Source: Bdellovibrionales bacterium
Lineage (GTDB): Bacteria > Bdellovibrionota > Bdellovibrionia > Bdellovibrionales > UBA1609
NCBI GenBank assembly: GCA_022842925.1
Contig: JALHOQ010000012.1
Span: forward strand, 1 to 34,701
Reading direction: 5' to 3'
DNA: 34,701 nt
Of this stretch, positions 1 to 34,701 are shown piece by piece. The stretch's first letter is position 1; every line of letters starts with the position of its first letter. The notes below the pieces were generated by a model that was not told the origin of the DNA, made no database searches, and worked only from the letters and a program-made list of their open reading frames with translations. Both the position numbers and the translations under genes were made by a program.

Positions 1-63
1 AAACGCAAGATTCGAGAACAAGAGAAGACCAATTAACGTGTTTTTTGATAATATCTTCCTCAT
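1..63 (-). CDS. N-terminus of an exported protein (partial, runs off left edge)
   Basis: Reading leftward from an ATG at 63, an open frame of 21 codons reaches the window edge without a stop. It encodes a short basic start (MRKILSK) followed by a hydrophobic stretch (LIGLLLFSNLAF), which looks like a Sec signal peptide. A GGGTGA just before the ATG may serve as ribosome binding site but sits close to the start. The gene is divergent from the RND pump gene, so it could be a periplasmic or outer-membrane partner of that pump. That is only inference from position. Too little is present to name a family. Confidence 0.45.
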   Translation of the reverse strand, partial: MRKILSKNTLIGLLLFSNLAF

Positions 64-147
64 GTCACCCAGTTTAACGCTTTCTTGCGTCTCACGAAGA
101 TAATCCAGCGGCCTGCAAATAAACGCGGAATGGTTTGAAAGTTCGCG

Positions 148-161
148 ATTCGAATTCGAAT
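148..161. promoter_or_regulatory. Perfect 14-bp palindrome between divergent genes, candidate operator
   Basis: ATTCGAATTCGAAT at 148-161 is a perfect palindrome. It lies centrally in the roughly 200-bp divergent space between the left-edge exported protein and the RND pump gene. TGAAA (136-140) and TTTCA (163-167) form weaker outer arms. Such a site would suit a dimeric repressor of a pump operon, for example TetR- or MarR-like, but no regulator gene is visible in the window. Confidence 0.3.
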
Positions 162-229
162 GTTTCATTGAGACTATCTAAAAGTTTGGCAGTAATCGGC
201 CTTTTCCTTTACTCTTGCGAAATCTCTAG

Positions 230-259
230 TGCTACACTTTAAACCTCTACAGCGAGAGG
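230..259 (+). promoter_or_regulatory. Candidate extended -10 promoter and leader hairpin of the RND gene
   Basis: TGCTACACT at 230-238 fits an extended -10 element (TG-n-TACACT). No good -35 is seen. The same nonamer occurs on the minus strand upstream of the small basic protein gene (19518-19526), which supports it as a promoter word. CCTCT (244-248) pairs with AGAGG (255-259), and the latter is the probable Shine-Dalgarno sequence of the gene starting at 264. The ribosome site may therefore sit in a weak hairpin. Confidence 0.35.
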
Positions 260-263
260 CATC

Positions 264-3200
264 ATGCGCGGATGGATTGAATTTTTCGTACGCAATCACC
301 TGTTCGGCAACCTATTGACCGTGTTCGTGATCGGGGTGGGCATAGCAGCCGCCTTTCAGATTAAACGCGAGGCCTTTCCTAATATTAAATTCGACATTCT
401 GTCCGTAGTTTCGATCTTTCCTGGAGCCACTCCGGAGGATGTCGAAAAGCTGGTGACTAATCCCATCGAGCAAGACCTGAAGGAGGTCGATGGGATCAAG
501 AAAGTGCAGTCGGTTTCGGTCGAAAATCAGTCGACGATCATCATTACCCTTGATCCGGACCAGACGACCGAGGCCAAGGGCAAATCGGACGTCGAAGATG
601 TAATCGACAGTTTAGAGGATTATCCAAAAGACGCAGAAAAACCAAAGGTGATTACCGTTGAAAGTAAGCGTGAGCCTATTATTGAAATTTCGCTGGCGGG
701 CCCAGTGGCTGACGACCGTCTTCTCACCATCGGCGAATCGATCGAGAAGGAAATCGAATCGCTAAAAGGGGTGGCCAAGGTCGTCATCCGCGGAAAGCGG
801 GACCGGGAATTTCATGTAGAGGCCGATCCGATCAAGCTGGCGCGCGAACGCGTGACGCTGGATGAAGTGATTCTGTCCTTAAAGCGTCAAAATCTAAATG
901 TACCAGGCGGCAGCATTGAAGCGAGGGACGGAGACCTTAAGACCCGCGAGAAATTCGTGCGCACGGTCGGTGAGCTGAGAAACATAAAGGACATCGAGAA
1001 CACAGTGGTGCGGGCCAACGATCTGGGCCAACCGATCACGGTTAAGGCCGTGGCCAAGGTCACGGAAGGCCTTGAGCGAGCGCGAATCCTGACCCGCACC
1101 GACGGCAAGTCCAGTCTCAATCTAACCGTGCTTAAAAAAGAAAATGCCGACGCCATCGATATGGTGGATCTCGTTCGCGATCGCATGGAGCAGCTCAAGC
1201 CGCAGCTGGCTCGGGAACAAATCGAAATCGCTTATATCGACGACTTTTCCATGTACATCCGCCGTCGACTGGGAATTTTGACGAGCAACCTGGCCATCGG
1301 GCTTTTGCTGGTATTGGGGTGTCTGCCACTCTTAATCCCTTTTAGGTTTTCACTTCTGATTGCATTAGGCGAGCCCTTTGCGTTTCTCGGTACAATTCTA
1401 CTTATGCACTACTTCGGGTACTCGATTAACCTTATCTCTATGATCGGTTTGATCATAGTTTCGGGAATTCTGGTCGACGACTCCATTGTCGTAACCGAGA
1501 ATGCCGTCCGGCTGGTTGAGAAGGGTTGGACGCCGATTAAGGCCGCAGTCGAAGGGACCATGCAGATTATTGGCCCCCTCACGGCCTCTGTTCTCACGAC
1601 CTCCATGGCCTTTTTGCCTATGGCATTTATGTCGGGCATCTTTGGCAAGTTTATTGTTTTCATTCCGATTGCGGTGTTGCTGGCCCTGATGGTGAGTCTG
1701 TTCGAAACGTTCTTTATTCTCCCTTCGCATGTGGCCCATTGGATTAAATCCAAGGAAGTGACGCAGGCCCAGGCCGCTGCCAAGAGACCGAATATCATGG
1801 AGCGCTTTCTCGGGACCACGCGTTCTTTTTGGGATGCGAGAATCGTTCCGCTGTATTTAAAATTCCTCGCCGTTTCGATCCGCCGCCGTTATCTGGTCAT
1901 GTCGTCCGTGTTGGGCTTTGTCGGCTTTTCGATCTTCTTCGCGGCCAGTTCCATGCGGGTGGTCTTGTTTCCGCCCGATGGAATTGAAGTCTTTTTTATC
2001 CGCACCGAGGCGCCTCCGGGTACGTCTTTGCACAATCATGCGCTGGCACTCGAAGCCATTGAGAAAAAGGTCGCCGCGCTCGACAAGACCGAGATGATGA
2101 ATTTCACGACCACGGTGGGTCTGGTGCAACAAGATGTGAATGACCCCAATACTCGCCGCGGCCCTGAGTTTGGCCAAATCGTGGTGTATCTAACGCCGGA
2201 AATGGAACGCAAGCGCAAAGCCGAGGAGATTATCGCGGATCTGCGTGCGAAGGTGGGTAAACCGCCCGAGTTCGATAAGCTGCTTTTCGCCCGAATCAAT
2301 CCCGGGCCACCGACCGGCAAACCGATTTCACTGGGCGTGCGCGGTAAAACCTATGAAGAAATCCTACCCGCCGTAACCGAGCTGGAAAAGATTTTGGCTC
2401 AGATGGACGGTGTGATGGACGTGTCGAACAGCTATCTCTTGGGCAAGGATGAGCTGCGCTTGATTGTGGACGATCGTCAGGCCCGGTCGGCCGGACTGAA
2501 CGTGGATGTAATCGGCAATTCGGTGCGCGCCGCTTTTGAGGGCATCGAGGCCACCAAGGTTCGCTCGCTCGACGAAGAACGGGCCATTCGTGTGTCGTTC
2601 CCCCGCGACTACCGGGAAAGCGCGGAGGCCATCAAGGCGATTGCCGTACCGAACCCACAAGGGGCGCTGATTCCGCTTTCGCAAATCACCCGCGTGGAGC
2701 GTCAGCGCGCGCCGCTTTTATTTCAACATGAGGACAATCAGCGCGAGGTGAGGGTCACCGGCGACGTCGATGTGAAGAAAACATCGGCGCTCGAAGCCAA
2801 TGGCAAGATCCGCGAGCTCATTCCTGAGTTTAAAAAGAAGTTTCCTGCCGTAACCGTCGCGTTCGGTGGCGAGGACGAGGACACGATCGAGAGTTTTCAA
2901 TCTCTGGGTCGCGCCTTTATGCTGGCCCTGCTTGGAATATTTTTGATTCTTGTTTTGACCATGAAGAGTTTGATGCAACCATTCCTAGTTCTTCTGACCA
3001 TTCCGCTCGGACTGACCTCGGTGATCTGGGTATTTTTCGTGCACCAGTTGCCGATCAGTTTTATGGGTATGCTGGGCGTGATCGCGCTCGCGGGGATTAT
3101 CGTGAATAATGCGATCGTCTTTATCGATTTTATTAATCAGCGGCGAGCCGAGGGCATGGACCAAATGCAGAGTGTGCTTGAGGGCGCAAAAGACCGCGTG

Positions 3201-3401
3201 CGTCCGATCTTTTTGACTTCGATCACGACTGTGGTCGGGATTCTGCCCACCGCCTATGGCTGGGGTGGTCTGGATATGTTCGTTGTGCCGATCGCAATGG
3301 CTCTGGGCTGGGGAATTTTTGCGGGTTCGATATTAACCGCGTTCGTGTTTCCGGCCTCCGTCGTGATTCTGGATGATGTTCAAGGCCTATTCAAGAAGTA
3401 G
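264..3401 (+). CDS. RND-family efflux pump inner-membrane subunit (HAE1/AcrB type)
   Basis: This 1045-residue protein has the usual length and fold of an RND proton-driven exporter of drugs or other hydrophobic molecules. It starts with a transmembrane helix (about residues 10-30) followed by the porter-domain signature FPGATPEDVE. The motif GILVDDSIVVTENAV in the TM4 region contains the paired aspartates of proton relay. Near the C-terminus, GIIVNNAIVFIDF corresponds to the TM10 segment. It has Asn where AcrB has the proton-relay Lys, as is common in non-AcrB HAE1 pumps. AGAGG precedes the ATG. No membrane-fusion or TolC-like gene follows on this strand. The 3' end overlaps the convergent MBL gene by 15 nt. 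Substrate cannot be inferred. Confidence 0.93.
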   Translation: MRGWIEFFVRNHLFGNLLTVFVIGVGIAAAFQIKREAFPNIKFDILSVVSIFPGATPEDVEKLVTNPIEQDLKEVDGIKKVQSVSVENQSTIIITLDPDQTTEAKGKSDVEDVIDSLEDYPKDAEKPKVITVESKREPIIEISLAGPVADDRLLTIGESIEKEIESLKGVAKVVIRGKRDREFHVEADPIKLARERVTLDEVILSLKRQNLNVPGGSIEARDGDLKTREKFVRTVGELRNIKDIENTVVRANDLGQPITVKAVAKVTEGLERARILTRTDGKSSLNLTVLKKENADAIDMVDLVRDRMEQLKPQLAREQIEIAYIDDFSMYIRRRLGILTSNLAIGLLLVLGCLPLLIPFRFSLLIALGEPFAFLGTILLMHYFGYSINLISMIGLIIVSGILVDDSIVVTENAVRLVEKGWTPIKAAVEGTMQIIGPLTASVLTTSMAFLPMAFMSGIFGKFIVFIPIAVLLALMVSLFETFFILPSHVAHWIKSKEVTQAQAAAKRPNIMERFLGTTRSFWDARIVPLYLKFLAVSIRRRYLVMSSVLGFVGFSIFFAASSMRVVLFPPDGIEVFFIRTEAPPGTSLHNHALALEAIEKKVAALDKTEMMNFTTTVGLVQQDVNDPNTRRGPEFGQIVVYLTPEMERKRKAEEIIADLRAKVGKPPEFDKLLFARINPGPPTGKPISLGVRGKTYEEILPAVTELEKILAQMDGVMDVSNSYLLGKDELRLIVDDRQARSAGLNVDVIGNSVRAAFEGIEATKVRSLDEERAIRVSFPRDYRESAEAIKAIAVPNPQGALIPLSQITRVERQRAPLLFQHEDNQREVRVTGDVDVKKTSALEANGKIRELIPEFKKKFPAVTVAFGGEDEDTIESFQSLGRAFMLALLGIFLILVLTMKSLMQPFLVLLTIPLGLTSVIWVFFVHQLPISFMGMLGVIALAGIIVNNAIVFIDFINQRRAEGMDQMQSVLEGAKDRVRPIFLTSITTVVGILPTAYGWGGLDMFVVPIAMALGWGIFAGSILTAFVFPASVVILDDVQGLFKK

Positions 3402-4403
3402 TGTTTCCCCGTTATCGGGTGCGAGAAAACGGTCGGCCGCGACTTTTAACTTCTCGCGGGCTATGACCAGAGCCTGGACTGGATCGTCAATCCCCTCGTC
3501 GGTCAGGGGAAAGGTGCCGAAGTGAGTGCCTTGGCTCAGCTTGGAGCCCAGATCCAGGTGGGCCTGAACGGCCTCTTCCGGATTCATATGATGATCTTTC
3601 ATAAACCAGCGGGGTTCATAGGCCCCAATGGGAAGAAGGCTTAAATCCATTATACCCAGGCGTTCGCGGATCTTTGTGAAGTGCGTGTGATAGCCGGTGT
3701 CGCCGGCAAAAAATACTTTGTGCTTCGCGTTTTGGATCACGAAACCACCCCATAGAGTCTTGTTGCGGTCGAACATACCCCGTGCCGACCAATGCAGAGC
3801 CGGAACAAGGGTGATCTTGAGCCCGTGAGCCTGATGGTCTTGCCACCAATCGAGTTCGACGACATTGCGGGCACCGAAGTTTTTTAAAGCCTTGGCGTTG
3901 CCGAGTGGTACAAGAAAAAGCGGATCGTGGGCGTCAGTCAGACTCCGAATGGATCCGGAGTCCATATGGTCGTAGTGATTATGGCTGATCACAACAACGT
4001 GGATTTTCGGCAAAGCCGTAAGAGCTACCCCCGGCTCACGAACGCGTTTGGGGCCGGCCCATTGCACGGGGCTGGTGCGCACCGAAAAGACAGGATCGGT
4101 CAGCACATGGGCTTCGGGAAATTGAAGCAGGTGAGTGGCGTGATTGATAAACGTATTGGCCAGCTTTCCCTCTGCCACAGTTTCAGGGATGCGGGGAGCG
4201 ACTTTGTTCTCTCGAGTCTTGGGCCACGGCACTTTGCCGCCGCTCAGCTGCCATTTTAAAAAGGAACCAAAACCCTTGTTGCTTTCGTGCTCAGGGTTAA
4301 AAAATTTTTCGCCGTTAAAGTGATCCGTTCTAGGATAAGACATGGCCGCGCAATTCAGTGTGGAGGTTAGAAAAGCGAAAAGGACAAAATTGCAGTTCTT
4401 CAT
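3387..4403 (-). CDS. MBL-fold metallohydrolase, NAPE-PLD/RomA-like, exported
   Basis: This 338-residue protein has a hydrophobic N-terminus (NFVLFAFLTSTLNC), either a non-canonical lipobox at Cys18 or an ordinary signal peptide. The family-typical HFNGEKFFNP segment lies near residue 28. The metal-binding motif HNHYDH spans residues 141-146, with further ligands in FFAGDTGYH and a late GTHFGTF. This architecture matches the NAPE-hydrolysing phospholipase D/RomA branch of the metallo-beta-lactamase superfamily, whose bacterial members have mostly uncertain substrates (phospholipids or other phosphodiesters). It probably acts in the periplasm or on the envelope. Its start faces the next gene within about 40 nt, so promoters must overlap coding sequence. 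The end overlaps the RND gene. Confidence 0.85.
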   Translation of the reverse strand: MKNCNFVLFAFLTSTLNCAAMSYPRTDHFNGEKFFNPEHESNKGFGSFLKWQLSGGKVPWPKTRENKVAPRIPETVAEGKLANTFINHATHLLQFPEAHVLTDPVFSVRTSPVQWAGPKRVREPGVALTALPKIHVVVISHNHYDHMDSGSIRSLTDAHDPLFLVPLGNAKALKNFGARNVVELDWWQDHQAHGLKITLVPALHWSARGMFDRNKTLWGGFVIQNAKHKVFFAGDTGYHTHFTKIRERLGIMDLSLLPIGAYEPRWFMKDHHMNPEEAVQAHLDLGSKLSQGTHFGTFPLTDEGIDDPVQALVIAREKLKVAADRFLAPDNGETLLLE

Positions 4404-4440
4404 TTAAAAACCATTGAACCACAGAATATTCCCGATCAGA

Positions 4441-5076
4441 ATGATTTCCATGTTGTGGATTCTACTTTTCAATCTGGCCTGGAGCGCTGAACTTCCTTTA
4501 ACCCAGGAAAAATGGGTATCTCTGTCTTTTAGCAAAATTCCTAAGAACCACGTTCAGTTTAATGACGGGGAAATGCGCGTTTCGGTGGATCAATCCGCCG
4601 GTCCTTTAGTGCAAAAGCTCGAGGCTCCGCTCAAGGTGAGTTCTTTTAAGGTGAAGGGCGAACTGAAGGGGCTTAAGAAAGTCGAGACTGGAGCCTTTGA
4701 CGAGGACTCGGTTCTGCGCATCGGGCTTGTGGCGGTCGGCGAGCGAACCTTGAATGCAGTTAAACGCGTCTTTGCCGCTGATTGGATTAAAAAGCTATTC
4801 GCCTTGGCTCCGCCCAAAACAGGTTTAGATAAAATCTATTTTTTCAATCTGACCAACCGACCTGAGTTGGTGGGAAAGAAGCGCGAGCATCCCAAGTCCG
4901 ATTTGATGTTGGAAAATGTTTTTCATTCCCTGGTCGGCGAAGGTGCATTTGAAGCCGAGTTTAAGTTGGAGGCACCTCTCGAAGTCGCGGCTTTGTGGTT
5001 GAGTGTGGATGGGGATGACACCAAATCCAAATTTGATCTTACGATCCGTCAGATTCTGATTCAGGCGTCAGAGTGA
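4441..5076 (+). CDS. Exported protein of unknown function (possibly DUF3047-like)
   Basis: From the ATG at 4441 the product is 211 residues. A clear signal peptide (MISMLWILLFNLAWSA) precedes the mature start ELPLTQEKW. A frame-compatible TTG at 4414 would add nine residues but spoils the signal peptide, so I prefer 4441. The pattern of W...F.KIP..H, then G..V.V...AGPLV, then VLRIGLV recalls DUF3047-type periplasmic beta-rich proteins. This is a weak resemblance judged by eye and no function follows from it. The stop overlaps the convergent TauE/SafE gene by 9 nt, with no space for a terminator. Confidence 0.6.
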   Translation: MISMLWILLFNLAWSAELPLTQEKWVSLSFSKIPKNHVQFNDGEMRVSVDQSAGPLVQKLEAPLKVSSFKVKGELKGLKKVETGAFDEDSVLRIGLVAVGERTLNAVKRVFAADWIKKLFALAPPKTGLDKIYFFNLTNRPELVGKKREHPKSDLMLENVFHSLVGEGAFEAEFKLEAPLEVAALWLSVDGDDTKSKFDLTIRQILIQASE

Positions 5077-5853
5077 ACGAATCTGATCCAAGAAAATAAG
5101 CGAACCGAGTATCAAGACAAAGTAGCCAAAGCCCTTTTTTAAAGTCGACTCTGACACCTGGCTCGAAAGAGCATGGCCTACGAAGATTCCGCCAGATCCA
5201 AGCGCGGTGATGGTGAGCAGCAGACCCCAGTCGCTGGCGTTCACGGGAGCGCTGACAGCAAATCCGAATAGGGAATTGGCGGCGATAATGGCGAGTGAAG
5301 TGCCGATGGCGAGTTTCATCGGCAGACCGAGTAGCAGGACCAGGGCCGGTATAATCAGAAAACCGCCACCGGCGCCGACAAACCCGGTGGTTGCCCCCAC
5401 CAGAAATCCTTTTGTGGCCACAGAAACCAGTTGAGCGCGTCCGGGGCTTGCGACCGTGGGCGACCGCCGAATCATCGCCTGCGCTGCGAGCAGCATAATG
5501 ACCGCGAAGGCGAGCATCACGAGGAGGCCTTTGGTCATGGTGAAACCGGCCACGGAAAACAAGGTATCGGGAAGTGCGGGAAGCAGAAAATGGCGAACGA
5601 GGTAAACGGCGAGAAAACTGGGCAGGGCGAAAAGAACTCCGGTCTTATAGTCGATATTCCCGTTACGGGCATGGGTCACGGCTCCCACCAACGCCGTGCT
5701 TCCAACCACAAAGAGGGAATTGGTCGTGGCTGTGATCGAATCCTGTCCGAAGAGGTAGTAGAGGATGGGAACGGTCAAGATGGAGCCGCCACCCCCGATC
5801 AGGCCCAGAGAAACTCCCATAACAATCGAGGCGAGATACCCGAGCCAGACCAT
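5068..5853 (-). CDS. TauE/SafE (TSUP) family membrane permease, putative sulfite/sulfur exporter
   Basis: This 261-residue polytopic membrane protein opens with the TSUP signature GVSLGLIGGGGSILTVP. The repeat-related GATTGFVGAGGGFLIIPALVLL appears in the second half, as expected for the internal duplication of the family. Family members move sulfite, sulfonates, thiosulfate-related compounds or organic acids across the inner membrane. TGGAGT lies 6 nt before the ATG. It is the last gene of a leftward run (Crp/Fnr regulator, two YeeE-like proteins, then this gene, 11 nt gap), so export of sulfite produced by persulfide oxidation is a reasonable inference. Confidence 0.88.
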   Translation of the reverse strand: MVWLGYLASIVMGVSLGLIGGGGSILTVPILYYLFGQDSITATTNSLFVVGSTALVGAVTHARNGNIDYKTGVLFALPSFLAVYLVRHFLLPALPDTLFSVAGFTMTKGLLVMLAFAVIMLLAAQAMIRRSPTVASPGRAQLVSVATKGFLVGATTGFVGAGGGFLIIPALVLLLGLPMKLAIGTSLAIIAANSLFGFAVSAPVNASDWGLLLTITALGSGGIFVGHALSSQVSESTLKKGFGYFVLILGSLIFLDQIRSL

Positions 5854-5864
5854 ATTTACTCCAG

Positions 5865-6308
5865 TTACTTTTGGAATTTCATTTTTTTATCAGCCAGTTT
5901 GAACAGAAACATTCCCGCCAGCATACTCGCCACAAAGAGAGCCGGCCGCGAATCCAAACTGGCGAGCGAAGTGATGGCGGGACCGGGGCAATAGCCGGCC
6001 AAACCCCAACCCATTCCAAAAAGGACCGAGCCGAAAATCAGGGCCGGAGTAATTTCTTTTTTGGTTGGGACGTGCCAGCTTTCTGAGAACCACGGGGCGT
6101 CCTTCTTGCGGATCCACCTGTAGGTTAAAAAATGAACCGCAATCGCTCCGATCATCACAAAAATAAGTGTGGGATCCCAGGCGCCAAAAAGATCGAGAAA
6201 GCCCACTACTTTTCGCGGCTGAGTCATTCCCGATAGGCCCAGGCCGATGGCGAAAATAAAACCGACGCCCAGGGCGGCGAGCTTGTTCTTCATATACCTC
6301 TGCTTCAT
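5865..6308 (-). CDS. YeeE/YedE (DUF6691-type) half-size transporter, second subunit
   Basis: This 147-residue protein has about four hydrophobic helices. It contains GLSGMTQPRKVVGFLDLFG and GMGWGLAGYCPGPA, the conserved YeeE/YedE motifs that include the Cys implicated in thiosulfate or sulfur passage. Full-length YeeE proteins are about twice this size. Here the two halves are encoded by adjacent genes, as in the PmpA/PmpB-type pairs of BigR-like operons. The ATG overlaps the stop of the upstream half (ATGA), so the two are translationally coupled. An in-frame ATG six codons in, preceded by AGAGG, is an alternative start. Confidence 0.87.
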   Translation of the reverse strand: MKQRYMKNKLAALGVGFIFAIGLGLSGMTQPRKVVGFLDLFGAWDPTLIFVMIGAIAVHFLTYRWIRKKDAPWFSESWHVPTKKEITPALIFGSVLFGMGWGLAGYCPGPAITSLASLDSRPALFVASMLAGMFLFKLADKKMKFQK

Positions 6309-6727
6309 AAGCCCCCCAGTTGGCGTAGAATTGTGACCGTGGCGATGCCAGCAGCCATAAAGATCACGGTGGCGACGAGAGATCGAGGGGACATCCGGCT
6401 AATTCCGCAAACTCCATGCCCGCTGGTGCAACCACTTCCTAAAATCGTGCCGAATCCAACGAGAAGCCCCGCCGGGATAACAGTCCAGATCTCGCCGTCG
6501 AGTGCCCCAGAAAATGTGTCGGCGTAAACGGCGCTTAAGGCCAATCCACCAAGGACAAGGCCACCGATAAAGTAAAGGCGCCAGGCCGTGTCGCCTTTTT
6601 GCGGAGTCAGGGTGCCGTTGATAATTCCACTAATTCCGGTCACCCGCCCGTTCCACAGCAGCATGAGCGAAACCGCGATCCCGATCAAACCGCCGCCGAA
6701 TAACGCCATTATCCAATCCTGATTCAT
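6305..6727 (-). CDS. YeeE/YedE half-size transporter, first subunit
   Basis: From the ATG at 6727 the product is 140 residues, MNQDWIMALFGGGLIG onward. AAGGAGAG sits 5-7 nt upstream, which decides this start over a longer frame beginning at 6790. The motif GSGCTSGHGVCG carries two cysteines and is the hallmark of the YeeE/YedE sulfur transport family. It also has several Gly-rich membrane helices. It should pair with the product of the overlapping downstream gene to form a complete channel for thiosulfate or related sulfur compounds. The gene lies in the regulator-led sulfur operon. A perfect inverted repeat lies about 60 nt upstream of its start. Confidence 0.88.
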   Translation of the reverse strand: MNQDWIMALFGGGLIGIAVSLMLLWNGRVTGISGIINGTLTPQKGDTAWRLYFIGGLVLGGLALSAVYADTFSGALDGEIWTVIPAGLLVGFGTILGSGCTSGHGVCGISRMSPRSLVATVIFMAAGIATVTILRQLGGL

Positions 6728-6785
6728 TTTCTCTCTCCTTAAGTGAGTCTGACATAAATCGCCGTTTGCGGGAGATGTGCCAGCA

Positions 6786-6804
6786 CACAATTTGATTAAT
6801 TGTG
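6786..6804. promoter_or_regulatory. Perfect inverted repeat, candidate operator upstream of the YeeE gene
   Basis: CACAATT (6786-6792) and AATTGTG (6798-6804) are perfect 7-nt arms separated by five bases. The site spans the stop codon of the Crp/Fnr gene and lies about 60 nt upstream of the YeeE start. The AATTGTG word recurs in the control region of the divergent blh gene, so the adjacent Crp/Fnr protein is the natural candidate ligand. This is inference. Confidence 0.4.
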
Positions 6805-7422
6805 AAGGGTGTCGTGATCCTGGAGAGCGATGAGGCCCTCCCGATTTAAGATTTCAATATCGCGACCGTCTTGGCGAATTAGGCCTATTGCTTCCAGTTC
6901 CGCCAAGGCCTTAATAATCGTCGATGTGGTGCTGGCGGTAAAATTCGCGATCTCCTGGCGGGTCCATTTATGGTCCGGGTGCAGCTCCTTAAGATAAACC
7001 AGCGCCTGAGCTGTGCGCGGCAGAATCTGATTTTCGAGGATCATGACATGTTGCTGCTCACAGCGTCGCAACTCCCGCGCCAGGGTCTGCACGATTTCTT
7101 TATAAAGACCGGGATGGCGTTCCAGCGTATTCATCACCGCCTGCCGTGGGATCAATTGAACCGTAGTCGGTTCGAGGGCCGTGGCCGTACCGTGGTAGCC
7201 CTCAGTGGCGAATAGGGCCCGGTGGCCAAAAAACTGGCCTTCGCGAAAAAAGCGCAAAAGGTGCTCCTTGCCTGACGTTGCGCCCAGCAAGACCAAGCCG
7301 ATTAAGCCCTTGTCTACGAGATAAATCCCTCGTGGAGATTCGCCCTCGCGATAGACCGGCTCTCCGCGACGAAATGTGAGGGTTTGAGCCTCGCTCCAGA
7401 TCTCTTTATAGTCTTTAAACAC
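6796..7422 (-). CDS. Crp/Fnr-family transcriptional regulator
   Basis: This 208-residue protein has an N-terminal cyclic-nucleotide-binding-like beta-roll (FRRGEPVYREGESPRGIYLVDKG, then FGHRALFATEGYHGTATALEPT). A dimerisation helix containing one Cys (ARELRRCEQQHV) and a C-terminal winged helix (TRQEIANFTASTTSTIIKALAELEAIGLI) follow. The Fnr N-terminal Cys cluster is absent, so it is not a classical oxygen-sensing Fe-S Fnr. The start is a GTG with a weak ribosome site. It heads the YeeE-YeeE-TauE run and faces blh across 125 bp. I infer that it senses sulfur or redox state and controls both sides. The effector is unknown. Confidence 0.9.
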   Translation of the reverse strand: MFKDYKEIWSEAQTLTFRRGEPVYREGESPRGIYLVDKGLIGLVLLGATSGKEHLLRFFREGQFFGHRALFATEGYHGTATALEPTTVQLIPRQAVMNTLERHPGLYKEIVQTLARELRRCEQQHVMILENQILPRTAQALVYLKELHPDHKWTRQEIANFTASTTSTIIKALAELEAIGLIRQDGRDIEILNREGLIALQDHDTLHN

Positions 7423-7457
7423 CTTGTTAAACTGCCATGGCGCCTATGTATTTTCAA

Positions 7458-7488
7458 TTGTGCTTTGCGCAATCTGTGAACTATGTTC
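7458..7488. promoter_or_regulatory. Palindromic elements in the regulator/blh divergent control region
   Basis: TTGTGCTTTGCGCAA (7458-7472) is an imperfect palindrome with one mismatch in six-base arms and a three-base centre. GAACTATGTTC (7478-7488) is a perfect palindrome with four-base arms around TAT. Both lie upstream of blh and at the 5' side of the Crp/Fnr gene. The first shares the AATTGTG word with the inverted repeat at 6786-6804, which suggests one regulator binds both. Confidence 0.38.
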
Positions 7489-7518
7489 TGGCACATCAGC
7501 ATCGAACTGATCCGGAAC

Positions 7519-7524
7519 TATAAT
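7519..7524 (+). promoter_or_regulatory. Candidate -10 box of blh
   Basis: TATAAT at 7519-7524 matches the sigma70 -10 consensus and lies 24 nt before the blh ATG. No recognisable -35 is found at the usual distance (7496-7501 reads TCAGCA). That fits a promoter that needs an activator, such as the divergent Crp/Fnr protein, bound upstream. Confidence 0.4.
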
Positions 7525-7547
7525 GATATTGAGAAGTGAGGTGCACG

Positions 7548-8414
7548 ATGAAGCCAGCCGTAAAAGAATTTTTTGATAAAGCCACCTGGACATTAACCTA
7601 TGTGGTTTATGACTGGAAAACCAAAGATGCGATCATAATTGATCCCGTTTGGGATTACGATCCGGCGGGCTCAACCCTGACCACGACATCGACCGAGCGC
7701 GTGATTGAATTTGTGAACGAACACAAACTCAAGGTTCACCACATTCTGGAGACCCACGCTCACGCCGACCATGTGACGGGCGCTCAAGTGCTAAAGCGGA
7801 CGTTTCCGGAGGCGAAAATCGGAATCGGGGCCAATATTCGTGAAGTTCAAGGTGTTTTTAAAAAGGTATTCAATCTCCACCCCGATTTCAAAACCGACGG
7901 AAGCCAGTTCGACCTTCTTCTTGAGGAAGGCCGCCCCCTTATGGCCGGGACATTAAAAATAGAAACTCTTTATACTCCGGGGCATACGCCGGCCTGTTCC
8001 AGCTATCGGATCGGCGATGCCGTTTTTACCGGAGATGCCTTGTTTATGCCCGATTTTGGAACTGGTCGCTGCGATTTTCCGGCGGGAAGCGCGGATCAGC
8101 TTTATACATCTGTTTCTGAAAAGCTTTATGCCCTTCCCGACGACACCCGGGTCTTTACCGGACACGATTATCAGCCGGAGGGCCGGCCCGTGGAGTTCGA
8201 ATCCACAATCGGCGAGCAAAAGAAAATGAATATCCAGCTCAACGCTCAGACGACGCGAAAAGATTTTGTGGAAATGCGGGTCGCGCGGGACCGGCAGCTT
8301 GCGGCTCCCCGGTTGCTCCTGCCGAGCGTTCAGATCAATATCGGGGCCGGCCGCCTGCCAGAACCGGAGAGCAACGGATCGAGCTATCTTAAAATACCCG
8401 TGCGATCGAAGTGA
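7548..8414 (+). CDS. blh: Blh-type persulfide dioxygenase (ETHE1-like MBL-fold hydrolase)
   Basis: From the ATG at 7548 (GAGGTG just upstream) the product is 288 residues. A GTG at 7536 is less likely. The ETHE1/glyoxalase-II-like metal motif THAHADH is present, followed by TPGHTPACSSYRIGD, FTGDALF, GTGRCDFPAGSA and FTGHDYQP. The C-terminal tail, RDRQLAAPRLLLPSVQ through GRLPEPE to YLKIPV, is typical of the Blh subgroup. The family uses non-haem iron to oxidise glutathione persulfide to sulfite. There is no fused rhodanese domain. With neighbouring YeeE and TauE transporters this forms a sulfide/persulfide detoxification module resembling BigR operons, but with a Crp/Fnr regulator instead of an ArsR-type one. 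Confidence 0.9.
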   Translation: MKPAVKEFFDKATWTLTYVVYDWKTKDAIIIDPVWDYDPAGSTLTTTSTERVIEFVNEHKLKVHHILETHAHADHVTGAQVLKRTFPEAKIGIGANIREVQGVFKKVFNLHPDFKTDGSQFDLLLEEGRPLMAGTLKIETLYTPGHTPACSSYRIGDAVFTGDALFMPDFGTGRCDFPAGSADQLYTSVSEKLYALPDDTRVFTGHDYQPEGRPVEFESTIGEQKKMNIQLNAQTTRKDFVEMRVARDRQLAAPRLLLPSVQINIGAGRLPEPESNGSSYLKIPVRSK

Positions 8415-8464
8415 ATTGGGGCGAAAAGTACTTTCAGCATTGACCTGCTCCTTGGACTCTCTTA

Positions 8465-9544
8465 TTGCAAGTACGGTCGCCCCGCACGGTCGCCGGGAGA
8501 GGATTTATTTTACAGTCGTTCTACCAGTTGAGCTTCGATGAATTGCAGGCCGCCTGCGATAGCGCGAGCTATTTGTTCAATTGGCATTACAAGAAAAATC
8601 AACGCGAAGAATGCCGGCATAACAACATTTCTAAAAAAACGAAGCTCTTTATGTCTGGTGTGAGCCTGGATGTGCCCACTATCGAAAGAGTGGAGCTGTC
8701 GGCGGACAAGACGGTGAAGTTTCTGTTCAAACTTCACGATGGTGGCCGGGTGGAAACGGTGCTGATTCCGTTCCGTGGCAAATACACCATTTGTCTTTCC
8801 AGCCAGGTTGGCTGCGCCATGAATTGCGCTTTTTGCTTTACTGGTAAACAGGGCTTTAAGCGGCACTTGGGCGCGGAGGAAATCGTTGGTCAGTTAGTTG
8901 AGGCCAAACGTTGGTTAAGTGAAAACCGCCCCGACGATCACCGCATCCTGAATATCGTATACATGGGGCAGGGGGAGCCGCTGCACAATTTTGATAACGT
9001 CAAGAGGTCGGCTGAGATCTTTCTTTCCCGCCATGGACTGAGCTTCGCCGACTATAAGATCACCATCAGCACAGCCGGTTATTTGCCGGGGTTGGAGCGG
9101 TGGCAAAAAGAGATGCCGACTGTCAATATTGCTCTTTCTTTGCATGCGACCGATCGCGAGCGGCGCAATGAACTGGTGCCGATTAATAAGAAATTCGATT
9201 TTGAGAAAGTGATCGAGCTAGCGGATGCCATTCCCCGAGGGGATCGACGCTTTGTCACCTACGAGTATGTGATGATCGACGGCTTTAATGATTCCGATCA
9301 CGATGCGCGGGCTCTCGGGCGGATGTTGAAAGGACGTAAAGCCTTTATCAATCTCATTCCTTTTAATCCGTTTCCTGGTGCCGTGTACCGTCGCTCTCCG
9401 GATGGGCGCATTGCTCAGTTTAAGAACGTGCTGGATGGTTTTCATATTCCCACCACGATCCGCACCACCAAAGGCGATGAGATCCTCGCCGCGTGCGGGC
9501 AATTGAATTCATCTCCCTTGGCTCGTGAGGGGTCCGCCCCTTAA
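8465..9544 (+). CDS. rlmN: Dual-specificity 23S rRNA/tRNA adenine C2-methyltransferase RlmN
   Basis: The radical-SAM motif CAMNCAFC (Cys117, 121, 124 in the longest frame), the surrounding SSQVGC and GKQGFKRHL, and the later GQGEPL, ITISTAGYLPG, NIALSLHAT and INLIPFNPFPG segments identify RlmN. The catalytic cysteine that carries the methyl intermediate is Cys344 in LAACGQL. RlmN methylates 23S rRNA A2503 and A37 of some tRNAs, and the family also includes the Cfr resistance methylases. The start is unclear: the open frame begins with TTG at 8465, but homology begins near FYQLSFDEL. The best ribosome site (GGGAGAGG, 8495-8502) precedes an ATT at 8507. The next helicase gene follows after 11 nt. 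Confidence 0.93.
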   Translation: MQVRSPRTVAGRGFILQSFYQLSFDELQAACDSASYLFNWHYKKNQREECRHNNISKKTKLFMSGVSLDVPTIERVELSADKTVKFLFKLHDGGRVETVLIPFRGKYTICLSSQVGCAMNCAFCFTGKQGFKRHLGAEEIVGQLVEAKRWLSENRPDDHRILNIVYMGQGEPLHNFDNVKRSAEIFLSRHGLSFADYKITISTAGYLPGLERWQKEMPTVNIALSLHATDRERRNELVPINKKFDFEKVIELADAIPRGDRRFVTYEYVMIDGFNDSDHDARALGRMLKGRKAFINLIPFNPFPGAVYRRSPDGRIAQFKNVLDGFHIPTTIRTTKGDEILAACGQLNSSPLAREGSAP

Positions 9545-9555
9545 AGTGGGCTCAA

Positions 9556-11568
9556 ATGAGCACATGGTTTCAAGGTTTAAATCCGGAGCAGCAGCAGGCG
9601 GTCGCTCACAATGAGGGGCCGCTTTTGATTTTGGCGGGAGCCGGATCGGGCAAGACGACCGTGCTGGTTTCGCGCACCGGCCGCTTGATCGCGGAGGGGC
9701 GCACGACGCCTGAGCGCGTCTGTGTTTTGACCTTCACCAACAAGGCCGCGCGGGAGCTGAAGCACCGAGTGGCGAAGAAGCTGGGCGAGAAAGTGGCGGC
9801 CAAAGTTTGGGCCGGAACCTTTCATGGTTTTGGTTTGCGGTTTTTGAAGGAGCATCATGTCGCCGCCGACCTTCCCAAAGGTTTTGGCGTAATCGATCAG
9901 GGCGACGCTCAAGCGGTTTTAAAGGATTTGTTACGCGATCACAGTGACTACGAAAAAGCGCGCATGAACTTGGACGTTTTGATGGCGTGTATTCACCATA
10001 TCCGCACGAAAGGCCGCGACGATAGCTTTGACAACTCGCCCGAAAGCGCGGCGAGCGTTGTCTTGGCGCCGAAGTATATGCGGAAGCTACGGGGTCTGGG
10101 CGTGGTCGATTTTGAGGAACTATTATTGCGACCCTTGCAGATGATGCGCGAGAGCGAGGAACTGCGGCAAAAAATGCAAAGACGGTTCGATTTTATGATG
10201 GTCGACGAGTTTCAGGACACGAACCACACGCAGATGCTGTTTGTCGATGAACTCAGCGGCGGACATCGCAATCTCGCCGTGGTGGGCGACGATGATCAGT
10301 CCATATATGGTTGGCGAGGCGCTGAAATTCAAAATATTTTGGGATTTCCCAAGCGCTACAAGGATTGCCACGTCATTCGCTTGGAGCGAAACTACCGGTC
10401 CACGTCCTCCATTTTAAATTTGGCCAATTCGATTATCGCCAACAGTGAGACCCGTCACGATAAAGTGCTGAAGCCAAGCCTGAACAACAAGGGAGAGTTG
10501 CCCGAACTTTTCGTTTATGAGAACGAAGAGGCCGAGGTGGATCAGGTGGTGCGCGAAGTGATGGAGTTTCAAAAGAAGGGCTATCGGTACAAGGACATCG
10601 CCATTCTCTATCGGTCCAACTCCCAAGGCGGTCTGATGGAAGGCGGGCTAAGGCGCTCTCAGGTTCCCTACAAATTGAGTGGGGGAACAGCGCTGTTCGA
10701 TCGCAAGGAGGCCAAGGATGTTATGGCCTTTATCCGCTCGGCGATCTCTCCCAATGAGATTTCGTTTCGCCGAATCATCAATCTTCCGGCCCGTGGCGTG
10801 GGTGACAAAACTTTGGAGGCGATTGAAGGGCTTCCCGGTAGCGCCAGTTTTTTCGCCAAGGCGTCGGAGTGGGCCAAGGCCAACCCAAATGAGAAGGCGA
10901 GCGAGGGTATTTTATCACTGTTCGAGTTTTTGCGCGGACTGAAGGCCCAGCTTTCCGGTGGATCTCCGAGCGCGGAGGCGGTTCTCGACCATGAGCTTCG
11001 CCGCATCAAGTATCGCGAGTATGTGAACCAGAGCTACCGTGACGCCAAATCCGCCGACAGCCGCTGGCTGTGTGTGAATATTATCGGGCGGATCATGGAT
11101 GGAATGTTCGCAAAAGAGGGCCGCAGTCTGGCGACGGTCGAAAAATTTATCGAACGGATGGAATTGCGGGACTCGCTGGAGGATCAGGATGATCCCGATG
11201 CCAACGAGGTGCAAATGATGACCTTGCATGCGTGTAAGGGTCTGGAATTTCCTCTGGTGTTTCTACTCGGATTGGAAGAGGACCTGCTTCCGCACGCACG
11301 ATTAGGGCAGAACACAGACGAAGAGCGACGGCTGTTTTATGTGGGCGTGACCCGCGCGCAGAAGCACTTGATCATGACCCGGGTTGAGCAAAGAAAACGC
11401 TATGGACAAATGCGCCCGGTGGCGCCGTCGCGTTTTCTGCTCGAAATTGACACGGCCTTGATTAAGGAACTCCGGGGTGGGCGACCCTTCGCGCCCGGGG
11501 ACCGGGAGGCGATGCTCGCGGGACTTTATCAAAAGCTGAACAAGCAAATGGGCCAAAAGGACATCTGA
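9556..11568 (+). CDS. Superfamily 1A DNA helicase, Rep/UvrD/PcrA type
   Basis: This 670-residue protein shows the complete SF1A motif series: LAGAGSGKT (Walker A, about residues 27-35), FTNKAARE, VDEFQDT (Walker B), GDDDQSIYGWRGA, LERNYRS, MTLHACKGLEFPLVFLLGLEE and EERRLFYVGVTRAQ. It would unwind DNA 3' to 5' in repair or replication restart. The length is close to Rep (about 670) and shorter than most UvrD/PcrA proteins, so Rep-like is slightly preferred. I do not assign a symbol. The gene lies 11 nt after rlmN, probably in the same transcript. Confidence 0.94.
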   Translation: MSTWFQGLNPEQQQAVAHNEGPLLILAGAGSGKTTVLVSRTGRLIAEGRTTPERVCVLTFTNKAARELKHRVAKKLGEKVAAKVWAGTFHGFGLRFLKEHHVAADLPKGFGVIDQGDAQAVLKDLLRDHSDYEKARMNLDVLMACIHHIRTKGRDDSFDNSPESAASVVLAPKYMRKLRGLGVVDFEELLLRPLQMMRESEELRQKMQRRFDFMMVDEFQDTNHTQMLFVDELSGGHRNLAVVGDDDQSIYGWRGAEIQNILGFPKRYKDCHVIRLERNYRSTSSILNLANSIIANSETRHDKVLKPSLNNKGELPELFVYENEEAEVDQVVREVMEFQKKGYRYKDIAILYRSNSQGGLMEGGLRRSQVPYKLSGGTALFDRKEAKDVMAFIRSAISPNEISFRRIINLPARGVGDKTLEAIEGLPGSASFFAKASEWAKANPNEKASEGILSLFEFLRGLKAQLSGGSPSAEAVLDHELRRIKYREYVNQSYRDAKSADSRWLCVNIIGRIMDGMFAKEGRSLATVEKFIERMELRDSLEDQDDPDANEVQMMTLHACKGLEFPLVFLLGLEEDLLPHARLGQNTDEERRLFYVGVTRAQKHLIMTRVEQRKRYGQMRPVAPSRFLLEIDTALIKELRGGRPFAPGDREAMLAGLYQKLNKQMGQKDI

Positions 11569-11712
11569 GTCCCGGTGGTCGGTGGCGAACTTTTAGTGAA
11601 TCAGGATGAGAAAAACCCTCGCGGCTTCCCTTTATATTCGCGTCTAAGTCTCTGATATTATCTCTAAATTCCTGTGCCTGGACCGTCGAAAAGTAGTCGA
11701 GGGAGATCATCC

Positions 11713-12522
11713 ATGGGGTCTGTCAGTCGCATCTTGATCTTAATGAACCTGTTGCTTTATATGGGGCATCCGGCCGCGCAAGACTTGGCCGATGAAGCCA
11801 CGGATGTCGAAGAGATTCGCGCCGAATCCGAAGCGATCAACGGAATTTTAAAGGACACCAAACGCAAGGTCGCGCAAAAGCGTTCGGAGAACGATAAGAA
11901 GTTCGATAAGGTTCGCAAAGTTCGCGATCTCTCCATTACCAAACGCGATAAGGCAGCGGAGGAGCTTAAAAAGGCGGAAGAGGAATTAAACACCCTCAAT
12001 ACCGAGGGGGAGTCGCTCCAAGCCGAGCTCGAAAAGATTCGTGAGGAAACCGACAAAATCCAGTCCGGTCTAAGTGAGCATCGCGAGGAAATCGCAAAGA
12101 ACAAAAAATCGAACGAAACTCTTAAGGCCGAGCGAGAAGCGAAGCGCAATCAGCTCAAAGAGCTGCATCGCCAACAGATGCAGTACGTGCGCGAGTCGGC
12201 GGCGGCTCAGGATAGGGCCCAGCTTTTTGAGCGTCAGGCCAAAGAGGAAATCGAGAAAGAAGATCTCGCCATCCGTGAGCTTGAACAAACCAAAGCCGAA
12301 TTCGTAAGCGAGAAAGTTTTATTGGACCAAAAGGTGGCGGCGATTAAAGAAACTCTGACGAACCTGCGTAAGCGCAAACTCACTGTGCAGCAGGAGATCA
12401 ACAACGCCCGGGCCCGGACCTTTAAGCTGAAAGAGGAAGTGCGAATCGGCGAAGCTGAGCGCCGTCGAATCCAGGACGAGCTTGAAAATCAGGTTATGTA
12501 CGACGAAGGCCAGGACCGCTAG
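11713..12522 (+). CDS. Exported coiled-coil protein
   Basis: From the ATG at 11713, preceded by GAGGGAG, the product is 269 residues. A frame-compatible GTG at 11674 would bury the signal peptide. Residues 1-23 (MGSVSRILILMNLLLYMGHPAAQ) form a signal peptide. The rest is almost wholly charged heptad-like sequence rich in Lys and Glu, predicted to form a long coiled coil. It recalls the coiled-coil portions of EnvC-like or gliding-related periplasmic proteins, but no catalytic domain follows. A structural or scaffolding role in the periplasm is plausible. The stop overlaps the convergent barrel gene by 4 nt. Confidence 0.75.
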   Translation: MGSVSRILILMNLLLYMGHPAAQDLADEATDVEEIRAESEAINGILKDTKRKVAQKRSENDKKFDKVRKVRDLSITKRDKAAEELKKAEEELNTLNTEGESLQAELEKIREETDKIQSGLSEHREEIAKNKKSNETLKAEREAKRNQLKELHRQQMQYVRESAAAQDRAQLFERQAKEEIEKEDLAIRELEQTKAEFVSEKVLLDQKVAAIKETLTNLRKRKLTVQQEINNARARTFKLKEEVRIGEAERRRIQDELENQVMYDEGQDR

Positions 12523-13481
12523 AAAGTGACCACCACATTCAGTGTCGCGCCCGCGTCGCCCTTAAACCGGTCGGTTTTGGCGAAGAGCAGGAACGGCGTC
12601 AGCGAGTAGCGTAGCCGATCGCGAAAAATTTCCTGGGCGTAGCTCGGCGCGATCATAAAAGAGTCGAGGTGAAAGCTGGGTCGACTGCTCGAGCCCCAAA
12701 TAAAAGAAAGTCCAACTCCCTGAGTCTCACTCAGCGCATAGTCGAAGGTGATCCCGTGGTTGGTGGTGAAAAGGTTCCCGCGCTGGCGGTACTCTTCTTC
12801 GTTTTGAAATGACAACTCCCAGCGCTTGGTCAATGGAATTACAAATTCCAAACTGACGAATTCGCCTGTGCCCTTAAGTGCGTCGGCAAACAATTCGAGC
12901 CGCGGGATAATTTTGAACTTTCGGAATCGGGCGGTCGTTTCGAAACGCAGCACATAACTCATCTCCAGGGGATCTTTCAAAACAAGGCGCGGCTGGAACG
13001 TGGTTTTGACGTTGTAAAAGTTCTGGAAAAATCCGACAGAGGCTCCGTATTCGCGGCGTCGCGGGCGAATATGGACTCGGCGCTGTTGTAGATCGCGGCT
13101 TTCTTCGGCCTCATCGTAGCTTGTAAAGCGGATCGCCCAGCGCTTTTCAAGATTGGGTAAGCGGATATTCAAATTGAAATCGGTGGAAGCTCGGGTTTTC
13201 CCTCCTTCCGAGTGGGTCACGACCTGACTTAACCGGGCGTTCGATTGATTGTCGAGTCGGGTGTAGCGCTTTCCCGCGAGCAGCATGTCGATCGCATCGG
13301 CCATGCGGTCAACCTGGCGACCGATATCGGCCGATGTGCCGAGGAAGTGTTCCTTTATCGTTCGACTGCTGTCATCGGGTTCGTCCACCCAGTCAGTTTC
13401 ATCGGTGATCAAGGATGCTTCGGCGGCCCACGAGGGCGCCGCCCAAATGGTCAAAAAAATGCAGAAAAAAAGTAGTCTCAT
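12519..13481 (-). CDS. Putative outer-membrane beta-barrel protein
   Basis: From the ATG at 13481 the product is 320 residues with a signal peptide (MRLLFFCIFLTIWAAPSWA). A GTG four codons upstream is an equally possible start. After an acidic N-terminal segment and the helix-like SADIGRQVDRMADAIDMLL, the protein becomes a series of alternating amphipathic strands. It ends in Phe (NVVVTF), as expected for a protein inserted by the BAM complex. No family is recognised. It lies head to head with another exported beta-rich protein and tail to tail with the coiled-coil gene. Confidence 0.7.
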   Translation of the reverse strand: MRLLFFCIFLTIWAAPSWAAEASLITDETDWVDEPDDSSRTIKEHFLGTSADIGRQVDRMADAIDMLLAGKRYTRLDNQSNARLSQVVTHSEGGKTRASTDFNLNIRLPNLEKRWAIRFTSYDEAEESRDLQQRRVHIRPRRREYGASVGFFQNFYNVKTTFQPRLVLKDPLEMSYVLRFETTARFRKFKIIPRLELFADALKGTGEFVSLEFVIPLTKRWELSFQNEEEYRQRGNLFTTNHGITFDYALSETQGVGLSFIWGSSSRPSFHLDSFMIAPSYAQEIFRDRLRYSLTPFLLFAKTDRFKGDAGATLNVVVTF

Positions 13482-13507
13482 TCCCGGGAACACTTTACTT
13501 TAGAAGC

Positions 13508-14137
13508 GTGCAAAAGGTGAGTTTTTCCTTCAGTTTTCGTGCGCTCTTGATTTCGGTTTTCGCTTTGCCGTTTCTCGCTTGGGCTCATGTTCCGCGCGAG
13601 GGTGACGTGCGGGCGGCCATTGGACCGTTTTGGTATAAAACCGACCTGCGCGATCATTCCTTCGATTCACCCACTCAAGGTGGCCTAGGCATTATTGTGG
13701 AAGGGGACGTGGACCACAATGGCGGCGTTGAAATCGGTGCGTTTTATAACCGCCAGCTGTTTTCCATTCAGAAGGACGGCAAAGAGCTGAGCGAGTACGG
13801 GAAGCGCATGTATATCACCATGGGCTACCGGCACTGGTTCAATACCTACATCTCGAGCGCGGTGGCGTTCTTTTCGAGTTATGCCATGGGTGAGTCGCAA
13901 ATTATAAAAAGCGATTTCGCCCAAAACGCCCAGCCTAAGACGTCGGCTAGCGATGTGACGGAGTATGGTTTCGATTTTTCTTTCCAGTATGAGCCTTTAT
14001 CACGAGACCGCTTGGCGCTCGTTGTGGACGCGCGCTATTCACTTTCGCTCACGTCGAAGCCGGGTGAGGCTTCGAATTTCTTTGGCCTATTCGTGGCCTT
14101 TAAATACTATATTCAAGGTTCAGAGCGCTTCCAATAA
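13508..14137 (+). CDS. Putative outer-membrane beta-barrel protein (small)
   Basis: The likely start is the GTG at 13508, giving 209 residues with a signal peptide (VQKVSFSFSFRALLISVFALPFLAWA). The open frame extends upstream to 13415, but that part overlaps the divergent barrel gene. The mature protein has alternating strands with aromatic girdle residues (GGVEIGAFYNRQLFSI, MYITMGYRHWFNTYI, GLFVAFKYYI), typical of an 8- to 10-stranded OmpA/OmpW-like barrel. It has no family signature that I recognise. Only about 26 nt separate its start from that of the divergent barrel gene, so their promoters must overlap coding sequence. Confidence 0.65.
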   Translation: MQKVSFSFSFRALLISVFALPFLAWAHVPREGDVRAAIGPFWYKTDLRDHSFDSPTQGGLGIIVEGDVDHNGGVEIGAFYNRQLFSIQKDGKELSEYGKRMYITMGYRHWFNTYISSAVAFFSSYAMGESQIIKSDFAQNAQPKTSASDVTEYGFDFSFQYEPLSRDRLALVVDARYSLSLTSKPGEASNFFGLFVAFKYYIQGSERFQ

Positions 14138-14145
14138 TTGCCGCT

Positions 14146-14160
14146 GTCTCATTCTGAGAC
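14146..14160 (+). terminator. Weak hairpin after the small barrel gene
   Basis: GTCTC and GAGAC are five-base arms around ATTCT, nine bases after the stop of the barrel gene. No clear U-tract follows, so termination activity is doubtful. The rest of the 133-bp gap to the lipoprotein gene holds nothing I can name. Confidence 0.25.
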
Positions 14161-14270
14161 GAACCGTCAAGTTTCTTGAACCATGGCCATGATTTATTCG
14201 CTGAAATCCATACAGCTGGTTCTGCGGTGGAACGTGGCTTGCTCATTTATATGCTGAAGAGGAGTCCATT

Positions 14271-14792
14271 ATGAAACGGATCGCACTCACAACTGCCCTG
14301 ACCCTGGCCGCTTTGCTTAATGTGGCCTGTGACGATAAGAAAAAAGAAGCCACAATGCAGGAGAAGATCCATGCTTGTATGTGGGACTCATCGGGCAATT
14401 GCCAACGCGCGGCCGCCGCATATGCAGCGGCACCAGGGGTCTTACCCATTGCCAACCAAGTTTTGGCGCAGAATCCGGGCCTTCTAAATGGTGGGGGTGG
14501 AACAACTCCCGTGGTACTCCCGCCGGGAACCGGTACCAACGTAGGAACTGGAACTGCGATCCGCACCGCGAGCGCCGATGACGCCGCTATTCGCGCCATG
14601 GCCGCCAAAGTCAACGCCGCGATCAAAGCCGACAGCAACAATCCGAATTCCATTCACTACGATCCGCCGCAACAGGTGCGCGCTCCCGCATCCGTTAGTG
14701 CCGCCGATATCAAGCCTGCCGCGAGCGCCCCACCGGGTGCCACGCTGAACTTTGACGCTTACACGGGCGATTCCCCCGACGGCGTTCGTTAA
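14271..14792 (+). CDS. Small Ala-rich lipoprotein of unknown function
   Basis: This 173-residue protein begins with a lipoprotein-like signal (TLAALLNVAC, Cys20 followed by Asp-Asp) and a very good ribosome site (GAGGAG, 7 nt before the ATG). The Asp-Asp after the Cys would, by the E. coli rule, favour retention at the inner membrane, though sorting rules differ between lineages. There are two further Cys in HACMWDSSGNCQ, then an Ala/Pro/Gly-rich, probably disordered remainder. No family is recognised. Its stop overlaps the convergent selO gene by 4 nt. Confidence 0.75.
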   Translation: MKRIALTTALTLAALLNVACDDKKKEATMQEKIHACMWDSSGNCQRAAAAYAAAPGVLPIANQVLAQNPGLLNGGGGTTPVVLPPGTGTNVGTGTAIRTASADDAAIRAMAAKVNAAIKADSNNPNSIHYDPPQQVRAPASVSAADIKPAASAPPGATLNFDAYTGDSPDGVR

Positions 14793-16336
14793 GAACTACA
14801 AGAGAGAGTCGAACTTCCCGGTTGGGTCTTGGCCCAGTCGGGGCGCTTTTCGGCCAGGTACTGGTACTTCGGATTTTCTGTGTACGGGTCCTTCAGCGCC
14901 GCCATCAGTTCGTTTAAAGGGCCTAAATCCCCCTGTTCCGCTTTTTGAATGACGTTAAACAAAATGTAGTTGCGCGGAATTATCCATGGATTGTGATTCT
15001 CCATCATTTGCTTACGCGCCGGTTTCAGCACGTTCTCAAGTGCCAGGCGGTGTTCGTAGCGCTTGAGCCATTCGCGAATCTGACCCTCGCTTTCGGGATC
15101 GGGAGTTTCATAGAGGGCGGGGGAAATGTTCTCCCTCAAATCGCCCCCACGACTGAGCGCACGAAAGAAGAGAGTCATGTCGGTCGGGGTGCTTTGTAAC
15201 GTTTGATCAAGGTCGCCTAGGAGCTTTAAGTCGGCGTCGCCTTTTAGATCCTTAAGTCCCAGTTTTCCAGCCATCATTTTTAAGAAAGACTTCTCATAGG
15301 TGTAAACGAACGCCTTAAGGCCTTCCTCGAGAGCGGCCGTATCGGGCGACAAAACCGTAAGTGCGTCGGCGAGCCGCTCGCAATTCCATAGCGCGATCGA
15401 AGCCTGCCGCCCGTAACAGTAGCGGCGGCCGGGAAGATCTGTGGTATTGGGAGTCCACTCCGGTTCGTAGCTGTCGAGAAATCCGAATGGACCGTAGTCG
15501 ATGGTCAGACCGAGGATCGACATATTGTCGGTGTTCATTACTCCATGCACGAATCCGACTCTCAGCCATTCCACCATGAGCCGCGCGGTGCGCTCGCAAA
15601 CCTCGCGAAACCAAACCGGGACCGCATCGGGTGAGTCGGCATCCATCTGGGGAAAGTGCCGGCGGATGGTCCAGTGAATGAGTTTTTTAAGAGTCTCTTT
15701 CTCGTCTTGCGCGGCGTGAATCTCGAAGTTGCCGAAGCGGAGAAAAGTGGGCGCCTGCCGGGAGGTGATGGCGCCGGGTTCAAACTTTGGGTTTCCGTCG
15801 TAGAACATATCGCGTAAGACTTGAGCGCCCGTGGCGACAAGAGAAAGGGAGCGCGTCGTGGGCACGCGCAAATAGTGCATGGCCTCACTAGCGACGAACT
15901 CTCGAATCGAGGACCGCAGCACAGCTTTGCCATCCCCACGGCGAGAATAAGGAGTTTGACCCGAGCCTTTGAGTTGAAATTCCCAAGTTTGGCCGTCGCG
16001 ATCGGCAAGTTCGCCCAGCGTAATTGCGCGACCATCACCAAGTTGCCCGGCCCACCGGCCGAACTGGTGGCCCCCGTAGCGAACGGCGTAGGGCGTGATG
16101 TTTTGAGGAAGACGATTGCCGGCGAGAATTTCGAGGTCAGGCCGAGGCGCGCCGGGACGCGGGGGAGAATCGCCGTTCAGCAAGGGATGGGAGAGTCCAA
16201 AGTGGTACGCTAAATCCTCCGACCAAGCCAACAGTCTCGGCTCCGGCACGGGTTCCGGATGTACTTTAGAGTAGACCTCGTGCTCGGGTATTTCCGCGAG
16301 AAACCGATTTGAAAACTGAGCTTCACTTAGGCGCAT
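14789..16336 (-). CDS. selO: Protein adenylyltransferase SelO (YdiU/UPF0061 family)
   Basis: This 515-residue protein matches SelO/YdiU throughout. It has YAVRYGGHQFGRWAGQLGDGRA, the nucleotide-binding GSGQTPYSRRGDGKAVLRSSIREF, MNTDNMSILG and the DYGPFGFLD metal-binding motif. SelO is a pseudokinase-fold enzyme that transfers AMP from ATP to Ser/Thr/Tyr of target proteins, with roles in redox stress. The C-terminus ends SCSS with a Cys where eukaryotic SelO has selenocysteine, the normal bacterial situation. It lies 50 nt downstream of the protease gene on the same strand and may be cotranscribed. Confidence 0.95.
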   Translation of the reverse strand: MRLSEAQFSNRFLAEIPEHEVYSKVHPEPVPEPRLLAWSEDLAYHFGLSHPLLNGDSPPRPGAPRPDLEILAGNRLPQNITPYAVRYGGHQFGRWAGQLGDGRAITLGELADRDGQTWEFQLKGSGQTPYSRRGDGKAVLRSSIREFVASEAMHYLRVPTTRSLSLVATGAQVLRDMFYDGNPKFEPGAITSRQAPTFLRFGNFEIHAAQDEKETLKKLIHWTIRRHFPQMDADSPDAVPVWFREVCERTARLMVEWLRVGFVHGVMNTDNMSILGLTIDYGPFGFLDSYEPEWTPNTTDLPGRRYCYGRQASIALWNCERLADALTVLSPDTAALEEGLKAFVYTYEKSFLKMMAGKLGLKDLKGDADLKLLGDLDQTLQSTPTDMTLFFRALSRGGDLRENISPALYETPDPESEGQIREWLKRYEHRLALENVLKPARKQMMENHNPWIIPRNYILFNVIQKAEQGDLGPLNELMAALKDPYTENPKYQYLAEKRPDWAKTQPGSSTLSCSS

Positions 16337-16386
16337 CGCCTAGTCCTATGCTCTCTGTCGCGCGCGGTCTAGGTTTTTCGCGAGGT

Positions 16387-18414
16387 TCAATGTCCAAGAA
16401 CGTTCAACTGCCAGTTCCGCCATTGCGTCGTGCAGTCCGGGCGGCCCCCAATCAGTTTCAAAGTCCAGTTTCCGGCGCTGTTCTCGCCATAAAAGGCGTT
16501 GCTCACAAAGATATGGGAATCGATCTCGGTGTCGAGAAGTCCGCTGTTGATATTCATCAGAATGCTTTTCGTACCTGATGGCGATGTCAGTTCTACTCCC
16601 AGAGCACCAACGCACTGGGTGGCGCTCAGTCGGATCTCGATGGTTTCGACTTTGTAGTTTTCGCTGACTGTTAGAACGTTGCTGACGCCGGCGGGCGTGG
16701 CGGGGGGAACAGCTAGGTTATTTAAATTGCCGGAATCGTACTTCCAGGTGGCGCCCGTGTTCGTCTCTTTGAAAGTTCCGAGGGCCGAAGTGTAAGAGCG
16801 CGCCATGGCGACGGCCCGATCGACATTGACGCGACCGAATCCGTACCAGTTGTGAAACTTGAAGCCCGCGGCATTGGTGATCCAGTTCTGTTCATAAACG
16901 TGTCCAGTGAGATTGGCCGAGGCTTGCGGATGATTGATGGGCCCCTGGACGGCGTCGATCTGATCCGCGGTTACGGCCATGATATGGCGAACGTCCCGCC
17001 AGGTGAGGTTCGGATTGGCCGAGAGGATGAGGGCCACGGCGCCCGTTACGATCGGAGCGGCGCTAGAGGTGCCATTAAAGGTTGCGGTGTGAGTGAAACT
17101 CGCGTTCGGGGCAGCTCCAGCGTTGAAAAGGTTGCGAATGGCGGCAAAAGTTTTGTTGCCACGGGTGGCGCCGACGAAGTCGGTGGTCACGATCGCGGGC
17201 TCAAGGTGAACGGCTTGGTTTGTCGGAGAGGCGTTCCATCCGTACTCGCCGCCGGGAGCCGAGATCCAGAGGCTAGCGCCGGGTGTGGAATAGCTGGACG
17301 AGATTCCATCCGCGCTTAAGGCTCCGACTGTAATCAAATACGAAGACGAAGTGTCCTCCGTGAAATTGGCGTTGCCGAGGTAGGCGGACGTGGCGGGCGC
17401 GTTAGGATAGCAGTCGGTGAGCGGGCCGATGTATTCATTGCCCGCGGCCTTGACCATGACAGAGCCCTTGCCGCCGCGTCCGTTTTGCACGGTCAAGCGC
17501 CAGCGATCGCGAAGAGCCTGATCGTACTCGATCAACGCGCACTGCACATCGCCCCAGCTATAGTTGAAAACATCAAAATCGCCTTGATATTGGTCGACGT
17601 GGCCCGCGGTAAACAGCCCGGCGATGGCCAACTGCTCTTGCGCTTGCACAAAGAGAAATCCAGCGATTTTGGCCATCGGCGCGACGCCACGTCCGCCAGT
17701 CCCCAGCCATCCCGTCTCAGCGATAAGCCCGGCGACGCCAGTCCCATGCGAGAGCTGGGGTGCGGCGATGTCGGGGGTAGAACTGCCGTTCCAATTCAAA
17801 ACTTGAGCGAAGTTGTTCAGGTAGTTACGGCCAGGGATGACGTTGTCCTTTAAGCTCAGATGGCTTTCGAGAATTCCCGTGTCGGAGACCGCAACCTTGA
17901 TGCCCTGACCGAGAGTGCGGGAGCGAATCGTCTCCTCGAGATGGATATCATGTCCCGCGATTCCGCCGCTCGCGGCAAAGGCAGTTTGGCCGGTGTTCTT
18001 TAAGTGCCATTGATGCTGTTTAATTGGATCGCCAAGGACCGCAACTCGGTAAGGTCCGGACGCAATCCCGTTTACGGACAAAGAAAACTCGTTGGTGGTT
18101 TCGGGAGCCGGAGGAACGCCGGCGATTTCGCCGCTCGCGTTGTTGATACTCAGCCACGACGGAAGATTTTCAGCCGAAATCGCCGAGCCGCCTGAGGCCC
18201 CGGGCACCTTGAAGCGAAACTGCAGATCCTGAAAGGCTTGAATGTTTCCGTTCATGTCAGCGACGCCGTATTCATTGGTTAAACTGACGCGTGGGTTTGG
18301 TGTGCCAATTGAACTCGAGTCCTGGCTCCCGGCTTTAAGGGCCTTGAATCCGTTCTTGTTACAAGCGGCAAGCGTAGACATCAACAGGAGAAGAAGAGCC
18401 GTGCGCAGAATCAT
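16387..18414 (-). CDS. Subtilisin/kexin-like serine protease lipoprotein with P domain
   Basis: This 675-residue protein has a canonical lipobox (LAAC, Cys18). An Ig-like putative domain (about 60-127) ends in LPSWLSINNASGEIAGVPP. An S8 peptidase domain then begins at QWHLKNTGQ. The triad is Asp178 (VSDTG), His223 (SHGTGVAG) and Ser450 (GTSSAAP), with oxyanion Asn325 (AAGN). The C-terminal part (about 545-675) is a P/proprotein-convertase beta-sandwich ending WTLKLIGG through WQLNVLGH. It should be tethered to the envelope and act extracytoplasmically. Unusually, no propeptide lies between the lipobox and catalytic domain; the gene just upstream seems to encode one. AAAGG sits 10 nt before the ATG. 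Confidence 0.93.
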   Translation of the reverse strand: MILRTALLLLLMSTLAACNKNGFKALKAGSQDSSSIGTPNPRVSLTNEYGVADMNGNIQAFQDLQFRFKVPGASGGSAISAENLPSWLSINNASGEIAGVPPAPETTNEFSLSVNGIASGPYRVAVLGDPIKQHQWHLKNTGQTAFAASGGIAGHDIHLEETIRSRTLGQGIKVAVSDTGILESHLSLKDNVIPGRNYLNNFAQVLNWNGSSTPDIAAPQLSHGTGVAGLIAETGWLGTGGRGVAPMAKIAGFLFVQAQEQLAIAGLFTAGHVDQYQGDFDVFNYSWGDVQCALIEYDQALRDRWRLTVQNGRGGKGSVMVKAAGNEYIGPLTDCYPNAPATSAYLGNANFTEDTSSSYLITVGALSADGISSSYSTPGASLWISAPGGEYGWNASPTNQAVHLEPAIVTTDFVGATRGNKTFAAIRNLFNAGAAPNASFTHTATFNGTSSAAPIVTGAVALILSANPNLTWRDVRHIMAVTADQIDAVQGPINHPQASANLTGHVYEQNWITNAAGFKFHNWYGFGRVNVDRAVAMARSYTSALGTFKETNTGATWKYDSGNLNNLAVPPATPAGVSNVLTVSENYKVETIEIRLSATQCVGALGVELTSPSGTKSILMNINSGLLDTEIDSHIFVSNAFYGENSAGNWTLKLIGGRPDCTTQWRNWQLNVLGH

Positions 18415-18417
18415 CGT

Positions 18418-19113
18418 CTACAACCTTTTTTTCGAGTTTACGATTTCCAGATTTACGGTTTCAACAGCGTCATCTTGTTTCAGTATTTCCACGATTTGGG
18501 CGAGCGAGGTGTCTTCGGTGGTGGAGTAGTAGGCGAGGCGCAGGTCGTCGTCGATGTATTTCAAGGTCAGTTTATAACTGTTGGCCAGGTCGAGAGCTAA
18601 GGCGGCCTCTTTGAGTCGTACGATAATGGTGCCGGTCACGATCCCAAGCATTCCGTTAGATTTCTTGGCTACGACAAGAAGGCTTTCGTCGTCCGCCGTT
18701 CCCGGCGGTCGGCTGCTGGCAAAAATGACGTAGCCCAATTTTTCCGACACCTTGTGGCCCATGTCGGGGACATAGCGGGCGGCGGGGACGGCGCGAAGGC
18801 TTAGGAGTTCAAAGCGACCATCGGCCACGCTGATTCCGCCCTTGGGTCCACCCACTCGATAGCGTGAGATAAAGTCGCTCTGGCGATCGGCACCGGCTTG
18901 AGCCGATTCGGTAGGCTCTGGTAGACGGATTCGGGCGCGGCTGGGCTGCGGGCGGGGCAGGACTTGATCCAGCTTGCGCGGAACTCCCGCGGGCGCGCGA
19001 GGAGCCGGGGAATTATTTATGGTTTCCTTGGACTGAAAGGCCGGCCAAAGCCAAAAGGACAAGGCAAGCAGTAAGCCTGCGACGGCCGCAAATGTGTAAA
19101 CGCGTTTCGACAC
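18418..19113 (-). CDS. Membrane-anchored protein with subtilase pro-domain-like C-terminus
   Basis: The likely start is a GTG at 19113 (GGTGGGG 8 nt upstream), giving 231 residues. An N-terminal transmembrane or signal segment (VYTFAAVAGLLLALSFWLW) is followed by a Pro/Arg-rich linker and a globular middle part. The C-terminal 65-70 residues (GTIIVRLKEAAL, then LANSYKLTLKYIDDDLRLAYY, then LAQIVEILKQDDAVETVNLEIV) follow the pattern of I9/fervidolysin-type subtilase pro-domains. In those, a VxxK/R strand, an A..LA..Y helix-strand and DpxVexvepd-like ending are typical. The protein ends in KKRL. The protease start follows after three bases. I infer that it is the protease's intramolecular chaperone/inhibitor, supplied in trans. 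The assignment is from pattern only. Confidence 0.65.
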   Translation of the reverse strand: MSKRVYTFAAVAGLLLALSFWLWPAFQSKETINNSPAPRAPAGVPRKLDQVLPRPQPSRARIRLPEPTESAQAGADRQSDFISRYRVGGPKGGISVADGRFELLSLRAVPAARYVPDMGHKVSEKLGYVIFASSRPPGTADDESLLVVAKKSNGMLGIVTGTIIVRLKEAALALDLANSYKLTLKYIDDDLRLAYYSTTEDTSLAQIVEILKQDDAVETVNLEIVNSKKRL

Positions 19114-19155
19114 GAGTGATACCCCACCACAAATCGTCCGAAGCACGTCCCGCTA

Positions 19156-19187
19156 TAAAAAGTGTAACCCGGAAGCCGGGTTACACT
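19156..19187 (-). terminator. Strong rho-independent terminator of the small basic protein gene
   Basis: AGTGTAACCCGG and CCGGGTTACACT form a perfect 12-bp stem with a three-base loop (19161-19187). On the minus strand it is followed at once by TTTTTAT. It lies about 37 nt after the stop of the gene ending at 19225 and upstream of the protease-operon start at 19113. Confidence 0.85.
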
Positions 19188-19224
19188 GAGTGCAAACCTA
19201 CTTTTGTATCAAATTAGGATGGAG

Positions 19225-19476
19225 TTAACCGGCCTTGCGACGTGGACCCGCGAACTTAACAAAACGGGGATCGCGGGTATGGGCGTGAAACTCGTGTCCC
19301 GGGGCGTGTTGGCCCTGGTGATGGCCCTCGGATCGGGCCTGCTCCATTTGTTTCTGCTGCGCCTGTTTTTGTTCCAAAATCTTCCACATCCCGGATTTTG
19401 CGGGAGCTTTTTTGGCTTTGGCTTTGGGTTGGGCCTTTTTGGACTTAAGGGGAGCTTTTGCGGTCTTCTTCGCCAT
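19225..19476 (-). CDS. Small Lys/Ala/Pro-rich basic protein, possibly histone-like
   Basis: An 83-residue protein starts at the ATG at 19476, with a consensus GGAGG 4 nt upstream. That start decides against longer upstream extensions through the transposon end. The N-terminal third (AKKTAKAPLKSKKAQPKAKAKK) resembles histone-H1-like or AlgP-like tails and could bind DNA or RNA. A Gln-rich helix (WKILEQKQAQQKQMEQA) and a His-rich segment follow, then a basic end. It is a single-gene unit with its own candidate promoter and a strong terminator. Function is not known. An open frame on the plus strand across the same bases is a shadow. Confidence 0.78.
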   Translation of the reverse strand: MAKKTAKAPLKSKKAQPKAKAKKAPAKSGMWKILEQKQAQQKQMEQARSEGHHQGQHAPGHEFHAHTRDPRFVKFAGPRRKAG

Positions 19477-19517
19477 GGATCCTCCTGGTCTAGTTACATC
19501 GGAAATCCCCCATTCAA

Positions 19518-19526
19518 AGTGTAGCA
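19518..19526 (-). promoter_or_regulatory. Candidate extended -10 of the small basic protein gene
   Basis: On the minus strand 19526-19518 reads TGCTACACT, identical to the element before the RND pump gene. It is 42 nt upstream of the start codon. Its -35 region would fall at the edge of the insertion element (inverted repeat from 19540), so the insertion may have altered this promoter. Confidence 0.35.
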
Positions 19527-19539
19527 ACAAAATGAGACA

Positions 19540-19576
19540 AAACTGGCCGACTTGCCTGTTGGCAAGTCGTGCGCAC
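19540..19576 (+). repeat. Left terminal inverted repeat
   Basis: This copy matches the reverse complement of 20529-20565 at 36 of 37 positions, with T at 19570 opposite A in the other copy. It contains CGACTTGCC-TGTT-GGCAAGTCG, a perfect hairpin. It lies 38 nt before the transposase start. Confidence 0.85.
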
Positions 19577-19614
19577 GAACTTGTTTTGGCTAAGATTTTG
19601 CTCTTCTTGAATGA

Positions 19615-20490
19615 ATGCTCGCCAAAGAACTTAAAAGTGATCCTCGGTGTCCGCGCTGTCCGAACGGCGGAATTCTTGTCCGGCATGGCCGCTTTTACAG
19701 AAAATCCGAACGGAAGTGGATCCGACGTTGGCGCTGCAATTCATGTCTGAAAACGATTTCGCGGGCAACTCATGAACTCGAATTCGGCCAAAAGAAACGG
19801 CAATTCAACTATGCGATCTATTTTCTTCTGTGCTCGGGCGTTTCACAAAGACGCCTGAGTCTCGCCTTGAAACTTAACCGAAAAACCATTGCTCGAAAGC
19901 TCAAGTTTCTAGCCATTAAATGCAGACTTAGACAAAATCGCTTCTGGCTTAAATACTTGGAGGCTCCGATTGAACGAGTGCAGTTCGACGAAATGGAAAC
20001 AAGTGAGCATACGAAACTAAAACCTCTGAGTATTGCCCTGGCTGTTTGCGAAAAATCGAGAAAGATTTTAAACTTCCAAGTCGCTTCGATGCCTGCCAGA
20101 GGACATTTGGCCAGCCTCTCCCGGCAAAAATACGGCCCGAGACCGGATGAAAGAGCCGAGGGTTTGAACCGATTGTTTGATAATCTGTCTCCCGTCCTAG
20201 CCGAACAAGCTCATTTAAAGTCCGATCAGAATCCACGCTATCCCGCGTGGACGAAGGGGACTAGCTGGCAGCATTCGACAATCAAAGGGAGCCGCGGCGC
20301 TAATACAGGACAGGGTGAACTCAAGAAGGTTGCTTTCGATCCCTTATTCTCGCTCAACCACACCTGCGCCATGATCAGAGCCAATGTGAACCGAATGTTT
20401 CGGAAAACCTGGTGCACCACGAAAAAAGCTGAAGCTCTGACCGACCATCTTTGGCTTTATATGGACTTTCACAATCGGATCCTCACTTAG
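19615..20490 (+). CDS. DDE-type transposase-like protein with N-terminal zinc ribbon
   Basis: This 291-residue protein begins with a zinc ribbon (CPRC at 12-15, CNSC at 41-44). A helix-turn-helix region follows (SGVSQRRLSLALKLNRKTIARKL). The catalytic domain has VQFDEMET (Asp125), then KSDQNPRYP (Asp204), GQGELKK (Glu235) and HTCAMIRANVNRMFRKTWCTTK. This resembles IS1/IS1595-like transposases, but the third catalytic residue is not certain: Glu235 or the Asn-His at 248-249. Similar FDEMET proteins are, from memory, common in Bdellovibrio relatives. The frame is intact and lies between matched inverted repeats, so the element could be active. Confidence 0.8.
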   Translation: MLAKELKSDPRCPRCPNGGILVRHGRFYRKSERKWIRRWRCNSCLKTISRATHELEFGQKKRQFNYAIYFLLCSGVSQRRLSLALKLNRKTIARKLKFLAIKCRLRQNRFWLKYLEAPIERVQFDEMETSEHTKLKPLSIALAVCEKSRKILNFQVASMPARGHLASLSRQKYGPRPDERAEGLNRLFDNLSPVLAEQAHLKSDQNPRYPAWTKGTSWQHSTIKGSRGANTGQGELKKVAFDPLFSLNHTCAMIRANVNRMFRKTWCTTKKAEALTDHLWLYMDFHNRILT

Positions 20491-20517
20491 AGAATCCGGG
20501 TGCCCGCGATTCGGCCT

Positions 20518-22068
20518 CTATCTCTTTGGTGCGCTCGACTTGCCAACAGGCAAGTCGGCCAGTTTATGGAGTTTATGTTCGAGGCGGGATAGTTCGGACA
20601 AGAGAATGGAGGCTCGATCATAAGCCTCTATTCCAATCGTCCCCCACGGCCATCTGCCCGCGGCATCCCGAAGTTCCAGGCGACGCCATTCTTCCCCGTG
20701 CTTAAACTCCACGTCGGAGTTCAAAACCTGCGTCAGTCGCTTTGCCCGGCGGAGTTCACCTCCGGCGCGGCGGAGGAGCCGTTCAAATTTGCCGGCCAGA
20801 TCTTCAGCCGTGAGTTCTTTTTCGGCTTCTTCATCCGCATCTTCATCTTTGTCTTTAGATTCGAGCTCTTCTGGTTCCACATAGTGGCGAAAAAGTTTTG
20901 CGCCATAAGCGAGCAGAGATCGGATCGAAGTGATTTGCTCAATTCGCAAACCATGATTCTGCAAGAATATGGCGAAGCCGGCCTTCATAACGGATGGATC
21001 GAGCGGCTCATAAAAAATCTGTTCGAATTCTTCGGCCCCTAGGGAGCGGTAGAGGGCCTGCACCATATCGATAAAATTTCCGGGCCGAAACGGTCCGATC
21101 GGATGGAGCTCGCTTTGGCGTATATCGCTGGACCCGAAGTCCACGCTGTAAAAGCACAGCTGCCGGTGTCCGGCTTTCAATGAAACATTATAGCGGGGAT
21201 TCAGACGTTTGATTTCATCGGTTTCGCGCAAGGCGGCTTCAAGTGGCGAACCGCAAACTTCTACCTGTAGGTCCCAGGTCTGCGCCAGCATTTCCAATTT
21301 GCGTTTCTCGCGGCCCTTGACGCCTCGAAAGTAACTGTTCACCCGGTCTCGTAAGGAGGTCGCTTTGCCGACATAGAGCACCTCGCCGTTTTTCGCCAAC
21401 ATACGATAGATGCCAGGCTGGTCGGGAAGGCCAAGTCGCTGCGCGGTTGAAATCCGGTAGGAGTAGCCCCGCGGTTTTTTTTCGATGGGTTGAGCGAGAA
21501 AATCCCTTAGGTCTTCGACCGAGGTCACTCCTCGCTTCGTTAACTCATCACACGCTCCACGCCAAATCACCTGAGTCGCCTTAACGAATTCTCCCGAGCG
21601 GTTGGGCCCCAGCATCGGATGGCCAAAGAAGCCAGCCACGGCGCGGATATTTTGACTCGGAAGCATGGGATAAAGACGGCGAATGATCTGATGGGTGCAC
21701 AAAATTGGAAAAGGGAGTTTTTCGAGAAGCTGTTCGAGAAACGGGGTTTCGAATTGAGCGTAGTGAATCAGCGCGGCGTCGACCTCCGGCCCCGCCTGCT
21801 GTAGCCACGGCTTAAAAACACCGGCGCACCAACTCTCTGGGGTCGGCTGCCCTTCCAGATCCTGCTCGGTGTACCCGGTGATCTCCGTCACCTTTCGCGA
21901 CAAGCGGTGCTCTCCCGGCAGAGAAAAACGCTGACTCGATACCGGAGCCAGGTCGCAGTTGAGAGCCGAGGCGAGCGACCAGCCGAAATCAATCAGGCGC
22001 CCGGTCGGTGGTCGAATGCCGGTGGTTTGTGCGTCAAAAAAGAAAAACGGCTGTTCACGGAGATCCAT
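20518..22068 (-). CDS. Degenerate DEDDh exonuclease domain fused to GIY-YIG (UvrC/Cho-like) nuclease
   Basis: From the ATG at 22068 (GGGAG upstream) the product is 516 residues. Residues 8-165 align with DnaQ/epsilon-like exonucleases, but catalytic positions differ. DxE reads Asp12-Ala-Gln14, HNxxFD reads HYAQFE (102-107), and HxxxxD reads Asn156..Phe161. Residues 217-297 form an apparently intact GIY-YIG domain: PGIYRML, VLYVGKATSLRDRVNSYF, with metal-binding Glu282 in LRETDEIK and NPRYN. An acidic linker and helical C-terminal region follow. GIY-YIG enzymes such as UvrC and Cho incise damaged DNA. The last 13 or so residues (ADLPVGKSSAPKR) come from the insertion element's right end. Its start overlaps the helicase end by 14 nt. 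Confidence 0.88.
   Translation of the reverse strand: MDLREQPFFFFDAQTTGIRPPTGRLIDFGWSLASALNCDLAPVSSQRFSLPGEHRLSRKVTEITGYTEQDLEGQPTPESWCAGVFKPWLQQAGPEVDAALIHYAQFETPFLEQLLEKLPFPILCTHQIIRRLYPMLPSQNIRAVAGFFGHPMLGPNRSGEFVKATQVIWRGACDELTKRGVTSVEDLRDFLAQPIEKKPRGYSYRISTAQRLGLPDQPGIYRMLAKNGEVLYVGKATSLRDRVNSYFRGVKGREKRKLEMLAQTWDLQVEVCGSPLEAALRETDEIKRLNPRYNVSLKAGHRQLCFYSVDFGSSDIRQSELHPIGPFRPGNFIDMVQALYRSLGAEEFEQIFYEPLDPSVMKAGFAIFLQNHGLRIEQITSIRSLLAYGAKLFRHYVEPEELESKDKDEDADEEAEKELTAEDLAGKFERLLRRAGGELRRAKRLTQVLNSDVEFKHGEEWRRLELRDAAGRWPWGTIGIEAYDRASILLSELSRLEHKLHKLADLPVGKSSAPKR
20529..20565 (-). repeat. Right terminal inverted repeat, inside a coding region
   Basis: This copy pairs with 19540-19576. It includes the same perfect hairpin and lies 38 nt after the transposase stop. 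On the minus strand it encodes part of the C-terminus of the exonuclease/GIY-YIG protein, whose stop codon (20518-20520) lies just inside the element. Confidence 0.85.
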
Positions 22069-24439
22069 CAGTCTCCCAAAACTTCTGCACATCGGCGAGG
22101 ATCTGCTTGGACACCAAGGGCTCGGTCCCTTCGCTCAGCCAGTCGCCCGGCATAGCTTTAAGGTAATTGGCCGAAAGAAAGCGGCGGTCCATCAACACGA
22201 TCAGTCCGCGATCGCGACTGGAGCGGATCACACGTCCCGCGCTCTGTACCACTCGGGTCATGGCCGGGAAAGTATAGGCATAGTCAAACCCCTCGCCCCC
22301 TTGCGCATCAAAGTATTGGCGCAGACATTCCCGCTCAAAATCGAAGGCCGGAAGAGCCGGTCCCACGATCAGCGCGCCGATCAGCATGTCGCCGGGGTAG
22401 TCGACTCCTTCGGAAAAGACTCCGCCTTGAACGGCGAAGATCAATGTCGGGGTTTCCGGGTCTTGCAGAGCTTCTAAGTACTCTTCGATCTGCTTGCGCC
22501 GCATTTCCCGCTCTTGCTTCAGAACGCGGAACTCCGGCGCATCGATCTGCGAGGCCACCGCATTCAGAAAATCGAAACTGGGAAAGAACACGAAATAGTT
22601 TCCCCGTTTCAGTCGCACCACCTTTTCGATAATTTCGCGGATTTTGCCATAGTTGGAACCGCGATCACGCATTTTTGTGGACACCTGCGGGATGATCAGG
22701 AGTTTTCTGTTCTCTGGCGGAAACGGCGAGTGAAATTCGGCCGTAGAAGCCGACTGCGGGTCAAGCCCCAGGGTTTTTAAGTGAAAATCGAAGGGCTTAA
22801 CCGTAGCGGAGAAGGCGACCACGTTGGCGAATTCCTCATAGCGTTCGGCTAGATGTTTTGAGGCGTCGCAGCAGGTGATGCGCAAGCGGCTTTGTTCGCC
22901 GAGCGGAGTTACGGTCAAAAGAAATTCTGGACCGGTGCTCTGAGCAGCGGACACGAAGTCCGAAATCAGGTTGCAGAACTTCAAAACCGGATCGCCCGTC
23001 TTCAAACCCAAATCGGATTCGAGGTAACCGCGAAGCAGCTCCTGCGCTTGGGCCTCGAGATATGAGAGATCGAGCTCGCTCATTTCGAGCTTCGCCGGCC
23101 GAGTATTTTCACCCGCCAGGGCTCGCACAGTGCCGGCGCAGGCATTGCGTAGGGCCTTTATTTTGTCCCATAGGGGCTCTGGCAAGTAGGTCGCGCCTTC
23201 CATCAGTCGAGTCATCTCGCCGAGCGAGAGCTCGGCCGAATAGTAGTCATTGGCGCGAGCGGCGAGGTTATGGGCTTCGTCGATCACCAGATTGCCTTTT
23301 CCAGATTTGCCGTAGCCATTGAAGCCGATCCGACCGAGAATATTTCGCGGCGAAAAGACATAGTTGTAGTCGCAGATCACCACATCGGCTCGCGGCACGC
23401 ACTCCAGCTGCAGTTCAAAGGGGCAGACCTGATACTGGTGTCCGAATTTGCGAAAAGTGGATTCCTTCAATCGTTTCTTCTTTAAAATCTTTCCGGTCAC
23501 ATCATGGGTTTGCAATTTGGTGTAGTAATCCCGCGCATATTCGCAGTAGGTGGGGCTGCAGAAGACTTCGTCTTTCAGACACATCTTGCTTTTGGCATGA
23601 ACGGTGATCGACTTGATTTTAAGGCCCGTGGCCTGCAGGCGTTCCACCGCGTCTTCGGCGACGCCGTGCTGAGAGTTTTTAGCGGTAACATAGATCGTTT
23701 TCTGCCCACGGGCGAGGGACTCTTCGAGCGACGGATAAAGGACGCCAATGGTTTTGCCTAAACCGGTTGGAGCTTGCAAAAGGACGCGAGTCTGATCGCC
23801 CAGCCGTTCCTTCACATGGGCCATCAGTTCGCGTTGGCCGGGGCGCGGATCGGCGAATGGAAAGGTCATGGACGGGCTGGACTTTCTGCGCTTCGCTTTC
23901 AGCTTGGTAAAGGCGTCTTCGATATCGCCAATCTCTTTGAGGCGACGCTTCAGCCATTCCTCATAGCTTGTCCGTTCGAGCGGAACAGGTAGTGGGCTCA
24001 CGCGCAAAGTGCGCGCGCAAACGACCAAAAGCACCAGCTCCGGTTCGCTGTCGGTGGCCAGCCAATGCAAGTATCCGTACGTGCGCAGCTGCAAGATAAA
24101 GGGATGTAAAGGGTCCGACTTTAAGCGCTCGAGCAAGCCCTCGGGCGCGTACGTGGATTTGATTTCTTCGATCGTCACCGGCGGGCCAAAGCTGAGTCCG
24201 TCCATTCGGCCGCTAACTGTGATTTTGTAGTGGTCTTGTTCGAAGGAATGGGCCACCCATTTTTCGGCGACGTAGGCCCCGCCCTGGTTGAGCCGCTCGG
24301 CCTGAATATTCTGATGAATCTGCGTTCCCACCATGGGGAGAGCGCCGAATCCCGATTCCGATTCAATATGGCCGAGGCGGGGCGACGGTAAGGCGAAATC
24401 GGTGATGGAGAGCTGGAGCGTGCGTTTAGTCGCAGTCAT
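22055..24439 (-). CDS. XPD/DinG-type helicase with N-terminal Cas4-like nuclease domain
   Basis: From the ATG at 24439 the product is 794 residues; the longer open frame upstream lies over the sulfatase gene. An N-terminal PD-(D/E)xK domain shows GRMD (Asp80), EEIK (Glu92, Lys94) and QLRTY (Gln117 to Tyr121), as in Cas4/RecB-like nucleases. The SF2 helicase core follows with Walker A APTGLGKT (223-230) and DEAH (387-390). Four cysteines (287, 294, 299, 339 in VCPFEL) are placed like the XPD Fe-S cluster. Motif VI QSAGRVIRSSRDRG is near the C-terminus. It should be a 5'-3' helicase-nuclease acting on DNA. The start overlaps the sulfatase stop (ATGA), indicating coupled translation. Confidence 0.92.
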   Translation of the reverse strand: MTATKRTLQLSITDFALPSPRLGHIESESGFGALPMVGTQIHQNIQAERLNQGGAYVAEKWVAHSFEQDHYKITVSGRMDGLSFGPPVTIEEIKSTYAPEGLLERLKSDPLHPFILQLRTYGYLHWLATDSEPELVLLVVCARTLRVSPLPVPLERTSYEEWLKRRLKEIGDIEDAFTKLKAKRRKSSPSMTFPFADPRPGQRELMAHVKERLGDQTRVLLQAPTGLGKTIGVLYPSLEESLARGQKTIYVTAKNSQHGVAEDAVERLQATGLKIKSITVHAKSKMCLKDEVFCSPTYCEYARDYYTKLQTHDVTGKILKKKRLKESTFRKFGHQYQVCPFELQLECVPRADVVICDYNYVFSPRNILGRIGFNGYGKSGKGNLVIDEAHNLAARANDYYSAELSLGEMTRLMEGATYLPEPLWDKIKALRNACAGTVRALAGENTRPAKLEMSELDLSYLEAQAQELLRGYLESDLGLKTGDPVLKFCNLISDFVSAAQSTGPEFLLTVTPLGEQSRLRITCCDASKHLAERYEEFANVVAFSATVKPFDFHLKTLGLDPQSASTAEFHSPFPPENRKLLIIPQVSTKMRDRGSNYGKIREIIEKVVRLKRGNYFVFFPSFDFLNAVASQIDAPEFRVLKQEREMRRKQIEEYLEALQDPETPTLIFAVQGGVFSEGVDYPGDMLIGALIVGPALPAFDFERECLRQYFDAQGGEGFDYAYTFPAMTRVVQSAGRVIRSSRDRGLIVLMDRRFLSANYLKAMPGDWLSEGTEPLVSKQILADVQKFWETDGSP

Positions 24440-25872
24440 AACGTCTGCTCCCTTTCCCAGCGGCTCCGGGCCTCTCGCATATGTTCGCGCGCGCGGCGAA
24501 TGGGCGGCCACCAGGAGTTCACTAAGTCGTCTTGCTCCTGGGGGTCCAAGCGCAGATGGTAGAACTCGTCTTGGCCGCGGGCATTGCGAAGCAATTTCCA
24601 TTCGCCGTCGGTGGCGAAAGCGCTGCCGAGCGCGAAGCCGAAGGCGAAAGGGGCGGGGCCTTGATTCAGATCGCGCCCCTGCGACTGCTCCGGTATCGGA
24701 TACCCAAGCGTCGACAGCAGTGTGGGTAAAAGATCCACCAGGCTCACGAGACCGTCATAGGTCTTGCCCTCACTCATGTCGGGATGACGGATCATCATGG
24801 GAATGCGAGCCGTGTGCTCGTAGAAAGTGGAATGGCTGGCGCGCCCGTGTTCAAAAATCTCTTCGCCATGGTCGCTGACCAAAACCACGAGGGTGCGTTC
24901 CGTTTTCTCGAGCCGGTCTAAGAGCGCGCCGAGCTGGCGGTCGAGTTCCTCGACGGCGACGGCGTAGCCGCGCTTGAGCAGATTGGCCTGCTCCTCGCGT
25001 TCCGTTTTTTCTGTAAGCCGTTCGCGGGCGCCTTCCATCAGGCGGAGTTGGAATTGACCGAGGGAATGAAGAAACACATCAAAGCGATCCGCATCATGCA
25101 CGGGTGGCATGGGGAGTGGCGCCTGCTGGAGTCGCTTGTAATATAACCGTTGCAGTCGATCGCGATCGAACATGGCCTGGAGACGACTGTCCTCGCCCGC
25201 AGTGAAATACGGCAAGTGCGTGATGTAGGAGTGCAGAAAGTGGAAGAAGGGAACGCCCGTTGCGGCTAACTCTCGGCCATAGTTTTCCACCTCAAATTCT
25301 TGACCTTCAATGAAGCGGCCTGGTCGCGCGAACAAGGTCGGCGATTGTTTCTCAAAACCTCGACTGAAACCGAGTTCGAGACTGAGGTGCTTAAGCGAGA
25401 GCGGACCGAACCAATGCGTGCGGTAGCCCACTCCCCGTAAAATTTCGGCCATAGTTTTGTAGCTCGGCGAGAGCGCTGGCGTACCGGTGTCGGTGCGTTC
25501 AAATCCCGTGATATGAATTTCGCTGCCCGTAACATGATGTCGATTCGGATAAAGGGAGGTGAAGAGCGTCATGTGGCTGGGCGTAGTGTAAAAGGCATTG
25601 GTGTAGGCCCGAGTCAGCCGGACGGACTTCGCGGCCAACCGGGCCAAGTTGGGAGTTGCGCCACTGGGATTCCCATCTATCGCGTCCGCGCGAAGAGTGT
25701 CGGCGGAGATCAGCACGAGGTTGCACCCGGGGCAGGGCGGAAGATTCAGTCCCTCCGTGACGGGTTGAACTCGTGGCAAGTTGAAATGGCGGAGCTGCCA
25801 TCCGAGTTCGCGATGGGTCAACGCAAGGAGGGCCACCGTGACCGCGATGAAAATCGATCCCATCCACTTCAC
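24436..25872 (-). CDS. Membrane-anchored sulfatase-family (alkaline phosphatase superfamily) enzyme
   Basis: The start is a GTG at 25872, chosen because AAGGAG sits 7 nt upstream and the GTGA overlaps the upstream stop. The product is 478 residues with an N-terminal membrane helix (MGSIFIAVTVALLALTH). Motifs are VLISADTLRAD (metal), FYTTPSHMTLFTSLYPNRH with Thr at the nucleophile position instead of Cys/Ser of true sulfatases, FLHSYITHLPYF and VLVSDHGEEIFEHG. A Thr nucleophile suggests phosphodiester or phosphonate chemistry rather than formylglycine-dependent sulfatase action, although Thr-PSH proteins are common under the name sulfatase. It faces the periplasm. Substrate is unknown. Confidence 0.88.
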   Translation of the reverse strand: MKWMGSIFIAVTVALLALTHRELGWQLRHFNLPRVQPVTEGLNLPPCPGCNLVLISADTLRADAIDGNPSGATPNLARLAAKSVRLTRAYTNAFYTTPSHMTLFTSLYPNRHHVTGSEIHITGFERTDTGTPALSPSYKTMAEILRGVGYRTHWFGPLSLKHLSLELGFSRGFEKQSPTLFARPGRFIEGQEFEVENYGRELAATGVPFFHFLHSYITHLPYFTAGEDSRLQAMFDRDRLQRLYYKRLQQAPLPMPPVHDADRFDVFLHSLGQFQLRLMEGARERLTEKTEREEQANLLKRGYAVAVEELDRQLGALLDRLEKTERTLVVLVSDHGEEIFEHGRASHSTFYEHTARIPMMIRHPDMSEGKTYDGLVSLVDLLPTLLSTLGYPIPEQSQGRDLNQGPAPFAFGFALGSAFATDGEWKLLRNARGQDEFYHLRLDPQEQDDLVNSWWPPIRRAREHMREARSRWEREQTL

Positions 25873-26783
25873 GCTTTTCTCCTTGCGCTCGAGAGTAGCC
25901 ACTGAAAGAACAGAGTGTGGATTAAAAGACCGATGGCGGAGGGCAATGCGGCCTTCGGATGAAAGATCAGCATGATCGTGGCGGTGACCGCGAAATTGCG
26001 CGAGGCCACGCTGAGCGCCAAGGTCTCGGCATCGGGACGGTTAAAAAAAGCTCGCGCCGTCCACCTAACGACACCGAACACGCCAAAGTCGAGCACCAGA
26101 AATATCACAACGAGAATAAAAAGATCCGTACTCAGAAGCATGCGGAATGGAACCCGGTTCAGCGACGAGCCCACCAGAATAAACATCAGCGACGCCAGCA
26201 CCAGGGAGTTGGCGACCGGCAACCCCTTTACGCTGGCCTTGGCCAGCCGGGGCGCAAGCGCGCTGACTCCCGCGCTTACGGCAAGGGGCAAAGCGGTGAG
26301 TAAGAGCAAGTAAAGCAAAAGAAATTTAGTATCGATAAAAACTGGGGATAGGGCAGTTAAGGCCAGCATGGGCACGGTGACGAAGGGTCCAAGCAAGGTC
26401 GAGACCACGACATTCAACAGCGCCAGCCCCGAGTGCCCTCCGCGAACTTGGGCGAAGAAGGGATTGACTAGCGCGCAGGGGGCGAGCGTGGCCACGGCCA
26501 CGCCGAAGGCAAAATCCTGATCGCGTAGGAACTGAAGCGCCCCGGCCGTGATCATCACCGGAAAAAACACAAAGATTAAAAATTGGGCGAGCAAACACTG
26601 AACCCACGCCGAGCGGCGAAGGCTCAGCCGCACGAACTTTCTCTTGTCAATCGCCAGGGTATTGAGAAACAACAACAGAAATAAAAGGAGCGAACTGGTC
26701 CAAGTGAGCGTCAACGACTGATAAGGGAACAGCACTCCCAAGATGGCGCCGGCGAATAGCGGTGCGGAGAAAAACTTAAGCAA
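25869..26783 (-). CDS. BASS-family (bile acid:sodium symporter-like) transporter
   Basis: This 304-residue, highly hydrophobic protein has about nine to ten membrane helices. It has the family-like LAPCALVNPFF...GGHSGLALLNVVVSTLLGPFVTVP segment in the middle and SVASRNFAVTATIML in the second half. Both match the crossover regions of sodium/bile-acid symporter-like proteins. The start is a TTG at 26783 with AAAGGA 10 nt upstream. Other starts may exist. It is the first gene of the four-gene leftward operon. Its start codon overlaps the divergent ATG at 26783-26785. The transported compound cannot be told from sequence. Confidence 0.82.
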   Translation of the reverse strand: MLKFFSAPLFAGAILGVLFPYQSLTLTWTSSLLLFLLLFLNTLAIDKRKFVRLSLRRSAWVQCLLAQFLIFVFFPVMITAGALQFLRDQDFAFGVAVATLAPCALVNPFFAQVRGGHSGLALLNVVVSTLLGPFVTVPMLALTALSPVFIDTKFLLLYLLLLTALPLAVSAGVSALAPRLAKASVKGLPVANSLVLASLMFILVGSSLNRVPFRMLLSTDLFILVVIFLVLDFGVFGVVRWTARAFFNRPDAETLALSVASRNFAVTATIMLIFHPKAALPSAIGLLIHTLFFQWLLSSARRKA

Positions 26784-28861
26784 TGCGAGCCCGTCCTTTA
26801 AAACAACTGTTGGTCATCATAATCGCCTCTTTCATTTTCGGTATAAGTATTTCGACCCTCGTTCGCCGCCATGCGACGCCCGCGCGGACAGCGGTGCAGG
26901 CGGGAAAGTGGAAGCTCTATTGGTTCGTTCCGGACGGGTTACGCGCCGACCCCGAACTTTTTAACGTGTTTGAATGGGCGGAAAAAGGGCTGCTGCCGAA
27001 TATCAAAAAAATGATGGAACAGGGAACCTACGGTTATTCCGTGCCCGTGTTCCCGAGTCATACCCCGATCAATTTCGCTACACTTTTTACGGGCACCAAG
27101 CCACTTCGCCACGGTGTGGCCGATGGACCCATACGCGTTCGCGATTATCCTCTCGCCATTATTCCTCGCTCCGGGTTCAGTTCGATCGCGAAGATGATCG
27201 ATCCCTTCTGGTACACGCTCGAGCAAGCCGGAAAAATCGTGACCCTTTTGTCCGTGCCCGGCTCCACGCCCCCTGAGATCACCCAAGGCCAAGTGATCAA
27301 GGGCCGCTGGGGCGGATGGGGAATGGAATTTCCAAATATGACCTTTCATAGTCATGCCGATCGGGAGCTGCGCCAGGCCATCGGCTGGAACGACAAGGTC
27401 TTTCAAGTCGAGAAAAAGCTCACCGAATTTGTTAAGGCGACCGCGCCCTCGGGCTGGAAGGTCATGCCAAAATCGTTCAGTCCACCGCGGGAAGTGAACT
27501 TGCGCAATTGGGACGCCGATCTTTTTGCGCTGTTGATCGACACCCGCGATGACGGCGTCGAGAGTTACGATCAAGCTCTCTTCTCGGCTGACAAAAAGAA
27601 TCATCTGTTTACCTTGAAAGAGGGGGAGTGGAGCGATTGGTTCAACTTGAATCTCTCCTACAGTGTCCAAAAAAATTATCAAGAGGCCGTGCCGCAGAAG
27701 CTGGAATTCGAGCAGCGCCTGGCCACTTTGCAATTCGCGACCGCGGCCCGGGTCAAAGTCATTCAGCTTGGAAGTCGCGACATGTTCCGACTGCGCGTGC
27801 TCTATGATGGTTTGAATGAGAGTGTCACCGTGCCGAGTGGACTGGCTCAGGCCCTGCGCCAAGAGGCTGGTCCCATGGTTGATTTTGTCGACAATTTTCC
27901 GCCCCAACTGGTGTACTTGGCCGAAGACAAAGCCGCCTTTCAAGATGAAATGGAAATGTCGTTCCAGTGGCATGAGCGGGCGCAGAAATATTTTTTTGAA
28001 AAATCCGAACAAGATGTTCTGATCCATTCCATCTATTCGCCCAATCAAATGCTCACCAGCCGCTGGTGGATGGGGTACCTCGATCCGCGCGGGCGAGTTT
28101 ACGATTCGATTTCGGCTTCCGAGCGCCAAAAGCTGTGGGAAGAGGTCCGAGAGATGTATCAGAAGGTGGATGCGATGGTGGGCGAGGCGCTACAAGCCCG
28201 CGGTCCGGATGCCTACGTGGTGTTTGGTTCGGACCATGGCGCCCTGCCTTTGAATCATGAGGTGCGACTTAATAATTTTTTCGCCCGCAAAGGCTGGCTT
28301 GAGTTTGTTCGCGATGCGCGAACGGGCGCTCTAAAGATTGATTGGGCGCGAACCCGGGTCATCTTTTTAAACATGGCTCATATTTACGTTCACCCGGCGG
28401 GATTGGGTGGCAATTACAATCCGGGGAAGGGACCCGAGTACGAAAAATTGCGTGACGAGGTTTTAACTGCGCTAAGCGAGCTTCGCGACGAAAGCGGCGC
28501 CGCCCCGCTCGCCGATGTTCGCAGGCGCGAGGCCGCCTTCGAGTGGGGGTTGCCCGCGGAACGCGTGGGCGATCTCGTGATCGCGGCTCGGACCGGCTAC
28601 AGCTGGGTCGAGGATGTGGATGAAGAAAAAATGATTTTCACTCCGTCCTTGAAGTCCGGGTATAAACAAGCGGTGCTGCCGGATCAGGAGCCAGGCCTGT
28701 GGACCCCGTTTATGATCGTGGGCCCCGGTGTGCGCGCGGGTCACCGCCTGTCGCGCAACATCAGCCACGTCGAGCAGTACCCGACACTGATGAAGCTTTT
28801 AGGGGTCCAGCCACCGTATCGGCCCGACGCAGGACCGGTTGAAGAGCTCTTTAGCCAATAG
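26783..28861 (+). CDS. Exported alkaline-phosphatase-superfamily protein, type I phosphodiesterase-like
   Basis: This 692-residue protein has a basic start and a membrane anchor (QLLVIIIASFIFGISISTLV). The catalytic-domain start is WFVPDGLRAD, and VFPSHTPINFATLFTGTKPLRHG holds a Thr at the nucleophile position. VVFGSDHGALPLNHEVRLN and a late SHVEQYPTLMKLLGV supply further metal ligands. The family hydrolyses phosphodiesters, pyrophosphates or phosphoglycerate-like esters. The segment that usually carries the second-zinc Asp and His (D...H.fW..) reads SPNQMLTSRWW, so those ligands may be replaced. A large insertion (about residues 150-400) is not recognised. It is divergent from the transporter gene. 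Confidence 0.82.
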   Translation: MRARPLKQLLVIIIASFIFGISISTLVRRHATPARTAVQAGKWKLYWFVPDGLRADPELFNVFEWAEKGLLPNIKKMMEQGTYGYSVPVFPSHTPINFATLFTGTKPLRHGVADGPIRVRDYPLAIIPRSGFSSIAKMIDPFWYTLEQAGKIVTLLSVPGSTPPEITQGQVIKGRWGGWGMEFPNMTFHSHADRELRQAIGWNDKVFQVEKKLTEFVKATAPSGWKVMPKSFSPPREVNLRNWDADLFALLIDTRDDGVESYDQALFSADKKNHLFTLKEGEWSDWFNLNLSYSVQKNYQEAVPQKLEFEQRLATLQFATAARVKVIQLGSRDMFRLRVLYDGLNESVTVPSGLAQALRQEAGPMVDFVDNFPPQLVYLAEDKAAFQDEMEMSFQWHERAQKYFFEKSEQDVLIHSIYSPNQMLTSRWWMGYLDPRGRVYDSISASERQKLWEEVREMYQKVDAMVGEALQARGPDAYVVFGSDHGALPLNHEVRLNNFFARKGWLEFVRDARTGALKIDWARTRVIFLNMAHIYVHPAGLGGNYNPGKGPEYEKLRDEVLTALSELRDESGAAPLADVRRREAAFEWGLPAERVGDLVIAARTGYSWVEDVDEEKMIFTPSLKSGYKQAVLPDQEPGLWTPFMIVGPGVRAGHRLSRNISHVEQYPTLMKLLGVQPPYRPDAGPVEELFSQ

Positions 28862-28907
28862 TCGGGCCTGCATTTACACTTTCGAATCGATCTGCCAGCA
28901 TAAAGAG

Positions 28908-29510
28908 ATGCAAGTCGGACTCCTGGGCATTCTTGTCATTGTCACGCTCACCGCGGGCGGAACTTTTTTTGCCACCTCGAACATGCAGACGGCGTCGAAC
29001 GGTCCGGTGCTGCTCACTCCAGAGGTCAAATCCTACATCGACTCAAAATTCGCCACGGGTTTTGGCTCCCAGGTGCAGGATTCGCAAAAAGTCACAGCCC
29101 GGATTGCCGAGATGGAAACCAAAATCTCCGAGATTGAACGGATCAAGGCCAATTACGAAAACCTACCGGCCCGCGCCGAGTCCGTCGAGAGCGCCATCGT
29201 GGAGCAGCGACGCAAGCGCGATGAGAACATCGCTCTCATCCGCCAGAATGAAATCAATAATCTTCGCAACGAAATCGCCACTATGTGCGCGGGAGTGACG
29301 ATCAAAAGGGTTCAAGACGGCGGCACAGGTAACGCCGGCAACCCCTCCAGCTACCAACAGAATATCGGCTTAGGTGGCGGTCGCGGCGGCGCTGCCAAAA
29401 ATCCGGCCCTGCGGCGAATGCGCCAGGGCGGAGGCGCGGGGGCTGGCGCAGCCGGCGGTGGTGGCGACGGACGCCGCAGAGGCGGCGGCGGTGCCAACAA
29501 GGGCAATTAA
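28908..29510 (+). CDS. Exported protein with coiled coil and Gly-rich tail
   Basis: From the ATG at 28908 the product is 200 residues; the open frame from 28839 would hide the hydrophobic N-terminus. MQVGLLGILVIVTLTAGGTFFA is a signal or anchor segment. The central part (ARIAEMETKISEIERIKANYENL onward) is predicted coiled coil. It has one Cys (ATMCAGV), and the last 50 residues are Gly/Arg-rich (GGGRGGAAKN through GGGGANKGN). No family is recognised. It overlaps the next exported protein by 20 nt and follows the phosphodiesterase-like gene by 46 nt. The unit may make a surface or envelope assembly. Confidence 0.65.
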   Translation: MQVGLLGILVIVTLTAGGTFFATSNMQTASNGPVLLTPEVKSYIDSKFATGFGSQVQDSQKVTARIAEMETKISEIERIKANYENLPARAESVESAIVEQRRKRDENIALIRQNEINNLRNEIATMCAGVTIKRVQDGGTGNAGNPSSYQQNIGLGGGRGGAAKNPALRRMRQGGGAGAGAAGGGGDGRRRGGGGANKGN

Positions 29511-30279
29511 AATCCTCTCCGTTCTGTTGTTTACGCTTGTCTCGGGGGCCACCTATGCCCTGACACAGGAGCAGCTCACAGCCTTGCAAGACTATCTGAC
29601 GGAACGCGCGGGTGGAGGTAAAAGCGGTCAGCCCATGCGCGATGCTCATCAGAAACTCGAGGAAGTGGAACGGCGTCTTTTACCTCTGATCTTCGTATTT
29701 AAGCGAACGGGCCCGCTAGTGGAGTCGCGCGCACAGGAACTGGAAATTCTTCAGAATGCATTGAACACGGGCGAGCTCGATTTCAATCCCTATGAAGGCA
29801 CTGATTGGCTCAAATCCAAGAGCCGCGAGACCGTGCAGGTTTGCTGCATCATCCGCAATGACCAACGTCTGGCTCAGTCCATTCAAGAAAATGCAGCCCG
29901 CGGCTTTCCGCCCATGACGCCGCAAACTTTGGAACAAATCACGGCGCAAATCCGCGAGGCCAATCGCGAAGGCGGCGGCGGATTAATCATCGAAGACGAT
30001 CCGCCGTCGACGTCCAATCCGCGCGAAATTCCAGCTGGCCGATTCAAGCCCAGTGCCCGATCCGGCTCGCCTTCGACTCCCGCGCAGAAAATGTTGGATA
30101 ATATCGGTTACTCAGACAAGCCGGCCCCTGCTCCACCACCTCCGCCTTCACCCGCGACACCCGTTCCCGCGCCGACTGGAACGGCGGCGCCGCTTCCAAC
30201 CACCGACACACCGACGGCGACTCCTCCAACTGACGCCGCACCACCCGTGGCGACGCCGCCTCCCGCACCAACGCCCTGA
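29491..30279 (+). CDS. Exported protein with Pro/Thr-rich C-terminus
   Basis: The open frame starts at 29374, but the first part is a shadow of the Gly-rich tail of the preceding gene. The likely start is the GTG at 29491, giving 262 residues with a signal peptide (PTRAIKILSVLLFTLVSGATYA). The mature N-terminal half is helical (LTQEQLTALQDYLTERAGG, DAHQKLEEVERRLLPLIFVF) and has a Cys pair (QVCCII). The last 55 residues are Pro/Ala/Thr-rich repeats (PAPAPPPPPSPATPVPAP) of the kind that span peptidoglycan or form a stalk. No family is recognised. Confidence 0.65.
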   Translation: MPTRAIKILSVLLFTLVSGATYALTQEQLTALQDYLTERAGGGKSGQPMRDAHQKLEEVERRLLPLIFVFKRTGPLVESRAQELEILQNALNTGELDFNPYEGTDWLKSKSRETVQVCCIIRNDQRLAQSIQENAARGFPPMTPQTLEQITAQIREANREGGGGLIIEDDPPSTSNPREIPAGRFKPSARSGSPSTPAQKMLDNIGYSDKPAPAPPPPPSPATPVPAPTGTAAPLPTTDTPTATPPTDAAPPVATPPPAPTP

Positions 30280-30319
30280 CAAGAGTTTTAAAAATTAGGT
30301 TTAACTTCCGGGTATGTGC

Positions 30320-31216
30320 TTAACGCTCCCTAAGGGGCCTCTCTTCAAACGGCCGCTCGGACGAGAGACTTTTTAAAAATGCCACCAGTTGCGCCCGCTC
30401 GGCCGGCGTGACCACAATCGGTCCCAGCCCGCGAAGTGGTTTGCCGCGCGCATCGAGATGAACCGAGGGCGTGTAAAAGTCCACGGTTTCCTCCAGAGTC
30501 TTGAGCGCGCCATTGTGCATGTAGGGTCCGGTAAATTTAAGGTTGCGCAAGGTCGGTGTTTTAAATTTCGGCCCGAGCACGGCATCTAAATTGGCGACAA
30601 ACGGGTAGCAGCGCACATTGAGTTTCTCGTCCGAGAAATTGTCACCCGAGTGGCAGGAAGCGCATTTGAACTTGTTGAAGAACAAGTGGCGGCCCGTTTG
30701 TGCGTCGGCTGATAGCGCGTTGCGATCCCCCTTTAAAAATCGATCGTAGGGGGCTTCCGGCGCCTTTAATGTGCGTTCATAGGCCGCAATCGCGGCGGCC
30801 AGGTTGTGAATCGTGGCCGGCTGGCCATAAAGGGTACGAAAAGCCTCGCGATATTTTTTGTCGCCGTTGACGCGCTTTAAGGCTCCGTCGATGTCATTGC
30901 CCATTTCCAGCGGGTTCGCCATGACGTGAATGATTTGATCTTCGAGGGAGCGCGCCCGCATGTCCCATAATTGGGGACCCGTACCGGCGCGATTTAACAG
31001 CGTCGGCACATTGCGGTCGCCCTTCTGATGAAAGGCGCCTCGGGCCAATGCAGTGCCATTGGTAAAGGCCAACTCCGGCCTATGACAAGTCGCGCAGGAA
31101 ACCCTTTGATCCTTTGATAAACGCGGCTCGAAAAAAAGTTTTTTGCCCAGCTCCTCGGCAGTCATGCCAAAGGCCAACGGACTGACCAACAAAAGGCAAA
31201 AAAGTTGAACTCTCAT
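30320..31216 (-). CDS. Di-haem cytochrome c peroxidase (CcpA/MauG family)
   Basis: This 298-residue periplasmic protein has a signal peptide (MRVQLFCLLLVSPLAFG) and the family start LGKKLFFEPRLS. The first haem site is CATCH (about residues 41-45) and the second is CASCH (about 185-189). ANPLEMG and GPYMHNGALKTLEETVDFY are standard in the family, the latter contributing the distal Met region. It would reduce hydrogen peroxide in the periplasm using electrons from a cytochrome or cupredoxin, or carry out a MauG-like protein oxidation. It is somewhat shorter than typical members (about 320-350). It is divergent from the next gene, with 50 nt between starts. Confidence 0.93.
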   Translation of the reverse strand: MRVQLFCLLLVSPLAFGMTAEELGKKLFFEPRLSKDQRVSCATCHRPELAFTNGTALARGAFHQKGDRNVPTLLNRAGTGPQLWDMRARSLEDQIIHVMANPLEMGNDIDGALKRVNGDKKYREAFRTLYGQPATIHNLAAAIAAYERTLKAPEAPYDRFLKGDRNALSADAQTGRHLFFNKFKCASCHSGDNFSDEKLNVRCYPFVANLDAVLGPKFKTPTLRNLKFTGPYMHNGALKTLEETVDFYTPSVHLDARGKPLRGLGPIVVTPAERAQLVAFLKSLSSERPFEERPLRER

Positions 31217-31266
31217 GTTTCGCTAATGTATCGTGACTGGGGCATCGACGCTAGGGGGCTTGGTTT

Positions 31267-31809
31267 ATGATGTCGCTTCTTGTTGCGTGGCTGATTTCGG
31301 CTGCCGCGGCCGACTCAGTACAGCCCATTATACCTGGGCTACAGCTCAACGAAAAACTGCGCCTGATCGCGACGGACGGGTTTTACAAAAACGACCAAGT
31401 CGAAGTGCGCATTCAGGTCGTTCAGTTGCCGAGTGCGGCCGTGGCTCGCAAAAAGGCCGAAGCCGAGATCTATAATCTGCAGAATTTGTACAAACCGCGG
31501 AACAATCCCTATCAGGGGCAGGTCTCAGAGTTGGTCGAGTGCGGGAAGGACTTGATGCCCAAAACGGAGCGCATCCCAATCAAGGGAGGGGGCGAGTCCA
31601 CTCTCCTCACGGGAGGCGTCTCCGCCCGCAAGACATTCGGCGTTTGCGCGCCCGATGAGATCGCCTACTGGGGTGGGTACTTTGAGTTCTATCATGCCCC
31701 GGTGGCCTCGGCGGTTGAGGTTCGGCTTTTTCTTAAGAAAAATGCAGCCGCGAATTTGGCCGCCGGCCGAGCCAAACTCTCGCGCTTGAGCCGGGAGCTG
31801 TTTCGATGA
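31267..31809 (+). CDS. Small exported protein, partner of the pseudo-sulfatase
   Basis: This 180-residue protein has a signal peptide (MMSLLVAWLISAAAA) and GGGGG about 10 nt before the ATG. The mature part is mixed alpha/beta (LRLIATDGFYKNDQVEVRIQVVQLP; FEFYHAPVASAVEVRLFLKK) with two cysteines (VECGK and FGVCAP) that could form a disulfide. No family is recognised. Its stop overlaps the start of the sulfatase-like gene (ATGA), so the two products are made in a coupled way and may act together. Confidence 0.7.
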   Translation: MMSLLVAWLISAAAADSVQPIIPGLQLNEKLRLIATDGFYKNDQVEVRIQVVQLPSAAVARKKAEAEIYNLQNLYKPRNNPYQGQVSELVECGKDLMPKTERIPIKGGGESTLLTGGVSARKTFGVCAPDEIAYWGGYFEFYHAPVASAVEVRLFLKKNAAANLAAGRAKLSRLSRELFR

Positions 31810-33251
31810 AAAGCCGGATAAGCGACGGAATCGTGATTCTGTTTTTGGTCGGGGTCATCGCCACTAGTTTTATTTATGCGGGAAAGATCGGCATTTCGCT
31901 GTCGCAAGCGCACGCGCGGCCTGATGTTCGGGCCGATGGCAAGATCAACACTCTGATCGTGAGTGTTTGTTCTCTTCGCCGCGATTTGCTGAGTGAGTAC
32001 GGTCATCAGGGGCCCGAGGTCATGCCGAATCTGGAACGGTTTTTTCGCGAGAGTTCCATTGTGTTCTCCAATCTCTTCAACGGCATACCGTGGATTTCTA
32101 TCATCGCCTTTTTCGATCGCTTTTTTCCTGAGCTCGAAGATCGCGGCTATATCGTGCCTGGCCCCTTCACCGAGTACCCGTATGTCCGAATTCCCCTCAA
32201 CAAATCCCGCCAAGCCTACGAGTTTCGCGACACCAACGACTCCAACTGGGAAAAGAACTATCGCGGCGATTTGCGCTGGGTGAAGGACTCCTTTCCGTTG
32301 CATCCGAACCGACCGTTCACCCTGGTTGTGCATGTGAAGTACATGCATTACCCGTTGATCGATTTCTTTAACCCCGACAGCGAGTGGGATCATTATTTGA
32401 ACGACGAAGAGAAAGCGCGGCTCAACGAGTACCTAAAAAATCCGTCTATCTATTACAGCAAACTCCCTTTTTTACTGATGATGACCAGCGATCCGCTTTA
32501 TGCATTGGCCCACCCGGCGGTTCGCGCGCAGAACCCGGGCGACGATGCGGCCACCAAGACTCGCCTGCTGGGTCTCGTGACGAATGAGCGTTTTATTCAA
32601 GAGTGGAAGGCCAGCCCGGACTACGAAGTCGATCTGCGTATTTTAAAAAAGGTCTATGCCGCCAATGCCCGTTACATGGATGCTAAAATTATCGGCCCGC
32701 TCCTGGATCTCTTTGGCGACGAAAGATTGAAATCCAACACAGCTATACTCTTTACCGGCGATCACGGTGAGGCCCACATGGAGCGCGACAAGCTGACCCA
32801 TGCCACATCGGCCTTTGACGACGCCCTGGCGGTTCCCGCCGCGGTTCTCTTACCCGGGGATTCGGGGCGGCCGCGCCGAGTGAAAGAGCAGGTGCATATG
32901 CACACGCTCGCAGATTTCATGCGCGATGTTGCGGTGGGCACGGCCACGACGGAGAACTGGGAAGAAAAACTGGCCGAGCTCCACGAAGATGTTTTTCTGA
33001 TGCGGGACTGCGCCAACTCACTTCATGCCGTGCGCTTTAAGAATCGCTACAAATACATTCTCGATTGGGCTTCGGGCCGCCGCTCGCTCTATGACCTCGA
33101 GACAGATCCAGAAGAGCGGAACGATATCGCCGCGACCGCCCCTGACAAGGCCGCCGAACTCGAGGCCCTCTATTGGGCGAACCTACCTCGATTTAAATGG
33201 ATTCCCCTCTGGCGTTGCGCCCCTTGGGATGCCAACAGCGTCTCTTTCTGA
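31806..33251 (+). CDS. Sulfatase-fold protein lacking the catalytic nucleophile (probable pseudoenzyme)
   Basis: This 481-residue protein has an N-terminal anchor (IVILFLVGVIATSFIYAG) and clear sulfatase-family layout. The first metal motif, normally D-T-L-R-x-D, reads VSVCSLRRD. The nucleophile segment, normally [CST]-x-P-S-[RH], reads NGIPWISIIAFF. VKYMHYPL, FTGDHGEAHMERDKLTHAT and the late KNRYKYILDW are retained, and the end (LYDLETDPEERNDIA) is standard for the family. Loss of the first Asp and of the nucleophile with retention of the other half of the metal site suggests a binding or regulatory role, or altered chemistry. It is coupled to the small exported protein upstream. Confidence 0.83.
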   Translation: MKSRISDGIVILFLVGVIATSFIYAGKIGISLSQAHARPDVRADGKINTLIVSVCSLRRDLLSEYGHQGPEVMPNLERFFRESSIVFSNLFNGIPWISIIAFFDRFFPELEDRGYIVPGPFTEYPYVRIPLNKSRQAYEFRDTNDSNWEKNYRGDLRWVKDSFPLHPNRPFTLVVHVKYMHYPLIDFFNPDSEWDHYLNDEEKARLNEYLKNPSIYYSKLPFLLMMTSDPLYALAHPAVRAQNPGDDAATKTRLLGLVTNERFIQEWKASPDYEVDLRILKKVYAANARYMDAKIIGPLLDLFGDERLKSNTAILFTGDHGEAHMERDKLTHATSAFDDALAVPAAVLLPGDSGRPRRVKEQVHMHTLADFMRDVAVGTATTENWEEKLAELHEDVFLMRDCANSLHAVRFKNRYKYILDWASGRRSLYDLETDPEERNDIAATAPDKAAELEALYWANLPRFKWIPLWRCAPWDANSVSF

Positions 33252-33261
33252 GACGTTTTAT
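33239..33261 (+). terminator. Hairpin terminator overlapping the stop codon of the pseudo-sulfatase gene
   Basis: CGTCTC and GAGACG (33239-33255) form a six-base stem with a five-base loop, followed by TTTTAT. The stop codon TGA (33249-33251) lies at the loop and 3' arm. The T-run merges into a TATAAT (33259-33264). Confidence 0.5.
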
Positions 33262-33264
33262 AAT
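33259..33264 (+). promoter_or_regulatory. Candidate -10 box for the Cys/Gly-rich protein gene
   Basis: TATAAT at 33259-33264 lies 41 nt before the ATG at 33306. No convincing -35 is seen at 17 nt (33236-33241 reads CAGCGT). It directly follows, and partly overlaps, the T-run of the preceding terminator. Confidence 0.35.
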
Positions 33265-33305
33265 GTAGCACTTTCGAATTCATAAGCCGATGGTACTATT
33301 TAAGT

Positions 33306-34701
33306 ATGAACTTCCCCGCCATAAACCTCGTCCTTATTGCGGCTTTTCATTTCTATTTGAGTCCCGTGGCTCACGCCGGCGAAGCGGAAGCGCTTCGTTC
33401 CGCGCGCTGCTCGGGCGCAAATGCTTCGAGCTATCGCTGCCAAGCCATCCGCAACTTTTATCGCGGAGCTTCGGGCTTACCATCAGGGGCCGGCGCCTGC
33501 GAAGAGCGGCGTAAACGGGCCGAAGAGTGCTGCAAATCTTGGAGTCCCAGTTCCACCTGTATGGGGATGCTCGACGATGCGGGCCGCCGCAATTTAGAAG
33601 GTCTGATGGGACCGACTCCCGCACCGGGAACCGATCCTGAAAGTGTTTATGGTGCGATCACAAAAGATCGCGTGAAGAACGAAAAAGGTCGCAATGGGGC
33701 TGAGTCGATGGAGGGCCTGTGCCGGGCGTCGATGGATGCTTGCGTAGACGGCTGCAAAGATGCCTCGACGGCGCCCGCTGCGGGCAGCAGTGGAGTGCCG
33801 GACAATCCGACCAACCAAAGGAGCTGCGAAGGCTTGAAGAGTTATGCCGATGGCTTTAAGGCCCAAGCCGCGAATTATCAGAACGCGGTCGACGAGGGCA
33901 TTCAGAACGCCGGAAAAGCCGGTGCCAGCCCCGGCAATGCGGGTGGCGGCGGCGGCGGCGGGTCGGGCAGCGGCGGTAGTGGAAGTGGAACCCAGCAGCC
34001 CAAAAAGGGCGAGGGCGGCGGCAACCCGATGGGCGATTTGATGAAGGCTCTTGGCGGAATGATGAATCAGCAGCAAGACAATCAGCAACAACAGCAGATT
34101 CCCCCGCCTCAAGACTGCTCAAGCAATCTGGCACTGGCCGGCTGCCCGGTGCCAAAGGCGGAAGGTTCCGACTCCTGGAACAAGAAAGCCGGCGAAGCGG
34201 ATATGCGCGAACCGGAAGAGAAAGCGGACGGCGAGAACTTCAACGTCGCCTCAGGTGAAAACGGCACGAATGGTTTTGATGGCAACGGCGAAAAGAAATT
34301 CTCGACACCGCCCACGGTGAATCCCGTTCAAGGCGGTGGTGGCGGCGGAATTCCTGGTCAAGGTGGCGGCGCGCCCGCGGCGGCTGGTGCTGCTGGCGGC
34401 GGCTATGCCATGGCAGCGAAAAATCTCGCCGACGTGATGCAAGGGACCCGGGGCGGGGGCGGCTATGCGGCCCAGAACCAGGCCATGCAAATGCAAAACG
34501 GCTCCGCGGCCGGAGGTTTCACCTATGGTGCCGGAAATGAAGGCGGCATGCGCGGAATGGACTTAAGGCAGTTTCTCCCGGGCGGAAAAAATGATCCAAC
34601 CCGCAAACTGGCCGGTGGTAACGGTCCCGGACTGGGAACCGGCACCCAAATTCAGTCGCAATCGGTCAATATTTGGAACCGAATCAGTGAACGCTTCAAG
34701 A
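33306..34701 (+). CDS. Cys- and Gly-rich exported protein (partial, runs off right edge)
   Basis: An open frame of 465 codons runs from the ATG at 33306 to the window end without a stop. A signal peptide (MNFPAINLVLIAAFHFYLSPVAHA) is followed by a cysteine-rich domain (ARCSGA, YRCQA, GACEERR, EECCKSW, STCMGM, GLCRASMDACVDGC, RSCEGL). A long Gly/Gln/Asn-rich low-complexity section follows (Gly runs near 33950 and 34330, NQQQDNQQQQQ near 34070) with one more Cys pair. The Cys content fits an oxidised periplasmic or surface location. Only minus-strand open frames had been obvious here, but they are shadows of this reading. No family is recognised. Ribosome site is weak. Confidence 0.72.
   Translation, partial: MNFPAINLVLIAAFHFYLSPVAHAGEAEALRSARCSGANASSYRCQAIRNFYRGASGLPSGAGACEERRKRAEECCKSWSPSSTCMGMLDDAGRRNLEGLMGPTPAPGTDPESVYGAITKDRVKNEKGRNGAESMEGLCRASMDACVDGCKDASTAPAAGSSGVPDNPTNQRSCEGLKSYADGFKAQAANYQNAVDEGIQNAGKAGASPGNAGGGGGGGSGSGGSGSGTQQPKKGEGGGNPMGDLMKALGGMMNQQQDNQQQQQIPPPQDCSSNLALAGCPVPKAEGSDSWNKKAGEADMREPEEKADGENFNVASGENGTNGFDGNGEKKFSTPPTVNPVQGGGGGGIPGQGGGAPAAAGAAGGGYAMAAKNLADVMQGTRGGGGYAAQNQAMQMQNGSAAGGFTYGAGNEGGMRGMDLRQFLPGGKNDPTRKLAGGNGPGLGTGTQIQSQSVNIWNRISERFK

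Follow-up and report, generated by a model that had tools for sequence, protein, structure and literature searches.

A trans-encoded subtilase pro-domain with a predicted membrane anchor: a Bdellovibrionota variant of the ASP/ORF2 protease-chaperone pair

Two adjacent genes of a Bdellovibrionales bacterium from the predatory Bdellovibrio phylum, found in a window of 34,701 nucleotides (the whole stretch of DNA analysed), encode a lineage-specific variant of the known ASP/ORF2 enzyme-chaperone pair rather than a new kind of system. The pro-domain of a subtilase is a textbook intramolecular chaperone; here, as judged from a family profile and a predicted fold, it is indeed encoded in trans, by the gene next to that of a lipoprotein subtilase. 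The pair very probably consists of an ASP/ORF2-type protease and its chaperone, the latter being anchored in the inner membrane, where it would both fold and silence the subtilase. The original prediction regarded a trans pro-domain as unusual. The trans pro-domain is real but not new, ASP/ORF2 being a published precedent (PMC5638518), and the novelty relative to ASP/ORF2 is a chaperone, predicted to be membrane-tethered, for a lipoprotein protease.

The gene pair and its products

Both genes are located on the minus strand, three bases apart, as had been predicted. The ORF2-like chaperone gene (18418..19113; 231 aa, GTG start) lies upstream of the gene of the ASP-like lipoprotein subtilase (16387..18414; 675 aa) and shares its frame (...AAAAGGTTG TAG ACG ATG), and reading through the TAG would give a single 908-residue protein spanning chaperone and protease. 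The chaperone start at 19113 is a choice, a second in-frame GTG being present at 19146. A SelO protein adenylyltransferase gene (14789-16336, minus strand) is located directly downstream of the protease gene. On the other side, a 291-aa ORF divergent from the chaperone operon (19615-20490, plus strand) appears by eye to be zinc-ribbon transposase-like and had no match in the Pfam scan. Beyond it, a minus-strand gene (20518-22092) overlaps the gene of a DinG/XPD-like helicase (22055-24601); its 524-aa product has a GIY-YIG nuclease domain and, before this, a region that by eye looks exonuclease-like.

The upstream protein had been described as membrane-anchored, and it is predicted to be held in the membrane by an N-terminal hydrophobic helix. 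This signal anchor, or transmembrane helix, covers residues 3-26 (19036..19107, minus strand, as for all features of the pair), with helices 3-21 and 23-26 in the model, and according to a simple heuristic the hydrophobic segment is not followed by a signal-peptidase-I-like motif. The next part, residues 27-98 (18820..19035), is a disordered Pro-rich linker with a pLDDT of 55-74, nine prolines within residues 36-67 and a helix predicted with moderate confidence at 69-85. The folded part of the AlphaFold model, which was built with 41 homologues, begins at about residue 99. It comprises a beta-rich subdomain (residues 99-155, 18649..18819; strands 101-110, 119-125, 128-133 and 145-150, mostly of high pLDDT) and then the pro-domain of ORF_2_N type with the order beta-alpha-beta-beta-alpha-beta (residues 156-231, 18421..18648), its strands and helices being modelled at 156-225 with a pLDDT of about 90-97.

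The C-terminal region had been called a subtilase pro-domain by pattern, and this assignment is borne out both by the profile and by the fold. The Pfam family PF18492 (ORF_2_N) matches residues 148-230 with 43.3 bits against a curated cut-off of 29.2 (E 5e-11), and a weak Fervidolysin_NPro-like match covers the same residues. The structural comparison with known pro-domains proposed in the original prediction was made by a Foldseek search of the PDB with the chaperone model. It placed ORF2 of Aeromonas sobria (3wqb_B) first, followed by the furin-bound PC1/3 pro-domain, the EpiP pro-protein and, lower down, subtilisin propeptides. The probability was 1.00, and ORF2 and the furin-bound pro-domains reached target-normalised TM scores of 0.7-0.8; the E-values are modest (the best is 7e-3, and none reaches 0.001), which can be expected of a domain this short (about 75 residues) inside a longer query. 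Searching PDB sequences with the chaperone, either by itself or as a profile, gave no convincing match to ORF2 (2mk4 at E 0.9); the relationship to ORF2 was recognised only from the Pfam match and the structural search.

The dibasic KKRL end noted earlier is present in the sequence (...NSKKRL; 18421..18432), and this tail is the proposed occupant of the active-site cleft. Of the 41 homologues, 34 have a lysine or arginine in one of the two final positions, most often at position -2, where it occurs in 63% of homologues against a background of 10.7%. The final residue is mostly non-basic, being Leu here, with N or F common.

The protease has the features that were expected of a lipoprotein with a catalytic triad. 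Its signal peptide (18361..18414) contains the lipobox LAAC with Cys18, and its Peptidase_S8 catalytic domain (residues 169-527, 16834..17910; PF00082, E 1e-38) carries D178 (17881-17883), H223 (17746-17748) and S450 (17065-17067); the cysteine and the triad are invariant in 33 aligned relatives. A proprotein-convertase P-domain follows at residues 599-671 (16402..16620; PF01483, P_proprotein, E 2e-12). The top PDB match of the protease is ASP (3hjr/3wqb), with E 1e-62 for the single sequence and 4e-132 for the profile. The NCBIfam mycosin and dentilisin matches were discarded, being far below their cut-offs.

The suggestion that an Ig-like domain rather than a pro-domain occupies the space between the lipobox and the catalytic domain also agrees with the domain search. 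Just a weak He_PIG match was found there (residues 59-112, 18079..18240; E 8e-5, 23.5 bits, slightly below the cut-off of 24), and no cis pro-domain was recognised in the protease by Pfam, a result that weighs little by itself, since most of the 10 other subtilases scanned in this genome also lack a significant one. The Ig-like domain is optional: many relatives do not have it, and their catalytic region begins about 15-20 residues past the lipobox, which leaves no room for a cis pro-domain. The same genome gives 21 S8 matches (about 20 subtilases), and a clear Pfam pro-domain was seen in one of the 10 scanned (L100; Fervidolysin_NPro-like, with a C-terminal PilZ domain).

Conservation of the pair and gene order

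The conservation of the two genes side by side, proposed earlier as a check, was surveyed in both directions. The chaperone profile, searched across 291 Bdellovibrionota genomes, gave 102 matches in 90 of them. An ASP-like protease adjoins 86 of these matches, the chaperone being upstream in 72 cases, downstream in 13 and on the opposite strand in one; of the remaining 16, several are at contig ends or beside proteases missed by the 1e-70 cut-off or the 1.5-kb limit. Autonomous protease homologues without a partner gene had been named as an argument against the prediction. The 79 ASP-like loci picked by the protease alone comprise 69 with a separate adjacent ORF2-like gene, four with an ORF2-like domain in cis, N-terminal to the catalytic domain (L162, L172, L174, L177), and six in which the protease is at or near a contig end and one flank is missing (L108, L112, L125, L139, L140, L169). 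The four cis-fused proteins are gammaproteobacterial MAG proteases with approximately 160-180 residues between the cis domain and the catalytic region.

Forty further loci were added from the Bdellovibrionota survey, 33 of them containing proteases seemingly without a partner, and most of the added loci revealed a divergent partner once the profile was iterated. The iterated profile matched 150 of 3,777 ORFs, and all but six of these (four fusions and two contig ends) have a separate protease ORF no more than 400 bases away; since selected loci were used for the iteration, the argument is one of specificity and not of E-values. The main exceptions among the added loci form a distant group (L206-L211) of ASP-like proteases with no ORF2 match, where an ORF of 150-210 aa lies directly downstream of each protease or slightly overlaps it. 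Several of these ORFs have a signal-peptide-like start and a YWYDG/YxYDG-like motif, and they possibly represent a further type of trans partner. Two PF18492 matches in genomes G250 and G281 (L087, L089) fall within open frames of 531 aa, have no protease in their vicinity and are presumably false positives. The genome under study also contains a second, diverged pair of an ORF2-like protein and a lipoprotein subtilase (G000:C82:46-2729, L046), its chaperone gene being cut by the contig end.

A FastTree phylogeny of 147 proteases was labelled by arrangement (upstream, downstream, opposite strand, cis), unlabelled rows being left out. The labels require at least about 11 changes on this tree, which is arbitrarily rooted and weak at many of its deep branches, and the partner persists throughout. 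Gene order is an unstable feature of the family, both orders and cis fusions occurring on one protease tree. The nearest relatives of the window's protease all have the chaperone upstream.

Relation to ASP/ORF2 and to other chaperones

The ASP protease of Aeromonas sobria matures only with ORF2, which is encoded next to it and inhibits it with an IC50 of 84 nM, and homologous operons are known in Vibrio, Shewanella, Chromobacterium and Pseudoalteromonas (PMC5638518). The ORF2 genes at the loci of the latter four genera found in the present study are matched by PF18492. Like ASP/ORF2 (PDB 3hjr, 3wqb, 2mk4), the pair combines a kexin-like S8 catalytic domain and a P-domain, with an intact triad and no cis pro-domain, with a chaperone of pro-domain fold (PF18492) that is supplied by the adjacent gene and has a basic residue in its C-terminal tail.

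The differences concern both partners. The chaperone of the window has a predicted signal anchor and a long Pro-rich linker, its gene is upstream, whereas in Aeromonas it is directly downstream of the protease gene, and its tail ends in KKRL, whereas ORF2 ends in QPK with a C-terminal Lys. The protease differs from ASP in being a lipoprotein, in its N-terminal Ig-like domain and in a P-domain region that lacks the occluding loop with Arg566, an insertion in 3hjr that is absent from the Bdellovibrionota profile alignment. Arg566 of ASP is suggested to contact ORF2; in our judgement, this loop belongs to ASP in particular and does not characterise the family at large.

The same differences can be followed, as a trend, across the lineage. 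By a simple heuristic, and with some starts misassigned, the hydrophobic segment is not followed by a signal-peptidase-I-like motif in about 73% of Bdellovibrionota chaperones, whereas about 78% of those elsewhere possess one, and the median distance from this segment to the start of the profile match is 104 residues in Bdellovibrionota versus 54 elsewhere. The proteases of Bdellovibrionota are lipoproteins in about 93% of cases by heuristic, and in 33 of 33 aligned relatives. The tendency in this phylum, as far as sequences indicate, is towards a chaperone that is mostly membrane-tethered, with a long linker, a lipoprotein partner and a gene often placed upstream. No paper on PF18492 was found in the literature searched, which mostly excludes subscription papers, and nothing relevant was present among the matches listed for Bdellovibrio; a tethered form may already have been described in other papers.

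The predicted architecture also resembles that of the lipase-specific foldases Lif/LipH, which have a transmembrane helix, an unstructured linker, a periplasmic steric-chaperone domain and a gene beside that of the client (PMC13381987, PMC7046727, PMC3352829). The helix and the linker of Lif/LipH prevent co-secretion and may permit repeated use, and the same source remarks on foldases of 'type II proteases' (PMC13381987). Membrane-associated dedicated chaperones of exported enzymes have been described for T2SS substrates of Acinetobacter as well (PMC4713064), and they are likened here by description only. The client of Lif is a lipase secreted by T2SS, whereas the client here is a lipidated protease. 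The likeness to Lif is a functional analogy only: the Pfam matches of the chaperone are limited to ORF_2_N and Fervidolysin_NPro-like, with no match to the Lif chaperone domain. The Lif chaperone fold is unrelated to the pro-domain fold. The latter is shared with the cis pro-domains of S8 proteases (Inhibitor_I9, Fervidolysin_NPro-like, furin/PC) and with stand-alone I9 inhibitors; in ordinary subtilases the pro-domain is in cis, while here it is in trans and, by prediction, tethered to the membrane.

Proposed mechanism and alternative explanations

In the proposed mechanism, both proteins would be exported via Sec, the uncleaved N-terminal helix would keep the ORF2-like protein in the inner membrane, and the long flexible linker would present the pro-domain in the periplasm, where it would dock on the subtilase and template its folding. 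The basic tail KKRL would sit in the substrate cleft and keep the new enzyme inactive; a kexin-like specificity and the occupation of the cleft by KKR are suggested by homology and by the basic tails. The lipidated protease would then be let go and would probably reach the outer membrane by the Lol pathway, and the tether would leave the chaperone behind, possibly for further use. According to the E. coli rule, a lipobox +2 residue other than Asp leads to Lol export, and the Asn at +2 of the protease lipobox suggests this route. The Lol sorting of the protease and the membrane retention of the chaperone are both rule-of-thumb predictions. As a stand-in for the complex, a fusion reading through the TAG was modelled, purely as a modelling device that implies no claim of read-through; with a shallow alignment, its catalytic domain came out poorly (pLDDT mostly 27-70), and the placement of the chaperone tail had low confidence. 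Two larger mixed alignments for this model were set aside because chaperone rows were placed on the protease.

It could be supposed that the upstream protein acts chiefly as a permanent inhibitor tethered to the membrane, an I9-like self-protection factor guarding the inner membrane and the periplasm, and that the protease folds alone. Pro-domain folds serve as stand-alone inhibitors too, a tether would hold the inhibition at the inner membrane, the basic tail is compatible with the active site, and ORF2 itself inhibits ASP (IC50 84 nM, PMC5638518). However, the near-obligatory one-to-one pairing of the genes and the proteases without a cis pro-domain favour a folding role, one that includes inhibition, as does the published need of ASP for ORF2 to mature (PMC5638518), and a purely protective protein appears unlikely. 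A dedicated foldase that is also a transient inhibitor is likewise a better-supported role than the regulatory 'switch' originally envisaged.

The common frame, with only TAG ACG between the ORFs and 908 residues upon read-through, together with the existence of cis-fused relatives, might point to a single pro-protease, with its pro-domain in cis, that is interrupted by an in-frame TAG as a result of an assembly error, a recent mutation or read-through. The downstream ORF, however, starts independently, with a signal peptide and a conserved lipobox of its own, and in most homologous pairs the genes either overlap in different frames (-4, -14) or stand in reversed order and cannot be one protein, so that a split gene was rejected as highly improbable. 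Even less credible is a generic ferredoxin-like fold unrelated to the protease and adjacent to it by operonic coincidence. The order beta-alpha-beta-beta-alpha-beta is common, and RRM and AsnC-like domains are also present in the Foldseek list, but PF18492 matches above its curated cut-off, ORF2 is the first Foldseek match, cis fusions occur among relatives, and the pairing survives many changes of gene order; the family match and the pairing contradict a chance resemblance.

The upstream protein is most likely a membrane-tethered foldase, topologically comparable to Lif by analogy. A broader proposal, that in Bdellovibrionota a soluble exported pro-domain has been turned into a reusable foldase tethered to the inner membrane and serving lipid-anchored proteases, is possible and is advanced here tentatively. 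If it is true, activation would be spatial: the protease would acquire its fold and be kept silent at the inner membrane, and would become active only once Lol sorts it away. With cis, trans-upstream, trans-downstream and opposite-strand forms all on one tree, the fission or fusion of an intramolecular chaperone could then be traced directly.

The present analysis extends ASP/ORF2 from the few genera of the literature to many Bdellovibrionota genomes, and it suggests that co-expression with the partner is necessary to study these proteases at all. One protease family in which the pro-domain occurs in cis, as a soluble partner or as a partner with a predicted membrane tether constitutes a natural series, which lets one ask how a chaperone comes to be a protein of its own and what prevents self-destruction once the chaperone no longer accompanies the enzyme.
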